From positions 92,042 through 156,041 of the forward strand of contig JANQNU010000035.1 of the NCBI GenBank assembly GCA_028279405.1: a stretch of 64,000 bases of DNA, given 5' to 3'. A program made the position numbers and the translations under genes. This DNA is from Phycisphaerae bacterium (GTDB lineage Bacteria > Planctomycetota > Phycisphaerae > UBA1845 > Fen-1342). The notes below the pieces were generated by a model, which saw only the letters and a list, made by a program, of their open reading frames with translations, was not told the DNA's origin and did not search any database. Below are positions 1 to 64,000 of this stretch, one piece after another (the stretch's first letter is position 1; each line of letters begins with the position of its first letter).

Positions 1-54
1 CGAGCGAGCGGTCAGGCAGGCGAGACGCCCGCGTTTATCGAGGGCACCCGATGA
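1..54 (+). CDS. C-terminal end of an upstream gene (partial)
   Basis: An open frame enters from the left edge and ends at TGA 52-54, giving about 17 residues ending in EGTR. The stop overlaps the ATG at 51 in an ATGA arrangement, which suggests translational coupling to the next gene. The product cannot be identified from so short a piece. Confidence 0.5.
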   Translation, partial: RASGQAGETPAFIEGTR

Positions 55-308
55 GACGGCTATTCCACTGGTCATTGTTGCTCGGCTGCCTGACGCTGGC
101 GGTGTGGGGCGCAGTCGGCGTGGTTCAGTATCGCGACCCGGATGTGTTGAGTCCGGCTCCAAATGGCCAGTGGAAGGTACTCGAGGACCGGACGCCGGAT
201 TCTGAGAGAGAGAACGTTCAACTATTATGTATCTGCGGGCGTTATCCGGGTGACCGTGGACAAGCCTCAATCCTGGCAGAGTTGTTACTGGTGCCTTCAG
301 CGGGGTGA
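51..308 (+). pseudogene. N-terminal part of zinc-ribbon membrane protein, out of frame with the rest
   Basis: The ATG at 51 overlaps the preceding stop (ATGA) and begins with a clear membrane segment (about residues 6-25). The frame makes sense up to about residue 53 (nt 209), then turns into unrelated sequence and stops at 308. The expected continuation lies one frame over, in the CDS ending at 1116. The switch falls on a (GA)5 run. One more GA would join the two into a single protein whose first unit matches its own second unit (membrane segment, VRI/IRV strand, KP--W--C, membrane segment). It is either a frameshifted gene, a phase-variable gene or a sequencing error. Confidence 0.55.
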
Positions 309-1116
309 CAATCATCTGTCCACCTGTCGTACCATTTCGCGACCCAGCGGCCTTCGGACGTTCTTGCGGATGGACGGTTGGCCGATTGTGAATGACTATC
401 GTTGGGATGGAACTGGTGTTGTCGAGACCGACGAGCACTGGAAGCTCGACGTCAGCGCATGGACGGTCGTGCTGGTGAGTTTGATCTACCCACTGCTTGC
501 CCTGTGGCGCCGTCGGACTGTAAACGCCTCACGTTGCGCTCGTTGCCAATACGACCTGTACGGCAATGTAAGCAGACGTTGTCCTGAATGCGGAACGATC
601 GTGGGGAGCGCGACTGAAAGACGACCACTCGGCGTGCGGTTACGGGGAGGTGTGGTCCTCAGTTGCCTGCTCATCGCCGGCTGGGCGGCGATCGGCGGCG
701 TGAATCGCGGGCTGCATTCGACATTCAGGCCACCCACCAAGATCGACACCGATCGCCTTTGGCACAAGCCTCGGCGGATCGGCGCGGCGCAAGGCGCGGT
801 TCGCATCGTCGTTCACAAGCCCAATGCGTGGCATCGTTGTCGCCAGTGCGGAGACTACGAGTCCGATCTCCGTCGAGGGTGTCAGTACCACGGACCGAAT
901 CGCACAATCGACGCCACGTTTTTCAGCTTGTATCACATGGACTACACCTGGGCGGGGACCGGGCTTGTTGAGGGCTACCAATCGTGGTGGATCGATCTCA
1001 ACTGGTGGACGGTGCTGATCATCGCACTCGCTTACCCGGTGGCCGTGCTCTGGAGTGGCACGCGACGAGCGCGGTCGGGCCACGTGATTGCCGCGACGCG
1101 AGCGACTGACGCCTGA
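163..1116 (+). CDS. Planctomycete membrane protein with internal duplication and zinc ribbon
   Basis: The product contains an internal repeat. Unit one runs from about residue 27 (IRVTVDKPQSW) to a membrane helix near residue 105, then a zinc ribbon CARCQYDLYGNVS..CPECG. Unit two begins with a membrane helix (about 160-177), then VRIVVHKPNAW, an RxCxxC segment, TWAGTGLVEG and a last helix near 285. CxxC and CPEC pairs would bind zinc. The true N-terminus is probably the fragment starting at 51, so residues 1-15 of this frame are likely artificial. Function is unknown. The YDL-G-N-S--CPECG ribbon recurs in Phycisphaerae membrane proteins. Confidence 0.6.
   Translation: MASGRYSRTGRRILRERTFNYYVSAGVIRVTVDKPQSWQSCYWCLQRGDNHLSTCRTISRPSGLRTFLRMDGWPIVNDYRWDGTGVVETDEHWKLDVSAWTVVLVSLIYPLLALWRRRTVNASRCARCQYDLYGNVSRRCPECGTIVGSATERRPLGVRLRGGVVLSCLLIAGWAAIGGVNRGLHSTFRPPTKIDTDRLWHKPRRIGAAQGAVRIVVHKPNAWHRCRQCGDYESDLRRGCQYHGPNRTIDATFFSLYHMDYTWAGTGLVEGYQSWWIDLNWWTVLIIALAYPVAVLWSGTRRARSGHVIAATRATDA
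204..213 (+). repeat. (GA)5 dinucleotide repeat at frameshift junction
   Basis: Five GA units sit exactly where the frame starting at 51 must be exchanged for the frame ending at 1116. Adding one GA unit puts both in the same frame, so slippage at this tract is the simplest explanation of the break. Confidence 0.7.
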
Positions 1117-1123
1117 CGATGTG

Positions 1124-1318
1124 ATGGATGCGCAAATGGGCGCCTGGATCACACTGCTGTTGAGTCTGTTATTCCCGTCCTACGCACTATGGCGTTTCCT
1201 TCGGGGGCCTCGGTATCATCCGCCGCTGCCGCCGGACGGACGATGTGCGTATTGCGATTACGATTTGACCGGGAACGTGAGCGGCGTTTGCCCAGAGTGC
1301 GGCAACCAAATTGAGTGA
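1124..1318 (+). CDS. Small membrane protein with C-terminal zinc ribbon
   Basis: A 64-residue protein: one membrane helix (about residues 6-22, WITLLLSLLFPSYALW) followed by the ribbon CAYCDYDLTGNVSGVCPECG near the C-terminus. It resembles the 'last helix plus ribbon' part that the preceding protein lacks at its own C-terminus, so it may be a detached module or partner. ATG 1124 was chosen; ATG 1136 and TTG 1088 are in the same frame. No convincing ribosome binding site decides between them. Confidence 0.6.
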   Translation: MDAQMGAWITLLLSLLFPSYALWRFLRGPRYHPPLPPDGRCAYCDYDLTGNVSGVCPECGNQIE

Positions 1319-1351
1319 CGGTGTCCCCCCGCGAGAGCGGCCGTTCGGTTC

Positions 1352-2119
1352 TCAGGACTTGCTTCCGCGTCTGCGTACCGGTCGTTGGCCTACGACTGTA
1401 CCTTCGGCGGTGAGCCGTTGGCTGGGCGGAAGAGCGGCGTCTGACTTCTGGTCACTTGCGGCGGGCGCCTTGGCGGTTGGCACGCGGTCGCGAATGTAGC
1501 GGACGGTCTCCTCAAGGTCGTCCGTGACGTGGAACAGATCCATATCGCCTGGCGAGATGTTGCCGAACTGCTCGAGCATCGTTCCCCGGAGCCAGTCGAG
1601 CAGCGGGTTCCAGAAATCGGTCCCGACGAGGACCACCGGCATCTGCGGGACCTTGCCTGTCTGGATCAGGGTCATCGATTCGAAGAATTCGTCCATGGTG
1701 CCGAACCCGCCGGGGAAGCAGACGAACGCGTCGGCATAACGGACGAACATGACCTTGCGGACGAAGAAGTAGTGGAATTCGATCGAGATCGTCTGGTAGG
1801 GGTTGCCTTCCTGCTCGTGGGGCAGGCAGATGTTCAGGCCGACGCTGGTACCGCCGGCCTCGAAGGCGCCCTTGTTGGCGGCCTCCATGATGCCGGGACC
1901 GCCGCCGGTGATGACCGAATAGCCGTTTTCGACCAGCATGCGGCCCAGCTGCACCGCTTGAGGATAGTACGGCCGGTCCGGGGCAGTGCGAGCGGATCCG
2001 AAAACGGACACAGCGGGTCCGATGCCGGAGAGGTCGTCGACGCCTTCGACGAACTCGGCCATGATGCGGAAGATTCGCCAGGTTTCTTCGCCGGCGGAGC
2101 GGTAACTGAGGTCTGACAT
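1352..2119 (-). CDS. LOG-family Rossmann-fold protein (TIGR00730-like)
   Basis: The signature motifs of the LOG/lysine decarboxylase-like family are present: GGGPGIMEAANKGA (about residue 93) and PGGFGTMDEFFE (about residue 137). Characterised members hydrolyse nucleoside 5'-monophosphates to release the base (cytokinin-type phosphoribohydrolase); the substrate here is unknown. At 255 residues it is longer than the shortest members, with a Lys/Arg-rich C-terminal tail (VRRRGSKS). It is transcribed away from rpsL and appears to be a single gene. Confidence 0.85.
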   Translation of the reverse strand: MSDLSYRSAGEETWRIFRIMAEFVEGVDDLSGIGPAVSVFGSARTAPDRPYYPQAVQLGRMLVENGYSVITGGGPGIMEAANKGAFEAGGTSVGLNICLPHEQEGNPYQTISIEFHYFFVRKVMFVRYADAFVCFPGGFGTMDEFFESMTLIQTGKVPQMPVVLVGTDFWNPLLDWLRGTMLEQFGNISPGDMDLFHVTDDLEETVRYIRDRVPTAKAPAASDQKSDAALPPSQRLTAEGTVVGQRPVRRRGSKS

Positions 2120-2301
2120 CGGCTGTTCCCGGGCGCTGGTGGTCGTTGGTTCGCGGCAAAAACCCGATTCTGGCGGTCCGGGCGGGTGCGGGCAAGCCTA
2201 AATTGAAGATGCGGGGGAGAGGGAAGGGGGGCGGCGGCCTGGGCTCAGGGCAACTCTCAGGGCACCTAGTGAGCGGGGCGTCGGGTGGTTTTCTGCCCCC
2301 C

Positions 2302-2329
2302 TTGGCAAGCGGGATTGGTGTGGTATACT
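2302..2329 (+). promoter_or_regulatory. Sigma70-type promoter for rpsL-rpsG
   Basis: TTGGCA (2302-2307), 16-bp spacer, TATACT (2324-2329). Predicted start near 2336, about 60 nt ahead of the rpsL ATG. This is one of the best promoter matches in the window. Confidence 0.65.
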
Positions 2330-2396
2330 ACGCGGCTCTTCATCTCCGTCGGGGATGGGGAAGTGAACCATCAGGGAACGAAATAGCAGGATCACG

Positions 2397-2789
<393 letters not shown>

Positions 2790-2820
2790 GCACTTCCGTT
2801 AGCGAGAGAGACCCGCACCC

Positions 2821-3297
2821 ATGGCGTACAAGAGCTTCACCGCGTCTGCCAAGCAGCTCAAAGGCGATCCGCGATACGACAATCGGACCGCGAGCAAGTT
2901 CATCAATTGCCTGATGCTCGACGGCAAGAAGTCGGTCGCGCAGCGCGTCTTTTACGACGCGATGGATCGCATTCACAAGAAGATCACGGATGTTCAGCCG
3001 ATCGAGGTATTCGAAGAGGCGCTGAGCAACGTCAAGCCGAACGTCGAGGTTCGTTCGAAGCGTGTCGGCGGTGCGAACTATCAGGTGCCGATGCCGGTCA
3101 GCAACCGTCGACAGCAGTCCTTGGCGATTCGCTGGTTGCTGCAGGCGATCCGCGGCAAGAGTGGTCGACCGATTGCGATTCGGCTGGCTGACGAGTTGAT
3201 GGCGGCCTACCGCAAGGAGGGTGAAGCCATGACCATGCGGGAGAACGTGCATCGCATGGCGGACGCCAACAAGGCGTTCTCGCACTTCGCTTGGTAG
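2821..3297 (+). CDS. rpsG: 30S ribosomal protein S7
   Basis: A 158-residue S7 protein, the primary 16S rRNA binder of the 30S head. Typical elements are [43 protein letters not shown] and the C-terminal [18 protein letters not shown]. It is co-transcribed with rpsL (31-bp gap). The transcription unit closes at a strong intrinsic terminator 33 nt after the stop. Confidence 0.98.
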
Positions 3298-3329
3298 TTT
3301 CGCCGGCTTGGAGAAACGAGATTCGATCG

Positions 3330-3354
3330 GGCCGGGTGATCCCGGCCTTTTTTT
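3330..3354 (+). terminator. Intrinsic terminator after rpsG
   Basis: Perfect 7-bp stem GGCCGGG/CCCGGCC (3330-3336 and 3341-3347), TGAT loop, followed by seven T (3348-3354). It separates the rpsL-rpsG unit from the next gene; the first ATG at 3355 directly abuts the T tract, which argues for a later start there. Confidence 0.9.
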
Positions 3355-3366
3355 ATGCGCTGCGCC

Positions 3367-4623
3367 ATGAACGCTGAATCGTTCCAAATCCGCGAATTGC
3401 CGCCTGCTGCCGACCCTGCCGTGGCGATCGTTCGCCGACTGGTCGACGCCGGGCATCAGGCGCTGCTGGCCGGCGGCTGCGTTCGTGATTTATTGCGCGA
3501 CGACTCGCCGGCCGACTACGATGTCGCGACCGACGCGCGCCCGGATGAGATCCTCAAGCTGTTTCGCACGACGCGCAAGGTCGGCGTGCAGTTCGGCGTC
3601 GTACTGGTCAAGTCCAAGGGACGCTGGGTCGAGGTCGCGACTTTTCGTTCCGATGACGAATACGCGGACGGTCGACGCCCGGTAAGCGTACGGTTCACCG
3701 ATGCGGTGGAGGATGCCCGTCGGCGCGACTTTACCGTCAACGGGATGTTCCTGGACCCGTTCGGCGGCGCCATACTGGACTACGTCGGCGGCGCCGCAGA
3801 CCTGCGTGCCAAGCGAATTCGCGCGATCGGCACGCCGGCCCAGCGTTTTGCGGAGGATCACCTGCGCCTGATTCGGGCCGTCCGGTTCGCCGCCCGGCTC
3901 GGGTTCGAGATCGAGGCCGCTACGCGAGAGGCGATTCAGGCACATGCCGAGCGACTCCGCGACGTGGCCGCCGAGCGGATCCTGCAAGAACTCGAGAAGA
4001 TACTCGTTGCACCGACGCGCGCTCGAGCTGCTGCACTGCTAGACGAGTGTCGGCTGCTGGGCACGCTCTGGCCAGCAGCGGCGGGTCCCTCGGCACGCGC
4101 TGAGCAAACGGTTCCGCTGCTGGAAAAGCTGCCGCGGCAGGTCTCGTTCGTGTCGGCGTTCAGTTGCCTTGTGCTCGATCACGATGCATGTGCCCTCGAA
4201 CGGATTGCCCGCGCGCTTTCGTTCTCCAACGACCAACGAGAAGCCGTGCTCTGGACCGTCGGGCAGCGGGACGCGCTGCTCGACGCGGGTGGGATGGAAT
4301 TGGCCGCATTGAAGCGGCTGATGGCGAATCCGAGCTTCGATGCGCTGCGCGTGGTGACGGAAGCCCGGCTGGAGTTGCAGAACGACGAACGCCGACGGGA
4401 TGCATTGCGGGCACGGTTGAGCGTCGTCGCGCCGGACGCGGTTGCGCCGACGCCGTTCTTGACAGGGCAGGACTTGATCGATCGCGGCCTGCCGCCCGGG
4501 CCGCGGTTCAAGGAGTTGCTCGACGCGGTCTATACCGCGCAGCTCAACGAAGATCTCACGGATCGTGAGCAGGCAATGCGACTGCTCGATCGACTGCTGC
4601 GCGATTCGGCGCATGGCCACTAG
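3367..4623 (+). CDS. CCA tRNA nucleotidyltransferase / poly(A) polymerase family
   Basis: A class II nucleotidyltransferase. The N-terminal head holds AGGCVRDLL and the DxD metal motif in DYDVATDA (residues 50-60), followed by RRDFTVNGMF and RFAEDHLRLIRAVRFAARLGF, which is the RNA-binding/neck region. The C-terminal half is less conserved helices. Such enzymes add CCA to tRNA 3' ends or A-tails to RNA; motif reading alone does not separate the two. ATG 3367 is preferred over ATG 3355, which sits on the end of the rpsG terminator. 418 residues. Confidence 0.88.
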   Translation: MNAESFQIRELPPAADPAVAIVRRLVDAGHQALLAGGCVRDLLRDDSPADYDVATDARPDEILKLFRTTRKVGVQFGVVLVKSKGRWVEVATFRSDDEYADGRRPVSVRFTDAVEDARRRDFTVNGMFLDPFGGAILDYVGGAADLRAKRIRAIGTPAQRFAEDHLRLIRAVRFAARLGFEIEAATREAIQAHAERLRDVAAERILQELEKILVAPTRARAAALLDECRLLGTLWPAAAGPSARAEQTVPLLEKLPRQVSFVSAFSCLVLDHDACALERIARALSFSNDQREAVLWTVGQRDALLDAGGMELAALKRLMANPSFDALRVVTEARLELQNDERRRDALRARLSVVAPDAVAPTPFLTGQDLIDRGLPPGPRFKELLDAVYTAQLNEDLTDREQAMRLLDRLLRDSAHGH

Positions 4624-4850
4624 TGAGGGGTTGCGCGTCGGGCGTAGCGCGCTGTGGTCCGGTAGGCGGACAACCCGAATTGTTGTAATATTTTGTCTGG
4701 TCAGGCGGGGCGCGCGAACGTGTCCTACAATCACCGCAAAGCCGGGAGGAATCGGCGACCAAACAGTGAATTTCTCTGGAGCGGCTTCGGACGTGTTGCA
4801 GCGACAGTGATCGTTGCGAGTCGAACGACTGGCCCCCAAAACGGCTTTTC

Positions 4851-6602
4851 ATGCAGGAATCGAACAAGTTTTCCACAAACGGTGTCCCCTCTGCGCCATC
4901 GAGCGGTACGTCGCCGTTTCGGCGGCTCGTTCGTTTGTTGGCTCCCGAGCGGCGGGATATCTCGATCGTCATCGCGTTCTCGGTCGGCGTCGGCATCCTG
5001 ACGCTGGCGACACCGGCGGCCGTCCAGGCGCTTGTCAACTCGGTCGCTTTCGGCGGGTTGATTCAACCGCTGGTCGTGCTCGGGATCCTTTTGTTTGCAT
5101 TCTTGGCGCTGGCCGGCGCGATTCGCACGTTCAAGACATGCGTGGTCGAGATTCTGCAGCGCCGGATCTTCGTGCGTGTCGTGAACGACCTGGCGCAGCG
5201 TCTGCCGCGCGTCCACGTGACAGCGTTCGATCGCGGGCACGGTCCCGAGTTGGTCAATCGTTTCTTCGACGTCCTGACTGTCCAGAAGGCCGGTGCCACG
5301 CTGCTGCTCGACACGGTCGGCGTGATACTCCAGACGCTGATCGGACTGCTGATCCTGGCGTTCTATCATCCCGTGCTGCTGGCATTCGATGTCGTGCTGA
5401 TCGCATGCATCTTTTTCGTGATCTTCGTTCTCGGTCGCCGAGCGGTGAAGACTGCGATCCTGGAGTCGAAGGCCAAGTACGCGGTCGCGGCCTCGCTGGA
5501 GGAAATCGCGCGGAATCCAACGACCTTCAAGTTGGCCGGTGGCCCGGCGTTTGCCCGGCAGCGCGCCGACCAACTCGCGGTCGATTACGTCAAGGCCCGC
5601 AAGGGTCACTTTACGGTCGTCTTGCGACAGGTGATCGGCGCGGTCACGCTGCAGGCGGCGGCGGGAACGGCACTCCTGACGCTCGGCGGGTGGTTGGTGA
5701 TCCAGGGTCAGCTCACGCTGGGCCAACTGGTCGCGTCCGAGCTGATCGTCTCGATCGTGCTGGCCAATTTCGCCAAGATCGGCAAGCAACTTGAAAGTTG
5801 CTACGACCTGCTAGCGGCGGTAGACAAGCTGGGGCAACTCGAAGACCTGCCGCTGGAGCGCGACACCGGCGAATGGCGTGCGCCGGTACCGACCGGAGCG
5901 GCGTTGCAGTTGCGAGACGTTTGTTTTCAGTTTGATGATACACACCCCGTATTCAGCGGCCTCTCGTTCGACGTTGCCGCAGGGGAGCGGGTTTGCGTAA
6001 TCGGCGGACATGGAAGCGGCAAGAGCACGTTGGCCGACTTGCTGTTCGGCCTCCGGCACCCGGATCGCGGACGGATCGAGCTGGATGGGATCGACCTGCG
6101 CGAGCTGAGCCTATCGGCGGTGCGGGCCAGCATCTCGCTGGTCCGTAGCATCGAGATGATCGATGGCACGATCGAGGAGAATGTCCTCGCTGGCCGCAGC
6201 GGGATCGACTCGGCAGCGGTGCGCGCGGCGCTCGCGGACGTGGGTGTGCTCGATGAGCTCCGCAGCCTCCCCGACGGTCTGGCAACGCACCTGTCGTCGA
6301 CCGGGGCGCCGCTTTCGCTGGGGCAGTCGCGACGACTCGTACTGGCCCGCGCCATTCTCAGCGAGCCGCGACTGCTCGTGCTGGACGACGTGCTGGACGA
6401 TCTCGATGAGTATGCCCGTAGTAAGGTGCTCGAGACGTTGCTTTCCCCGCAGCGTCAGTGGACAGTGATCATCTTGAGCCGCGGCGACTGGGTGCATGAC
6501 GTCATTCGACGGGTCGTCAACCTTGATGATCTTTCGGGTCGTCGAAGACCCGAGCGCCGCAGTCCTGACCGAATAATCCCGGAAGCCCCAACGGTGTCAT
6601 GA
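4851..6602 (+). CDS. ABC transporter, fused permease and ATPase (exporter type)
   Basis: The N-terminal half (about 1-330) is a six-helix exporter-type membrane domain. The C-terminal half is an ATPase with Walker A GGHGSGKS (residues 385-392) and the signature LSLGQSRRLVLARA instead of LSGGQ. Walker B is LLVLDDVLDDL: Asp513 replaces the catalytic Glu, and the switch His after strand six is replaced (ILSRGD, Arg544). The gene overlaps the HlyD-like gene by 4 bp (ATGA) and is followed by a TolC-like gene, so the three likely form a type I secretion or efflux complex. The altered ATPase residues suggest weak or unusual hydrolysis. Confidence 0.88.
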   Translation: MQESNKFSTNGVPSAPSSGTSPFRRLVRLLAPERRDISIVIAFSVGVGILTLATPAAVQALVNSVAFGGLIQPLVVLGILLFAFLALAGAIRTFKTCVVEILQRRIFVRVVNDLAQRLPRVHVTAFDRGHGPELVNRFFDVLTVQKAGATLLLDTVGVILQTLIGLLILAFYHPVLLAFDVVLIACIFFVIFVLGRRAVKTAILESKAKYAVAASLEEIARNPTTFKLAGGPAFARQRADQLAVDYVKARKGHFTVVLRQVIGAVTLQAAAGTALLTLGGWLVIQGQLTLGQLVASELIVSIVLANFAKIGKQLESCYDLLAAVDKLGQLEDLPLERDTGEWRAPVPTGAALQLRDVCFQFDDTHPVFSGLSFDVAAGERVCVIGGHGSGKSTLADLLFGLRHPDRGRIELDGIDLRELSLSAVRASISLVRSIEMIDGTIEENVLAGRSGIDSAAVRAALADVGVLDELRSLPDGLATHLSSTGAPLSLGQSRRLVLARAILSEPRLLVLDDVLDDLDEYARSKVLETLLSPQRQWTVIILSRGDWVHDVIRRVVNLDDLSGRRRPERRSPDRIIPEAPTVS

Positions 6603-7933
6603 TGTCGACCGCAAGTTCATTGTCTTCGACGATCGACGATCGACGCGCGCTCCAGATGGTGAAGTCTGCGCGCTGGGTCACGCGTATCGCGCTGTTGCTG
6701 GCACTCGTGTTCATCATCGGGCCGGTGGGCGTGCTCTTCGTCCCGTGGCAACAGAACATTCGCGGCGCCGGGCGCGTGATCGCTTTTGCGCCGCTCGAAC
6801 GGCAGCAGCGCATCGATGCTTCGGTGGACGGGCGGATCATGGAGGTTTGGATTCAGGAAGGCGAACATGTTTCCGCCGGCGACCCGCTGCTGAAGATTGC
6901 GGACGTCGATCCCAATCTGGTCACACGGCTCGAACAGGAGAAGAACGCCTTTCTGGCGAAGCTCGAAGCCTACGAGCAGAAGGTGCTCGCCTACGAGCAG
7001 CAGACACAGAACCTCGAAGCGACGCGCGATCTGGCTGTGGCGGCGGCTGGCTTCCGCGTGCAGATGGCCAGCGATCGCGTCCTGTCCGGGACCGAAGCGG
7101 TCGCTGCTGCGAAGGCCGTTTTGAAGGCGGCGGAGCTGCGCTACGAACGCAAAAAGACCCTGCTGGCCGAGGATATCGCGTCGCGTCAGGACTACGAGTT
7201 CGCCGAGCGGGATCTGGAGGTGGCGCGCACGACGGTGAAGAGCCGGGACGCGGCGCTCAACGCCGCGAAAAGCGAGAAGAAGGCGGTCGAGAAGGAGCTG
7301 GAGCGCGTTCGCGCTGACGCCGACGCGAAGATCCAGTCGGCGCGAGCTGCGATGAATGAAGCCAAGGGGCAGGTGCAGGGTGCGCTGGCGAGCCTGGCGA
7401 AAATCGACGTGCAGCTTGCAAGACAGGCCTCGCGGGTGATCACTGCGCCGCGCGACGGATTCGTGTTCCGGCTGGTTGCCAACCAGGGCGGCGAAATCGT
7501 GAAGATCGGCGACCCGCTGCTCGTGCTCGTCCCGGAGACGGAAGACCGTGCCGTCGAGCTTTGGATCGACGGGAACGACGCGCCGCTCGTTCAGCAGGGC
7601 GCCGCGGTTCGTCTGCAGTTCGAGGGGTGGCCGGCGGTGCAGTTTGCCGGCTGGCCTTCGGTTGCGGTGGGGACGTTCGGTGGGAAGGTTACGCTCGTCG
7701 ATTCGACGGACGACGGGACCGGTCGTTTTCGCATCGTCGTTCAGCCGGATGCGAGCGATCCCGAGCGCTGGCCCGAGGGGCGTTTCTTGCGACAGGGTGT
7801 ACGGGCCAAGGGCTGGGTATTGCTCAACCAGGTTTCGATCGGGTACGAAGTCTGGCGCCAGCTCAACGGTTTTCCGCCTGTGATTTCCAGCACCGAGCCG
7901 AAGTCGGACATTGCGCGCAAACGTCTGAAGTAA
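6599..7933 (+). CDS. HlyD-family periplasmic adaptor (membrane fusion protein)
   Basis: One N-terminal membrane helix (about residues 29-48) is followed by a biotinyl-lipoyl half (DGRIMEVWIQEGEHVSAGD). A long helical hairpin rich in Ala, Glu and Lys (about 105-270) comes next, then the second lipoyl half (ITAPRDGFVFRL, GEIVKIGDPL) and a beta-barrel region. Adaptors of this class link an inner-membrane ABC exporter to a TolC channel. The start ATG overlaps the ABC stop. 444 residues, a normal length. Confidence 0.9.
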   Translation: MMSTASSLSSTIDDRRALQMVKSARWVTRIALLLALVFIIGPVGVLFVPWQQNIRGAGRVIAFAPLERQQRIDASVDGRIMEVWIQEGEHVSAGDPLLKIADVDPNLVTRLEQEKNAFLAKLEAYEQKVLAYEQQTQNLEATRDLAVAAAGFRVQMASDRVLSGTEAVAAAKAVLKAAELRYERKKTLLAEDIASRQDYEFAERDLEVARTTVKSRDAALNAAKSEKKAVEKELERVRADADAKIQSARAAMNEAKGQVQGALASLAKIDVQLARQASRVITAPRDGFVFRLVANQGGEIVKIGDPLLVLVPETEDRAVELWIDGNDAPLVQQGAAVRLQFEGWPAVQFAGWPSVAVGTFGGKVTLVDSTDDGTGRFRIVVQPDASDPERWPEGRFLRQGVRAKGWVLLNQVSIGYEVWRQLNGFPPVISSTEPKSDIARKRLK

Positions 7934-7962
7934 CGAACCAGCAAACGCAACCAGGAACCTTC

Positions 7963-9765
7963 ATGCGATCGAGTCAGTACGACCGACGGCACCCTCGCTC
8001 CACCGCCGGGACCGGCTTTCGACCGGGCGTCGCCACGATCCGTACTGTGCTCAGTTTCTTGTTGTTAGTGGGGGGGCTCTGTAGCTGCACGCTTCCGGAT
8101 CGGCGCGTCGATGCCGCGTTGCGGCAGCGGGCGGCCTCGCAGACACAAGGAATCGACCGCCTCGATCTGGGCGCGCGAGCGACCGCCGAGCCGCAGACTG
8201 TCCAGGACGAGGTCGATCGGTTCGCTCTCGACCATCGTGCACAACTCGCCGAGCCGGTACCCGAGCGGTTGCCGCTTTCCGTTTCCGATGCTCGGCTCCG
8301 CGCATTGGCGAACAATCTCGACCTGCAGGTGGCGTTCGTCGATCCTGCGCTGGCGCGGACGAAGGTGGGCGAAGAGGAGGCCAAGTTCGACGCAACGATT
8401 TACGGTGGGGCGCGGTTCAAGCGAGAAGACCTGCCTGAAATCGACAGCGATCTCGTTTCGTTCACCTCGGATACCAAGGAGGTCGACAAGGCGATCGCGA
8501 AGCTGACAGAGATCGAGCAACGTAAGGAAGCGTTGGAGTTGGACGTCGGCATCAAGGTGCCGCTCCCGACCGGTGGTGCGGTCAAGGTCGAGAACACGTT
8601 CAGCGAGAAGAACACGATCGAGCCGCAGCGGTTCGAACAGAACATCAGCGCGTTGAAGTTCTCGTTGAGCCAGCCGCTGTTGCGCAATGCAGGGATTGAC
8701 GCGAACCTCGCCTCGATTCGTGTGGCGCGGCTTGGATCGGGGGTTGCCCGCACCAAGACCAAGCTGGCTGCGATCCGCATTCTGGCGGCGGCAGAGAAGG
8801 CTTACTGGCGGGTCTACGCGGCTCAGGAAGTGCTGCGGGTCCGGACACAGCAGTACGAACTGGCCTACACCAACCTCGAGTTCGTCCGCAAGCGGGTCGC
8901 TGCCGGGGAGTCGGCCGGCATCGAGGTGATTCGCGCGGAGGTCGGCGTCGTCGCGCGGCTCGAGGCGCTGATTATCGCCCGGACGGCATACCGGCTCCAG
9001 CAGCGTGAGCTGAAGCGGATTCTCAACATCGCTAACGTCGGCCTCGATACAGAGACGCGGATTGAGACGACGACACTGCCGCAGTTGTTGCGCTTCGAGC
9101 TCGACGCCGTGGAGCTGGTGCAGTATGCCCTCGACAATCGCATGGAGATGCTCGAACTCGAGCTCAAGCTGGCTGCGGACGCGATCCGGGTCGACTTCGC
9201 CCGGAACCAGGCGTTGCCGCTGTTCGTCGTCGATTTCGAGTACGGCGTGCTGGATCGTCGCGGGTCATTTGGTACGGCTTGGGACGACATGTGGGATTTT
9301 GACAAGGATGCGTTTGCGGTCGGTGTGCGTGGCGAGATCCCCGTCACGAACGAAGCGCGCCGATCGCGGCTGCGCCGCGCTATCCTGACACGCGCGCAAC
9401 GGCTGGCAAGCCAACAGAAACGGGCTCTGGCCATCCGCCAGGAGGTCCGCGATGCGCTCGACACGCTCAATCAGAACTGGCAGCGGATCCTCGCGGCGCG
9501 ACAGAACGTCGTCGTTTCCGGCGTCAACTACGAGGCGGAGTTGAAGCAGTTTCGCGAAGGACTTCGAACCATGCGCGAAGTCAACGAGGCGCTCACGCTG
9601 CTCGGGGAGGCGCAGCTCAAGGAGATCAACGCGATACTGGTCTATCAGGTTGCGCAGATCGATCTGGCCTTCGCGACCGGCACATTGTTGGGTTACGCAA
9701 AGCTCGAACTAGCGAACATCTCGATTAGCGATGCGCTCGATCGACCGCTGCCCGAAGCGCGGTAA
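7963..9765 (+). CDS. TolC-like outer-membrane efflux lipoprotein
   Basis: A 600-residue protein with two long alpha-helical repeats typical of the outer-membrane efflux family (ARTKVGEEEAKFD, AEKAYWRVYAAQEVLRVRTQQYELA, VRDALDTLNQNWQRILAARQN). The N-terminus has a signal sequence ending in a lipobox-like LCSC (Cys near residue 38), so the protein is probably lipidated. ATG 7963 has an AGGAA Shine-Dalgarno just upstream; the reading frame is open far upstream (from 7561), but that part overlaps the HlyD gene. It completes the ABC-HlyD-TolC set. Confidence 0.88.
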   Translation: MRSSQYDRRHPRSTAGTGFRPGVATIRTVLSFLLLVGGLCSCTLPDRRVDAALRQRAASQTQGIDRLDLGARATAEPQTVQDEVDRFALDHRAQLAEPVPERLPLSVSDARLRALANNLDLQVAFVDPALARTKVGEEEAKFDATIYGGARFKREDLPEIDSDLVSFTSDTKEVDKAIAKLTEIEQRKEALELDVGIKVPLPTGGAVKVENTFSEKNTIEPQRFEQNISALKFSLSQPLLRNAGIDANLASIRVARLGSGVARTKTKLAAIRILAAAEKAYWRVYAAQEVLRVRTQQYELAYTNLEFVRKRVAAGESAGIEVIRAEVGVVARLEALIIARTAYRLQQRELKRILNIANVGLDTETRIETTTLPQLLRFELDAVELVQYALDNRMEMLELELKLAADAIRVDFARNQALPLFVVDFEYGVLDRRGSFGTAWDDMWDFDKDAFAVGVRGEIPVTNEARRSRLRRAILTRAQRLASQQKRALAIRQEVRDALDTLNQNWQRILAARQNVVVSGVNYEAELKQFREGLRTMREVNEALTLLGEAQLKEINAILVYQVAQIDLAFATGTLLGYAKLELANISISDALDRPLPEAR

Positions 9766-9782
9766 CCGACCCCCGCGTCTCG

Positions 9783-10214
9783 CTACGACGACTTCGGACC
9801 CTCGGACAGGTAGAAGGCGGTCAGCGCGCCGAGTTGCAGCAGCGTTGCGAACTGTAGCTTGACGAGTATGGCGCCCGCGCCGGCGTGGAAGAACGCGTCT
9901 GAAAGCGCCCATAGCAAGAGCCCGACCACAATCGCCTGTAACACCGCGCCCGCCGCACGCATCATCGCGAAATCTTTGTACTGCGATTCGCGCGCCGATA
10001 CGTCCAAAAGGTCCCGAATTTCGCGCAACAGCTTCTCGACACGTTCGCTTGCGGGAAGCGAGGCCGGCTGGTTCTTCGCGTCCGGGGCCTCCGCGCCGGG
10101 AGTTTCCGGCCGGAAGGCGGACGGCTGCGGCTCGGACTGGGTGGAGTCGCGTCCTTTGCGGGCTGTTTCCGTTTCCGTCATCGGTGCAGGTGGGGGCGGG
10201 TTCTTGCGGCTCAT
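9783..10214 (-). CDS. Small membrane protein, unknown function
   Basis: A 143-residue protein. A Pro/Glu-rich soluble N-terminus (about 1-55) is followed by an amphipathic segment (VEKLLREIRDLLD), then two membrane helices (about residues 88-108 and 116-136). The ATG overlaps the stop of the upstream gene (ATGA), so it is the last gene of the epimerase-lpxK operon. I do not recognise the family. Confidence 0.7.
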   Translation of the reverse strand: MSRKNPPPPAPMTETETARKGRDSTQSEPQPSAFRPETPGAEAPDAKNQPASLPASERVEKLLREIRDLLDVSARESQYKDFAMMRAAGAVLQAIVVGLLLWALSDAFFHAGAGAILVKLQFATLLQLGALTAFYLSEGPKSS

Positions 10215-11212
10215 GCGGGCCTCCCTGCGAGTCTCTCCAGCACGGCTTGCCTGAGCAGTGGCAATAGTATCTCGTGATGACCGGTCACACTGTGTCCGTG
10301 GCCGGCCCGGACAGGCCGTGTGATCACGTTCTGCATCGGACGATAATGCCGCAACATGTCGAAGTTGGCGGTCTGCATGGCATCCAGATTGTGGCCCAGG
10401 TTGCGCACGATGGAAACCGCCTTCAGAAAAACTTCGGGCATGATGACCGCGGAGCCGACGTTCAGCCAGACACCGCCTGGCCCGTCAGGAGCTGCGGCGC
10501 CCAGGCCCGCGACCACGCTGCAAAGTGCGCGAAAATCCACCATCGTCGCTTCGCCGATCGCGCCACCGTCGGCGGCGGGGTGCATGTGAACCGTGTCCGT
10601 GCCGAGCGCGACGTGCACCGTGGCCGGAATGTTGCATCGCGCCGCGGCGCCGAAGATGCTGAGTTGCTTGAACGGTGCCGTGCCGGATTCGATCAGCCTT
10701 CCCAAAGCGCTTCCGAGCCCCTCCGTACGGCCTTGGGCGGCGGCGGCGTTCATTCGCTCGCAGGTTTCGCGGACCATCCCGAAGCTTCCGTCCCGGATCG
10801 TGTCGGCGACTTCCTCGCTGGTTTCGCCGGTCTCGGCCAGCTCGAGGTCGTGAATGGCGCCGGAACCGTTCGTGGCGATCGCGGTTATGACGCCGCGCTC
10901 GATGAGATCGATGACGAGTGGGGCGCAGCCGGTCTTGATCACGTGCCCGCCGAACGCAAAGAGCACGTGTCGGCCGGCACGCCGCGCTTGAACGATGGCA
11001 TTCACGATTGCGCGCAAGGACTTCGCGCCGAGGAACTCCGGAAGGGAATCGAACCATGCAGCGAAGGACGCGCCATCAGGAACGGGTTTGCCGAGGGCGC
11101 TGACCGAGACCTTGTGTGCTCGGGTTTCGCGCGACTTCAGGCGGAGCTGATCGAAATCAAGCGGAATCGGCGCCGGTAGCGGCAATTCGGAATGTTGTGA
11201 TTCGTCGGTCAA
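10211..11212 (-). CDS. Conserved hypothetical protein in lpxK operon
   Basis: A 333-residue soluble protein that starts at TTG 11212 overlapping the lpxK stop (TTGA) and ends overlapping the next start (ATGA). Glycine-rich segments such as VLFAFGGHVIKTG, ATNGSGAIHDLEL and HVALGTDTVHMHPAADGGA look like nucleotide- or cofactor-binding loops in a Rossmann-type fold. They loosely recall deoxyhypusine-synthase-like proteins, but the assignment is weak. Tight coupling to lpxK suggests a linked role, perhaps in envelope sugar or lipid metabolism. Confidence 0.7.
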   Translation of the reverse strand: MTDESQHSELPLPAPIPLDFDQLRLKSRETRAHKVSVSALGKPVPDGASFAAWFDSLPEFLGAKSLRAIVNAIVQARRAGRHVLFAFGGHVIKTGCAPLVIDLIERGVITAIATNGSGAIHDLELAETGETSEEVADTIRDGSFGMVRETCERMNAAAAQGRTEGLGSALGRLIESGTAPFKQLSIFGAAARCNIPATVHVALGTDTVHMHPAADGGAIGEATMVDFRALCSVVAGLGAAAPDGPGGVWLNVGSAVIMPEVFLKAVSIVRNLGHNLDAMQTANFDMLRHYRPMQNVITRPVRAGHGHSVTGHHEILLPLLRQAVLERLAGRPA

Positions 11213-12249
11213 GTCAGCCTCACAGCGCGTTGCAATCGGTCGTTGAACGTCCCTGAAGGATCGGCGATCGCCATTCCGATGTCGAGTCGCGCGAACGGGG
11301 GACCTGCGAGGTTGCGGATCAGCGGAAACAGTTTGACCCAATCCTTGCGGGTTGTCACGACCGTTGCGCCGGGTTGGCGCTCCGCGGCGCGCACAATGCG
11401 CTCGACGTCCCGGGTCGAGTAATGATGATGATCACGGTAGACCAACGGCGGCGCCAAGCGCGCCTTCAGCGACCGCAGCATCTCCGTAAAGACATCCGGG
11501 TTTCCGATGCCGCAAACCGGAATTACATAGCGGTCGGCCAGCCAGCTCGGCGGGTGCGTACTCGCGTCGGCGAGCTGCACTCTTGTGGCCGAAACCGTTG
11601 CCCGGAAGAAAATCGCATCCGGTGCGGCGGTTCGAATCGTCGAAATCAGCGACTCGACCGTCTCCGCGGCAGCCAGCGTGGTCCGAGTCAACACAACGAC
11701 ATCCGCACGCTGCAGCGCACTCAGCGGTTCGCGCAAACGGCCCGCCGGCAGCAGTCGACCACCACCCCAAGGATTGAGCGCATCCACGAGCACGATGTCG
11801 AGATCGCGGTAGAGTCGGCGATGTTGGAACCCGTCATCCAGGATCGCGCAGTCGGCCGAGTGCTGGTGCATCGCCGTCGTCGCCCCCTGAACACGCACGG
11901 GGTTGACAACTACCGGCATGTCCGCGATGGCCTCGCGCAACTCCATCACCTCGTCCGCCTCCCCGCCGGCGCGCGCGTGATAGCCGCGGGTCAGCACGGC
12001 CGGGCGCTTGCCCAGCGCCCGCAGCCGCTGTGCTACTTCGATGACCATCGGCGTCTTGCCGGTACCGCCGACGGTTAGGTTTCCGACACTGATGATCGGG
12101 ATTGCGGCCTTCTTAACGGCACCGCGAAATCGGTCGTAGTAGCGATTGCGTGCGTGGATGATCGCCGCGTAGACGCCGCTGAGCGGCCCGAGAACGGCAG
12201 ATGCGAGCGTCGCGTGCCCGGAACTCTCAACTGCCGCGGTCGTCGACAT
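11209..12249 (-). CDS. lpxK: Tetraacyldisaccharide 4'-kinase
   Basis: LpxK phosphorylates the 4' position of the lipid A disaccharide at the inner membrane. Seen here: an N-terminal hydrophobic stretch, PIISVGNLTVGGTGKTP with the P-loop at about residues 61-67, LTRGYHARAGG, ILDDGFQHRRL and GGGRLLPAGRLREPL, all typical. Length 346 residues is normal. ATG 12249 lies 3 bp after the epimerase stop, so the upstream open frame (to 12723) is a shadow of that gene. Its presence implies lipid A synthesis. Confidence 0.93.
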   Translation of the reverse strand: MSTTAAVESSGHATLASAVLGPLSGVYAAIIHARNRYYDRFRGAVKKAAIPIISVGNLTVGGTGKTPMVIEVAQRLRALGKRPAVLTRGYHARAGGEADEVMELREAIADMPVVVNPVRVQGATTAMHQHSADCAILDDGFQHRRLYRDLDIVLVDALNPWGGGRLLPAGRLREPLSALQRADVVVLTRTTLAAAETVESLISTIRTAAPDAIFFRATVSATRVQLADASTHPPSWLADRYVIPVCGIGNPDVFTEMLRSLKARLAPPLVYRDHHHYSTRDVERIVRAAERQPGATVVTTRKDWVKLFPLIRNLAGPPFARLDIGMAIADPSGTFNDRLQRAVRLT

Positions 12250-12251
12250 GA

Positions 12252-13178
12252 CTACAGCCGACCGGATTCGCGTTGCCAGCGGATCGCAGCCGGGATTCCC
12301 GCAGTCAACGGCGTGCTCGGGGAGTAGCCGAGCAGCTTGCGGGCTTTGCCGATATCGGCCACGTAGCGCGTGACTTCGCCGGCGCGCGTCGGATGGTAGT
12401 CCACGTTCGCCTGCTTTCCGAGCGCGAGTGCGATCAGGTTCACGACGTCGTCGAGCGTGGAGCCCTGCCCGAACGCGAGATTGATGGTCTCGCGGTGAAT
12501 GCGGCCGGCGATCAGCGCGTTGATCCCCTTGAGCACCCCGTCGACACAATCGTCGACGTAGGTGAAATCGAGCACCTTCTCGCGCCCGAAGAGCGTAATG
12601 GGCTGCTCCTCGTTGATCTTGCGGATGAATAGTGGAATCACGCGCTCCATACGGTCGAGATCGCAATCGTACCGCCCGTAGACGTTGCTGAAGCGAAACA
12701 CCAGATGCGGTAGGTCGTAGCACTCGAAGTACGAGTATATAAATGCTTCACCGGCAATCTTCGAGGCACTATACGGGCTCTCGGCGACCACGAAGTCGGC
12801 TTGCGATTCCTCCGTAATGTGGCGGTGGATGTCGCCGTAGACCTCACGTGAGCTGCCAAAGATCAACGGCGTCCGGGTTCGACGGCAGTACTCCAACACG
12901 TTGAAGCACATTGTCATGTTGGCCAGAGCGCGCTCGGGATGCTCGACCAACTCAAAGACCTTGGCATGTGCCGCCAGATGCACGACGACATCGAACTTCC
13001 CCTGGACCGGGAGTTCGCCGACCGGCAAGCGCCCAATGTCGGCGAGTTCCGTCGGGACCTTGTCAGTCCAGGTATTGGGTCGGCTGTCGATACCCTGGAC
13101 CTCGTCGCCACGTGCTTGGAGTGCCAGGGCGGCGTTGGTGCCGATCTGCCCGCTGGAGCCGGTAATCAGGATGCGCAT
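12252..13178 (-). CDS. NAD-dependent sugar epimerase/dehydratase
   Basis: Extended short-chain dehydrogenase of 308 residues. The N-terminal NAD site is ITGSSGQIG and the catalytic Tyr-Lys are in SPYSASK (about residue 135). FRFSNVYGRYD and VLDFTYVDDCVDGV match the UDP-glucose 4-epimerase-like group that acts on nucleotide sugars. First gene of a minus-strand operon with lpxK, which fits a role in lipopolysaccharide or surface sugar synthesis. Exact substrate is not visible. Confidence 0.88.
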   Translation of the reverse strand: MRILITGSSGQIGTNAALALQARGDEVQGIDSRPNTWTDKVPTELADIGRLPVGELPVQGKFDVVVHLAAHAKVFELVEHPERALANMTMCFNVLEYCRRTRTPLIFGSSREVYGDIHRHITEESQADFVVAESPYSASKIAGEAFIYSYFECYDLPHLVFRFSNVYGRYDCDLDRMERVIPLFIRKINEEQPITLFGREKVLDFTYVDDCVDGVLKGINALIAGRIHRETINLAFGQGSTLDDVVNLIALALGKQANVDYHPTRAGEVTRYVADIGKARKLLGYSPSTPLTAGIPAAIRWQRESGRL

Positions 13179-13279
13179 TCATTCGCTCGGTTCGGGTTGC
13201 GGGTCGCCGCGGGGCGCAACGTTCGGCGCTGCGGCGGGAAGGTTCTACGCCGGTACGGGGGCAGCGTCAACCGGCGGCC

Positions 13280-13762
13280 TCAATAGAACAGCGTCACGAT
13301 CAGATGCGGGTCCTGCTGCTTGCCCTCGACGACGCCAATGGTCGTATTGCAGAACTTGATCTCGACCTCATCCTGTTCGTCGATCCACTCGTTGATCTGC
13401 TCCTCGAGGTGCCGCATGGAGGCGTCGCTCAGCTTGCAATGGAAGATGCGACACCTTGTGGCATTCGGCGAGCCTCCGAGCAAGGATCGTCGGAATGTGG
13501 TGGCCTTCGGGCCGGTCTGGAACCCGATGCCACCGTGGCTGCCAAAGGCCCGGATCTGCGTGCTGGCTTGTGCCGCTACCGCCTGGTCCGGCGCGAGCGA
13601 GACGGTCGGCTCGGGCTCCGTGTTGGCGCGCTTTTCACGTAAGCAATGAACACATAGTAGTTTACCTTCCCAGTGTTCCGCGACCTGCCGGGCAATGTGC
13701 TCCGGGTAGATGGTAGCGCCGCAGGCGTCGCATTGTTGAAAAGCTTGTTCGTTGTCGGTCAT
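13280..13762 (-). CDS. Zinc-finger-containing hypothetical protein
   Basis: 160 residues. The N-terminus has a four-Cys cluster (CDACGATIYPEHIARQ ... LLCVHC), probably one zinc site. A low-complexity linker follows, then a compact C-terminal domain (MRHLEEQINEWIDEQDEVEIKFCNTTIG, ending LIVTLFY). I do not recognise a named family. It is separated from the epimerase by about 100 bp and may have its own promoter. Confidence 0.65.
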   Translation of the reverse strand: MTDNEQAFQQCDACGATIYPEHIARQVAEHWEGKLLCVHCLREKRANTEPEPTVSLAPDQAVAAQASTQIRAFGSHGGIGFQTGPKATTFRRSLLGGSPNATRCRIFHCKLSDASMRHLEEQINEWIDEQDEVEIKFCNTTIGVVEGKQQDPHLIVTLFY

Positions 13763-13961
13763 GGCGTGCCTCGTTTGCAGGCTGCTGCGAGGCCCTGACC
13801 CGTGTCGGATTTCAGCGGCCGCTTGCCTTACCCGATAAAATTGGGAGGGCCGTCAGGTGATGTACGCCAGTATAGACGCGTTCCGCGTGGTTATGCAAAA
13901 GCTCGCTATCAATGGGCTGGCGGAATTTTCGGACCTTGAGTTGGAACGAAGGAGTTCGGTC

Positions 13962-14411
13962 ATGAAAGCGTGGCTGCGAACGGCGATTGCGAGCGTTCTG
14001 TACGTGTTGCTGGTGGCTCCGATCGTTGGCTGCCTCGTTTCGCTTCCCGAGGTGGCGCCGCCGGAGGACACGGACAATCTGCCCACCCAACAGGAGATCC
14101 GCGAGTCGTTGGCCAACGAGCCGCCCGTCGCGAACGCCGGCGAGGATCAGGATGCCGACCAAGGCGAACTGGTGGTTCTCGATGCCACGGGTTCGACCGA
14201 TCCGGATCGGAACCGTCTGATCTTCATCTGGACGCAGACCGATGGTGAGCCGCTGGTGGATCTCCAGCCGAACCCGTTCAGCTCGATCGTAACCTTCGAG
14301 ACTCCCGCGGTCCTCGACGAGACCGTTCTGACATTCCAACTGGCGATCGTCGACGGGTTTTCCGTGGAGTTCGACGAGGTCGCGGTGACCGTTCAGCCGG
14401 CCGCCGAGTAA
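13962..14411 (+). CDS. PKD-domain lipoprotein
   Basis: 149 residues. The signal peptide ends in lipobox IVGC (Cys24). After an acidic linker comes one PKD-like beta-sandwich: PVANAGEDQDADQGELVVLD, TGSTDPDRNRLIFIWTQ and LTFQLAIVDG are typical strands. Exposed to the periplasm or cell surface; PKD folds usually mediate protein or polysaccharide contact. ATG 13962 has a GAAGGAG Shine-Dalgarno at 13948-13954; an in-frame start at 13857 lacks one and would put the signal peptide inside the protein. Confidence 0.8.
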   Translation: MKAWLRTAIASVLYVLLVAPIVGCLVSLPEVAPPEDTDNLPTQQEIRESLANEPPVANAGEDQDADQGELVVLDATGSTDPDRNRLIFIWTQTDGEPLVDLQPNPFSSIVTFETPAVLDETVLTFQLAIVDGFSVEFDEVAVTVQPAAE

Positions 14412-14608
14412 GTTCCGAGCCGCGGCTTTCGTCCGGGCGGCGAGAGGGGCGTTCGGCAGGAGTTTCGCGCAAACTGGTCGCGCCCACCTTCCCGATTGCA
14501 TTCGGGTTCCGTAGACTAGGCAGGAGTCCGCTCTCAGCGGCCGGCATCGTCGGCGTTGTCGCTGGGGAAACTGGGACCACCTGTTCTAGTAGGATTGGAT
14601 CGCCCGCC

Positions 14609-16081
14609 TTGTATCGTTTTCGGCTTGGTTCAACCCAGCGCAAGACTCCGCCGCTCAAGGATCTGCACGGCGCCCACCTGCTCGGCGGCGATGGCGTGGC
14701 GGTCCGTGGCGATCTACGGCTGAAGGGCGGCGAGATCCAATGTGACGTGCGGATTCATGAACCGACCGGCCTGTCTTTGGTTTGGCCGGTGGCGGACTTC
14801 GGCGCCGTGCAACTCGAGACGACTCGTCTTCCGAATCGCGAGCAGCCCTATGATTTGCCGCTGGAGTTGGTGCGTCATCGGCTGATGCGGATCAACATGA
14901 AGCGTGAGGAGTGGGGGCTCTTCGATTATCCGGGCATGGAAGACCTCGCGACGCGGATCGAGGAGGCGCGCGCATTGTTCGTCAAGGCGCTGCAGCACTC
15001 CGACACGCCGGAACGCGCGATGACGTTCGCTGAGAAGGCGCTGCTCGCGGCGCTGGCGGCATCGGAGGACATCTCCGGATTTCACGCAGGCGTGTTCATC
15101 AACCGTCGTCGTCAGATGGGTGGGTTTGCCAAGCCATTCCTCGGCGTCGGGCTTCCTGCTCGCATGCCGGACGAGCAACTGTTGAACGCCATTCGGCCGA
15201 CGTTCGATTTCGTGCGCCTTCCGATGGTGTGGCGCGAGATCCAGCCCAAGGAGCAGGGCATCTCGTTCGACTATACCGACGCATGGGTTAGCGCGGCGAG
15301 CGAGGCCGGGATCGGTCTCGTCGGCGGCCCGTTGTTGAATTTCGGCGTCCGGTTCGTGCCTGATTGGATGTATATCTGGGAAAACGACTTCGAGACGATC
15401 ATCGATTATGCCCGCGAGCAGGTGCGTCGAACGGTGCAGCGCTATGCGAGTCGGATCGACCGTTGGATCGTTGCGAGTGGGTTACACGCGGACAATGCGT
15501 TAGCGTTCAGCTTCGAGCAGATCATGGAGTTGACGCGCATGGCGGCGACCACGGCGCGGAGTCTGGCGCCGAAATCCCAGATCCTGCTCGAGCTTACGCA
15601 GCCCTGGGGTGAATACTACGCGCGGAATCAGCAGACCGTCCCACCGTGGTTGTATGCTGACATGGCTGTTCAGGGCGGCGTACCGTTCGATGCGTTCGGC
15701 GTGCAGTTTCTGTTCGGAATCGATAGTGACGGGTTCCACTTGCGAGATATGCTGCAAATCAGCGCATTGATCGATCGGTTGGCAAACTTCGGTAAGGCGC
15801 TGCACGTTACCGCGATCGCAGTCCCGTCGACGAAACAGAGCATCGCGGGCGGGAAATGGCGCGAGGAGTGGTCGGCCAAGTCGCAAGCGGCCTGGCTCGA
15901 TGCTTTCATGCAAGTCGCGTTGTCGAAGCCGTATGTGGAGAGCGTCGCGCTCCATACACTGTGCGACGGTCCGGATTGCGTGATTCCGGAAAGCGGCGTG
16001 TTGAAGCGGGACGGCGACGCCAAGCCGGCCCTGGAGATGCTTCGGCGCTTGAGAACACGGCTCCGGACTCCCGGCGAGTGA
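14609..16081 (+). CDS. GH10-fold protein lacking catalytic glutamates
   Basis: 490 residues. An N-terminal beta-sandwich (about 1-95) precedes a TIM-barrel resembling family 10 xylanases: FDFVRLPMVWREIQPKEQG corresponds to the FN-VTPEN-MKW region. The acid/base motif WDVVNE is replaced by WIVASG (286-291) and the nucleophile motif HxTELD by HVTAIA (399-404), so both catalytic Glu are gone (Gly291, Ala402). Probably a carbohydrate-binding or otherwise non-classical protein. No signal peptide. TTG start at 14609 is used because the conserved-looking N-terminal domain needs it; AGGA lies upstream. Confidence 0.78.
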   Translation: MYRFRLGSTQRKTPPLKDLHGAHLLGGDGVAVRGDLRLKGGEIQCDVRIHEPTGLSLVWPVADFGAVQLETTRLPNREQPYDLPLELVRHRLMRINMKREEWGLFDYPGMEDLATRIEEARALFVKALQHSDTPERAMTFAEKALLAALAASEDISGFHAGVFINRRRQMGGFAKPFLGVGLPARMPDEQLLNAIRPTFDFVRLPMVWREIQPKEQGISFDYTDAWVSAASEAGIGLVGGPLLNFGVRFVPDWMYIWENDFETIIDYAREQVRRTVQRYASRIDRWIVASGLHADNALAFSFEQIMELTRMAATTARSLAPKSQILLELTQPWGEYYARNQQTVPPWLYADMAVQGGVPFDAFGVQFLFGIDSDGFHLRDMLQISALIDRLANFGKALHVTAIAVPSTKQSIAGGKWREEWSAKSQAAWLDAFMQVALSKPYVESVALHTLCDGPDCVIPESGVLKRDGDAKPALEMLRRLRTRLRTPGE

Positions 16082-16095
16082 GTTGACGACGCGTG

Positions 16096-16461
16096 ATGCC
16101 TTCGGTGCGCCAACGCGGTTCCGCTCATATCGCACAGCAGATGCTGGCTATGCTGACGTTCTTCGGTGCGATCGTCATCGGCGCCGGATGGGCCTCGGTG
16201 GGGCCGGTCGGCGGGTCGGTAACGAGCAACTGCGGTCTTCAGCTAGATCCGAATTGTTGTACCGCCGCCGAGCTGCAGCTGCTGCCGCGTATCGGCCCCG
16301 CGCTGGCCGATCGGATCGTCGTGTTCCGAACAGAAAGCGAGACGGGGTTCCGCAGCCCGGCTGACCTGTCGGCAGTGACCGGGATCGGGCCACGTACTGT
16401 CGAGCGGATCGCGCCGTATCTCAGGTTTGACGAGTTGTCCGATAATGGCGGACGTCGCTGA
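16096..16461 (+). CDS. ComEA-like helix-hairpin-helix protein
   Basis: 121 residues with one N-terminal membrane helix (about 12-35) and a C-terminal tandem helix-hairpin-helix domain: LDPNCCTAAELQLLPRIGPALADRIV and LSAVTGIGPRTVERIAPYL. This layout matches ComEA, a membrane-anchored, DNA-binding competence protein. The usual 'NIN-A' reads 'LDPNCCTA' here. GTG 16093 directly precedes ATG 16096. It sits next to prepilin-like genes, in line with a surface/DNA-uptake context, though no other competence gene is present. Confidence 0.82.
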   Translation: MPSVRQRGSAHIAQQMLAMLTFFGAIVIGAGWASVGPVGGSVTSNCGLQLDPNCCTAAELQLLPRIGPALADRIVVFRTESETGFRSPADLSAVTGIGPRTVERIAPYLRFDELSDNGGRR

Positions 16462-16560
16462 TTTTTTCGGCATGCTGTATCAAATTGTTGGAATTGAGCC
16501 ATTTTCGATCGGAATTCGGTCGTAGATCACGATGTTCATTATTATGGGAACGATTGGGTG

Positions 16561-16591
16561 ACGCCTCGCGAATCGGTCCTGGGTGAGGCGT
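16561..16591 (+). other. Inverted repeat in leader of first prepilin-like gene
   Basis: ACGCCTC (16561-16567) pairs with GAGGCGT (16585-16591) across a 17-nt loop, in the 241-bp gap before the gene at 16703. No T run follows. It could be a leader structure or an operator. The rest of the gap shows no gene and only a weak TATTAT box near 16540. Confidence 0.3.
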
Positions 16592-16702
16592 TACCACAGT
16601 TCGACGTGGCCGGAGTAGAAACGATCAACAAAATGGATGTGACCGGGAGAGTGACAACTGTTTTGGCTAGCCGGGAGTTCCTCTTACCTCGGAGTCATCG
16701 TC

Positions 16703-17701
16703 ATGAACCGAAAGCATCTTGCCTTCACATTGATCGAGTTACTTGTCGTGGTCGCGATCATCGCCTTGTTGATCGCGATTCTGGTCCCGACCCTCAACGG
16801 CGCGCGTGAACAGGCCAAGAAGGTCGTCTGTCTCGCCAATCTAAGCAACATCGGTAAAGCGCTCGCTCAGTACTCCTCCGAAGACGACAAAGAGCACGCC
16901 TTTCCGGTCTCGCAGTCGATCATTGACACAGGCCTGTCAGGCAACGCGCAACTCTTCGTTTCGTGGTTCGCGTGGGGCGGGCGCAATGGTCAGGTTCCGT
17001 TTCAGTTTACCAGTTTCAGTGGGATTCTGATCGACGACACCACGATCTGGGCGGCCCGTCACCGTCCGCTCAATCGTTACATCTACGGGGCCTACACCGA
17101 AGAGGAGGCGAACGAGATGCCGGCCTTCGAGTGTCCGTCCGATTCCGGCTATCCCAAACAGATCGGTGGCGGCCCAAGCTCGATCATCGATGACGCGCCG
17201 CAAGCCATGCGCGGTATTCCCCAGTACGACTCGGTCGGCAACAGCTACCGGGGTAGCTTCATCAGTCGTGGTGGGCAGGGGCAAATGTTCACGGTCGGCG
17301 CGCTGGGGCACCGTTTGTCGACGCTGACGAACATTGGCGAGTTGATGGTGGCGGGCGAACCGCTGTTTTTCAACATGCTCGGAACCAATGGCCAGATCAC
17401 CAGCGGCGACCTGACGCTGGTGGAGATGGTGGGGTGGCACAAGCGACTGATGACCGATAACTTGCTTTTTGGTGATGGATCAGCGCGCTCGACGCAGGCG
17501 GTTCAGGAAGCGCCGGCACCGGCTGCGGATTATCCGGACATTGATCCAAGTGCGATCAGCTTCCTTGTCCGTGGGCCGGGATGGCGCTTGGATTGCTACC
17601 CGACGCCGGGCGCGGTCGTTCGCGGAGGAAACGACGTGAGCTGGCTGAACCTGGACGCCGGCAAATGGCCCTTGCGCAGCTACCAGAACCTGATGAGATA
17701 G
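16703..17701 (+). CDS. Prepilin-type N-terminal cleavage/methylation protein (copy 1)
   Basis: 332 residues. A short basic leader (MNRKHLA) is followed by FTLIELLVVVAIIALL, a type IV pilin/pseudopilin helix. Ala precedes Phe where Gly is usual. The long globular C-terminal domain (about 50-332) has H-X9-DG-like elements (MVGWHKRLMTDNLLFGDGSARSTQAV) common in planctomycete pilin-like proteins. Substrate of a prepilin peptidase; role probably in a type II/IV-like secretion or surface assembly. First of three tandem paralogues and the most diverged at its C-terminus. Confidence 0.88.
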   Translation: MNRKHLAFTLIELLVVVAIIALLIAILVPTLNGAREQAKKVVCLANLSNIGKALAQYSSEDDKEHAFPVSQSIIDTGLSGNAQLFVSWFAWGGRNGQVPFQFTSFSGILIDDTTIWAARHRPLNRYIYGAYTEEEANEMPAFECPSDSGYPKQIGGGPSSIIDDAPQAMRGIPQYDSVGNSYRGSFISRGGQGQMFTVGALGHRLSTLTNIGELMVAGEPLFFNMLGTNGQITSGDLTLVEMVGWHKRLMTDNLLFGDGSARSTQAVQEAPAPAADYPDIDPSAISFLVRGPGWRLDCYPTPGAVVRGGNDVSWLNLDAGKWPLRSYQNLMR

Positions 17702-17737
17702 CAGCCGAACACATGTTTTGAATGAAGGGGGTGCCGG

Positions 17738-17767
17738 TTGTGTCGACAGGGCGCGACCGGCTATAAT
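17738..17767 (+). promoter_or_regulatory. Promoter candidate with long leader for prepilin-like copy 2
   Basis: TATAAT (17762-17767, consensus) with TTGTGT (17738-17743), 18-bp spacer. Predicted start near 17774 would give a leader of about 315 nt. That leader contains two small perfect hairpins: CCGCC-GCTA-GGCGG (near 17861) and TCCCGC-TCGACG-GCGGGA (near 17892). No gene is seen between 17702 and 18089. Confidence 0.55.
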
Positions 17768-18076
17768 CGCGCTGCGCCCTGGTTGAAGGGCGTGGCGTGT
17801 CACATCGCCTTTGCAGGATCTTGCTTTCTTTCGGAAACGCTCCCGAAGCCGGTTGGGCCGCCGCTAGGCGGTGATCGGTGGATTTTGGCGGTCCCGCTCG
17901 ACGGCGGGAATTGAAATCCAGGCTGGATTGTTGTATTACTTGCCGTCTTCACCTCGTGGCACGGTCCTTGGTAAGACGGCCTCAACCACGTCGGTCGGCC
18001 GGAGATTGCTCGTATTCGTGGCGTGGACACTGGGAGAGTGCCGTTGGCGCTCCTGGGCCCGGGAGTTTCCCCAAAC

Positions 18077-18172
18077 CGCGGAGTAGGTCATGAACCGAGA
18101 ACGAAGTGCGTTTACGCTTATTGAGTTGCTGGTCGTGGTGGCGATTATTGCGCTGCTGATCGCGATTCTGGT
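18077..18172 (+). repeat. 96-bp near-identical repeat, copy in prepilin-like gene 2
   Basis: Spans the Shine-Dalgarno, start codon and helix-coding region. It matches 19302-19397 at 95 of 96 positions by eye, far more than the rest of the genes. Confidence 0.8.
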
Positions 18173-19130
18173 GCCGACGTTGAATGGTGCCCGCGAGCAG
18201 GCGAAGAAGGTTGTCTGCTTGGCCAACTTGAGCAACCTCGGAAAGAGCTTCGCTCAATACTCGGCCGAGGATGACAAGGAGCACGCGGTTCCGGTGTCGC
18301 GGAGTATTCGGAATCTGACCCTCTCGCGCCTCGAGCAGCTGTTCGTGTCGTGGTTTGCGTGGGGGGGGCGCAACGGGCAGGTACCGTTCCAGATGACTTC
18401 GTTTAGTGGGCTGCTGATCGACGATGACACGATCTGGTCCGCCCGGCATCGCCCGCTGAACCGCTACATTTACGGTACCTACAACGACGACGAAGCCAAC
18501 GACATGCCGGCGTTCGCGTGCCCTTCCGATACGGGCTATCCGAAGATCGTCGGCGGTGCGACGCCGATTGTTGACGATTCGCCGGACACGATGCGCGGTG
18601 TTCCCCTCTACGATTCGGTTGGCAACAGCTATCGCGGCAGCTTCATTAGCACTGGCAGCTCGGGGTTTATGTTCACCATGGGGGCGCTGGGACACCGGTT
18701 GTCGACGCTCCAGAACGCGGCGGAATTGATGGTGGTCGGTGAGCCGCTGTTCTTCAACATGCTCGGAACCAACGGGCAGTTGAGCAACGACGATCGTGAA
18801 CTCGTCGAGATGGTCGGTTGGCACAAGCGTGTAATGACCGATAACTTGCTTTTCGCAGATGGTTCGGCACGCTCGACGCAGGCTGTGCAGGACGTTTTGG
18901 CGCAGGCAGCCGACTATCCGGATGTCGATCCGACTCGGCTCTTCTGGTTTGTGCGCGGTCCGGGCTGGCGTCTGGACTGCTATCCGACGCCGGGTGCGCT
19001 GGTTCGCGGGGGCGCCGCCGGGGTGACGCAAATGCAGGGTGCTGCAGACAAGTGGCCCAAGCGTAACTTCCAGAACCTGATGCGCGGGCCGGGCAATAGT
19101 CTTTCGCGGACCGGGCATCGCGGGCGCTAG
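18090..19130 (+). CDS. Prepilin-type N-terminal cleavage/methylation protein (copy 2)
   Basis: 346 residues. Leader MNRERSA, then FTLIELLVVVAIIALL and a globular domain ending in GPGNSLSRTGHRGR, a tail shared only with copy 3. The domain includes a WFAWGGRNGQVPFQ segment, CPSDTGYPK, NSYRGSFISTG and MVGWHKRVMTDNLLFADG, conserved in all three copies. Preceded by a consensus -10 box and a 315-nt leader. Probably a pseudopilin-like surface or secretion component; three paralogues may form hetero-oligomers. Confidence 0.88.
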   Translation: MNRERSAFTLIELLVVVAIIALLIAILVPTLNGAREQAKKVVCLANLSNLGKSFAQYSAEDDKEHAVPVSRSIRNLTLSRLEQLFVSWFAWGGRNGQVPFQMTSFSGLLIDDDTIWSARHRPLNRYIYGTYNDDEANDMPAFACPSDTGYPKIVGGATPIVDDSPDTMRGVPLYDSVGNSYRGSFISTGSSGFMFTMGALGHRLSTLQNAAELMVVGEPLFFNMLGTNGQLSNDDRELVEMVGWHKRVMTDNLLFADGSARSTQAVQDVLAQAADYPDVDPTRLFWFVRGPGWRLDCYPTPGALVRGGAAGVTQMQGAADKWPKRNFQNLMRGPGNSLSRTGHRGR

Positions 19131-19192
19131 CGCTCGGCTGCTTGCGACGGTGTGGAATGCGGTCGTCGCGGCGGCAGCTTGACATTGACTAT

Positions 19193-19206
19193 TGACCGAT
19201 AGGTCA
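19193..19206 (+). promoter_or_regulatory. TTGAC repeats and TGACC-GATA-GGTCA palindrome before prepilin-like copy 3
   Basis: TTGACATTGAC at 19179-19189 precedes a perfect 5-bp inverted repeat TGACC (19193-19197) / GGTCA (19202-19206). TTGACA at 19179 is a consensus -35, but no good -10 lies at 16-18 bp. The palindrome would overlap the core promoter and could be a repressor or activator site. The gap 19131-19314 holds nothing else evident. Confidence 0.35.
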
Positions 19207-19301
19207 GAATTGAATCCCACGTCGCTGCCATTATTTCGTGGAGGCGGCGTGGATATTGGATGAACGCTTCTGGCGTTCCTGTACCGGGAGAATCCCCTAA
19301 A

Positions 19302-19397
19302 CGCGGAGTAGGTCATGAACCGAGAACGGAGTGCGTTTACGCTTATTGAGTTGCTGGTCGTGGTGGCGATTATTGCGCTGCTGATCGCGATTCTGGT
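19302..19397 (+). repeat. 96-bp near-identical repeat, copy in prepilin-like gene 3
   Basis: Partner of 18077-18172 (one mismatch seen). Directly downstream, gene 3 becomes closer to gene 1 in codon choice, pointing to a conversion boundary near 19397. Confidence 0.8.
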
Positions 19398-20355
19398 CCC
19401 GACCCTCAACGGTGCGCGCGAGCAAGCCAAGAAGGTCGTCTGCCTCGCCAACCTGAGCAACATGGGTAAGGCGTTCGCTCAGTACTCCTCCGAAGACGAC
19501 AAGGAGCACGCGGTTCCGGTTTCCCGGAGCATTCGCAACCTGACCTTGTCGAATCTCGAGCAGTTGTACGTGTCGTGGTTCGCATGGGGCGGGCGAAATG
19601 GCCAGGTGCCGTTCCAGATGACGGCTTTCAGTGGATTGCTGATCGACGACGATACCATCTGGTCTGCGCGGCATCGTCCTTTGAACCGGTACATCTACGG
19701 TTCTTACAACGAAGAAGAGGCCAACGACATGCCGGCGTTCCAATGTCCGTCGGATTCGGGTTATCCGAAGATCGTTGGCGGGTCCACGCCGGTCGTGGAT
19801 GATGCGCCCGTTGCGATGCGCGGCATCCCGATGTACGACGCGGTGGGCAACAGCTATCGTGGCAGCTTCATCAGCACCGGTGGCCAGGGTTTCATGTTCA
19901 CGGTTGGTGCGCTCGGCCATCGGCTGTCGACGCTTCAGAACACTGGCGAGCTGGTCGTGGTTGGTGAACCGCTGTTCTTCAACATGCTTGGCACGAACGG
20001 TCAGCTGACGGCAACGGATACGCCGCTGGTCGAGATGGTCGGCTGGCACAAGCGTGTGATGACCGACAACCTGTTGTTCGCGGACGGTTCCGCTCGTTCG
20101 ACCCAGGCGGTCGAGGACGTCATCGCGCAGCCCGCTGATTATCCGGATGTTGATACGACGGCGATCGGGTTCTTCCGGCGGGGTCCGGGCTGGCGGTTGG
20201 AGTGCTATCCGACGCCGGGCGCGATCGTGCGTGGCGGCGCCAACACGGTCAACTCCCTGCCTTGGGATGCGGACAAGTGGCCGAAGCGCAATTTCCAGAA
20301 CATCATGAATGGGCCGGGTAACAGCCTTTCCCGGACAGGGCACGCGGGCCGCTAG
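19315..20355 (+). CDS. Prepilin-type N-terminal cleavage/methylation protein (copy 3)
   Basis: 346 residues, closest to copy 2 in length and C-terminal tail (GPGNSLSRTGHAGR). Pseudopilin helix FTLIELLVVVAIIALL after MNRERSA. The DNA is a mosaic: start region like copy 2, next hundred bases like copy 1 (CCCGACCCTCAACGG), remainder its own. Last gene of the tandem set, followed by a strong hairpin. Function as for the other copies. Confidence 0.88.
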   Translation: MNRERSAFTLIELLVVVAIIALLIAILVPTLNGAREQAKKVVCLANLSNMGKAFAQYSSEDDKEHAVPVSRSIRNLTLSNLEQLYVSWFAWGGRNGQVPFQMTAFSGLLIDDDTIWSARHRPLNRYIYGSYNEEEANDMPAFQCPSDSGYPKIVGGSTPVVDDAPVAMRGIPMYDAVGNSYRGSFISTGGQGFMFTVGALGHRLSTLQNTGELVVVGEPLFFNMLGTNGQLTATDTPLVEMVGWHKRVMTDNLLFADGSARSTQAVEDVIAQPADYPDVDTTAIGFFRRGPGWRLECYPTPGAIVRGGANTVNSLPWDADKWPKRNFQNIMNGPGNSLSRTGHAGR

Positions 20356-20384
20356 GCTGCACGACCCATTGGGACGCAATAATG

Positions 20385-20415
20385 ACGGCCGGTTTGCTCA
20401 CTGCAAGCCGGCCGT
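20385..20415. terminator. Bidirectional hairpin between prepilin-like copy 3 and recombinase gene
   Basis: ACGGCCGG (20385-20392) pairs perfectly with CCGGCCGT (20408-20415), extended inward by TTTGC/GCAAG with one G-U pair and a TCACT loop. It sits between convergent genes. T runs on either side are weak, so it may act as a structural or Rho-assisted terminator. Confidence 0.6.
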
Positions 20416-20457
20416 TCGCTATTCTATCCCGTTGCCCATCGAGGGCTTTGGCGATTG

Positions 20458-21411
20458 TCAGGCCCGCGGGTGGGCTTCGTCGTATTCTTCCTTGACCGTT
20501 TCGCCGGACAGGTGCGTGTAGATTTGCGTGGTTGAGAGGCTCTGATGACCAAGCATCTCCTGCACGCTGCGTAGGTCGGCACCCTTGCGCAGCATGTGGG
20601 TTGCGAAGCTGTGTCGCAGGGTGTGCGGGCTGACGGAGAGGTCCAGGCCCGCCTCGAGGAGGTACTTGTCGAGCTTTCGGCGAACGCTACGTGTGCTGAG
20701 TCGCTGGCCGTGCTTGTTGATGAACAAGGCGTCGGCGTCGAACGAGGTGCTGCGGGTATCGTTCCGGCGCAGGTCGAGGAAGTGCAGGATTGCCTGCACG
20801 GCGCCGGGGCCCAGCGGGATGACGCGCTGTTTCTTGCCCTTGCCGCGGACGTGTACGACGCTGTTGCCCAGGTCGACGTCGGCGATATTCAGCGCGACAA
20901 GCTCGCTGACCCGCATTCCCGTCGAGTAGAGCACCTCGAGCATCGCCCGGTCGCGTGCGCCGAGCAGCGTCGTGGTGTCCGGGTTCGACAGAAGCCGATC
21001 GATCTGCTCGATTTCGAGGCACTTCGGCAGGCGCTTGTCCTGCTTGGGTGTCCGGATCGATGAGACCGGATTGCTCGCGATATAGTTGCGCTTGACGAGG
21101 AACTTGTAGAAGCTGCGCAGCGTCGCCAGCTTGCGGGCGATGGTGCTCTTGCAGTAGTTCTTGTCGCGCAGTTCGGACATGAAGAGTCGCACGATATCCG
21201 TGTCGACTGTCATGAGTTTGCGATTGACTTGCTCGCCGGTCAGCTCGTTGCTGCCGTTGGCGCCCTGGCTTTCCTGCGCGGCGCGCTTCGACAGAAAGCT
21301 GCAGAACTGCTGCAGATCGGCGGCATAGCACTTCGAGGTATGAGGCGAGAAGTGCCGCTCGGCCTGCAGATAGTTCATGAACTGCTGAATCAGGCTCGCT
21401 TGTTCGCTCAT
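20458..21411 (-). CDS. Tyrosine recombinase, XerC/XerD type
   Basis: 317 residues. N-terminal SAM-like DNA-binding domain (LIQQFMNYLQAERHFSPHTSKCYAADL...) and catalytic domain with Arg in STGMRVSELVAL, Lys in VRGKGKKQRVIPL, HTLRHSFATHML, LGHQSLSTTQIYTH and the nucleophile Tyr. All catalytic residues are present. Acts in chromosome dimer resolution with a partner at dif, or in element integration; its housekeeping-type length and lack of phage neighbours favour Xer. A loop around residues 60-80 is somewhat long. ATG 21411 (MSEQASL) chosen over the in-frame upstream codon at 21465. Confidence 0.9.
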   Translation of the reverse strand: MSEQASLIQQFMNYLQAERHFSPHTSKCYAADLQQFCSFLSKRAAQESQGANGSNELTGEQVNRKLMTVDTDIVRLFMSELRDKNYCKSTIARKLATLRSFYKFLVKRNYIASNPVSSIRTPKQDKRLPKCLEIEQIDRLLSNPDTTTLLGARDRAMLEVLYSTGMRVSELVALNIADVDLGNSVVHVRGKGKKQRVIPLGPGAVQAILHFLDLRRNDTRSTSFDADALFINKHGQRLSTRSVRRKLDKYLLEAGLDLSVSPHTLRHSFATHMLRKGADLRSVQEMLGHQSLSTTQIYTHLSGETVKEEYDEAHPRA

Positions 21412-21478
21412 GACTGGCTCACTCAGCTGCACCGACGAATTGCCGGGATCATCGACGTTCCACATAATGCCCTACTCT

Positions 21479-21685
21479 TTACCCGACCGGATCGAGGTTC
21501 TGTTCCAACTGCTGTCCAAGCTGATAACTCATGACAGCGGCGTCGAACCAGTCGAACTCGCTGTCGGGATCGCTCGCAAGCCGAACAAAATCGGCTAGCA
21601 ACTCCGGTTCGCGTCCCGCGACATACCGAAACAGGAACCGGTGCTGTCCCTTGACCAGATTGAGCGTCCGGTGCTCTGCATTCAT
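21479..21685 (-). CDS. Small conserved-looking protein, unknown function
   Basis: 68 residues, soluble, Leu/Phe-rich with many acidic and basic residues (LVKGQHRFLFRYVAGREPELL, FDWFDAAVMSYQLGQQL). Its ATG overlaps the stop of the upstream lipoprotein gene (ATGA), good evidence that it is translated. It lies 67 bp before the Xer-type recombinase gene on the same strand. I do not recognise it. Confidence 0.6.
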   Translation of the reverse strand: MNAEHRTLNLVKGQHRFLFRYVAGREPELLADFVRLASDPDSEFDWFDAAVMSYQLGQQLEQNLDPVG

Positions 21686-22416
21686 GAACGCTGGTCTCCC
21701 ATCGCTGCGCCCTGCGAATCCTGCACTTGTAGGATCGACCGAATAAGCGACCAGGCACAATAACGGACGTACAGTTCCTGCGACTTTGTGAACTTTTTGT
21801 ACCCGTAGGGGCTTTCGTGGCCCGGATGCTGCTTGGCGTAGAGCTGGATTTCCTGCAGAACGTCTTTGTCGGACGCGCGAAAAACGCGCTGAATCTGCAC
21901 CTGGGGCCGGCTGGCGTCGGTCGCGAGCGTTGCTTGCGGCTCGCCCGCGGCACGGGAAGCGGCGACCGGATCGAGCCCGCGGCGTTCCGCGAGACTGTTG
22001 CGGCCGTACCATTGCATGACCATTCCGACGACAGGCGGGTCGTACGGGTTGTATTCCGTGATGGCGGTGACGACCGTCGCATCTGCGCCAAACTCCTGGG
22101 CGAGCTCCAACGCTGCCGCCGGGGACTCGACCCACAACGTTCCTTTCCGCGCAAGCGCGGCCAGGACAAGATTGACCGGAATCGTCGTGACATTTTCAAA
22201 CGAGAGGAATTCCGAGGCGATCGCGTCGGTGATTCGGAGCGGGTCCAGATCTTCCGTCCCGCTCAGATTCAAGGCCGGCGCGACGACGATCACCACCGGT
22301 TCCGTTGGTCGCTGGACTTCCTGTTTTTTCGGTCGGTTCGCGCATCCGCTCTGGAACAACAAGCTGCCGAAAGCGGTAACGCATGCGGCCGCAACCCATC
22401 CGGACGAACGCCCCAC
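21682..22416 (-). CDS. Lipoprotein, unknown function
   Basis: With GTG 22416 as start the product has 244 residues and a compact lipoprotein signal: basic start, hydrophobic VAAACVTAFGSLLF, Cys25 in QSGC. An ATG at 22518 in the same frame would place 58 residues before the Cys, which is unlikely. The mature part has an alpha/beta layout (VVIVVAPALNLSG, ADATVVTAITEYNPYDPPVVGM) reminiscent of secreted proteins related to TolB N-terminal/LpoB-like domains. Adjacent to a TolB-like propeller lipoprotein, so an envelope role is plausible. Confidence 0.68.
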   Translation of the reverse strand: MGRSSGWVAAACVTAFGSLLFQSGCANRPKKQEVQRPTEPVVIVVAPALNLSGTEDLDPLRITDAIASEFLSFENVTTIPVNLVLAALARKGTLWVESPAAALELAQEFGADATVVTAITEYNPYDPPVVGMVMQWYGRNSLAERRGLDPVAASRAAGEPQATLATDASRPQVQIQRVFRASDKDVLQEIQLYAKQHPGHESPYGYKKFTKSQELYVRYCAWSLIRSILQVQDSQGAAMGDQRS

Positions 22417-22557
22417 CCAGGTTCGATAACATCCTGATCTCTCCGTCGCCCGGCAACGAATTCTAGGACCATTCCTCGCATATGGCAAAGCGGGGCTGGG
22501 TGGTCGTCGGGAATTCATCAGATTTGTTCCGCTTTCGGATCTGCTGTAAGTATCTAT

Positions 22558-23694
22558 TTATTCCGTATTTGCGGCACTGCTGGCCGTATCGCCGATCCCC
22601 ATGTCGCCCGCGACGGGTACGCCGGGGGAAAGAGACCAGATGTTCTCGAGCGTTCCTTGCTTGCCGACGAAGTACACGCGACCGTCAGCGCCCCAGGTTG
22701 GGTTGAATGCCGCGGCGCCGCCGTTGGTGAGTTTCCAGCGCGTTCCGGACTCGTACTCCACCACCCACAGATCGGCGATCAGGCCCGCCGAGCTTCCGGG
22801 GTGGACCACAGTCGATCGGTTGTTGACCGCGGAGTAGACCAGGAAGGTTCCGTCGGGGGACCACGCCGGCGAAATGCAAGCGGCAGCTTCGCTGTAGGCG
22901 ATCTCGGTTGGATGACGCGCCTCGCCTTCGATCAGATCGATGGTCCAGATACTGAACCACCGACTGCCGCGCTGCCGAGCGCGTTGGAACGCGATTCGGC
23001 TGCCGTCCGGCGACCAAGCCGGGAACATGCCGTGGGCAAGGAACTTTCGAATACCGGGCTGTTCGACATCGAGGGTCCAGATTTCCCAGCGGCGTTCACG
23101 TTTGCTCCACATCGTGTATGCCACCTGGCGCCCGTCGGGTGACCAGCTGGGCGCCAGTTCATCCGACACCGACTGCGTCAATTGCGTGAGGTCGGTCCCG
23201 TTTCGGCGGACCATCCAGATGTCCCAGTTGCCGCCGCGGTTGGACGCGAAGACGACTCGGCCTCCGTCCGGGCTGAATTTCGGCTGAATGTCGGCGGCTG
23301 GATCGTGCGTGAGTTGGGTCATGGCGCTGCCGCGCGGGCTCTTGATATAGACGTCTGGGTTAGGAGCGTGCCGGGTCGAGGCGAACGCGAGCCAGCGCCC
23401 GCTGGGGTCCATGTGTGGGTCGTAGTCCTCCCCTTCGCTGGTGAAGGAGTGCTGGTCCTGGTTGACGACGAGCTGGTTGTCGAAGGGCACCTGGCGGGCG
23501 GGTAGATCGCCGAACAGTCGCAGCCCTTCCGGAAGTTCACCCGCGGGATTGATTGGATCGTCCGGCACCGGCGCTGGCGTCGGCGGGGCTTGCGAGACGA
23601 TTACCGGCCGCTGCTGCATCGGGAGCACGCCGCACCCGCACAGCGGTGCCATTAGCGCACCGACGGTCATCCAAGAGATGCAAATGCTGCGCAT
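22558..23694 (-). CDS. TolB-like beta-propeller lipoprotein (PD40 repeats)
   Basis: 378 residues. Signal peptide with lipobox PLCGC (Cys21). From about residue 90 come repeats of the PD40/TolB type: YDPHMDPSGRWLAFAS, DIQPKFSPDGGRVVFAS, LAPSWSPDGRQVAYT, MFPAWSPDGSRIAFQ, ISPAWSPDGTFLVYS and FNPTWGADGRVYFVG. That is about six blades. It is likely periplasmic, in envelope integrity or protein interaction. Precedes the lipoprotein gene on the same strand with a 39- to 140-bp gap. Confidence 0.85.
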   Translation of the reverse strand: MRSICISWMTVGALMAPLCGCGVLPMQQRPVIVSQAPPTPAPVPDDPINPAGELPEGLRLFGDLPARQVPFDNQLVVNQDQHSFTSEGEDYDPHMDPSGRWLAFASTRHAPNPDVYIKSPRGSAMTQLTHDPAADIQPKFSPDGGRVVFASNRGGNWDIWMVRRNGTDLTQLTQSVSDELAPSWSPDGRQVAYTMWSKRERRWEIWTLDVEQPGIRKFLAHGMFPAWSPDGSRIAFQRARQRGSRWFSIWTIDLIEGEARHPTEIAYSEAAACISPAWSPDGTFLVYSAVNNRSTVVHPGSSAGLIADLWVVEYESGTRWKLTNGGAAAFNPTWGADGRVYFVGKQGTLENIWSLSPGVPVAGDMGIGDTASSAANTE

Positions 23695-23829
23695 GATCCG
23701 ACCTCACATGCCAGTACTGACGCCGCGAGCCCTTCAATGGGCGCTGCAGCGATGTGCGCCCACTCCCAGGGTGGCGCTTCAGGTGATATGGGTCGTATCG
23801 GATGATTATGAGTCCGGATTCTGTTGGCG

Positions 23830-23859
23830 TTGCACCGTGCGACGGTATCGCGATACAAT
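23830..23859 (+). promoter_or_regulatory. Promoter for PEP-CTERM gene
   Basis: TTGCAC (23830-23835), 18-bp spacer, TACAAT (23854-23859). Predicted start near 23866, about 80 nt before the GTG start. The 253-bp gap 23695-23947 is divergent and must also hold the start site of the minus-strand TolB-like gene. Confidence 0.5.
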
Positions 23860-23947
23860 ATCAGTACCAAACGTGGCGTGTGGGGGGTATGCCAATCCCG
23901 CAATTTACGCGCGGTCGGGCGAGGCCGACTAGCGGACGGAGGGTACG

Positions 23948-24541
23948 GTGAGTCGTATTTCAGGTTTTGTCTGGGGCGCGGTGTTGATTGGGGCCGCGTC
24001 GCCGCTCTATGCCGCGACCGTAATCGATTTCGATGATGGGCAGGATCAGACATCCGTTGGCGATCATTACGCGCCTGTCGGTGTTCGTTTCGAAAATGCC
24101 CAGTGGGATGACTTTGTTTCGCCCGGTGAGGACCTGGTCGGTGCCGGCGGGTTGAAGCTGATCGGCGATTTCAACTCCTTTCGACCGTCGGTCTCTTCTC
24201 CAATCGTCGCGATTTTCGCTGAACCGGTAAGTATGGTCGAAGTGCGCGGGCTGAACGTCGGTGTCGGCGGCGCGCGGATCGACGCGTTCGACGCCCCCAT
24301 TGGCGGAAACGCGATCGCTGCCGACGAGGCCTTCGGCGTCGGGCTCGGGCCGGCCAACCACCCGTTGCTTCAGGTCGAGTCCGCCGAGGGCATCTGGCGG
24401 GTCCATTTCTACCAGCCTGACTACACGATCGAGCCCAACGATGGAATCCTGTTCGACAACCTGACGTTTGTCAGCGTGCCGGAGCCGGCGGCGGGCGTGC
24501 TCGTCGTCGTGGGCGCAATGTTTGCGTTGCGTCGTCGCTAG
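23948..24541 (+). CDS. PEP-CTERM sorting-domain protein
   Basis: 197 residues. Signal peptide (about 1-22, cleavage after LYAA). A beta-rich domain follows (VIDFDDGQDQ, VGVRFENAQWDD, MVEVRGLNVGVGG, GIWRVHFYQPDY). The C-terminus has the tripartite PEP-CTERM tail: VPEP, hydrophobic AAGVLVVVGAMFAL, RRR. Such proteins are processed by an exosortase and exported to the surface. GTG 23948 has a GGAGGG Shine-Dalgarno at 23938-23943. No exosortase gene is in the window. Confidence 0.85.
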   Translation: MSRISGFVWGAVLIGAASPLYAATVIDFDDGQDQTSVGDHYAPVGVRFENAQWDDFVSPGEDLVGAGGLKLIGDFNSFRPSVSSPIVAIFAEPVSMVEVRGLNVGVGGARIDAFDAPIGGNAIAADEAFGVGLGPANHPLLQVESAEGIWRVHFYQPDYTIEPNDGILFDNLTFVSVPEPAAGVLVVVGAMFALRRR

Positions 24542-24725
24542 CGACCATCCCCTGCGGGGCCACGCTTGACGAGCCGAGCGAAGCGGACCGCGCTTCCTTC
24601 GAAGAGCGGCGCCTCGCGGACCGAAACCACTCATACCACGCACTCGCCGCCTCACTGGGCTACAATACGCGCTGACCGGAAACGAACAGCAACCATTACC
24701 GCTGCTAGAACGGAACCCTCTACCC

Positions 24726-26294
24726 ATGAACGAACTCCTTACGCGACTCGGAATTGACCAAGCGAATCCCAATCCCGGCGGCTTCGCTGGCGACTGGCAT
24801 GCCTCCGGAGACACGGTCGAGATCGAGACTCCCATCAACGGCGAGCGAATTGCGACGGTCCGACATATCACCGGTGAGGAGTACGAACGGATCGTGACCC
24901 GGGCCCAGGAGGCCTTTCTCAGTTGGCGACGCGTCCCGGCGCCGAAGCGCGGCGAAGTCGTACGCCAACTCGGCAACGCGTTGCGCGAGGTGAAGCACGA
25001 ATTGGGCATGCTGGTCACGCTCGAGATGGGCAAGATCGTCGCGGAGGGTGAAGGCGAAGTGCAGGAAATGATCGACATCTGCGACTTCGCAACCGGGCTT
25101 TCGCGCCAGCTCTACGGGCTGACGATGCATTCCGAGCGCCCACAACATCGGATGTACGAGCAATGGCATCCGCTTGGCGTCGTGGGAGTGATCAGCGCCT
25201 TCAACTTCCCGGTAGCGGTGTGGGCCTGGAACGCGGCGCTGTCGGCCGTCTGCGGGAACAGCACGCTTTGGAAGCCATCGCATCAGACGCCGTTGACTGC
25301 GATCGCGTGCACGAAGATCGCGGAACGTGTCTGCCGCGCGAATGACGTCGACCCGGCTGTTTTTGCGCTCGCGTTCGGTGATGTCCCGAGCGTGGGTGAG
25401 CGACTGTTGGCGGACTCACGCGTCCCGCTCGTGTCCGCGACCGGTTCGTGCCGCATGGGCAAGCGCGTAGCGGAAGTCGTCGGCAAGCGGTTCGGCAAGA
25501 CGATTCTCGAACTCGGCGGCAACAACGCGATCATCGTCACCAGCCATGCCGACCTCGAGATGGCGACCCGCGCGATCGTCTTCGGCGCTGTCGGCACGGC
25601 CGGACAGCGCTGCACCAGTACGCGGCGCGTGATCGTGCACCGGAGCCTGGAAGCAAAGCTGACCGAGAACCTGCTGCGGGCGTACGAGACGGTCCGGATC
25701 GGCGATCCACGCAAGCCCGATACGCTCATGGGCCCGCTCGTCAATCTGCAAGCCGTGCAAACCATGCAGGAGGCGATCGAACGGTTGAAGCAGGAGGGCG
25801 GGCGCGTGCTTGCCGGCGGTGGCGTCCTCGACGGACCCGACACACCCGGCGGACATTACGTCAAGCCCTGTATCGCGCTCGCTGAGAACGACTACGAGAT
25901 CGTCCAGGATGAGACGTTCGCACCGATTCTCTATCTGATTCCCTATGGCGGCGCGTCCGCGCCGAACAACAACGAGGCGCTGACGCGCGAACTCGCGGAG
26001 GCGCTGGCTTTGCACAACGGTGTGCCCCAGGGGCTCTCCAGCGCGATCTTCACGCAAAACGTGATTGAGGCGGAGACGTTCCTGTCGCACGTCGGTAGTG
26101 ATTGCGGAATCGCGAACGTGAATATCGGGACGAGCGGGGCCGAGATCGGCGGCGCCTTCGGCGGCGAGAAGGAGACCGGCGGCGGTCGCGAATCCGGGTC
26201 CGACGCCTGGCGCGCGTACATGCGCCGGCAGACCAACACGATCAACTGGGGCACCGAACTGCCGCTCGCGCAAGGCATCAAGTTCGGGGAGTAG
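24726..26294 (+). CDS. NAD-dependent aldehyde dehydrogenase (ALDH7-like)
   Basis: 522 residues. Conserved elements: FNFPVAVWAWNAALS, WKPSHQTPLTA, ELGGNNAIIV with the general-base Glu and GTAGQRCTSTRRVIVH with the catalytic Cys. The C-terminal signature is EIGGAFGGEKETGGGRESGSD. The Asn-Asn after ELGG and the KETGGGRESGSD ending are typical of alpha-aminoadipic semialdehyde dehydrogenases (lysine catabolism, ALDH7). Cytosolic. Preceded by a 184-bp gap without a gene. Confidence 0.9.
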   Translation: MNELLTRLGIDQANPNPGGFAGDWHASGDTVEIETPINGERIATVRHITGEEYERIVTRAQEAFLSWRRVPAPKRGEVVRQLGNALREVKHELGMLVTLEMGKIVAEGEGEVQEMIDICDFATGLSRQLYGLTMHSERPQHRMYEQWHPLGVVGVISAFNFPVAVWAWNAALSAVCGNSTLWKPSHQTPLTAIACTKIAERVCRANDVDPAVFALAFGDVPSVGERLLADSRVPLVSATGSCRMGKRVAEVVGKRFGKTILELGGNNAIIVTSHADLEMATRAIVFGAVGTAGQRCTSTRRVIVHRSLEAKLTENLLRAYETVRIGDPRKPDTLMGPLVNLQAVQTMQEAIERLKQEGGRVLAGGGVLDGPDTPGGHYVKPCIALAENDYEIVQDETFAPILYLIPYGGASAPNNNEALTRELAEALALHNGVPQGLSSAIFTQNVIEAETFLSHVGSDCGIANVNIGTSGAEIGGAFGGEKETGGGRESGSDAWRAYMRRQTNTINWGTELPLAQGIKFGE

Positions 26295-26340
26295 TTGTCG
26301 TGGACGCGCACGAGATCGGGTGTTCGCGGGAGGATCTTGC

Positions 26341-27234
26341 GTGATTCGAGCATTCTGTTGGTGCGGCGTTCTTCCCGGAATGTGCGCGGGGGCCCCGGCG
26401 CTCGATGCGCCCGCCGAAGTCGTGCTCATTTTTCCAAAGTGGAAGGTCGGGCAGGAAGTCACGTACCGTTTCGAGAAGGCGAGATCGGCTAAAAAGGATG
26501 CGCCGTCCGCGATTACGCCGGTCACGATCCGAGTGAAAGAAAAGACAGATGAGGACTTTCTGTTGGTCGTTCGGAACGGCAAGCCCGAATTCAAGGGAAT
26601 GAAGAATCCCGGCTTCGACCTTTCGACGTTGCCGCCCATGCGCATCCGTGTGGATTACGAAGGCACGATTACGCAGGTCGTCAATTGGAGGGAACTGCGG
26701 GACGCCGCCACGAAAATGATCGAGGATCTTGCCCGCCCGGCGGCAGCGCAAAAGGAGGTCGTGGGGGCCTTGAAGATGTTGCGGGAACGGCTCGCAACGG
26801 AGCCACAGACTCGCGCCATGCTTTCGCGAGATATCAGTCAGCTGTTGTTTGTTTTTGGTTTCGAACTGGAAGTCGGCCAACCCGTTACATGGGACGACCA
26901 ATTGGCCAATCCGCTAGGAGGAGCGCCGCTGAAAGCGAAGTGCGGCGTGTTGATTGCCGAGCCGCCGAGCGACGGGAGGGTGACGCTAACCTATCGGATG
27001 AAGACCGAGCCGATGGAGGCTGGCGAATTTCTGGGCGATGAGCTGACGAAGAACGCCGAAAAACACGCAGACTCCAAGCAGGAGCTCGTGAAGTCGTTGA
27101 CCATCAAGGATCGGACCGACTACGAATTCGATCTGGAGTCTACATGGCCCTCAAGGCTCACTTACCTTCGCAAGATTAGCGTCGGGACTCAGACGCGCGT
27201 CGATCGTGTAACCTGGACGCGCGTGGAGAAGTAG
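26341..27234 (+). CDS. Putative exported protein, unknown function
   Basis: About 297 residues from GTG 26341. A Cys-rich hydrophobic start (IRAFCWCGVLPGMCAGAPA) resembles a signal peptide. The rest is a beta-rich domain (VVLIFPKWKVGQEVTYRFEKA; VTIRVKEKTDEDFLLVV) with a helical middle and a C-terminal half that ends in WTRVEK. It follows the dehydrogenase by 46 bp. I do not recognise the family. Confidence 0.6.
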   Translation: MIRAFCWCGVLPGMCAGAPALDAPAEVVLIFPKWKVGQEVTYRFEKARSAKKDAPSAITPVTIRVKEKTDEDFLLVVRNGKPEFKGMKNPGFDLSTLPPMRIRVDYEGTITQVVNWRELRDAATKMIEDLARPAAAQKEVVGALKMLRERLATEPQTRAMLSRDISQLLFVFGFELEVGQPVTWDDQLANPLGGAPLKAKCGVLIAEPPSDGRVTLTYRMKTEPMEAGEFLGDELTKNAEKHADSKQELVKSLTIKDRTDYEFDLESTWPSRLTYLRKISVGTQTRVDRVTWTRVEK

Positions 27235-27340
27235 CGCGCGGGCAATAGAGGCGAGCAACCGATACCAGCCAGGGCGACCCAACCGAATGCTATGATCAAA
27301 CGAATGCAGGGGGGCGGTAATGGAAGCAAGGAGTAGAGCC

Positions 27341-28348
27341 ATGCGCGCATACACGTTCGATCAGTTCGACCTGGACCGTCTGAAGATGACCGAGCAGCCG
27401 ACGCCGACACCTGGACCCGGCGAGGTGCTGGTTGATCTTCGGGCGCTGAGCCTGAATTACCGCGATCTGCTCGTCATTCGCGGTTTGTACAACCGCAAGC
27501 TCGCTTTGCCGGCGACGCCAGTTAGTGATGGTGCCGGGGTGGTTGCCGCGATCGGCGACGGTGTGACGCGCGTCAAGGCTGGCGATCCGGTCGTTGGCCA
27601 CTTCGTTGCCGACTGGCTCGACGGGCCGTTTCGTGGCGAGTACTCCGCGAGTTCGTTGGGGACGCCCGGCGCCGGCTTGGCGGCCGAGCAGGCTGTCGTT
27701 CCGGAACACGCGCTCGTAGCGCCGCCGGCGGGCTATGACTTTGCGCAGGCCAGCACGCTGCCGATCGCGGCGCTGACCGCGTGGAGTGCGCTGGTGACCG
27801 AGGGTCGGCTCCAGGCGGGCCAGACGATCTTGACGCTCGGTACGGGTGGCGTTTCGATCTGGGCCGTCCAGCTCGCGAAGGCGCTGGGCGCGACCGCGAT
27901 CATCACCAGCAGCAGTGACGAGAAGCTCGAACGGGCGCGGGCGCTCGGCGCCGACCACGGGATCAACTATACAACCAACGCCGACTGGGAGCGGGAGGTG
28001 CTTGCGCTTACGGACGGCCGCGGTGTGGACGTCGTCGTCGAGACCGGTGGGGCCGGGACGCTCAACCAATCGATGAAGGCGACGTCTCCGGGGGGAACGC
28101 TCGCAATCCTCGGCGCGCTGACCGGACTTTCAGCGGAAGTTTCCACCGGCACGATTCTGATGAAGCGATTGACGTTGGCGGGGATCTACGTGGATTGTCG
28201 TCGCGCGTTCGAGGAGATGAACGCGTTTCTGAGTGCGAAGTCGATCGAGCCGGTGATCGATCAACGTTTCGTCTTTGACCGACTGCCCGACGCGCTACGA
28301 ACGATGGAGGCGGGGGGCCATTTCGGCAAGATCGTCGTCGAAGTCTGA
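27341..28348 (+). CDS. Zinc-independent medium-chain dehydrogenase (quinone oxidoreductase-like)
   Basis: 335 residues. GroES-like N-terminus (LSLNYRDLLVIRGLYN; PVSDGAGVVAAIGDGVTRVKAGDPVVG) and Rossmann domain (GQTILTLGTGGVSIWAVQLAKALGA). No structural-zinc Cys cluster. C-terminal MEAGGHFGKIVVEV is typical of NADPH:quinone-type reductases. ATG 27341 has AAGGAG at 27327-27332; an in-frame ATG at 27320 is upstream of it. Confidence 0.9.
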   Translation: MRAYTFDQFDLDRLKMTEQPTPTPGPGEVLVDLRALSLNYRDLLVIRGLYNRKLALPATPVSDGAGVVAAIGDGVTRVKAGDPVVGHFVADWLDGPFRGEYSASSLGTPGAGLAAEQAVVPEHALVAPPAGYDFAQASTLPIAALTAWSALVTEGRLQAGQTILTLGTGGVSIWAVQLAKALGATAIITSSSDEKLERARALGADHGINYTTNADWEREVLALTDGRGVDVVVETGGAGTLNQSMKATSPGGTLAILGALTGLSAEVSTGTILMKRLTLAGIYVDCRRAFEEMNAFLSAKSIEPVIDQRFVFDRLPDALRTMEAGGHFGKIVVEV

Positions 28349-28484
28349 CAGTCCAAACAGCCGACCCGCCGAATCGGGCAACTTCGTGGTGATCGCCGCT
28401 CCTGCGAGAAGCCCGTCACCGGGCGTGCAAAGCTGAAGAAGGCGTTTCTGTATCGGTTTACCTGTTTGGATGATTGATCAGCCG

Positions 28485-29657
28485 CTACGCGCCAGCGAGT
28501 CGCACCAGTGCATCGCAGGCGGCATCGACGTCCTCACGCTTCGTGAACGCCCCAAACGAGAAACGCGTCGCGCCGCCGTGTTCGATCGTCGCTATCGTCT
28601 GGTGGGCGAGGGGGGCGCAATGCAGCCCACTGCGCGTCAGGATGCCGAAGTCGCTCTCGAGAATTGCCGACAAACTCTCCGGCTCGAACGTTTCGGTACG
28701 CACGCAGAACACGCCGACCCGTCGATCTGCGGTGCGCGGCCCGTACCATTGAAGGTTCGGAACTGCGGCAAGACGGTCGATCATTCGTCGGCACAATGCG
28801 AGCTCGTGGTTCCGGACATGCTCGATCGATTGTTCCGCTAGCCACGTGACCGCTTTCAGCAAGCCCGCGATGCCCGGCAGGTTGTGCGTGCCGGACTCAA
28901 AACGCTCCGGGGAGTCCAGTGGCTGAGTGACTTGTTCGCTGTGGCTGCCGGTGCCACCCTCGCGGAGCGAATCGAGCCGCTCGGCCAGATCGGCCCGAAT
29001 TAGCAATACGCCGGTGCCTTGCGGGCCCATCAGGCCCTTGTGCCCTGGAGTTGCCAGCAGGTCCACCCCCCAGTCGGCAAACGCGATCGGTACGTGTCCC
29101 GCGGATTGGGCCGCATCGACGAGTAGCAGAGCGCCGGCCTCCCGGCAGATCGCAGCCACCTCAGCAATCGGCTGGAGCGCGCCCGTGACATTGCTCGCGT
29201 GATTGACGACCACCAGCTCGGTGTTGTCGCGCATTCCCGCACGCACGGCATCGGGGTCGAGCAGCGTGGAGCGCGGGTCGACCGGAACCGTCGACCATGC
29301 CACGTCGCGATCATCCTCCATCTTCTTGAGCGGGCGCGCGACCGAGTTATGCTCGAGTACGGTGGTCAGGACATGTGCGCCAGGGCTGACGAGGCCCTTG
29401 ATCGCAATGTTCAGCGCGTCGGTGCCATTCAGCGTGAAGACCACGGAATCGTCGGACGCCGCACAGAAGAGCTGGCGGATGCCATCGCGGCAGTCCGTGA
29501 GGATTCGCTCTGCGGCCAAGGCCTCGCGATAGGCACCGCGGCCGGCACTCGCGCCCTGGCGGGCGATGAAGTCCGCAACCGCGTCGGCCACGCCGGGGGG
29601 TTTCGGGAAGCTCGTCGCCGCGTTGTCGAGGTAACGACGAGGCTGTTCGGTACTCAT
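28485..29657 (-). CDS. Cysteine desulfurase-family class V aminotransferase
   Basis: 390 residues. PLP enzyme of the NifS/CsdA type: NAATSFPKPPGV, PLP Lys207 in TPGHKGLMGPQGTG, VDAAQSAGH and an RSGLHCAP loop with Cys347. These enzymes take sulfur (or selenium) from cysteine (or selenocysteine). The RSGLHCAP-type subgroup has been linked to selenium metabolism in other bacteria, of interest because a selenoprotein candidate is in this window. Single gene, not near iron-sulfur scaffold genes. Confidence 0.9.
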   Translation of the reverse strand: MSTEQPRRYLDNAATSFPKPPGVADAVADFIARQGASAGRGAYREALAAERILTDCRDGIRQLFCAASDDSVVFTLNGTDALNIAIKGLVSPGAHVLTTVLEHNSVARPLKKMEDDRDVAWSTVPVDPRSTLLDPDAVRAGMRDNTELVVVNHASNVTGALQPIAEVAAICREAGALLLVDAAQSAGHVPIAFADWGVDLLATPGHKGLMGPQGTGVLLIRADLAERLDSLREGGTGSHSEQVTQPLDSPERFESGTHNLPGIAGLLKAVTWLAEQSIEHVRNHELALCRRMIDRLAAVPNLQWYGPRTADRRVGVFCVRTETFEPESLSAILESDFGILTRSGLHCAPLAHQTIATIEHGGATRFSFGAFTKREDVDAACDALVRLAGA

Positions 29658-29672
29658 GGACGCTGCGCTCCG

Positions 29673-30320
29673 TCAACGACGCGATACCCGTTCCGCCCGC
29701 TCTTGTTCACGGGCTTCCATTCGAATCAACTGCCCCAAGTGTAATCGTAACGCCACTTGCGGCGGATACTGCGTCATCTCGTAGAAACCCGGTGTCAGGT
29801 CGCCGGCGACGACGTAGATCGGGCGCTCGTTGAGACTGACGCGATAAACAGCAAGCCATTGATCCTGGCAACGGAACAGCACTACCACGCTCTCATCCGC
29901 GATCCGCGCCTGCGGGTTGGTGTCCTGTAGCAGCTGGCGGAACGCCTCGCGCGCCTCCGCTGGCTCCTGCTCGAGCGGCCGTTTCTCGAGGCCGACCTCC
30001 ATCATGAACCGAGTACCGATATGTAGGCTATAGATATCGCTAGCGGACAGGCCGTAGGCCGGATGGTAGTTCGGTTGCGTCTCACCGACGACGACGTAAT
30101 GCAGCGGGTCGTAGCGATTGCACTCCTGGTTAGCGTCGCTCGCGGGCGCGGTCGCAACGGGGAGCGAGAACTGAAACACGGCCACCGGGCCCTCGCCTTC
30201 CAGTGGGGATTCCGCGAACCGCTCGGCGAACTCCAGCACGTCCGGCGTGCGCGACTGAAGCTGCCCGAGCAGGTACTCCCTTGCCTGTCGTTCGAGCTGT
30301 TGAAGATCGCCTGCGTCCAT
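29673..30320 (-). CDS. Hypothetical protein
   Basis: 215 residues, soluble, acidic, without signal peptide. Helical N-terminus (LQQLERQAREYLLGQLQ) and a mixed core (HYVVVGETQPNYHPAYGLSASDIYSLHIGTRFMMEVGL; WLAVYRVSLNERPIYVV). Located 15 bp upstream of the cysteine desulfurase gene on the same strand, so probably co-transcribed. I do not recognise a family. Confidence 0.68.
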   Translation of the reverse strand: MDAGDLQQLERQAREYLLGQLQSRTPDVLEFAERFAESPLEGEGPVAVFQFSLPVATAPASDANQECNRYDPLHYVVVGETQPNYHPAYGLSASDIYSLHIGTRFMMEVGLEKRPLEQEPAEAREAFRQLLQDTNPQARIADESVVVLFRCQDQWLAVYRVSLNERPIYVVAGDLTPGFYEMTQYPPQVALRLHLGQLIRMEAREQERAERVSRR

Positions 30321-30370
30321 CGATTCCGTCCGTCAGAAATTCCCGATTGCACCGGAAAGATGATAGTCGA

Positions 30371-31414
30371 TCAGCTGTCGACGATCTCGCAAATCGCGAG
30401 TGCCGCAGCAACCTGCGTGCGCTCGTCGGAACGATCCGCAGCCACTTCGCTCAAGGGTTCCAGCGATTGCTCGTCGCCGAGCGCCCCGAGCGCGAAAGCC
30501 GCTAATTGGCGAACGCGAGACGTCTCGTGCGGGTCCTGCTTGTTCCGGCCGACGTGACGCAGGTGTCGTTCGCAGAACGCACGCAGCGTTTGGCGGTCCT
30601 TGCGCTTGAGGCGCATTTGGGCCAGACCCCGGGCGGCAACCAGCCGCGTCTCGAGGTGCGCATCCTTGTCGACGAAGTACCGGCCCATCGCGTTCTGTGT
30701 TCGCGGGTCGGCAACCTCGGCGAGCATCTGCAGCGCCAGAACGCGCGAGAACACGTCCACCCGCGTATAGTCGATCAGTCGCAACATCGCATCCTGATCG
30801 CCGAGCATCGCCAGGGCTCCGTAGCAGTGAATGAGCACGCGGGCATTATTCGTGTTGAGCGGACTCTTGATCGCGCCGCGAAGCTGCTTCCGGGCACGCG
30901 ACTCGCCCATGCGCCCCAGCAGATAGGCGGCATCAGCACGCACCAACTCGTCGTTACTCTGCCGCAGCGACGTCGTCAGGATGTGCGCATAGCGTTTTTC
31001 ACCCAGCCGATAAGCGGCATATGCTGCGGCCATGCGAACCCGCAGATTCGCGTCGCGCAGACATCGGCGTATATGTGACAGGCCCCGCTTGTCGCGGGTC
31101 TCGCCGATCGCTACGCAGCCGGCGAACCGGACCATCGGGACGCTCGATCCAGTCGCCGCGTGGAAACGCGGGATGGCCTGGCGCGAGTCGACCCGTTGGA
31201 GCGCTTCGATCGCATTGCACGTAATCAGCCCGACGTCGCTCTCGGCGGCGGCCAGGAGCAGGTTCTCGGCGCGGTCGCGTAGCAACACCTGTTCGCTCGG
31301 CGTCAGCGACGTGCTTGTTCGTGTCGCTGTTTCGCAGCCGGCCACTGTGAGCAGCGTGATCCCCAGCAAGGGTCCGCAGAGTGGTCCGAAGTATGGCAGC
31401 TGCCGTGCTGTCAT
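30371..31414 (-). CDS. HEAT-repeat lipoprotein
   Basis: 347 residues. Signal peptide with lipobox VAGC (Cys26). The mature part is made of HEAT/PBS-lyase-like repeats (RDKRGLSHIRRCLRDANLRVRMAAAYAAYRLG; ESRARKQLRGAIKS; ARGLAQMRLK). Repeats form an alpha-solenoid for protein binding. ATG 31414 overlaps the lnt stop (ATGA), so it is coupled to the enzyme that would lipidate it. Confidence 0.82.
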   Translation of the reverse strand: MTARQLPYFGPLCGPLLGITLLTVAGCETATRTSTSLTPSEQVLLRDRAENLLLAAAESDVGLITCNAIEALQRVDSRQAIPRFHAATGSSVPMVRFAGCVAIGETRDKRGLSHIRRCLRDANLRVRMAAAYAAYRLGEKRYAHILTTSLRQSNDELVRADAAYLLGRMGESRARKQLRGAIKSPLNTNNARVLIHCYGALAMLGDQDAMLRLIDYTRVDVFSRVLALQMLAEVADPRTQNAMGRYFVDKDAHLETRLVAARGLAQMRLKRKDRQTLRAFCERHLRHVGRNKQDPHETSRVRQLAAFALGALGDEQSLEPLSEVAADRSDERTQVAAALAICEIVDS

Positions 31415-33333
31415 GGTGCTCCTCTCAAGCGCCAGGCGCGAACTCGTCGGCGAAGCGCAAACAACCAACGCGCCACGATGGCTTCGAGCCAGAGTGAGAT
31501 GCCGGTCGCCAGGCACAAACCCGCGAACCAATCCCCATAACGTCCGTACATGCTGACGCGGTCGTCGAGTTGTAGCGCCGCGGTGCTGTGGCCCGCAATG
31601 CCGCGACCGATTCGCTGCCCGTCGCGTTCGACCACGTCGTGGATGCGACCGTTGGAGTCGATAAAGCCGCTGATACCGGTGTTGACGGCGCGCGCTATCG
31701 GAACCCGGTTCTCTACCGCACGGAACACGCAGATCCCCAGGTGCTGAGGTAGCTCGGCCTCTCGGAACCATCCGTCATTGCTGATGTTCAGCAGGAAGTC
31801 CACGCGTTTCCCTTCTTGGCCGTAGACAAAACGACGGGCCATATACGGCATCACGTCTTCATAACAGATCGGCACGGCAAAGTGAAATACGTCATCGTCG
31901 GCTACGAGATCGAACACGGTCGGCATTTTTCCGGGAGTAAGCGTATATTCGATCTTCCCGCCGTTGCTGAACGGACTCAGGCTGTTCAGCCACTTGTAGA
32001 GCCAGTGGATATCAAAGCCCAGGAAGCGGCCGTTGCGGAACGGGACCAACTCACCGAAGGGGACCAGGTGCATCTTGTCATAGCGCACATCCTGTTGGGC
32101 TCCCGTCCGGTCGTAGTACAGCGCCGAGTTGAACTTGAGCGTTTTCGGATAAACCTGGTCGGTCACTTCCAGCGACATTGCACCGACAATCAGTGGGACC
32201 GGGGGCGCAGATTGGTTCGAAAGCATGGGAAACGCATAATCGCCCCTTGATCGTTTCTGGATGTTCACCAGTACACGATTCACAGCCGGATAGTCGCCGC
32301 GCGCGAACGCGGCGATGGCCTGGTGGCACGCGTTGCCGTACGACCACATCCCGGCATGCGCGTCCTCCACGCTGCGCAGCTCGGTGGCCAGAAAGTCCTT
32401 GTTCTGGATTGCGGACCACGTTGTCTCGGGAAAGACCACGAGGTCGGGCTCGTCCATCGCAGCCTGCTGTGCACGGGTCAGGTAGTGCGCGAATACCACC
32501 TGCGCGGGGGCGCCATAAGGCGGCTTGCTCTCGAGCGGAAAATCCTCCTGAACCACCGAGATGGTCGGACCCGGACGGCGCCCGTCGTACGACAGGCGAA
32601 ACATCCCATAAGCCGAAACCACCAGCAGCATGACCAACACGTAAACGGCGCCCGCCCGTAGCTGTCGGGTGCGCGTCGGCTGGCTTTGACGCTTCTGACG
32701 CAGCAGGAGCATTTCGGCAACGACCCCGTTGATCATCAGCGCCAGGAAGCTGAGCCCGTATACACCGGTCAGGTCGCATACCTGGATCAGTAGCGTCTGC
32801 TGATAAAACGCATGTCCGACGAAGAACCAGGGGAAACCGCTCATGACCCAGGCCCGCAAGTACTCCGTCGCGACCCACACGGCCGGCAAGGTCCAGATCG
32901 GCGAGATTCGGTGCCGAATTCCCGCCCGAATCGCCCAGGCCGCCATCGGCCAGTACACGGCGAGATAGAACGCCAACGCGACGTAGCCCAACCCCGTCAC
33001 CGGATACAGCCAGCGCAGCGCGATCAGGTAGAACAACCAGCCCCCGAAGAAACTGAGCCAGTGCACCACCCACGCGCGCTGGGTGCGAATCACGACCATG
33101 GTCCACGGGACCAGGCATATCAGCGCAAAGGCCCAGTAGCCGAACAGCGGAATCTGGCCCGACGGCAACTCGACCCACAGTACGCTCGGCGGAAAGGAAA
33201 GCAGCAGCAACAACGCCGACAAACAGGTGCAGCCGAGCATCTTGCCGAACTCCCGCCAGAACGGGGTGCGCGGGAACGCAGGCTCGGCGGCGGCGTTGGG
33301 CGCCATGGTGCTGGGGACGCGCGAACGGTTCAT
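31411..33333 (-). CDS. lnt: Apolipoprotein N-acyltransferase
   Basis: Third and last enzyme of lipoprotein maturation in the inner membrane. N-terminal half with about seven to eight membrane helices (SALLLLLSFPPSVLW; GWLFYLIALRWLYP), then the nitrilase domain with Glu in VFPETTW, Lys in YDKMHLVPFGE and Cys in PICYEDV, the catalytic triad. At 640 residues it is longer than most (about 500-550) because of loops in the nitrilase domain near residues 325-380. Overlaps moeA upstream and the HEAT lipoprotein gene downstream by ATGA. Confidence 0.93.
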   Translation of the reverse strand: MNRSRVPSTMAPNAAAEPAFPRTPFWREFGKMLGCTCLSALLLLLSFPPSVLWVELPSGQIPLFGYWAFALICLVPWTMVVIRTQRAWVVHWLSFFGGWLFYLIALRWLYPVTGLGYVALAFYLAVYWPMAAWAIRAGIRHRISPIWTLPAVWVATEYLRAWVMSGFPWFFVGHAFYQQTLLIQVCDLTGVYGLSFLALMINGVVAEMLLLRQKRQSQPTRTRQLRAGAVYVLVMLLVVSAYGMFRLSYDGRRPGPTISVVQEDFPLESKPPYGAPAQVVFAHYLTRAQQAAMDEPDLVVFPETTWSAIQNKDFLATELRSVEDAHAGMWSYGNACHQAIAAFARGDYPAVNRVLVNIQKRSRGDYAFPMLSNQSAPPVPLIVGAMSLEVTDQVYPKTLKFNSALYYDRTGAQQDVRYDKMHLVPFGELVPFRNGRFLGFDIHWLYKWLNSLSPFSNGGKIEYTLTPGKMPTVFDLVADDDVFHFAVPICYEDVMPYMARRFVYGQEGKRVDFLLNISNDGWFREAELPQHLGICVFRAVENRVPIARAVNTGISGFIDSNGRIHDVVERDGQRIGRGIAGHSTAALQLDDRVSMYGRYGDWFAGLCLATGISLWLEAIVARWLFALRRRVRAWRLRGAP

Positions 33334-34559
33334 GCGGACTCGTCGAATGGGATGAAACGGATCGAATCGCCGCGCGGCAGCGGCGGCGCGCCAGCCTCGC
33401 GAATCAGCAGCGCGTTAGCGGTTGCGAAACCAAACGGGTCGCCGGACCCTTGCCAATCGCTCGGCGTCAACCAATTCTCGCCGCGCGGCCCCGGACTCCA
33501 ACGTGCAGGCTGATAGAGTGGACGCGGCCCATTGCCCGGCAGGTCCGCCGCCACGGTTCCGAGGAAGTGCCCCGGCGGCGCCGTTGGCAAACCCTGCAGC
33601 CCACGCGCCAGCCAGCGGCCAATCAGCAGGAAGCACACCGCACAACTGACCGGATTCCCTGGGAGACCCAGGACCCAGGCGCCGTTCGGTGCGCGCCCCA
33701 CGTGTGTCGGCTTCCCGGGCTTCATCTTCAAGCTCGTCACGTGCCATTGCACGCCCAACGTACTCAGTATTTCGGGAACGAAGTCGTGTGTACCCTTCGA
33801 CATGCCACCCGTTACGCAAAGCAGGTCGCAGTCGAGGCCCTCCGTGATACGTGCGCGCAGCGCCTCGCGGTCGTCACCAACTGCCGGCAGCACGATCGGT
33901 GCCGCACCGGCCTCCGCGATCAGGCCCACGAGCACGGTCCCATTGCTGTCAATGATCTGATCAGGCGCGCGCGGCCCTTCGACGTGGGCCAACTCGTCGC
34001 CGGTGACGAGGACGGCGACGCGCGGTGTCCGAAACACGCTGATCTCGGCGACGCCGGCCGATACGATCGCCGCCAGTCCGCCAGGTGTCAGACGGGTTCC
34101 GGCGCGGAGGACGAGATCGTCGCGGGTCCGCATCGCACCACGTTCGGTGACATGCTGGCCGGGGTGCGGCTGGTCGTCGAGATGCACGTGGTCGCCGGCT
34201 GCCGCTGACTTTTCGACCATGACGACGGCATCCGCGCCAGCTGGCAGCGGTGCCCCCGTGTTGATCTGCACGCAGGTTCCCGGCTCAACGGGAAGCTCGG
34301 TCGCGGCGCCGGCCCGACTCAGTCCAAGCGGCCGCAACGTTGCCGGACCGCGCTCGAAGTCGCTCGACCGCACAGCGTAGCCGTCCATCATCGCGCGATC
34401 GAACGGCGGGAAGTCGAACCCCGCGCGCACATCCTCTGCTAACACCCGTCCGACCGCACCCCCACTCGAGACCCGCTGCGAATCGAGCGGGCGCACATGG
34501 TCTGCCAGCAACGACCAGACTTCCTCAACTGTGATCATCTGCCGTGGAACCACCTGCAT
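33330..34559 (-). CDS. moeA: Molybdopterin molybdotransferase
   Basis: MoeA inserts molybdate into adenylated molybdopterin. Seen: FPPFDRAMMDGYAV, INTGAPLPAGADAVVMVEK, RPRVAVLVTGDEL-type segment, VTGGMSKGTHDFVPEIL and KPGKPTHVGRAPNGAWVLGLPGNPVS. ATG 34559 is used; ATG 34538 (MITVEEV) is equally possible. A TACAAT box at 34566-34571 on this strand would start transcription almost at 34559, which would make that start leaderless. Its stop overlaps lnt, an unusual pairing of cofactor and lipoprotein genes. Confidence 0.9.
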   Translation of the reverse strand: MQVVPRQMITVEEVWSLLADHVRPLDSQRVSSGGAVGRVLAEDVRAGFDFPPFDRAMMDGYAVRSSDFERGPATLRPLGLSRAGAATELPVEPGTCVQINTGAPLPAGADAVVMVEKSAAAGDHVHLDDQPHPGQHVTERGAMRTRDDLVLRAGTRLTPGGLAAIVSAGVAEISVFRTPRVAVLVTGDELAHVEGPRAPDQIIDSNGTVLVGLIAEAGAAPIVLPAVGDDREALRARITEGLDCDLLCVTGGMSKGTHDFVPEILSTLGVQWHVTSLKMKPGKPTHVGRAPNGAWVLGLPGNPVSCAVCFLLIGRWLARGLQGLPTAPPGHFLGTVAADLPGNGPRPLYQPARWSPGPRGENWLTPSDWQGSGDPFGFATANALLIREAGAPPLPRGDSIRFIPFDESA

Positions 34560-34731
34560 AGCGCCATTGTACGCCGCGCCCGGCAGCACCACCACCAGCC
34601 CGGGCAGTGATCAGCGCGGCGGCGACCACCATGCAAGTAGATAAACGGAAACCAGTAGACCTGAGATCGCAGAGGTCGTCACCACACTCCGTGGCCGAAC
34701 CGGCGCGTTGGCCCCCCTTGCGCACTAGCGC

Positions 34732-35679
34732 CTACGCTCGTCGAGTGGACGTCGCGCGCCCCACGACCCACCCAATCAATACGCTAACGACGCCGACGCC
34801 CGCTGCGATTCCGAGGAAGATCAGAAAACGATTCGACAGCCACGCAGCGTAGTTGGGCAGGAAACCCTGCAATGCGCCTGCGATCACCGAGGCGGCAAGC
34901 GTAAGCAGCAGCAGCGCCGCCACCAGCATGCCGTCGAAAAGACCCTCACTAGGGTCGCTGACAACGACGGTGGCGGTCCGCGTTGGTGCGACCACCTGTT
35001 CTTCCTCGGCCTCTTCCTCTTGCTGTTCCTGGGCCTGCGTCGCAACGGCTGCGAGCGATGGCGCCGGCGGTGGCGGCGGTTCTTCGGCCTCAGCGGCCGG
35101 CTCCGCTTCTTCCTCGCCTGGATAGATCTCGTCCAGCAATTCGGCGCCCAAAGAGGTGTCGTCGGCCTCGCGCGTCAGGTCCAGCAGGCCCGAGCCGCTG
35201 CCGGTCCCCTCCAGCAGCGAGACCTGATCACCGCCTTCGCCGGAGGTGATCTGCGTCTTTGCCATGGGGTCGGCGTCCTCGAGTTCGTCCTCGTCGAAAA
35301 CGCCGATGCCGCCGGACGAGACGACCGTGTCGTCCTTCTTGGCCGCCGCGGGCTCGTCCTCAATTGGCTCAAGGCCGATAATGCTGGTACCGCCGGACGT
35401 GTCCACGAGTGAGGGGAGCGCGTCTTCGTCCCCGCCCGACGTATCCTCCTCGACCGATTCGAGCGTGATTTCGCCGGTGTCGCCGAGTGAGAGTGGCGGC
35501 TCGGCGTCAGGTGGTGCGCCGGCACCGCCGAGGCGGTCCACGTCCTCCGCCTTGAAGAAGATCTTGCCGGCGTCGCGGAACTCGCGCAACTCGCCGTCCC
35601 GAACGAGGTCCTTGATTTGCTCCTCGGTCTTTCCGGTCCGTTCGCAGACTTCTTCCAGCGAATAAAACGGCTTGGACAT
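34732..35679 (-). CDS. Membrane protein with N-terminal MerR-like helix-turn-helix
   Basis: 315 residues. N-terminal helix-turn-helix-like motif (YSLEEVCERTGKTEEQIKDLVRDGELREF; KIFFKAEDVDRL) as in excisionase/MerR domains. The middle is very acidic, low-complexity (Glu, Asp, Gly, Thr; about 55-235). Two membrane helices close the protein (about 250-272 and 285-308). ATG 35679 has GAGGAG upstream. Planctomycetes carry such HTH-plus-membrane proteins of unknown role. Confidence 0.75.
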   Translation of the reverse strand: MSKPFYSLEEVCERTGKTEEQIKDLVRDGELREFRDAGKIFFKAEDVDRLGGAGAPPDAEPPLSLGDTGEITLESVEEDTSGGDEDALPSLVDTSGGTSIIGLEPIEDEPAAAKKDDTVVSSGGIGVFDEDELEDADPMAKTQITSGEGGDQVSLLEGTGSGSGLLDLTREADDTSLGAELLDEIYPGEEEAEPAAEAEEPPPPPAPSLAAVATQAQEQQEEEAEEEQVVAPTRTATVVVSDPSEGLFDGMLVAALLLLTLAASVIAGALQGFLPNYAAWLSNRFLIFLGIAAGVGVVSVLIGWVVGRATSTRRA

Positions 35680-35698
35680 TCGTCGCGCTCCTCGATCG

Positions 35699-36145
35699 TC
35701 AGTCGCTGCCGCGGTCAGTCGATGACCCCGGCGTAGCATCCCGGTCCTGATTACGTTGCTTGGCCACCAGCTTCTGCACCTCGCGGAAGTCCGGCGCTGC
35801 ACAATTGAAGTCCTGAAGATATCGGTCGTACACCCAGGTGCGGGCGGCGACCAGTTGCAGTCGTCGGGTTCCTCCCTCCGGTTCCAACGCGTAGACCCAC
35901 AGGGTTCCCTGGTCGACGTCCATCATGAAGAGACCCGCCGTGTTCTGATCGAGCGGTCCGGTGAAGGCATAGACGCCGCGGGCACCGGCGCGACCGTCTT
36001 GAGCGGTGGCGGTCGGAATCAGCCGTTCCGTGCGATTCCAGAGTCCCACGGCGCAGACCGCCAGCAAGACGATGATCGCATACTGCGTCCAGTGAGGCTG
36101 GCCGCCTGGCTGCGCTGGTAATGATGGTTGTTGCTCGGGGGGCAT
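35699..36145 (-). CDS. Single-pass membrane protein, unknown function
   Basis: 148 residues. A Pro/Gln-rich start, one membrane helix (about 19-36, [17 protein letters not shown]) and a soluble domain ([30 protein letters not shown]) with a mostly beta pattern. Its gene is 19 bp upstream of the HTH membrane protein gene and probably in the same operon. The in-frame start at 36259 is too far up. Confidence 0.7.
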
Positions 36146-36252
36146 CGCTCGTCCGCCGATCGCTCGTTCACCCGTTCCCCATTCAATGCTAGCTTTGCCG
36201 CGTCCGCGACGCAAGTGCTGTTGGACAAAGGAGGAATGTCGCTTGGCGGGGC

Positions 36253-36281
36253 TGGTCAAGCGGTTTGGCCAGGGCTATACT
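36253..36281 (+). promoter_or_regulatory. Promoter candidate upstream of rny
   Basis: TGGTCA (36253-36258), 17-bp spacer, TATACT (36276-36281). Predicted start near 36288, which gives a 260-nt leader before rny. The gap 36146-36547 is otherwise without a gene; the upstream divergent gene must start transcription within it. Confidence 0.4.
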
Positions 36282-36547
36282 TTTCCTCCAATTGGGTGAC
36301 GTTTCGGCGCCGTCGATGTCAGGGTTTTGTGAGCTTCTCGCGAAGCCGGCGCTTGGGGACGCTGTTAGAGTGCATACCGCGTGGTTTTCACACGCGATCG
36401 GGTTCATATAGTTCGGTTCGAATTAACGCCTTGCTCATACGCACCCCAGTTTGGGTGTCGCGAACCCGTCAAACTCTTCCCGCTTCCGAGCGCTCTCCGT
36501 CGCTGGCCGGTCGGGTGCCGACGACAAACATTTGCGATCGGAAGCCT

Positions 36548-38197
36548 ATGCTCCGGATACCGCTTATTCTTGCTGATACCTCGACGATTGTGATGGCGCT
36601 GGTCGGCGGCCTCGTTGTCGGTGGTGTCGCCGTTTTTGCCTGGTGCGCGCAGCAGAATCGGCGGCTGCGGGCTTCCCGTCAGGCGGAGGCCGACACGGCG
36701 ATTCGCGAGGCGCAGCATCGGGCGTCCGAAGTCCTGAAGGAGGCGGAGGTCACGGCGCAACGCAAGCTGCTCGAGACCATGGAACGCTTCGAGAAGGAGA
36801 CCGCGGAAACCCGGGCCGAACTCAAGGATTCGGAAAAGCGGATCGCGAAGCGCGAGGACAATCTCGACAAGAAGCTGGACGTCCTGACCACCAAGGAACG
36901 GAACATTGACCGAGCCGAGGAGGAGGTTGCGCGCCGCCAGGGGGAGGTCGATCGCAAGGAAGCCGATGTTGCGGACCTGTTCCAGCAGCAGAAAGACGAG
37001 TTGCTCCGGATCAGCGGCATGAATCGCGACGAGGCGCTCGCGATGTGCCTCAAGAAGTTCGAGGAAGACATCGAACGGGACGCCGGTCAGATCACCGATC
37101 GCGTCCTGACCCAGGCGGAGGAGAACGCCAAGGACCGCGCCCGTTACATAACAATCAACGCGATCCAGCGATTCGCCGCCGAACACACGTGCGAAGCCGT
37201 CGTCAGGACGATCGACGTTTCTTCGGATGACATGAAGGGTCGTATTATCGGGCGTGAAGGGCGCAACATCCGGGCGTTCGAGAAGGCCACCGGGGTGACC
37301 GTGATCGTGGATGATACGCCGGGGGTGGTGACGATCTCCTGTTTCGATCCAGTCCGCAAGCAGGTAGCGGGAATCGCGCTGGAGCGGCTGGTGCGTGACG
37401 GTCGGATTCATCCGACACGGATCGAGGACATCGTGACCGAGGTCGCGAAGGAGATCGACCAGTCGAACTCCGAGGCCGGGCGACAGGCGGCGATGGAGGC
37501 CAATGTCGTCGGCGTGAACCGCAAGGTGCTCGACGTGCTCGGCCGCCTGCAATTTCGGACCAGCTATGGCCAGAATGTGTTGCGCCACAGCATCGAGGTT
37601 GCGCACCTGTGCGGGCTGATGGCCGCGGAGCTCGGGCTGGACGAAGCGGTGGCTCGGCGAAGTGGTCTCCTGCATGACATCGGAAAAGCGATTCCGCACG
37701 ACGAAGCCGAAGGTAGCCACACCAAGACCGGTGCGGACCTGGCGCGGCGGTACAACGAGCCGGACCCGGTGCTGAACGCGATCGGCGGCCATCATGGCGA
37801 CATTCCCGCCACGCACCCGTACACACCGCTCGTCACCGCTGCGGATGCGATCAGCGCTGCCCGCCCCGGTGGTCGGCGTGAATCGGTCGAGCGCTATATC
37901 AAGCGCCTCCAGCAGCTCGAGGGAATCGCAACCGACTTCGCCGGCGTTCGCGATGCTTGGGCCATCGATGCCGGCCGCGAAATCCGCTGTATCGTGGACG
38001 CCGTGCGGATCGACGATCGGTCCTCGCTCAAGCTGGCCCGCGACATCGCGCGCAAGATCGAGGAAGAACTGGTCACGTTCCCCGGCGAGATCAAGGTCAC
38101 CGTGCTCCGTGAAGTGCGGGCGACAGAGTTCGCCATCAGCGGTCGCGGAAAGAGCGACATCGAGCGCGAGATCGAAAAGGAAGACGAAGTCATCTGA
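36548..38197 (+). CDS. rny: Ribonuclease Y
   Basis: 549 residues. N-terminal membrane helix (about 12-36), long coiled coil (about 40-190, rich in Glu, Lys, Ala), KH domain ([24 protein letters not shown], about 225-275), HD domain ([20 protein letters not shown] ... [18 protein letters not shown]). Membrane-bound endoribonuclease that starts mRNA decay. The open frame reaches to 36128, but only the ATG at 36548 gives the usual short N-terminus. Confidence 0.95.
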
Positions 38198-38391
38198 CGC
38201 TCTCGTCCTCGCGAGCAGAATTCGCGGCCAGCGCAAGATCCAGTGGGGGCAACCTTCGATTAGATACGGCAGTCGTTCGGCGGCCCGAACGATGACGTTT
38301 CGAGGATCGGATGCGCGGACGAGCACGCCCGTGCGCTCCGAGCAGGGCAGACGTTCGCAAGCCACAATCGCGGCGCGGGTTGCTTGGTCGG

Positions 38392-41300
38392 CTATGCCGT
38401 TAGGACTTCAGCGCCGCGCGGACCGACGCAAACGACGTTTTCCGGACCGACCAGGTCGCGCAGCGCGGCGAGTGTGGCGTCATCCGGGCGAACGTGGACC
38501 TCGCCGCAACGAATCGTGGCGATGTAGCCATCCTGCGTCTCGACCTCGATGTACAACGGGCATCGCCCGCGGGCCCCGCGGCATACGTCATGGATGCGTT
38601 CAAGGTCCGTCGGGGTGTGAACGCCACGCGCCATTCGAAGTACGATGCTGATGGCGAATTCCTGTCGGGCGTCGCTGATGGGGATGATGCGCTCGGCGCG
38701 AATACTGGGGTCCTCGCGACGTGTGTCGATCGTGCCTTCGATGAAGACGACCTGATCGGGCTTGATCAAGCTGGCTTCCTCGGCCTCCAGGCGGTCCGGA
38801 AACACGACCGCTTCGACCGAGCCCTCGAAGTCCTCGAAGGTCAGGACGAGGATCTTCTTGCCCGCGCTGCGGCCCTGTTTGATCGCGACCGGACGGATCT
38901 TCGAGATCAGCCCGCCGAGTCGCACGCTCGGGCCGTTGTTTCGTCCGTTGCGCTCCCCGTCGGAAGCACTGACCCCGGCCAGGCCCGCTGTGGTGGTCGT
39001 GCTGAAATAGCGGACCAGCTGTTCGTATTGCGTCAACGGATGCCGGGTGATGAAGAATCCGAGCGTCGCCTTCTCGTAAGCGAGCATCTCGGTGTCCGAC
39101 CACTCGTGCGCCGGGATGGGCGGCGGCGGCGCTTCGCTCCCGTTGGCGAAATCGTCGAACATATTGAGCTGACCGGATCGCGCGTCACTTTGCGCACGCT
39201 GTCCGAACTCGATCGCGCCCTCGACGATCTCCATCAGCGCGCGGCGCATGGCCCCCGTGCTGTCGAAGGCACCGGCTTTGATCAGGTTCTCGATCACAGC
39301 CTTGTTCACGGCCGAGAGATTGACGCGTTCACAGAAGTCGTACAGGTCGCGGAAACGCCCGTTTTCCTTACGCGCCTGGAGGATCGCGTCGACTGCCTTC
39401 TGGCCGACGCCGTTGATCGCAGTAAGCCCGAAACGAATCTGGCCGCGCTGCGCCGCTGCGTCGTCCGTACGGGATTTGCGGTAGACGACCGTGAATTCCG
39501 AGCCGCTCTCGTTGACATCCGGCGGCAGCACCGGGATGCCGACGCTCCCGTCCGGCTGACGAAGACGCTTGCACTCTTCGATGTACTCCGCGACCTTGTC
39601 GGTATTGCTGCTCTCATACGTCAGCAGCGCGGCCACGAACTCGACCGGGTAGTAGGTCTTGAGATACGCAGTCTGGAACGCGACAACCGCATATCCGGTC
39701 GAATGCGCCTTGTTGAAGGCATATCCGCCAAACTTCAGGATGTCTTCGAAGATCTGCTCCGCCGTCTCGCGTTTGACGCCGTTCTTTTCGCTGCCCTCGA
39801 GGAAAGGACCGCGTTCGGCGTTGATCATGGCCTCCTTCTTCTTGGAGATCGCCTTGGCGAGCCGAAACGCGCGGCGCAGCGGAACGTCGCCGAGCCGGTT
39901 GACCAGCCGCGAGACCTGTTCCTGATAGACCATGATTCCGTAGGTTTCCGTCAGGACTTCGGTCATCGTGGAGTGCGGCGTGGTCCAGTGCTTTCCGTGC
40001 TTGCGTGCGACGTACTCGTCGATGTACTCCATTGGCCCCGGCCGGTAGAGGGCATTGGCCGCGATCAGGTCTTCGATGCGGTTGGGCCGCATTTTCATCA
40101 GCACGTCGCGCATGCCGCCCGATTCAAACTGAAAGATGCCGCGCGTTTCGCCGCGGGTGAGCAGCGCGTAGACGTTGGGGTCGGTCAGATCGAGGCCGTC
40201 GACATCGATCTCGATGCCGTGTAACTCGCGCACCAGACGACAGGCGTGATCGATCTGCGTCAACGTTCGCAGACCGAGGAAGTCCATTTTCAGCAGGCCG
40301 ACCTTCTCGACTGTCGGCCCCTCGAACTGCGTGGTTGCGTCCTTGGCGTCAGCTTGCTTGTGCAGCGGAACCAGTGTGTCCAGCGGGACGTCGGCGACGA
40401 CCACCCCCGCCGCATGGACCGAGGCGTGGCGGGCCATGCCTTCGAGCTTGCGCGCGACCTCAATCACTTTGGCGATCGTGCGATCCTCTTGCGTCAGCCG
40501 TTTCAGCTCGGGTTCGCGCTCGAGGGCCTTGTCGATCGTCATCTTCAGCTCTTCGGGAACGAGCTTGGCGACGCGGTCGGCGGTCGCGAGATCGACTTCG
40601 AGGACCCGGCAGATGTCGCGAATCGCGGCCCGCGGTTTGAGCCGGCCGAATGTGATGATTTGCGCGACGTGGCCGTACTTCTGCCGGACATAGTCGATCA
40701 CTTCGGCGCGACGTTCCATGCAGATATCGACATCGATGTCGGGCATCTCGTCGCGCTCGGGGTCCATGAACCGTTCGAAATAGAGTCCGTAGTGGATCGG
40801 GTCGACGTTGCTGATCTCGAGGCAGTAGCCAACTACCGTGCTGCAGCCGCTGCCTCGCGTGTTGACCGGGATCCCGCTGCGCTTCGCGAAGTTGACGAAG
40901 TCCCAGACGATCAGGAAATAGCCTGAGAAGCCCTTGTCACCGATCACGCCGAGTTCATAGTCGATTCTCGCGCGCAGCTCGTCGTCGATATCGGTGTAAC
41001 GATTGCCCGCACCCTCGTAGACCAGTTCGCGGAGATAGTCGTCCGCCGTCTTCTTGCCCGGTGGTTCGAACTTGGGGGCAAAACGCTGCGTGAAGTCGAA
41101 CTCCACATTGCACATGTCCGCGACGCGCAGCGTGTTCTCGATCGAATCGCGGTACTCGGGCAGCGCCGTGAGCATCTCGTCGCCCGATTTCAGGTAGAAC
41201 TGGTCCGACTCGAACTTGAACCGGTTCTCATCGCTGACCTTGGCCCGGGTTGAAATGCAGCAGAGGATATCGTGGGCCTCGACGTCGTCGTCTGACAGGT

Positions 41301-41943
41301 AGTGCACGTCGTTGGTCGCGATGGTCGCGACCCCGAGGCGGTTGGCGAGATCGACCAGTTCCGGATTGAGGGTCTTTTGTTCTTCAATGCCGTGGTTCTG
41401 TAGCTCGATGAAGAACCGATCCGGCCCGAAGATCTCGAGAAACGTCTCGGCGACCGCTTTGGCGCTCTTCGCGTCGCGGCGCATGAACTCCTGCGGAATC
41501 TCGCCGCCGAGGCAGGTGCTCGTGCAGATCAGTCCGTCCGAAAATTGCCGCAACACTTCCTTGTCGATTCGCGGCTTATAGTAGAACCCTTCGAGATAGC
41601 CGATGCTCGTCAGCTTCATCAGATTTCGGTACCCGGTCAGATCCTGGGCGAGCAGCAGTTGGTGAAACGCGGAGTCCTTGCCGGGGCCACCCTCGCGTTC
41701 GCGTCGATCACGCGGTGCGAGGTAGAGCTCACAGCCGATGATGGGCTTGATCCCCGCTTGCGTGCAGGCTTCGAAGAACTCGATCGCGCCGAACATATTG
41801 CCGTGGTCGCTGATCGCCAACGCCGGCATGCCGAGTTCCTTGGCCCGTGCAACCGTTTTTGCAATGCGACATGCGCCATCCAGCAGCGAGTATTCCGTGT
41901 GCAGGTGCAGGTGAACGAAGTTGATGGGCTTCGAATCGGTCAT
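38392..41943 (-). CDS. dnaE: DNA polymerase III subunit alpha
   Basis: 1183 residues. N-terminal PHP domain (FVHLHLHTEYSLLDGACRI), palm with PDIDVDICMERR catalytic Asp pair, helix-hairpin-helix (FGLTAINGVGQKAVDAIL), C-terminal OB fold (GGLISKIRPVAIKQGRSAGKK). Replicative polymerase of the DnaE1 type. ATG 41943 (MTDSKPI) fits the family; the longer open frame upstream has no PHP features. Convergent with rny; 38198-38391 shows no gene. Confidence 0.96.
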   Translation of the reverse strand: MTDSKPINFVHLHLHTEYSLLDGACRIAKTVARAKELGMPALAISDHGNMFGAIEFFEACTQAGIKPIIGCELYLAPRDRREREGGPGKDSAFHQLLLAQDLTGYRNLMKLTSIGYLEGFYYKPRIDKEVLRQFSDGLICTSTCLGGEIPQEFMRRDAKSAKAVAETFLEIFGPDRFFIELQNHGIEEQKTLNPELVDLANRLGVATIATNDVHYLSDDDVEAHDILCCISTRAKVSDENRFKFESDQFYLKSGDEMLTALPEYRDSIENTLRVADMCNVEFDFTQRFAPKFEPPGKKTADDYLRELVYEGAGNRYTDIDDELRARIDYELGVIGDKGFSGYFLIVWDFVNFAKRSGIPVNTRGSGCSTVVGYCLEISNVDPIHYGLYFERFMDPERDEMPDIDVDICMERRAEVIDYVRQKYGHVAQIITFGRLKPRAAIRDICRVLEVDLATADRVAKLVPEELKMTIDKALEREPELKRLTQEDRTIAKVIEVARKLEGMARHASVHAAGVVVADVPLDTLVPLHKQADAKDATTQFEGPTVEKVGLLKMDFLGLRTLTQIDHACRLVRELHGIEIDVDGLDLTDPNVYALLTRGETRGIFQFESGGMRDVLMKMRPNRIEDLIAANALYRPGPMEYIDEYVARKHGKHWTTPHSTMTEVLTETYGIMVYQEQVSRLVNRLGDVPLRRAFRLAKAISKKKEAMINAERGPFLEGSEKNGVKRETAEQIFEDILKFGGYAFNKAHSTGYAVVAFQTAYLKTYYPVEFVAALLTYESSNTDKVAEYIEECKRLRQPDGSVGIPVLPPDVNESGSEFTVVYRKSRTDDAAAQRGQIRFGLTAINGVGQKAVDAILQARKENGRFRDLYDFCERVNLSAVNKAVIENLIKAGAFDSTGAMRRALMEIVEGAIEFGQRAQSDARSGQLNMFDDFANGSEAPPPPIPAHEWSDTEMLAYEKATLGFFITRHPLTQYEQLVRYFSTTTTAGLAGVSASDGERNGRNNGPSVRLGGLISKIRPVAIKQGRSAGKKILVLTFEDFEGSVEAVVFPDRLEAEEASLIKPDQVVFIEGTIDTRREDPSIRAERIIPISDARQEFAISIVLRMARGVHTPTDLERIHDVCRGARGRCPLYIEVETQDGYIATIRCGEVHVRPDDATLAALRDLVGPENVVCVGPRGAEVLTA

Positions 41944-42218
41944 CGCTGCGCGCTCCGCATTGGCTCCACGTTTCCAGCGCGATCGTAAGACGCCGGCGGG
42001 TGCACTGCAACGCGATCGAGTCGCCACTCGGCGCGCCCCCGGTCGCCAAACCGGGGCGTGAGCGGCGGTTGCGCGCTGGGGCGCGCGTCGGCGATTTTTC
42101 CCCGGCATACCGACCCCGGGCCCGCACGCCCGCGCGCCCCGCCATTTTCGGCTACGATAGGGGTTCGGCGCGAAGTGGCCGCGCCATCTCCGTGACGAGG
42201 CTGCAAGAAAGGCAATGC

Positions 42219-43247
42219 ATGCGTACGCCGGTCGTTTTGATCACGGGCGCCAACGGCGAAATGGGGCACGGACTTATCGAGCACTTCCGCAGGCAGCGGT
42301 CACACCGCCTGGTGGCCCTCGATCTCAAACCACTGGACGCCGCGTTGCAGCCGTATTGCGAAGCGGCGATCGTGGGCGACATCCTCGACCAGGACCTGCT
42401 GCAGCGTCTGATCAGCGAGTTCGAAATCCATGAGATCTATCACCTGGCGGCGCTGCTGAGCACGCGCGCGGAGTACACGCCCGCAATCGCGCATCGCGTC
42501 AACGTCGAGGGCACGCTGAACCTGCTCAATCTGGCCCACGAACAAAGCCGCTGGCACGGTCGTCCGGTCAAGTTCCTGTTTCCCAGCTCGATCGCGGCGT
42601 ATGGCATCACCAATGTGGAGACCAAGGCCGTTGCCGGGCGCGTCCGCGAGAGCGAGTGGAATTTCCCGACGACGATGTACGGCTGTAACAAGCTCTATTG
42701 CGAACAGCTCGGGCGGTACTTCACGCTGCACTACCGTCAGTTGGCGGCCGATCGCCACCCGAGCGGCGTGGACTTTCGCGCGATCCGCTTCCCGGGGTTG
42801 ATCAGTGCCGTGACCATGCCCACCGGCGGAACCAGTGACTACGCTCCGGAGATGTTGCATGCCGCTGCCCAGAACCGGCCGTATGCCTGTTTCGTCGAGG
42901 AGTCGGCCCAGCTTCCGTTCATGGCCATGCCCGATGCCGTCAAGGCACTGATCAAGCTCGCCGAGGCCCAAGCCGAACGGCTGACTCAGCGTGTCTACAA
43001 TATCAACGCGTTCAGCGTTACGGCCGGTGAGGTTCGTGAGCGTGTGCTGCGGGCGTTTCCCGATGCGCGCATCACTTTCGATCCTGATCCGCCGCGTTCG
43101 GCGATCGTTGCCACCTGGCCCGGCGAGGTCGACGATCACCCGGCACGGCGCGATTGGGGCTGGGAACCGGACTATACGATCGATCGGGCCTTTGACGAGT
43201 ACCTGTTGCCGACCATCACGAAATACTACGAGACGCAACGTTCATAG
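42219..43247 (+). CDS. NAD-dependent epimerase, L-threonine 3-dehydrogenase-like
   Basis: 342 residues. Rossmann motif LITGANGEMGHG, SSIAAYG and catalytic Tyr-Lys in MYGCNKLYCEQLG, then RAIRFPGLISAVTMPTGGTSDYAPEML. The segments from SSIAAYG to GGTSDYA match epimerase-type threonine dehydrogenases, which oxidise L-threonine to 2-amino-3-ketobutyrate. ATG 42219 is preceded by AGAAAGGCAA. The downstream esterase follows by 18 bp. Confidence 0.86.
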   Translation: MRTPVVLITGANGEMGHGLIEHFRRQRSHRLVALDLKPLDAALQPYCEAAIVGDILDQDLLQRLISEFEIHEIYHLAALLSTRAEYTPAIAHRVNVEGTLNLLNLAHEQSRWHGRPVKFLFPSSIAAYGITNVETKAVAGRVRESEWNFPTTMYGCNKLYCEQLGRYFTLHYRQLAADRHPSGVDFRAIRFPGLISAVTMPTGGTSDYAPEMLHAAAQNRPYACFVEESAQLPFMAMPDAVKALIKLAEAQAERLTQRVYNINAFSVTAGEVRERVLRAFPDARITFDPDPPRSAIVATWPGEVDDHPARRDWGWEPDYTIDRAFDEYLLPTITKYYETQRS

Positions 43248-43265
43248 CGACCCCAGGAAGCGCGT

Positions 43266-44030
43266 ATGACCTTCAATTCGATCGGAATCATGTTCCTGTT
43301 TGGTGCTCTGACGGCGCAGACGTCGACGCCGCCTGCGGATAGTGGGGCCGCGCCCGTCGCCGACACAGGCTTTCTCTACAAGACCGTCACGTCCGATGAG
43401 CGCGAGTACGCTTATTGCGTCTACGTTCCTCCGGAGTACGACCCGGTAAGGCCTTGGCCCACGATCCTGTTCCTGCACGGTTCCGGCGAGCGCGGCAGCG
43501 ATGGTTTTTTGCACACGGACGTCGGCATCGCGCGCACCTTGCGGCGAAACCGCAAGATGATTCCGGCGATCGTCGTCATGCCGCAGTGCGTTCGGGGAGG
43601 CACCTGGACCCAACCGGCAATGGCGACCATGGCGCTGCGCTGCCTTGAGGATGTATCACGTCATTATCACGTCGATCACGATCGTCTGTATCTGACCGGG
43701 CTCTCGCTCGGCGGCGGCGGCGTGTGGTATCTCGCGGCGCGCGTGCCCACGGCCTGGGCGGCGATTGTTCCCGTTTGCGCAATTCCCGGCGACGCCGCTG
43801 CGGCTGGCCGAATTGCTCCAATTCCCTGCTGGGCGTTTCATGGCGAGAAGGACGATCGCGTCCCCGTCGGCGCTACGCGGACCATGATCGACGCCCTGAA
43901 ATCTGCGGGCGGGAAGCCACGCTACACCGAGTACCCCGGCGGAAACCACTTCATCTGGAATCGCGTGTACGACGATCGGCAGTTATGGCGCTGGCTCTTC
44001 GAACAACGCCGCGCGAAACGAGGCGAGTGA
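43266..44030 (+). CDS. Alpha/beta-hydrolase esterase, exported
   Basis: 254 residues. Short hydrophobic N-terminus (about 1-18), probable signal peptide. Nucleophile Ser in TGLSLGGGGVW (GxSxG), acid Asp in HGEKDDRVPV, His in GGNHFIWNRVY; the PTILFLHGSGERGSDG strand gives the oxyanion. The layout matches the dienelactone hydrolase/LpqC-PHB depolymerase-like group of carboxylesterases. Substrate unknown. Confidence 0.85.
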   Translation: MTFNSIGIMFLFGALTAQTSTPPADSGAAPVADTGFLYKTVTSDEREYAYCVYVPPEYDPVRPWPTILFLHGSGERGSDGFLHTDVGIARTLRRNRKMIPAIVVMPQCVRGGTWTQPAMATMALRCLEDVSRHYHVDHDRLYLTGLSLGGGGVWYLAARVPTAWAAIVPVCAIPGDAAAAGRIAPIPCWAFHGEKDDRVPVGATRTMIDALKSAGGKPRYTEYPGGNHFIWNRVYDDRQLWRWLFEQRRAKRGE

Positions 44031-44092
44031 CGTGATGTCCGTTCGTGCAAACGCCCGTGCGTAACGCAAACGCGAGCGGAAACGAACGTCCC

Positions 44093-45586
44093 CTAGAACT
44101 CGAGTCCGCCGCGGCGCGGCTTCGACTTCTTTCGGGTCGCGGTTGGCGCCGCTGAGGTGTCGGCCTCGGCCGAAAGCGACGTTCCACTCTTCATCGAGAG
44201 CGAGATCCGCCGATTCTCCTTGTCGACACTCTTGACGCGGACCTGTACAACGTCGCCGGGCTTGCAGACCTGTGTCACGCGGTGTACCGGCTTGTCGCTC
44301 AGCTCGGAGATGTGAACCAGCCCGTCGACGCCTTCTTCTAGTTGAATGAACGCGCCGAACTCTGCGATTCGCGCCACCGCGCCGCTGACCGTTGCGCCCT
44401 CCTGATAACGCTGCTCGACCGTGTTCCACGGATCTTCCGAGAGCGCCTTCAGGCTCAGCGTGAGCTTCTGCTTCTCCGGATCGATCGCGATTAGCGCGAC
44501 GCGAACCGAGTCGCCTTCCTTGAGGATCTCCTTGGGATGATGGACGCGTTGCGTCCAGCTCATCTCGCTGACCGGTACGAGCCCCTCGACACCGGGCTCC
44601 AACTCGACGAAGGCGCCGAAGTTCATCAGTCGAACGACGCGTCCGTCCAGTGTGGCACCCACTGCGTATTTGGACGGGACCAGTTCCCAGGGATCCTGCT
44701 GCATCTGCTTGAGGCCCAGGGAGATGCGGCCCTGCTCGCGATCGATCTTCAGCACGCGAACGCGAACTTCCTCATTGACCTTGACCACTTCTTTGGGGCT
44801 GCGGATGCGCCCGTAGCTCATGTCGCTGATGTGCAGCAGGCCGTCAATGCCGCCGAGATCGACGAACGCTCCGAAGCTGGCGAGCCGCCGAACGACCCCG
44901 GTTCGCTCCTCGCCTTCCTTGAGTTCCGTCAGGGTGTGCTCGCGCTGGACCGCCTGTTCGCGCTCCAGCACCCGACGCCGGCTGAGAATCAGGCTCTTGC
45001 CGCGCCGGTTGACCTCGGTCACTTCGCTTTCGAGCCAATGGTTGATGAACGGTGCGAAGTCTTCGTGTCGCTCGACGTCGACCTGACTCTTGGGCATGAA
45101 GCAGCGGATCCCGTGGACGCGCAGTTCGAGGCCGCCGATATTGGTGCCGGTGACTTTCGCTTTGACGACGTCGCCGACCTTGACACTGTCGAGATCGGTC
45201 TCGACCAGGGTCTCCTCGAGCGACAAGCGCATCAAGCCGGACTCGTGATCGAAGCCGTGCGGGACGAATTGCATCGTCGCGCCCTTGATTGGCGGCTCGT
45301 CGGGATCGAACTCGTCCAGCGCGATGACACCTTCGCTCTTGCCGCCGATGTCCACGAAGACGTCGACACCGCGGACGTCGATGATCGTTCCGGAAATGCG
45401 ACTCTGGGCCGGGGCATGCCCGTGGCCGTGGCCATGCCCATGGCGCTGACCTCTCTCGTGTCGGGCGGTAGCCGGCGGATCGCTACGGGCCACGCGCTCG
45501 AGGTCTTCCGAGGAGAGGTTACCAACCGCTTCCTCAAGCTGCTGCTTCAGTTCCGCATCGTCAATGTCATGAGGATCGATGGACAC
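44093..45586 (-). CDS. rpsA: 30S ribosomal protein S1
   Basis: 497 residues. After an acidic N-terminus come about five S1/OB domains: ISGTIIDVRGVDVFVDIGGKS, VKAKVTGTNIGGLELRVHGI, RTGVVRRLASFGAFVDLGGIDGLLHIS, LDGRVVRLMNFGAFVELEPGVEGL and VSGAVARIAEFGAFIQLEEGVDGL. S1 brings mRNA to the 30S. Odd: a His-Gly repeat (HGHGHGHGHAP, about residues 49-59) before the first domain. A promoter is predicted at 45635-45664. Confidence 0.92.
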   Translation of the reverse strand: MSIDPHDIDDAELKQQLEEAVGNLSSEDLERVARSDPPATARHERGQRHGHGHGHGHAPAQSRISGTIIDVRGVDVFVDIGGKSEGVIALDEFDPDEPPIKGATMQFVPHGFDHESGLMRLSLEETLVETDLDSVKVGDVVKAKVTGTNIGGLELRVHGIRCFMPKSQVDVERHEDFAPFINHWLESEVTEVNRRGKSLILSRRRVLEREQAVQREHTLTELKEGEERTGVVRRLASFGAFVDLGGIDGLLHISDMSYGRIRSPKEVVKVNEEVRVRVLKIDREQGRISLGLKQMQQDPWELVPSKYAVGATLDGRVVRLMNFGAFVELEPGVEGLVPVSEMSWTQRVHHPKEILKEGDSVRVALIAIDPEKQKLTLSLKALSEDPWNTVEQRYQEGATVSGAVARIAEFGAFIQLEEGVDGLVHISELSDKPVHRVTQVCKPGDVVQVRVKSVDKENRRISLSMKSGTSLSAEADTSAAPTATRKKSKPRRGGLEF

Positions 45587-45634
45587 GCCGCACCCATACC
45601 CAGGAGGAAGATGAGTTCTGTGAACGCCCTAAAG

Positions 45635-45664
45635 TCTATACATAGTATATGGTCAATCGGGCAA
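45635..45664 (-). promoter_or_regulatory. Promoter candidate for rpsA
   Basis: On the minus strand: TTGCCC (45659-45664), 18-bp spacer, TATAGA (45635-45640). The site lies in a noticeably AT-rich patch, about 40 bp before the rpsA start at 45586. The rest of the 45587-45896 gap holds no gene. Confidence 0.4.
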
Positions 45665-45896
45665 CACAAGCACGATCGTATCGGCAAAAACGTCCGGATG
45701 TCCGCGACTGGCGGCCGTAAGCGATGTTGGTCGCCGTAAAACGCACCCTGGGCCCGGAACCGATCCCATCGGCGGGAAAATTTCAGACGGGCCTCGTGTC
45801 CGCAGATGGGGCCGGGGTTGCGAGTTGATCGGCGAACCGGTCCCGATATCGGTCCCGGTCCGAGCCGGGGCCGGGGCGGGCAGTTTGCCGCGGACG

Positions 45897-46982
45897 ATGG
45901 ACGTCAGCGGAGCGATGGCTATCATCCCGGCCATGGCCCCGTTGGACCAGCCGGACGAAGTCGAATCGACGCGGATGACCGTCGGCGAGCATCTCGACGA
46001 GCTGCGCACCCGGATTCTGCGCAGCTTGCTCGTCATGGTCTTGGCGTGCCTGATTTGTATCTGGCCGGCCAAGTGGTTGCTGGTCTACGTCGTAGCACGG
46101 CCGGTGATACTGGTGCTCGAGCGGTACAACATGCCGCAGAGCCTGCTGGCAACCAGTCCGATCGAGACGATCGTGATGTACATCAAGGTCGTCCTGTTCT
46201 GCGGGATCATGCTCGCGGCCCCGTACATCATCCATCAGATTTGGGCGTTCGTTGCGGCCGGACTCTATCGGCGCGAGAAGGCGTGGGTGTACAAGCTGGT
46301 GCCCGTCAGCATCGGGCTCTTCTTCACCGGCGTCGTCTTTATGTACACGCTGGTGCTACTGGTCAGCCTGAATTTCCTCATCGGCTTCAGCACCTGGTTG
46401 CCGATGCCGGAGGCCAAGCCCACCGGCTTCGAGCGGGCACTGCTCGGTAGCGCGCGGACCTCCACCCAACCGACGACCCAGCCCGACTTCTCGCAGACGC
46501 CACGGGTCGCGATCTTCGACGGTGACCCTGACGAAGTCCCGGATGGTGTGATCTGGTTCGACCCTGCGGACGATCGGCTGAAGATCCGCTTCGGGCGCGA
46601 GGTGCATACCGTCCGGGTACCTCCTGCGAGCAGCGGCTCGATGATCACGACCCATTTCAAGATCGGCGAGTACTTGTCGTTCCTGCTGGTCATGACGGTT
46701 GCGTTCGGGCTCGCGTTCCAGATCCCGCTCGTCGTCATCTTTCTCGTTCGAACCGGCATCGTTCCGTCGGCCGTGCTGATGAAGTATCGCAAGATCGTGA
46801 TCCTGCTGATCGTCGTGGTCGCGGGCATGATCGCGCCACCTGACCTGCTCAGCCACGTGCTGCTTTCCGGGCCGATGCTGCTGCTGTTTGAGATCGGCCT
46901 GTGGTTCGCTCGGCGTGGGGAACAGGCCGCCGCCGAACAGAAGGCCACTACGGAACTCGCTCAGCGCGACGCAGACGATTGA
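45897..46982 (+). CDS. tatC: Sec-independent translocase subunit TatC
   Basis: 361 residues from ATG 45897 (other starts: ATG 45915, 45936 and 45975). TatC is the twin-arginine signal receptor. Family features: MTVGEHLDELRTRI before helix 1, SPIETIVMYIKV, PYIIHQIWAFVAAGLYRRE, GEYLSFLLVMTVAFGLAFQIPL and the PPDLLSHVLL end. The second periplasmic loop (between helices 3 and 4) carries about 75 extra residues, nt 46384-46655. No tatA gene is nearby. Confidence 0.93.
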   Translation: MDVSGAMAIIPAMAPLDQPDEVESTRMTVGEHLDELRTRILRSLLVMVLACLICIWPAKWLLVYVVARPVILVLERYNMPQSLLATSPIETIVMYIKVVLFCGIMLAAPYIIHQIWAFVAAGLYRREKAWVYKLVPVSIGLFFTGVVFMYTLVLLVSLNFLIGFSTWLPMPEAKPTGFERALLGSARTSTQPTTQPDFSQTPRVAIFDGDPDEVPDGVIWFDPADDRLKIRFGREVHTVRVPPASSGSMITTHFKIGEYLSFLLVMTVAFGLAFQIPLVVIFLVRTGIVPSAVLMKYRKIVILLIVVVAGMIAPPDLLSHVLLSGPMLLLFEIGLWFARRGEQAAAEQKATTELAQRDADD

Positions 46983-47062
46983 AGGCGCCTGTTCCTCGCA
47001 GAGGGTATGGTTGGCGCCTCCAGGTTTCGCGTGGAGGGCGAGTTGAGTCGCCGCGCGAAATA

Positions 47063-47083
47063 CCCCACCCCGGAAGGGTGGGG
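47063..47083. terminator. Perfect GC hairpin between tatC and metalloprotease gene
   Basis: CCCCACCC (47063-47070) and GGGTGGGG (47076-47083) form an 8-bp stem with CGGAA loop. It sits between convergent genes and is followed by GCACCAGT; the AGGGTGGGGC string returns near 47122. This could be a REP-like element or a terminator. Confidence 0.5.
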
Positions 47084-47157
47084 CACCAGTCAGTGGGGGT
47101 ACCTCGTCATTCATCAAAGCCAGGGTGGGGCGGGCGGCCCGCTGTCAGCCCCCCGGC

Positions 47158-48231
47158 CTAGCGTCGTCGCCGACGGCTGACGCTGTGCTTCATGCCAGCG
47201 ATTCCCAACGCGATCAACGGTGCGAACGGCATGCCGGCGGAACCGCACGCGGCGCAGGTCGGCATCGCCATCTCACCCATCGGATCATCATCGTCGTCGT
47301 CATCTCCGTTGTCGTTCGCGTTGCTATCGTCGTCTCCGTTGTCATTGCCGTTGCCATTGTCGTTGTCGTCATCCGGCGTCCCCTCAGTGATGGTGTAACC
47401 GAGGTCGGTCAGGACGGCGATGTCGCTGGCCGACCAATCCTCGCGCACCGCGCCCATCGCCGGCGACGGGAACATGACGTCCGCCGCGGTGCCGCTGTGT
47501 GTCGGGTCGGCCCCGAACAGCTTGAGCGGGAGGCCGCCGTTGGCCGCCCGGGTGGCAGGGCCGTCGAAGACCAGTCCGCTCCCGTGGGCAGCTGCATAGG
47601 TCGCGCCGTCGAGCAGAAGGTTGCCGTCTTCATCCACGACCGGCAGCCCCGTGCCAGCGCCGACATCCGACGTCAACATTCCGTCGAAACGCGTGTACAT
47701 GTCGGGTGTCGTACCGTTGAATCCGGTGCCGTCAGCCTTGAGGAAGCTACCGAAGCCGAGCGCATGCGTCAGTTCGTGCCGTACGACGTCACGAAAACAA
47801 GTCTCTCCGGGCGCGGGTGTGCCTGAGAGCGTGACCTGGTATCCGAAGTCAAAGACCATCCCGCCGTCGAGCCCCGGATCGGTGTCGGGCAGGCCGAGGA
47901 CGATTCTGCGGTAGACCTCGCCGTCGCGAACACCCGGAGATGTGTCGACGAAAGTTGCGGCGGCAACGCCGATCGGACCGGAGCCGTCCGTCTCCGATGG
48001 CGCGATTCCGATCTCGACGGTCGCTGTCTGGCCGATCCGCGCGCCAATCTCTCGCGCCGTTTCTTCGAGCGCGGCCCGACGATCGGCACCGAGGAGTGGA
48101 TCGTCAAACCCGACGCCGGTGCCCGTCTCCACATCGAAGAAAGTGAATTCGAAGGTGACTTCCGCGATCGTGCCCGGTGGTACGCAAAGCAGGGCAAGCA
48201 TAGCAATCGCGCGGAGATACTTTTGGCTCAT
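47158..48231 (-). CDS. Exported zinc metalloprotease with C-terminal anchor
   Basis: 357 residues. Signal peptide (about 1-23). Zinc site RHELTHALGFGS (HExxH-x5-G), and an MYTRFDG segment downstream. Then a linker of Asp, Asn and Gly (about 288-320). The C-terminus has TCAACGSAG, a hydrophobic stretch PFAPLIALGIAGM and an RRRRR tail: a tripartite sorting signal unlike standard PEP-CTERM. Substrate unknown. Confidence 0.8.
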   Translation of the reverse strand: MSQKYLRAIAMLALLCVPPGTIAEVTFEFTFFDVETGTGVGFDDPLLGADRRAALEETAREIGARIGQTATVEIGIAPSETDGSGPIGVAAATFVDTSPGVRDGEVYRRIVLGLPDTDPGLDGGMVFDFGYQVTLSGTPAPGETCFRDVVRHELTHALGFGSFLKADGTGFNGTTPDMYTRFDGMLTSDVGAGTGLPVVDEDGNLLLDGATYAAAHGSGLVFDGPATRAANGGLPLKLFGADPTHSGTAADVMFPSPAMGAVREDWSASDIAVLTDLGYTITEGTPDDDNDNGNGNDNGDDDSNANDNGDDDDDDDPMGEMAMPTCAACGSAGMPFAPLIALGIAGMKHSVSRRRRR

Positions 48232-48400
48232 TGATCATCCTCTGTAGTCATGTACGTTTACGCTTCGACGGTGACGTGCGGATGCCAACGAAGCTATCGG
48301 GAACCTGTGGAGCCCTCTTTCGTCAATCGTAGACATTGTCCCGTGGGCAGGTCAACCGATAATGCGGGTTCCTTCGAGGCGAGGTGCTATTGCCGACGGC

Positions 48401-48772
48401 CTAGCGGCCGTTGTCGGAGTCGGGCGGTTTCGCCTCCGCGGCCGGCGCGCGGTTGGCGCGCTTCGTCCAGCGTTGGGCTTGGCGCTTGACCCGCTTCAGC
48501 AGCCGACGGGCCCAGATGAACTCAGTGGCCAGAATCGCGAGACCCGCGGGAATCACGACAAGCGCAGGCCCCGGCGTCACGATCATCACCACTCCCACCA
48601 GGATGACTGTGCCGCCGATGATCGCGATCGCGATACGTTTGAGAAAGCGGAGCGGGTCGGGACGGCGCTTGGCGTAACGAACGAGGCGGGACTCATGCTC
48701 GGTCGATGTGGGCGGCGTGTCGGAGCCGTCGGTTGGCCCTGAATCGGGTCCGGGCGGGTCAGTGGGGGGCAT
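48401..48772 (-). CDS. PGPGW-family transmembrane protein
   Basis: 123 residues. A Pro/Asp/Gly-rich N-terminus, then VMIVTPGPALVVIPAGLAILATEF, the PGPG(W)-type core between two membrane helices, and a basic amphipathic tail (RRLLKRVKRQAQRW). Function unknown. ATG 48772 overlaps the 3' end of the preceding response regulator gene by 14 bp, so the two are co-expressed. Confidence 0.82.
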   Translation of the reverse strand: MPPTDPPGPDSGPTDGSDTPPTSTEHESRLVRYAKRRPDPLRFLKRIAIAIIGGTVILVGVVMIVTPGPALVVIPAGLAILATEFIWARRLLKRVKRQAQRWTKRANRAPAAEAKPPDSDNGR

Positions 48773-50471
48773 CAGCCAGGGCGCCGCGGACGATTTCGAG
48801 CAGCTGTTCGACCTTGAAAGGCTTGAACAGCACGCCGGCAAGTCCTTCACGGCTGGCGCGGACGATCGAGTGGTCCGGGTCGTAACCGAAGCCGGTGATG
48901 AGCACGACCGGACACTCCGCGCAGATCTTCTTGGTTTCTGCAAAAACCTCGTAGCCGGTCTTGTTCGGCATCTTGATGTCGCTGAGTACCAGATCGAAAT
49001 GCTGCCCGTGAACCATCGCGATCGCGTCGTCCCCGTCCCGGGCCGTTACCGTCACGGCGCCGAGCTTGGTGAGAATCTCGGCGACCGTATCGCGAATGAC
49101 TTCTTCGTCCTCCGCGATCAGGATCCGCCGACCGTTGATCAACGGGTCCTGATTGGGGGCCTCCGGAATCAAACCCTTCACGCCCTGCGGCTCCGTGAGC
49201 TGATGCAGCGTGCGTTTGACCATGTCCACGTTGTCGATCACGGAATGCAGCCGCTTGCGAAGCTCATCGTGTCCGATGAACTCCTCCATGATCGTCGTTG
49301 CCTCGGTGATGATGTCATTGAGCGGGGCCGCCAGACCGGCCGCGACGTCCGACGCGATCTGCCCCGTCGTCGCATGGCGTTCGACCACCAGCAGCTTGAG
49401 AATGTGCAACGCCATCGCGACGTAGCGTCCGAAAATCTCCGCGAACTGGCGGTCGTCTTCGGAAAAGGCGGCAATCTGGTTGGATTCGACGTTGAGGATG
49501 CCGATCACCTGGTCGTGCAGCCAGAGCGGCACGGTCAGCGTCGACCGCGCGTTCTCGATGCCTGCCAGGTAGCGCGGGTCCTTGACCACGTCCGGACAGA
49601 TGTACGAGCGGCCCGTGGCGGCGACGAATCCGCTGATTCCGTTGCCCTCGCGCGCTGCCAAGATGTCCAGCGATTTGGCTTCCTCTGAAAACCCGCTCGC
49701 GATCACCGTGTCCAGGCGGTTCGTCTGTTTGTCCAGTACGCGGACGGCGAAGTGATCGAAATGCATCAGGTCGCGGCACACGTTGATGATCTTCTTCTCG
49801 AGCAACTCGAGGCGGTCGGCGACCGTCATCGAATCGGCCGAGACCCCGTCGAGCCGCACCAGTTCCCGCCCGGCGGCGTCGATCGCGTTGATCTTCCCCT
49901 GGAGCCGACGGGTGGCAGACGCGTCCCATAGCAGGCCGACTACTTCGACCAGCTTGCCCTGGGCGTCAAAGACCGGTGAACCGGTGAGTTCGAGGAAGAG
50001 ATTGTCGTCCACGGTGACGTTGCGTCGGCGGGTTCGGGAAGGGTCTCGATTCGTGGGATCGGCTGCGAAATGCTGAAAAATTCGAAAACATGTTTCGCGA
50101 ATTTTTTCGACCGCATCCGCCGGATATGACTTCAGCTGCCGATTGGACCAGACCAGCGTCCCTTCGTGATCGACGATGCAGACGCCCTGGCCGATCCGGT
50201 CGAGAATCGACTCCGCCGACCCGCGTCCGCCGCCCGCATCGAGGCTGGCAAGCGTTCCCGTCGGCGCTACGACATAATCGAAGACCTCGTCGCGCAAGGC
50301 CGCAACAGCCTTGGAAACATGGTCCACCATCTTGACCGTGCCGAGCGTGCGCAGGGCGCCCACGAGCGGCGACGCTTCGTCCGGAGCGATGGCGAGGATC
50401 TGCAGGGCCTGATGGCTGGCTGGGTGCTTGGACACGGAGCGCACGATTCCCTTTTCGACCGCAAGCAACAA
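48759..50471 (-). CDS. PAS-GAF-receiver signalling protein without kinase domain
   Basis: 570 residues. An N-terminal receiver-like region (about 22-75, without a convincing Asp), PAS domain (about 88-195, ILDRIGQGVCIVDHEGTLVW), GAF domain (about 230-365), a helical segment resembling HisKA (ASDVAAGLAAPLNDII) whose phospho-His is missing, and a C-terminal receiver (ILIAEDEEVIRDT, LVLSDIKMP with the phospho-Asp, LFKP). There is no ATPase domain, so it cannot autophosphorylate by itself. Starts: TTG 50471 (used) or GTG 50444 after AAGGGA. Well placed behind a consensus promoter. Confidence 0.78.
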   Translation of the reverse strand: MLLAVEKGIVRSVSKHPASHQALQILAIAPDEASPLVGALRTLGTVKMVDHVSKAVAALRDEVFDYVVAPTGTLASLDAGGGRGSAESILDRIGQGVCIVDHEGTLVWSNRQLKSYPADAVEKIRETCFRIFQHFAADPTNRDPSRTRRRNVTVDDNLFLELTGSPVFDAQGKLVEVVGLLWDASATRRLQGKINAIDAAGRELVRLDGVSADSMTVADRLELLEKKIINVCRDLMHFDHFAVRVLDKQTNRLDTVIASGFSEEAKSLDILAAREGNGISGFVAATGRSYICPDVVKDPRYLAGIENARSTLTVPLWLHDQVIGILNVESNQIAAFSEDDRQFAEIFGRYVAMALHILKLLVVERHATTGQIASDVAAGLAAPLNDIITEATTIMEEFIGHDELRKRLHSVIDNVDMVKRTLHQLTEPQGVKGLIPEAPNQDPLINGRRILIAEDEEVIRDTVAEILTKLGAVTVTARDGDDAIAMVHGQHFDLVLSDIKMPNKTGYEVFAETKKICAECPVVLITGFGYDPDHSIVRASREGLAGVLFKPFKVEQLLEIVRGALADAPH

Positions 50472-50503
50472 GGCACGTTTACTTGCACTTCTATCCCACG
50501 CTA

Positions 50504-50533
50504 ATTATACCAGCGCGCGCCGTCAACTGACAA
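50504..50533 (-). promoter_or_regulatory. Promoter for PAS-GAF-receiver gene
   Basis: On the minus strand TTGTCA (50528-50533), 18-bp spacer, consensus TATAAT (50504-50509). Predicted start near 50497, 26 nt before TTG 50471. Confidence 0.7.
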
Positions 50534-50569
50534 GCCGCCGACCGTCGGCCGCGCGGCGCGCCGCATGCC

Positions 50570-50597
50570 TTGACGCGGGTGCGCGATCTGCTACATT
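50570..50597 (+). promoter_or_regulatory. Promoter for the ATP synthase operon
   Basis: TTGACG (50570-50575), 16-bp spacer, TACATT (50592-50597). Predicted start near 50604, about 54 nt before the first gene. Divergent from, and about 40 bp away from, the minus-strand promoter at 50504-50533. Confidence 0.65.
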
Positions 50598-50657
50598 CCC
50601 GACCCCTGGGTTCGGAGGGTGCGGTGTTCGGCCACCCGTGAAACGAGATTGGTTCAG

Positions 50658-50942
50658 ATGCCTGCTGGCCGCCCTGACCGCGAGCAACGCGCGATGGCCA
50701 TGCGGTACGCGGGCCTCGGGATGGAACTCGCGGGCATGGTCACCGTTTGCACGCTGATTGGCGTTTGGGTCGATCGGCAGTTTGGAACCCGGATGGGTGT
50801 GATTGTCGGTGCGACCACCGGCATCGTCGGCGGACTCGCCTCGCTGATTCGTCGGGCGTACGAAATGCAGCGAAAATTCGACTCAGCAGCAGGATTCAAA
50901 CAGGATCGTGACGCATCCGATGACCGCGACCACGGCACCTGA
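50658..50942 (+). CDS. AtpZ/AtpI-like ATP synthase accessory protein
   Basis: 94 residues with two membrane helices (MRYAGLGMELAGMVTVCTLIGVW; MGVIVGATTGIVGGLASLI), the pattern of the small protein that opens many atp operons (AtpZ/AtpQ type; assembly or Mg/Ca transport roles proposed). First gene after the atp promoter. ATG 50658 is used; there is no strong Shine-Dalgarno. Overlaps the next gene. Confidence 0.78.
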   Translation: MPAGRPDREQRAMAMRYAGLGMELAGMVTVCTLIGVWVDRQFGTRMGVIVGATTGIVGGLASLIRRAYEMQRKFDSAAGFKQDRDASDDRDHGT

Positions 50943-51351
50943 TTTCCGGGCGTTCGGACGCCTCCTGACCACAGCGGGGCTCTGCGCGTTTGGCTTGATC
51001 CTACTCGCGGCCTGGCCGGTGCATATGGCTTCCGGGCAGTCGGGGGCGTCGAACATGATCGCCGGCGTGATGGCGGCGTTGATCGGGTCTGCTGCCAGTT
51101 TATGGCTTCCGTTCGGATTTGGTTCAGGAACGGTTAGTGCATTTGCGATGGCCTCGCTTGCCAGCTTGGGAGTGCGTTTCCTGGCGACGCTGGCGGTGGG
51201 CTTTGTGGTTATTCGGGCCGGCTTGGCTGCGGGTGATGCGTTCTGGCTCTGGCTGGCCGCGGCACAGTTGTTGTTGCTGGCGGTGGACACGGCCGGACTG
51301 ATTCGTCTGGTACGCGCCTGGGACGAAGCCCAGCGTGCGAAGGAGCATTGA
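50920..51351 (+). CDS. ATP synthase subunit I-like membrane protein
   Basis: 143 residues from ATG 50920 (GTG 50908 also in frame). Four hydrophobic segments (LCAFGLILLAAW; MIAGVMAALIGSAASLWL; LGVRFLATLAVGFVVI; FWLWLAAAQLLLLAVDTAGLI). Its position between an AtpZ-like gene and atpB fits subunit I, a c-ring assembly helper. It overlaps the preceding gene, so is translationally coupled. Confidence 0.72.
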   Translation: MTATTAPDFRAFGRLLTTAGLCAFGLILLAAWPVHMASGQSGASNMIAGVMAALIGSAASLWLPFGFGSGTVSAFAMASLASLGVRFLATLAVGFVVIRAGLAAGDAFWLWLAAAQLLLLAVDTAGLIRLVRAWDEAQRAKEH

Positions 51352-51355
51352 CGCG

Positions 51356-52204
51356 ATGTCGTTGATTCTCGCGGCTGACAATCCTTTGAATCACGTCGTT
51401 CAGCACACGCTGTGGGATCTGAATCCCGACGGCGGGCCCTGGTTCATGGTCCCGATTGTCAGCAACCACATCATCATGCAGGTGGTGGGAGCGCTGCTCC
51501 TGCTCTGGTGGTTGCCGCGGGCGGTGATGAAGACAGCCGGCACGGATGAGATCAATCGGCACGTGCCACGGGGTGCTGCGAATGCGCTCGAGGTGATCTG
51601 TTTCGGGCTGCGAGATCGCATCTTCGAGCCCAACCTGGGACGGCACACGAATCGCTTTACGCCGCTGTTGTGGAGCTACTTCTTTTTCATTCTGATCTCG
51701 AACCTGCTCGGCATGCTGCCGCTCTCGGACTGGTTCTACTTCGTTCCGGGCCATCTGATTGGCGGGACGTCCACGGGCAACATCTGGGTGACCGGCGCGA
51801 TGGCGGTGAGTTCACTCGTACTGATCGTGTACAACGGCCTGCGCTTCAATGGGATGGACTACATCAAGCATTTCTTCATGGGGCCGTCGTTCCTGGCGTG
51901 GTTCATCGCGCTCCTCGAAATGGCCGGAATGCTGTTCAAGACGATGGCGTTGGCGGTTCGTCTGTTTGCCAACATGCTCGCGGGTCACATACTGCTGGCG
52001 GTCTTGGTGAGTTTCGCCAATCTTGGTACGACGATCGGACAGATTCTCAGTCCGGTGGTCGTGTTAGCGTGCGTGTTGTTCAACTTCCTGGAGATCTTCG
52101 TCGCCTTCCTGCACGCGTTCATCTTCACGGCCTTGACGGCGGTGTTTCTCGGGATGGCGGTCAATATTCATCATGACGACGAGCATGAGCATGAGCACGC
52201 GTAG
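51356..52204 (+). CDS. atpB: ATP synthase subunit a
   Basis: 282 residues. Membrane stator half-channel. Essential Arg in ALAVRLFANMLAGHILL; FLEIFVAFLHAFIFTALTAVFL at the last helix. Five to six helices. The C-terminus ends in a His/Asp/Glu tail (HHDDEHEHEHA). ATG 51356 with AAGGAG upstream at 51338-51343. Confidence 0.95.
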   Translation: MSLILAADNPLNHVVQHTLWDLNPDGGPWFMVPIVSNHIIMQVVGALLLLWWLPRAVMKTAGTDEINRHVPRGAANALEVICFGLRDRIFEPNLGRHTNRFTPLLWSYFFFILISNLLGMLPLSDWFYFVPGHLIGGTSTGNIWVTGAMAVSSLVLIVYNGLRFNGMDYIKHFFMGPSFLAWFIALLEMAGMLFKTMALAVRLFANMLAGHILLAVLVSFANLGTTIGQILSPVVVLACVLFNFLEIFVAFLHAFIFTALTAVFLGMAVNIHHDDEHEHEHA

Positions 52205-52639
<435 letters not shown>

Positions 52640-52660
52640 GCTCGGGATCGGAGTAGGAAC

Positions 52661-53248
52661 GTGGCCCAGCGACTAACAGGCCTTTGCGTTTTCCTGGCCC
52701 TGCCGGCGCTCGCGATGGCGGCGGATACGGGCGAAGAGCCGAACATCTTCGCCGGCGGTCTTTCGAATGCGATCATTACGCTGGTCGTCTTCGTGATCGT
52801 GGTGACGATTCTCGGCAAGTATGCCTGGCCGCCGCTGATGAAGCGGCTTGAGGAGCGTGAGGAGACGATCCGCGGTTCGTTGCTGCATGCGAAGCAGGAG
52901 CGCGAGGCCGCCGAGAAGCTCCTGGCTGATTATCAAGCGCAGGTCGCGAAGGCGCGTGACGAGGCGACGGCGATTGTCGAGGAAGGTCGACGGGATGCCG
53001 AGGCGGTGCGCCAGCGGATGCATGAGGAAGCGCGGGCCGAGGCGGACCAGATGATCGAGCGTGCCAAGCGTGAGATTGGTTTGGCACGGGACGCCGCGGT
53101 CAAGGAGCTGTACGACCAGACGGCCGAGTTGGCGGTCAACGTGGCGTCCGGCATCATCAAGAAGTCGCTTTCGCCGACGGATCACGGTGATCTGGTGCAG
53201 CAATCGCTGGAGCAGATGAAGGCCGCGGACAAGTCGCGATGGAATTGA
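52661..53248 (+). CDS. atpF: ATP synthase subunit b with signal peptide
   Basis: 195 residues. N-terminal signal-like segment (LTGLCVFLALPALAMAA), then the usual membrane helix (NAIITLVVFVIVVTILGKYAW) and a long charged helix (peripheral stalk). Starts with GTG at 52661 after GGAGTAGGAA. Like subunit c, it appears to be exported with a cleaved N-terminus. Confidence 0.92.
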   Translation: MAQRLTGLCVFLALPALAMAADTGEEPNIFAGGLSNAIITLVVFVIVVTILGKYAWPPLMKRLEEREETIRGSLLHAKQEREAAEKLLADYQAQVAKARDEATAIVEEGRRDAEAVRQRMHEEARAEADQMIERAKREIGLARDAAVKELYDQTAELAVNVASGIIKKSLSPTDHGDLVQQSLEQMKAADKSRWN

Positions 53249-53308
53249 GACCGGGGCGGGCGCGTCACAGCGTCGCGTCGAACCGCGAGGCAATGATAAA
53301 AGGCAACC

Positions 53309-53902
53309 ATGGCTGATAAGTTGGATCCGCAACAGGCCGTCGCGTCGGTGTACGCCGATTCGCTATTCGAGCTGGCTCGTGCCGCGGGTCAGGTTGATGA
53401 CGTTCGCAGCGAGTTGGAAGAGCTGGTCAGACTCGTCGAATTGCAGCCGTCGTTCGGCGATTTCCTGGCGAGCAGTGCGATTCAGGCGGAACGCCGCGCG
53501 GATGGCCTGGAGAAGATGTTCCGTGGCAAGCTGAGCGATCTGGTGCTCAACACGTTGCTGGTGATGAACCGGAACGGTCGCACGGGCGCCGTGGCGGGCC
53601 TGCTTCGATCGTTCGTGCTGGCACAGGAGGAGGCGGCCGGCGAAGTCGAGGTGACGGCGACGAGCGCGGTCGAGCTCGACGAAGCGCAGCGGGAGCGTGT
53701 CGCGTCCATGGCGGCGGAGCTGTCGGGGCGTAAACCGGTGGTCGAGTACACGGTCGATCCGGCGATTCTCGGGGGTTTGGTGCTGCAGATCGGCGACTTG
53801 CGGTTCGACCATTCGGTCCGCCGACAGCTTGAACAAGCACAGCTCCAACTAGCGGAACGAGGGCGGCGTGGCTTGGCGGTCGGCGTTGACGATGCCGGTT
53901 GA
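53309..53902 (+). CDS. atpH: ATP synthase subunit delta
   Basis: 197 residues. VASVYADSLFELARAAGQVDDV at the N-terminus, helical bundle, and C-terminal VEYTVDPAILGGLVLQIGDLRFDHSVRRQL, all typical of OSCP/delta. Joins the b stalk to alpha. Set 60 bp after atpF and 48 bp before atpA. Confidence 0.94.
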   Translation: MADKLDPQQAVASVYADSLFELARAAGQVDDVRSELEELVRLVELQPSFGDFLASSAIQAERRADGLEKMFRGKLSDLVLNTLLVMNRNGRTGAVAGLLRSFVLAQEEAAGEVEVTATSAVELDEAQRERVASMAAELSGRKPVVEYTVDPAILGGLVLQIGDLRFDHSVRRQLEQAQLQLAERGRRGLAVGVDDAG

Positions 53903-53950
53903 GGGGCGCTGACGGCGCGAGTATAGATTGGATGCAAGCACGAGGGTGCG

Positions 53951-55612
53951 ATGAAATTCAAGGCTGACGAAATCGCTTCGATCATCAAAGACGAGATTGC
54001 AAGCTACCAGACGACGCTCGATGTTGCCGAGGTGGGCAAGGTGCTCGAGGTCGGCGATGGTGTGGTGCAGATCTATGGTCTTTCCAAGGCGCAGGCCGGC
54101 GAGATGCTCCAGTTCGAGAGTGGGGCCGCGGGCGTGGTCTTCAACCTCGAGGAGAACTCGATCGGTGCGGTCGTTCTCGGCGGCTTCCTGGACGTCCGCG
54201 AAGGGGAGACGGTTCGGGCGACCGGACAGCTGCTGTCGGTGCCGGTAGGGCCGGCGATGGTCGGTCGGGTGGTCGATCCGCTCGGGCGTCCGCTGGACGG
54301 CAAGGGTCCGATTCAAACCGACGAACGGCGGCCGATGGAGATCATCGCGCCGGGAATTGCCGGGCGGCAGCCGGTCACGGAGCCGCTTCAGACGGGCATC
54401 AAGGCGATCGACGCGATGATTCCGATCGGTCGTGGGCAGCGCGAGTTGATCATCGGCGACCGCAAGACGGGCAAGACCGCGATCGCGATCGATACGATCA
54501 TCAACCAGAAGGGTGGCGACGTCATTTGCGTGTACGTCGCGGTTGGCCAGAAAGAGTCGACCGTGGCCTCGATCGTCGAGTCGCTTCGCGAGCACGGCGC
54601 GATGGACTACTCGATCGTGGTATGTGCGGGAGCGTCGGACCCGGCGCCGTTGCAGTACATCGCTCCTTACGCCGGCTGCACGATGGCCGAGTACTTCATG
54701 TACAACGAAGGGCAGGCGACACTGTGCGTCTACGACGACCTTTCGAAACAGGCGCAGGCGTATCGACAACTTTCACTGCTGTTGCGGCGTCCGCCGGGCC
54801 GCGAAGCGTACCCGGGTGACGTGTTCTATCTGCACAGTCGCCTCCTGGAGCGAGCGTGCAAGCTGGCCGTGCACAGGGTGATCGTCAAGGCGGGCACGCC
54901 GGAGGGTGTCGAAGAGGGCGTGAACGGCAAGGTATACATTGGTGAGCAGGACGCTGAGGCGCTCGATGCGGACCTCAAGGGGTTGGGCGACGGCCATGAG
55001 GCCCGACGGAAGAAGGCGTCAGGCGGCAGCCTGACGGCGCTGCCGATCATCGAGACGCTCGAAGGCGAGGTGTCGGCGTACATCCCGACGAACGTGATTT
55101 CGATCACGGACGGGCAGATCTATCTGGAGCCGGACCTGTTCTTCGCGGGTGTTCGGCCGGCGGTGAACGTGGGTATTTCGGTCAGTCGCGTGGGTGGCAA
55201 TGCCCAGGTGCCGGCGATGAAGAAGATCGCGGGTTCGTTGCGGCTGGACCTCGCGGCCTTCCGCGATCTGGAGGCGTTTGCCCAGCTGGGCACTGAGCTC
55301 GACGCGGCGACACAGAAGCAGCTCGATCGCGGACAGCGGATGGTCGAGTTGCTCAAGCAGCCGCAGTATCGGCCGATGGATGTGTTCGACCAGATTCTGT
55401 CGATCCACTCGGGTACACGTGGTTTCCTCGATGATCTGCCGGTGGGGCAGGTGGGTGAATTCGAGGAAGGGCTCCTGAAGTTCTACCGGGACGAGCATCC
55501 CGAGGTCCTGGACGGCCTGCGCGCGTCACCGAAGATGACGGATGAGCTGGACGCACGGCTCAAGGAGCTGACCGGTCAGTTCAAGAAGCAGTTCGTGTCG
55601 AAGGCCGGCTAG
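53951..55612 (+). CDS. atpA: ATP synthase subunit alpha
   Basis: 553 residues, slightly longer than the 500-515 norm. Non-catalytic nucleotide-binding subunit: P-loop [54 protein letters not shown] split over two motifs, [14 protein letters not shown]. An extra stretch near 300-350 ([18 protein letters not shown]...[10 protein letters not shown]) inserts between LLERA and the [10 protein letters not shown] strand, which explains the added length. Confidence 0.97.
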
Positions 55613-55627
55613 GAAGCAAGGAACGGT

Positions 55628-56500
55628 ATGGCCAGCGCCCGACAAATCGTCAAGCGTCGCAAGGCAGTGCGCAACGTCCGCAAGATCACGCAAACGATGC
55701 AGTTGATCGCAACCGCTCGTTTCCAGAAGTGTTTGCAGCGGGCGACAGCGTCGCAGCCGTATACGCGCAAGATCACCGAGATGATCGAGACACTGGCGTC
55801 GATGGACTCCGCCGATCATTTTCTGTTGCGACCGAACGAGCACGTCAAGCGTGGTATCGTCCTGGCGATCACGGGCAATCGCGGGCTGTGCGGGCCGTAC
55901 AACGCCGCCGTGTTGCGTCAGATGCGGGACCACATCCAGGCGTTGCGGGATACGGGGCATGAGCCGGCGGTCGAGATGGTCGGCAAGAAGGGTCTCAATT
56001 ATCTGCGGTTCCTGCGGCAGCCGGTGGAGCGTTCGATTACGGATGTTGAGGACCGCATTGCGTTTGCACGTGTTGCGGAGATGACTGAGCGTTACATGCG
56101 GCTATACCGCGACGAGGAGATTGGGTTCGTCGACGTGGTCTATACGCAGTTCGTGTCGGCGGGCGTTCAGCGGCCGAAGGCGGTCCGCCTCATGCCGATT
56201 GACCCGCCACAGGTGTCGGACGAGAGTGATGCGTCCGGACGGCCGGACTTCGAGTTTTCGCCGCCGCCGGCTGAGTTGCTGGCGCGGCTGATTCCGGAAT
56301 CGGTCAAGATTCGGCTGTATCAGTATTTCAACGATGCGATCGTCAGCGAGCAGGTAGCGCGGATGGTTGCGATGAAGGCAGCGACCGATGCTGCTGGCGA
56401 CATGATCAAGTACCTCACCCGGGAGTACAACCGGGCGCGGCAGACACAGATCACGATGGAGTTGGCGGATATCGTCGGCGGTGCCGAGGCCGTCCAGTAG
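55628..56500 (+). CDS. atpG: ATP synthase subunit gamma
   Basis: 290 residues. N-terminal IVKRRKAVRNVRKITQTMQL and the C-terminal helix AMKAATDAAGDMIKYLTREYNRARQTQITMEL form the coiled-coil rotor shaft; ITGNRGLCGPYN is the conserved start of the Rossmann-like part. 15 bp after atpA. Confidence 0.96.
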   Translation: MASARQIVKRRKAVRNVRKITQTMQLIATARFQKCLQRATASQPYTRKITEMIETLASMDSADHFLLRPNEHVKRGIVLAITGNRGLCGPYNAAVLRQMRDHIQALRDTGHEPAVEMVGKKGLNYLRFLRQPVERSITDVEDRIAFARVAEMTERYMRLYRDEEIGFVDVVYTQFVSAGVQRPKAVRLMPIDPPQVSDESDASGRPDFEFSPPPAELLARLIPESVKIRLYQYFNDAIVSEQVARMVAMKAATDAAGDMIKYLTREYNRARQTQITMELADIVGGAEAVQ

Positions 56501-56543
56501 ATGAAACGGAAAACGCGCGGACGCCTTCGGGCGCTGGGCATGA

Positions 56544-58010
<1,467 letters not shown>

Positions 58011-58294
58011 GCCGTGTTAGCCATTTGTTGGGTTGGGGCGCAGGTCGCAGCTTTGTCGCCCTAACTCTTCTTCTCCTCTGTTCTTAGCGAAAACTCGGTG
58101 TGGCCTCTGGCGACTCGTGTTAGTCCGTGTTGGGGGCGCTTACTCACCTGTGTATTACCGGTTGGCCGCAACCAACGATGTGGTTGACCGACATTTTCGT
58201 TGATTCTCTCCGACAGTTGTAGTAGCCTGCAACGCCTGTCGTTTGGCATGTGAACATGCCGTGTGCCAGGTCGTCCTACGAGTTGGAGAGTGAG

Positions 58295-59506
58295 ATGAGT
58301 ACAGGAGTTTTCGCTAAGTACCCAATCGTAAAGACAATTCTCGCACTAGCACCCTGGTTCGGTGTCGCGGCCGGGCCGTACGATCAGGCCGCCAAGCTGG
58401 AGATCGTTGACCACGTTCCGATCGAACTCAAGGCCGTTTGGGAGCCCGTCACTGACACTGTCTACGACTTCGAGAAGAAGTTTGATGTTATCAAACGCCT
58501 CAAACCCGTCAGTGAACGGGCGCGTTACGAGGCCCGGCACTTCAGGCCATTCCTTCCGACAGAACAAGTTGGGGTCGGAGATGTATGGCGCGTAGATCCC
58601 AAGGCTGCTTTGCCTTTCCTTCGGCAATTCCATCCCGGAGCAACGGACAAGCTCCACCACGGATTCGTTGGAGTGCGTGGCGCGTGGGCCTGTCTTCGCG
58701 CCCTTGATGTCAACCACGCCGAGATCATCATCAGAGTTCATGCCGAGTTCTTGCTGGAGGGAGACGGTGGGCATGGAACATCCTCATGGATGACGCCAGC
58801 CCAATTCGAAGGTCGGATGCAAATCGATCGAAAGACCCGTGCGGTGACAGCGTTCCAGTTGTCGCTTCCTCAACAGCGTGCGAACGTCGATTTCAATGTT
58901 GCGAAGGACGGAGGAACGTTGGCCGATATTGGTCGGATTCCGCGAATGGAACTGAGTAGTGGAGACGGTTTTTCGAATCAAGTTGCTTCGGGCACCGAGG
59001 CGTTGACTCTCGAACAGGCAAGAAAGCTGCTTGCCCGAAAATTCTATCAGTTTGCTGAAGTGGATTGGCTGAATCTGGAAGAAGCATTGCGAATGTCGAA
59101 GCGGACCGGCAAACCGATGCATATCGTCGCACTTTTCGGCAGTCTCAGCGACGAATCTTGTTGAGCGAGCGGAAAGACCCTCCGTGCGAGGGTCCTATCG
59201 GACGCCAAGATCATTGGCATTCTCAAACGCTACGTGAACGCCTGGGTGCTCGCCAAGGATTTGGATGAAATATCCAATGCGACGAATGATCCTGACCTCA
59301 AACGGCTGTGCGGGCTCGTCCGGGAGCACTATAAGTACCCCGTCGACACAGTCCTCATCTCATCTGAACTCAAGGTCCTGGGTCACAAGAATGTCAAGCA
59401 CGCAATGATTGGTCCAGTTGTATACGAGCCATTCCTACGAAAGGGTCTCGGTGAAGACGTCGTCGAACCTGAGGTGTTTGCGACCGACCGGCCGCCCGAG
59501 AAGTAA
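58295..59506 (+). CDS. Selenoprotein N-like selenoprotein (in-frame UGA read as Sec)
   Basis: 403 residues if TGA 59162-59164 encodes selenocysteine (residue 290, right after Cys289). Upstream and downstream parts are in one frame. Segments match what I recall of animal selenoprotein N: ARHFRPFLP, IIIRVHAEFLLEG, WMTPAQFEGRMQI, DIGRIPRMEL, then a thioredoxin-like domain with HIVALFGSLSDESC-U-ASGKTLRARVL (human SCUG-SGRTLRETVL) and YKYPVDTVLIS. An N-terminal hydrophobic segment (about 8-24) may be a signal or anchor. Start ATG 58295 has GGAG upstream; GTG 58250 is in frame. Composition is lower in GC than neighbours. Function in bacteria is unknown; a redox role with the Cys-Sec pair is inferred. 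Confidence 0.85.
59162..59194 (+). promoter_or_regulatory. UGA selenocysteine codon with bacterial SECIS hairpin
   Basis: UGA at 59162-59164; 11 nt later a perfect stem GACCCUC (59176-59182) / GAGGGUC (59188-59194) with the loop CGUGC. G is the second loop base, and 18 nt lie between the UGA and the loop, within the spacing expected for SelB-recognised bacterial SECIS. The hairpin lies inside the coding frame, as such elements do. Confidence 0.8.
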
Positions 59507-59706
59507 GCAGATGTCGGGTGTTCATGCATTGCTCGTACGGCGCAACAAGAGAAGGCGGATGACACCGTACGGCAGAGAATGTCCTCGGCACAAGTTGGCA
59601 GTTCTTCGAGGGTCGAGGACACGTTCATTTCTCTGGACCACGGCGCCGGACGTCAGGTCTTTGGTGGCGCGTGGACACGATACCGCGGCGCGCGTTCGCG
59701 GCCTCG

Positions 59707-60186
59707 TCACATCTGGTCCCAGCCCCAGATGGTCATTTGCGTGTTCTTTTCGAGCGTGTTGCCGCTGACTTTGAGTGTCAGCAATATGCGTCCCCGGTGG
59801 TGTGCTTCGTGCGCGATGAAGTAGGACACGGTCGTAAAAATGCCCTTCTTAAAGCCTCGGCGTTTGGGGGTGCCGTCGAGCACGCCGACGAGCAGTGCTT
59901 CGACCGCGTCGGCGGAGGCGTTCAGCGCCTTGCGGAGCGTGGCTTTGGTCGGAACGACGCCGGTGGCGAATCGCTCGAGCCCGCCGAGGAGTTCCTTGGC
60001 CCGTTTCTCGACCTGCCAGACCCGGATGTTGTGAATGTGAGCCAGTTCGCCGGCGACGCCGCGACCGCCGCGCTTGGAAAGGGTGCTGGTCCATCCTGCT
60101 GACGTGATCTTGTCGATCAGCAATAGGTTGATCCGATTGTTGGTGCGCCAGGCCTCGACGAGCTGGGACCGCAGTTCGCTATCCAT
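59707..60186 (-). CDS. DinB-family protein
   Basis: 159 residues, four-helix DinB/YfiT fold. Metal-binding His are seen in LAHIHNIRVWQV and AHEAHHRGRI. Members include thiol-dependent transferases; substrate unknown. It converges on the selenoprotein gene; the 200-bp space between them has no gene, only an inverted repeat CGTACGG/CCGTACG at 59534-59571. Confidence 0.85.
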   Translation of the reverse strand: MDSELRSQLVEAWRTNNRINLLLIDKITSAGWTSTLSKRGGRGVAGELAHIHNIRVWQVEKRAKELLGGLERFATGVVPTKATLRKALNASADAVEALLVGVLDGTPKRRGFKKGIFTTVSYFIAHEAHHRGRILLTLKVSGNTLEKNTQMTIWGWDQM

Positions 60187-60345
60187 GAGATTTGCTCCCG
60201 TTCGGGCGGTTCGACGGTTCGGTCGGTGGATTCTGCGGCGTGCCGCGGAGCGTGTCCAGTTCCACGGACCGGAGTCGGTGCAGCGATCTCCGTTGATGCG
60301 GCGGGAGGCTCAAATCGGTTCCGTTCAACGACGATAGAGTGGGGT

Positions 60346-60846
60346 ATGAACTGTCCGAATTGTGCCGCTGCGATGCGACTCGTCGAAGGACGTGGTTATT
60401 TCGTATGCGATTATTGCGCGACCTTTCACTTTCCGGACGCGGTTGACGGGCAGGACTCCGTCTTCCGGCTGGAGCGTGCTGCCCGTTTCACGTGTCCGGT
60501 TTGTCCGGCGCAGCAGCTCGAGGAGGCGTCGATTGTCGGCCGTCCGGTGGAACACTGCACGAGTTGTCGGGGGGTTCTGGTCGACAACGACACGTTGTTT
60601 CTGGTCGTGCGCGATCTGCGAGCGCGTTACACGCGGCCGTCGGAGCAGCCCACGCCGCTACGGCCCGAGGAGTATGAGCGCGAGATCAACTGTCCGCGTT
60701 GTGCTCGACGTATGGAAACGCATCCCTACTACGGACCGGGCAACGTGGTGATCGACACCTGCGCCGGGTGTACGCTGGTTTGGCTCGACCACGGGGAGAT
60801 CGGCGTGATTCAGCGCGCGCCGGGTTCGGGGACGGTTCAGCACTAG
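60346..60846 (+). CDS. Zinc-ribbon (TFIIB-type) protein
   Basis: 166 residues from ATG 60346. Six CxxC knuckles: CPNC, CDYC, CPVC, CTSC, CPRC, CAGC, which would make three zinc ribbons, the last two like the zf-TFIIB family (FTCPVCPAQQLEE ... HCTSCRGVLVD; INCPRCARRME ... DTCAGCTLVWLDHGE). Soluble. Function unknown; the family is widespread in planctomycetes and myxobacteria. Confidence 0.82.
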   Translation: MNCPNCAAAMRLVEGRGYFVCDYCATFHFPDAVDGQDSVFRLERAARFTCPVCPAQQLEEASIVGRPVEHCTSCRGVLVDNDTLFLVVRDLRARYTRPSEQPTPLRPEEYEREINCPRCARRMETHPYYGPGNVVIDTCAGCTLVWLDHGEIGVIQRAPGSGTVQH

Positions 60847-61029
60847 CAGCTTCGTTTCCTGCTTCATTATTCCTGCATCGTCCATCTCAGCAGTTCGCCC
60901 GGGGGTTCCCGGACGTATCTGTGCGGTTTTTGACGGAGTCGCGCACCGCGTGTCGGGTGTGAAGCACTGCCGGTGAGCATGGCGCGTGGGCAGGCTCCCG
61001 GCCGTGTTTTCAATCGTGGCGGGGTCGGC

Positions 61030-61057
61030 TCGAAATGCGCGGATGACGGCGTACAAT
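61030..61057 (+). promoter_or_regulatory. Promoter candidate for alaS
   Basis: TCGAAA (61030-61035), 16-bp spacer, TACAAT (61052-61057). Predicted start near 61064, about 36 nt before the GTG start. The 253-bp gap 60847-61099 otherwise shows no gene. Confidence 0.35.
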
Positions 61058-61099
61058 GCGGCATTCTGCCCCGCTTGGGCATTTTGGGAAAGGAACGTC

Positions 61100-63967
61100 G
61101 TGAGCAAGACCGCTGCGGAGATTCGTCAGGAGTTCATCGACTTCTTCAAGGAACGTGCGCATTCCTATGTACCGAGTTCGCCGGTGGTTCCGCACGATGA
61201 CCCGACGCTGTTGTTCACCAATGCGGGGATGAACCAGTTCAAGGACGTCTTTCTGGGAACGGGGACGCGTCCGTACGCTCGGGCCGCGAACAGCCAGAAG
61301 TGCATTCGGGCCGGCGGCAAGCACAACGACCTTGACGATGTCGGTCACGACACCTACCACCATACGTTCTTCGAGATGCTCGGCAATTGGTCCTTCGGTG
61401 ACTACTTCAAGCGCGACGCCATCGCCTGGGCCTGGGAATTGCTGACTGAGCGTTGGGGGCTCGACCCGTCGCGCCTGCACGCGACGTACTTTGGCGGCGA
61501 TCCAACCCAGGGGCTCGAGCCGGATCTGGAGGCCCGGGACTTGTGGAAGGAGCTGACCGGGCTGCCCGACGAGCAGATTCACCCAGGCGACGCGACGGAC
61601 AATTTTTGGGAGATGGGCGAGAGCGGTCCCTGCGGTCCGTGTAGCGAGATTCACATCGACCTGACCGCAGACAAGACAGGCGCTCGATTGGTTAATGCCG
61701 GCAGCGATCAGGTGATCGAGATCTGGAACCTGGTGTTCATCCAATTCAATCGCCGACCGGATAAGACGCTGGATCCGCTACCTGCAAAACACGTTGACAC
61801 CGGTATGGGGTTCGAACGGATCGCAGCAGTCATCCAGGGGAAACGCAGTAACTACGATACGGATGTGTTCACGCCGCTGTTTGCTGAGATTCAGCAGGTG
61901 ACCGGCGCCCCGGCGTACACCGGATCGCTCGAGAGTGGCAGCGGGACCGCGTCAGAGCAGGAAATGGTCGACATCAGCTATCGGGTTATCGCCGACCATA
62001 TCCGTACCCTGACGTTTGCACTCTCCGACGGGGCATATCCCGACAAGGACGGTCGGGGATACGTACTTCGGCGAATTCTCCGACGCGCCGTGCGGTACGG
62101 TTGGCAATATTTGCGCATGCATGAGCCGTTCCTCTACAAGCTCGTGCCAGCAGTGGTGAAGACGATGGGAGCGGCCTTCCCGGAACTGCGGGCCAAGCTC
62201 GGGCGTGTGATCGAGGTGGTCGAGCAGGAGGAGCGTTCGTTCAGCAAGACGCTCGGGCGCGGGATCGCGTTGTTCGAGGAAGCCGCGGATGTGGCTCGCA
62301 CGCAGCACCACAACGAGATTCGCGGCGAAGATGCCTTCAAGCTGCATGACACTTACGGGTTCCCGATCGATCTGACGCAGATTATGGCGGAAGAACGCGA
62401 GTTGCGTGTCGATCTTGGCGAGTACGAGCGGCTGATGGAGGAGGCGCGTGAGCGGGCCCGGCACGGCGGCGCGGTGCAGGTCAGCGGATTTGCCGCTTTG
62501 CAAGCGGACTTGGTCACGCCGTTCGGTCCGACCGATGACAGCCAGAAGTATGAGACGCGCGAAGTCGACGGAACCGTGCGCGCGATGGTGCTGCTCGACC
62601 AGACCGGCGGAATCGTCATTCGTGACGACGACCAGCCGATCCTGCCGGGACATGACGCCGGCCTGATTGTTGATCGAACCAGCTTCTACGGCGAGCAAGG
62701 CGGACAGGTCGGTGACAAAGGCGTCATCGGCGGCGACGGTATCCGGTTCGATGTCGAACGCACGCGACGCTTCGGCGATACGGTGGTCCATTTCGGGACG
62801 CTCGTCCAAGGAGAGATCCGGGTCGGGCAGACGATTCGGATGACTGTGGACGAGCATCGCGAGGTCACCAAACAAAACCATACCGCGACTCATCTGCTCA
62901 ACTGGGCGCTGCGCGAAACCCTCGGTAACCACATCGAACAGCGCGGATCGCTCGTCGATTCCGAGCGAACGCGATTCGATTTCTCGCATCCGATGGCCGT
63001 GTCGGTGGATGAGATCGCGAAGATCGAATCGCTGGTGCATGCCGAGATTCAGAAGGCGGCGCCGGTCTACGCGCAGGATGCGCCGCAGCAGGATGCGATG
63101 AAGATCAACGGACTGCGGGCCGTCTTCGGCGAAAAGTATCCGGAAAGGGTACGGGTCGTCTCGATCGGTGCCGCGGTCGACGAACTGCTCGCCAACCCCG
63201 AGAAACCGGAATGGCGCCGGCACTCGATCGAGTTCTGCGGCGGTACGCACGTGACCAACACCGAGGAGATTGGACACTTCGCGATTACGGTCGAGGAAGC
63301 GGTCGCGAAGGGGATCCGGCGGATCGTCGGGGTCACCGGGGGCGCCGCGCAGCTCATGGAGCAGATCGGCGAGGCGCTGGTACAGCAAGCCGAGTCGCTC
63401 AAGGGTGTGACTCCCGAAGAGGCCGCGGATGGAATCCAGGCCGTGCAAGGTGCGATTCAGCAGTCAGATGTTCCACTGCGACATCGCGCCCGGATCCAGG
63501 AGGCGATTGCCGCCGTGCAGCGGACGCTCAAACAGGCCCGAAAGGCGGATGCGCAGGATGCCGTCGAGCTGGTGAAAACACGGCTGGATGCGCTGCTCGA
63601 CGAGCCGCCGGTGATCAACGGCACGTCCGTGATCGTCGCGGAAATGCCCAACGTGCCTGCGGAGCAGCTCAAGCACGGGGCCGACATCATCAAACAGAAA
63701 CGTGAGTCCGCCGCAATTCTCTTCGGCGTACACGTGCCGGCGGAAGACGAGGACGGCGGTTCCGGGAAGGTCGTGCTCCTGGCGGCGATGACCGACGACC
63801 TGATCCGGCGCGGCGTCAAGGCCGGCGATCTCGTCAAACACGTCGCGCCGATCGTCAAGGGCGGCGGCGGTGGCCCGCCAACCATGGCGCAAGCCGGCGG
63901 CAAGGAGCCCGAGAAACTCGTCGAAGCGCTCGAGGCCGGACTGTCCTGGATCAGCGAGCGGCTCTAG
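61100..63967 (+). CDS. alaS: Alanyl-tRNA synthetase
   Basis: 955 residues (common 870-900). N-terminal class II catalytic core (LFTNAGMNQFKDVFLGT; HHTFFEMLGNWSFGDYFK), editing domain with HTATHLLNWAL and CGGTHVTNTEEIG, C-terminal DHHA1-like glycine-rich tail (VKGGGGGPPTMAQAGG). The GTG start at 61100 follows AAGGA and gives SKTAAEIRQEFIDFF, the usual start; the open frame upstream to 60986 is not used. Editing site and core are intact. Confidence 0.96.
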   Translation: MSKTAAEIRQEFIDFFKERAHSYVPSSPVVPHDDPTLLFTNAGMNQFKDVFLGTGTRPYARAANSQKCIRAGGKHNDLDDVGHDTYHHTFFEMLGNWSFGDYFKRDAIAWAWELLTERWGLDPSRLHATYFGGDPTQGLEPDLEARDLWKELTGLPDEQIHPGDATDNFWEMGESGPCGPCSEIHIDLTADKTGARLVNAGSDQVIEIWNLVFIQFNRRPDKTLDPLPAKHVDTGMGFERIAAVIQGKRSNYDTDVFTPLFAEIQQVTGAPAYTGSLESGSGTASEQEMVDISYRVIADHIRTLTFALSDGAYPDKDGRGYVLRRILRRAVRYGWQYLRMHEPFLYKLVPAVVKTMGAAFPELRAKLGRVIEVVEQEERSFSKTLGRGIALFEEAADVARTQHHNEIRGEDAFKLHDTYGFPIDLTQIMAEERELRVDLGEYERLMEEARERARHGGAVQVSGFAALQADLVTPFGPTDDSQKYETREVDGTVRAMVLLDQTGGIVIRDDDQPILPGHDAGLIVDRTSFYGEQGGQVGDKGVIGGDGIRFDVERTRRFGDTVVHFGTLVQGEIRVGQTIRMTVDEHREVTKQNHTATHLLNWALRETLGNHIEQRGSLVDSERTRFDFSHPMAVSVDEIAKIESLVHAEIQKAAPVYAQDAPQQDAMKINGLRAVFGEKYPERVRVVSIGAAVDELLANPEKPEWRRHSIEFCGGTHVTNTEEIGHFAITVEEAVAKGIRRIVGVTGGAAQLMEQIGEALVQQAESLKGVTPEEAADGIQAVQGAIQQSDVPLRHRARIQEAIAAVQRTLKQARKADAQDAVELVKTRLDALLDEPPVINGTSVIVAEMPNVPAEQLKHGADIIKQKRESAAILFGVHVPAEDEDGGSGKVVLLAAMTDDLIRRGVKAGDLVKHVAPIVKGGGGGPPTMAQAGGKEPEKLVEALEAGLSWISERL

Positions 63968-64000
63968 CCGCGATCAGCGTGATTGCACGCCTCCAAAGTC

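What the first reader, a model, noticed from the sequence alone, without database searches (positions are those of the whole stretch)
58295..59506. Bacterial selenoprotein N homologue with an in-frame UGA
The open frame stops at TGA 59162-59164 just after a Cys codon, but the same frame continues without another stop to 59506. Joined, the protein reads DESC-U-ASGKTLRARVL. Blocks on both sides resemble animal selenoprotein N (SCUG in the human protein): ARHFRPFLP, HAEFLLEG, WMTPAQFEG, DIGRIPRMEL and YKYPVDTVLIS. A plain stop would remove most of a thioredoxin-like domain. Selenoprotein N is best known from animals, where it acts in the ER in redox and calcium control; a bacterial form raises questions on its origin and original function.
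Basis: partly seen in the sequence, partly recalled or inferred. Interest (0 to 1): 0.96.

Follow-up and report, generated by a model that had tools for sequence, protein, structure and literature searches.

The report
Bacterial selenoprotein N with selenocysteine UGA
A planctomycete bacterium carries a relative of selenoprotein N, the human muscle-disease protein, and likely reads one in-frame UGA "stop" codon in it as selenocysteine, giving what is predicted to be an exported redox enzyme and a simple bacterial system in which this poorly understood protein could be studied.

Summary
The frame 58295-59506 encodes 403 residues with one in-frame TGA at 59162-59164 (residue 290, SCU-ASGKTLR). 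In all 47 tblastn rows that span this residue (window gene included; 41 distinct; Planctomycetota, Poribacteria, one unclassified MAG) the codon is TGA and the frame stays open for 95-396 more codons. The part after the TGA is as conserved as the part before. Two homologues carry Cys instead and run on; one sits inside a clade of TGA genes. A bSECIS-like hairpin (GACCCUC-CGUGC-GAGGGUC) follows the TGA and meets all four published constraints. The genome has selA, selB, tRNA-Sec(UCA) and a selD with its own in-frame TGA. A profile of the bacterial family matches human SELENON (letters recalled, not fetched) on both sides of the Sec at E 3e-76. The model shows a beta-rich N-domain and a thioredoxin-fold domain (252-388) that a stop would cut. 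Unlike the animal protein: no EF-hand match, an in-frame bacterial-type SECIS, and sigma-factor or AhpC/TSA fusions in relatives. Most likely it is an exported thiol/selenol oxidoreductase using a vicinal Cys289-Sec290 pair. A 2026 list of 119 prokaryotic selenoprotein families does not name it. Sec insertion and activity are untested.

The parts
58285..58290 (+). GGAGAG, likely ribosome-binding site
   Evidence: sequence; by eye
58295..59506 (+). selN-like gene, 403 codons with predicted Sec at codon 290, TAA stop
   Evidence: 231 database homologues at E<=1e-3; relatives
58295..58378 (+). residues 1-28: low-confidence N-terminus with a hydrophobic stretch, likely export signal
   Evidence: pLDDT under 50 for residues 1-28; signal read by eye; some relatives have lipobox-like Cys (by eye)
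58382..59029 (+). residues 30-245: beta-rich N-domain shared with SELENON relatives; no clear PDB match
59048..59458 (+). residues 252-388: thioredoxin-fold domain interrupted by the UGA
   Evidence: predicted model
59159..59161 (+). Cys289 codon TGT, predicted partner of Sec290
   Evidence: invariant in the 20 sequences of alignment A2
59162..59164 (+). in-frame TGA, predicted selenocysteine codon 290
59176..59194 (+). bSECIS-like hairpin GACCCUC-CGUGC-GAGGGUC; loop 59183-59187, 18 nt after the UGA
   Evidence: constraints from PMC13188914
56559..58010 (+). upstream neighbour atpD (ATP synthase beta), ends in an ordinary TGA stop
59707..60186 (-). downstream neighbour, DinB-family protein

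Best explanation
This is a bacterial homologue of selenoprotein N whose in-frame UGA (codon 290) is predicted to be translated as selenocysteine, directed by a likely bacterial SECIS hairpin 11 nt downstream and the genome's own SelA, SelB, tRNA-Sec and SelD. Shown by calls: the gene, its UGA, the conservation of frame and protein beyond the UGA in 47 of 47 rows tested, Cys replacement in two homologues, the hairpin sequence, the Sec machinery genes, and homology on both sides of the UGA to (recalled) human SELENON. Predicted: two domains, a beta-rich N-domain and a thioredoxin-fold domain in which Cys289-Sec290 lie just before the helix that carries the active site in thioredoxins. Inferred: the protein is exported (hydrophobic N-terminus; lipobox-like N-termini and a sigma-factor-plus-membrane-helix fusion in relatives, by eye) and works as a thiol/selenol oxidoreductase outside the cytoplasm, Sec290 attacking a disulfide or oxidised thiol of a partner and Cys289 resolving the intermediate as a vicinal selenenylsulfide, much as the CU pair is proposed to do in SELENON. 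The N-domain would choose the partner. In sigma-fused Poribacterial relatives the same module would act as the outside redox sensor of a transcription factor.
Against: No direct proof of Sec. The folding energy of the 48 nt alone is only modestly lower than in synonymous redraws (mean z -0.79; 37 of 41 negative, 4 of 41 in the lowest 5%), and most hairpin pairs never vary, so covariation is thin; for the 8- and 5-sequence sets shuffles often reach the observed values. Two of the five clade members lack the A-U pair of the window stem. The window clade's loop is CGUGC, unlike the GGUC or AGGU/AGUU loops of other relatives. One strong carrier of 12 (G210, 84% complete) gave no SelA match, and SelA is so common in the phylum (263 of 392 over the cut-off) that co-occurrence says little. 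Human SELENON letters were recalled, not fetched. Ten neighbouring proteins of five relatives point to no common partner. Export was judged by eye.
Confidence: 0.87

Rival explanations
1. The UGA is a true stop: the 289-residue product is the protein, and what follows is a dead remnant of a longer ancestor.
For: Catalogues end 153 of 161 fetched database proteins here. An N-domain without the thioredoxin part exists in P0159-P0161 and three loci (L049, L061, L050) have lost that part.
Against: 47 of 47 rows that reach the site keep the frame open and conserved after TGA, none has TAA or TAG there; post-UGA identity matches pre-UGA identity; the stop would cut the modelled thioredoxin fold in mid-domain.
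Confidence: 0.02
2. The UGA is read through by another route (near-cognate tRNA, reassigned codon, or a frameshift) and is not selenocysteine.
For: Read-through of UGA by Trp or Cys tRNA is known in principle (general knowledge).
Against: TGA is a normal stop just upstream (atpD) and ends 14 of the 47 relatives' own frames; only Cys replaces it in the family proper; a SECIS-like hairpin and full Sec machinery are present.
Confidence: 0.03
3. It is a selenoprotein, but the active site does not reduce protein disulfides: it is a peroxide-, metal- or metalloid-handling selenol, or a sensor with no turnover.
For: CU motifs also occur in organometal or metal-handling selenoproteins of the 2026 inventory, such as SaoL, SaoC, HgcA and MbdU. 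Sigma-factor fusions suggest sensing.
Against: Best fold matches are DsbD/DsbH-type and AGR/ER-protein thioredoxin domains; L036 carries an extra AhpC/TSA domain on the same chain; papers describe SELENON as acting on protein partners by redox (PMC7474598 abstract in the listing and passages; PMC8148124 passages).
Confidence: 0.2
4. The gene is a recent transfer or contamination from a eukaryote.
For: Patchy: none of 60 near relatives has it; G+C 54.7% against 62.4% for the window.
Against: It lies between ATP synthase genes and a DinB-family gene on a bacterial contig, is an uninterrupted frame, carries an in-frame bacterial-type hairpin, and its nearest relatives are planctomycete genes at 52-55% identity, in a clade of five with 100/100 support. 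The low G+C fits transfer between bacteria.
Confidence: 0.01

Closest known systems
Animal selenoprotein N (SELENON/SEPN1)
   Same: Same two-part core in the same order, with blocks such as FRIHAEF, PAQFTG, DIG..P.MEL, LDD.SCU.SG..LR and LNE.F..TW shared with bacterial members (recalled human letters); SCU motif in a thioredoxin-like domain facing a non-cytosolic compartment (passages in PMC12839072, PMC8148124).
   Different: No EF-hand match; in-frame bacterial-type hairpin instead of a 3'-UTR SECIS; SCUA in the window; bacterial fusions; about 29% identity.
Truncated entries in protein databases, one named selenoprotein N by JGI (P0051)
   Same: Same family up to the Cys before the UGA.
   Different: They end at the UGA and lack the active site; where a name is shown the others are called hypothetical protein.
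Thioredoxin-fold proteins: DsbD C-terminal domain, DsbH, AGR2/AGR3, ER protein Rp19 (1sen)
   Different: Sequence identity about 10-19%; CXXC or CXXS sites (recalled) instead of CU; no SELENON N-domain.
Mammalian thioredoxin reductase GCUG motif
   Same: Vicinal Cys-Sec pair; SCUG is compared with GCUG in PMC12839072 (passage).
   Different: There the motif is a flexible C-terminal tail of a flavoprotein (recalled); here it is inside a thioredoxin fold.
Known prokaryotic selenoprotein families (119 in Table 1 of PMC13188914)
   Same: Many have a thioredoxin-like fold and a predicted redox role.
   Different: No row of the table names selenoprotein N or an SCUG/SCUA thioredoxin-like family (table read whole).

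Membership tests
SELENON core family (N-domain plus CU thioredoxin-like domain) | Sequence homology across both domains, before and after the Sec | tested here: met
   Profile of 20 bacterial proteins against recalled human SELENON: 260 bits, E 2.9e-76; none of 201 controls reported. Human letters recalled, not fetched.
SELENON core family (N-domain plus CU thioredoxin-like domain) | Cys-Sec pair followed by x-(S/T)-G and an Arg four residues on | tested here: met
   SCU-ASGKTLR; Cys289, residue 290, Gly293 and Arg297 invariant in 20 sequences.
SELENON core family (N-domain plus CU thioredoxin-like domain) | UGA-encoded selenocysteine, with Cys as replacement | tested here: met
   TGA in 47 of 47 rows; Cys in P0056 and P0065. 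Sec itself not shown chemically.
Animal-type SELENON (ER calcium sensor) | Luminal EF-hand ahead of the core | tested here: not met
   No EF-hand Pfam match in the window protein at E<=1 nor in the four relatives scanned at E<=0.1.
Animal-type SELENON (ER calcium sensor) | SECIS in the 3' UTR | tested here: inconclusive
   A hairpin lies in frame, 11 nt after UGA. The 3' region was looked at only through Rfam on the whole window at gathering thresholds, no match.
Animal-type SELENON (ER calcium sensor) | Redox action on SERCA2 and other luminal partners | not testable with these tools
   Known from PMC7474598 (abstract in listing, passages).
Bacterial SECIS-dependent selenoprotein | Hairpin with 3-9 nt loop, 4-16 bp stem, G in first two loop positions, 16-37 nt from UGA, MFE at most -7.5 | tested here: met
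   Window: 5-nt loop CGUGC, 7 bp, 18 nt, -19.1 kcal/mol for 48 nt; rule from PMC13188914.
Bacterial SECIS-dependent selenoprotein | selA, selB, selC and selD in the genome | tested here: met
   all over the family cut-offs; selD frame itself has a TGA.
Thioredoxin-fold superfamily | Thioredoxin fold with the redox residue at the start of a helix | tested here: met

The most novel reading that the evidence does not exclude
Bacterial SelN is the older form of the family: an exported CU-thioredoxin module with its own recognition domain, wired in Poribacteria to a membrane-bound ECF sigma factor as a selenium-based redox sensor. Eukaryotes took up this core and added an EF-hand to make the ER calcium-redox sensor lost in SEPN1 myopathy.
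Probability: 0.35. Interest if true: 0.88.

Novelty: new variant of a known kind. Interest (0 to 1): 0.74.

Why it matters
SELENON is mutated in congenital myopathies, yet its N-domain, partners and origin are poorly known, and I found no solved structure of a relative by sequence. A bacterial branch with a small two-domain core, natural Cys versions and informative fusions gives candidate material for structure and enzymology, and a way to ask what the core does without the EF-hand. It also adds a family shared by bacteria and eukaryotes to the prokaryotic selenoproteome, one that protein catalogues cut short at the UGA.

Tried and rejected
Rejected: true stop, global reassignment, eukaryotic contamination (see rivals). 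A Pfam NodZ match (E 0.068, below its cut-off) is taken as noise. Rfam found no known element in the window; no tRNA in the window is uninformative because selC is on contig C23.

Tree: recalled human SELENON joins L077/L063/L064 with 95/96, but the program flags long branches and the root is only a midpoint, so I draw no conclusion on origin.

Dropped rows: of 59 tblastn rows, 9 do not reach residue 290 (L049, L050, L051 twice, L052, L053 twice, L061, L066) and 3 are distant thioredoxin-like proteins (L067 TGC, L069 TGA, L076 TGA), leaving 47, the window's own included. Synonymous redraws and hairpin scores used the 41 distinct of these. Hand-made hairpin alignments used 13, 8 and 5 sequences, 26 of the 41. 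In alignment A3 the L058 row was taken at wrong coordinates; A5 replaces it. L039 has a further TGA just ahead of its likely start.

Papers: PMC13188914 - section 7 parts 1 and 2 of 3 (Table 1 whole) and passages; PMC9312934, PMC12013277, PMC11227280, PMC4807772, PMC3473315, PMC7539508, PMC9402790, PMC2398784, PMC12839072, PMC7474598, PMC8148124 - passages only; others - search listings. 'Not in print' rests on searches of open-access PMC papers only; subscription papers and preprints are not held, and supplements were not read.

Full report
Observation. The frame starting at ATG 58295 reaches TGA at 59162-59164 directly after a Cys codon and then stays open to TAA 59504-59506: 403 residues with residue 290 encoded by TGA. 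In the same genome TGA is an ordinary stop, for instance of atpD just upstream.

Relatives. A search of about 5.8 billion proteins gave 231 relatives at E<=1e-3 (120 listed) and an alignment search 102 at E<=0.01. Of the 161 database proteins so fetched (the window's own truncated entry P0002 included), 153 end on the Cys just before the UGA, 2 continue with Cys in its place (P0056, P0065), and 6 are other shapes (the script's motif caught 150, and three more end on Cys in its list of the rest). DNA shows why: 32 loci in named genomes (26 Poribacteria, 5 Planctomycetota, 1 unclassified MAG) and matches in 23 of 392 sampled genomes of the phylum, own included, 12 of them with E under 1e-30. Of 59 tblastn rows, 47 span residue 290 (the window gene among them); all 47 have TGA and run on for 95-396 codons, 45 to a stop codon and 2 to the end of the stretch. 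Some are the same gene met twice; 41 stretches are distinct.

Selection on the second part. Against four clade members the window protein is 46-58% identical after the TGA and 48-56% before it, with dN 0.32-0.54 after and 0.37-0.53 before; dS is 1.2 or more, and one value could not be computed. P0056, a Cys form, sits within TGA-bearing sigma-fused genes with 97/91 support, a Sec-to-Cys exchange of the kind that marks real selenoproteins (general knowledge).

Hairpin. Eleven nt after the TGA lies GACCCUC-CGUGC-GAGGGUC (59176-59194). Published bSECIS constraints (3-9 nt loop, 4-16 bp, G in the first two loop positions, 16-37 nt from UGA, at most -7.5 kcal/mol; PMC13188914 passage) are all met: 5 nt, 7 bp, G second, 18 nt, -19.1 kcal/mol for 48 nt. 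In the other 40 distinct sequences the best stem has a 4-6 nt loop that starts 18 or 22-24 nt after the UGA. The stem score averages 11.15 over 41, against 7.39 (sd 0.27, maximum 8.22 in 300 sets) when codons are redrawn synonymously; the sequences are related, so these are not 41 independent tests. Within the window's clade of five, 5 of 6 same-residue codons in the hairpin are identical in all, against 15 of 97 elsewhere. Weaker results: whole-stretch folding energy has mean z -0.79 with 4 of 41 in the lowest 5%; covariation rests on few columns, and two clade members lack one pair. Outside the window's clade 20 of 36 distinct sequences have loop GGUC and 15 have AGGU or AGUU; three carry GCAGGUCUGC, the ten bases found in E. 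coli fdhF after its Sec codon 140.

Machinery. The 5.63-Mb, 95.5%-complete genome has tRNA-Sec with anticodon UCA and selA, selB (two stretches of one frame) and selD over their cut-offs. Its selD has an in-frame TGA in SCAGUAG. So the cell very likely decodes UGA as Sec.

Identity. The window protein alone gives 29% identity over 351 columns, E 2e-40. JGI names one truncated relative selenoprotein N.

Context and history. The gene lies after the ATP synthase genes b, delta, alpha, gamma, beta and before a DinB-family gene on the other strand. None of 60 near relatives has it though 51 of the 60 have a SelA match, and its G+C is 54.7% against 62.4% for the window: likely acquired from another bacterium. 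Ten neighbouring proteins of five relatives share no family.

Novelty. The 2026 inventory of 119 prokaryotic selenoprotein families does not list SELENON (Table 1 read whole), and seven literature searches showed me no bacterial SELENON, within open-access papers only and mostly from listings and passages. The kind is known; the bacterial branch, its hairpin, its lack of an EF-hand match and its fusions are new to those sources.

Noticed in passing
L032, P0056, P0065; probably L030, L031, L033: SelN domain fused behind an ECF sigma-70 factor (Pfam in L032, P0056, P0065; L030, L031 and L033 have equally long N-terminal parts) and, by eye, a membrane helix: a possible transmembrane redox-sensing sigma factor, with Sec and Cys versions.
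   Followed up: partly
L036, L037, L039, L040, L045, L047 (Poribacteria): SelN with about 390 residues after Sec; in L036, the one scanned, these include an AhpC/TSA-redoxin domain.
   Followed up: partly
L055, L056, L025, L057, L043, L044: About 130-150 further residues follow the thioredoxin domain, alike across these proteins; no Pfam match in the two scanned (L055, L043); the window gene lacks them.
   Followed up: partly
L038, L043 (3 copies each); L035, L041, L044 (2 each): Neighbouring SelN paralogues in Poribacteria.
   Followed up: no
L069, L071, L074, L076 (Planctomycetota): Thioredoxin-like frames with TGA after Cys (CU, then LR/TR and LS/FS), weakly similar to about residues 208-322: possibly another CU selenoprotein family and a source of the SelN thioredoxin domain.
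   Followed up: partly
P0159-P0161; L066: SelN N-domain without the Sec domain: with a coiled-coil-like insert in three database proteins; joined to a cyclophilin-like sequence (by eye) in L066.
   Followed up: no
   Followed up: partly
L018:1468-2541: selD of the window's genome has an in-frame TGA at codon 22 (SCAGUAG) with a downstream hairpin.
   Followed up: yes
window 52661-58010: ATP synthase genes b, delta, alpha, gamma, beta; the SelN gene follows beta, where epsilon is often found (recalled); epsilon was not searched for.
   Followed up: no
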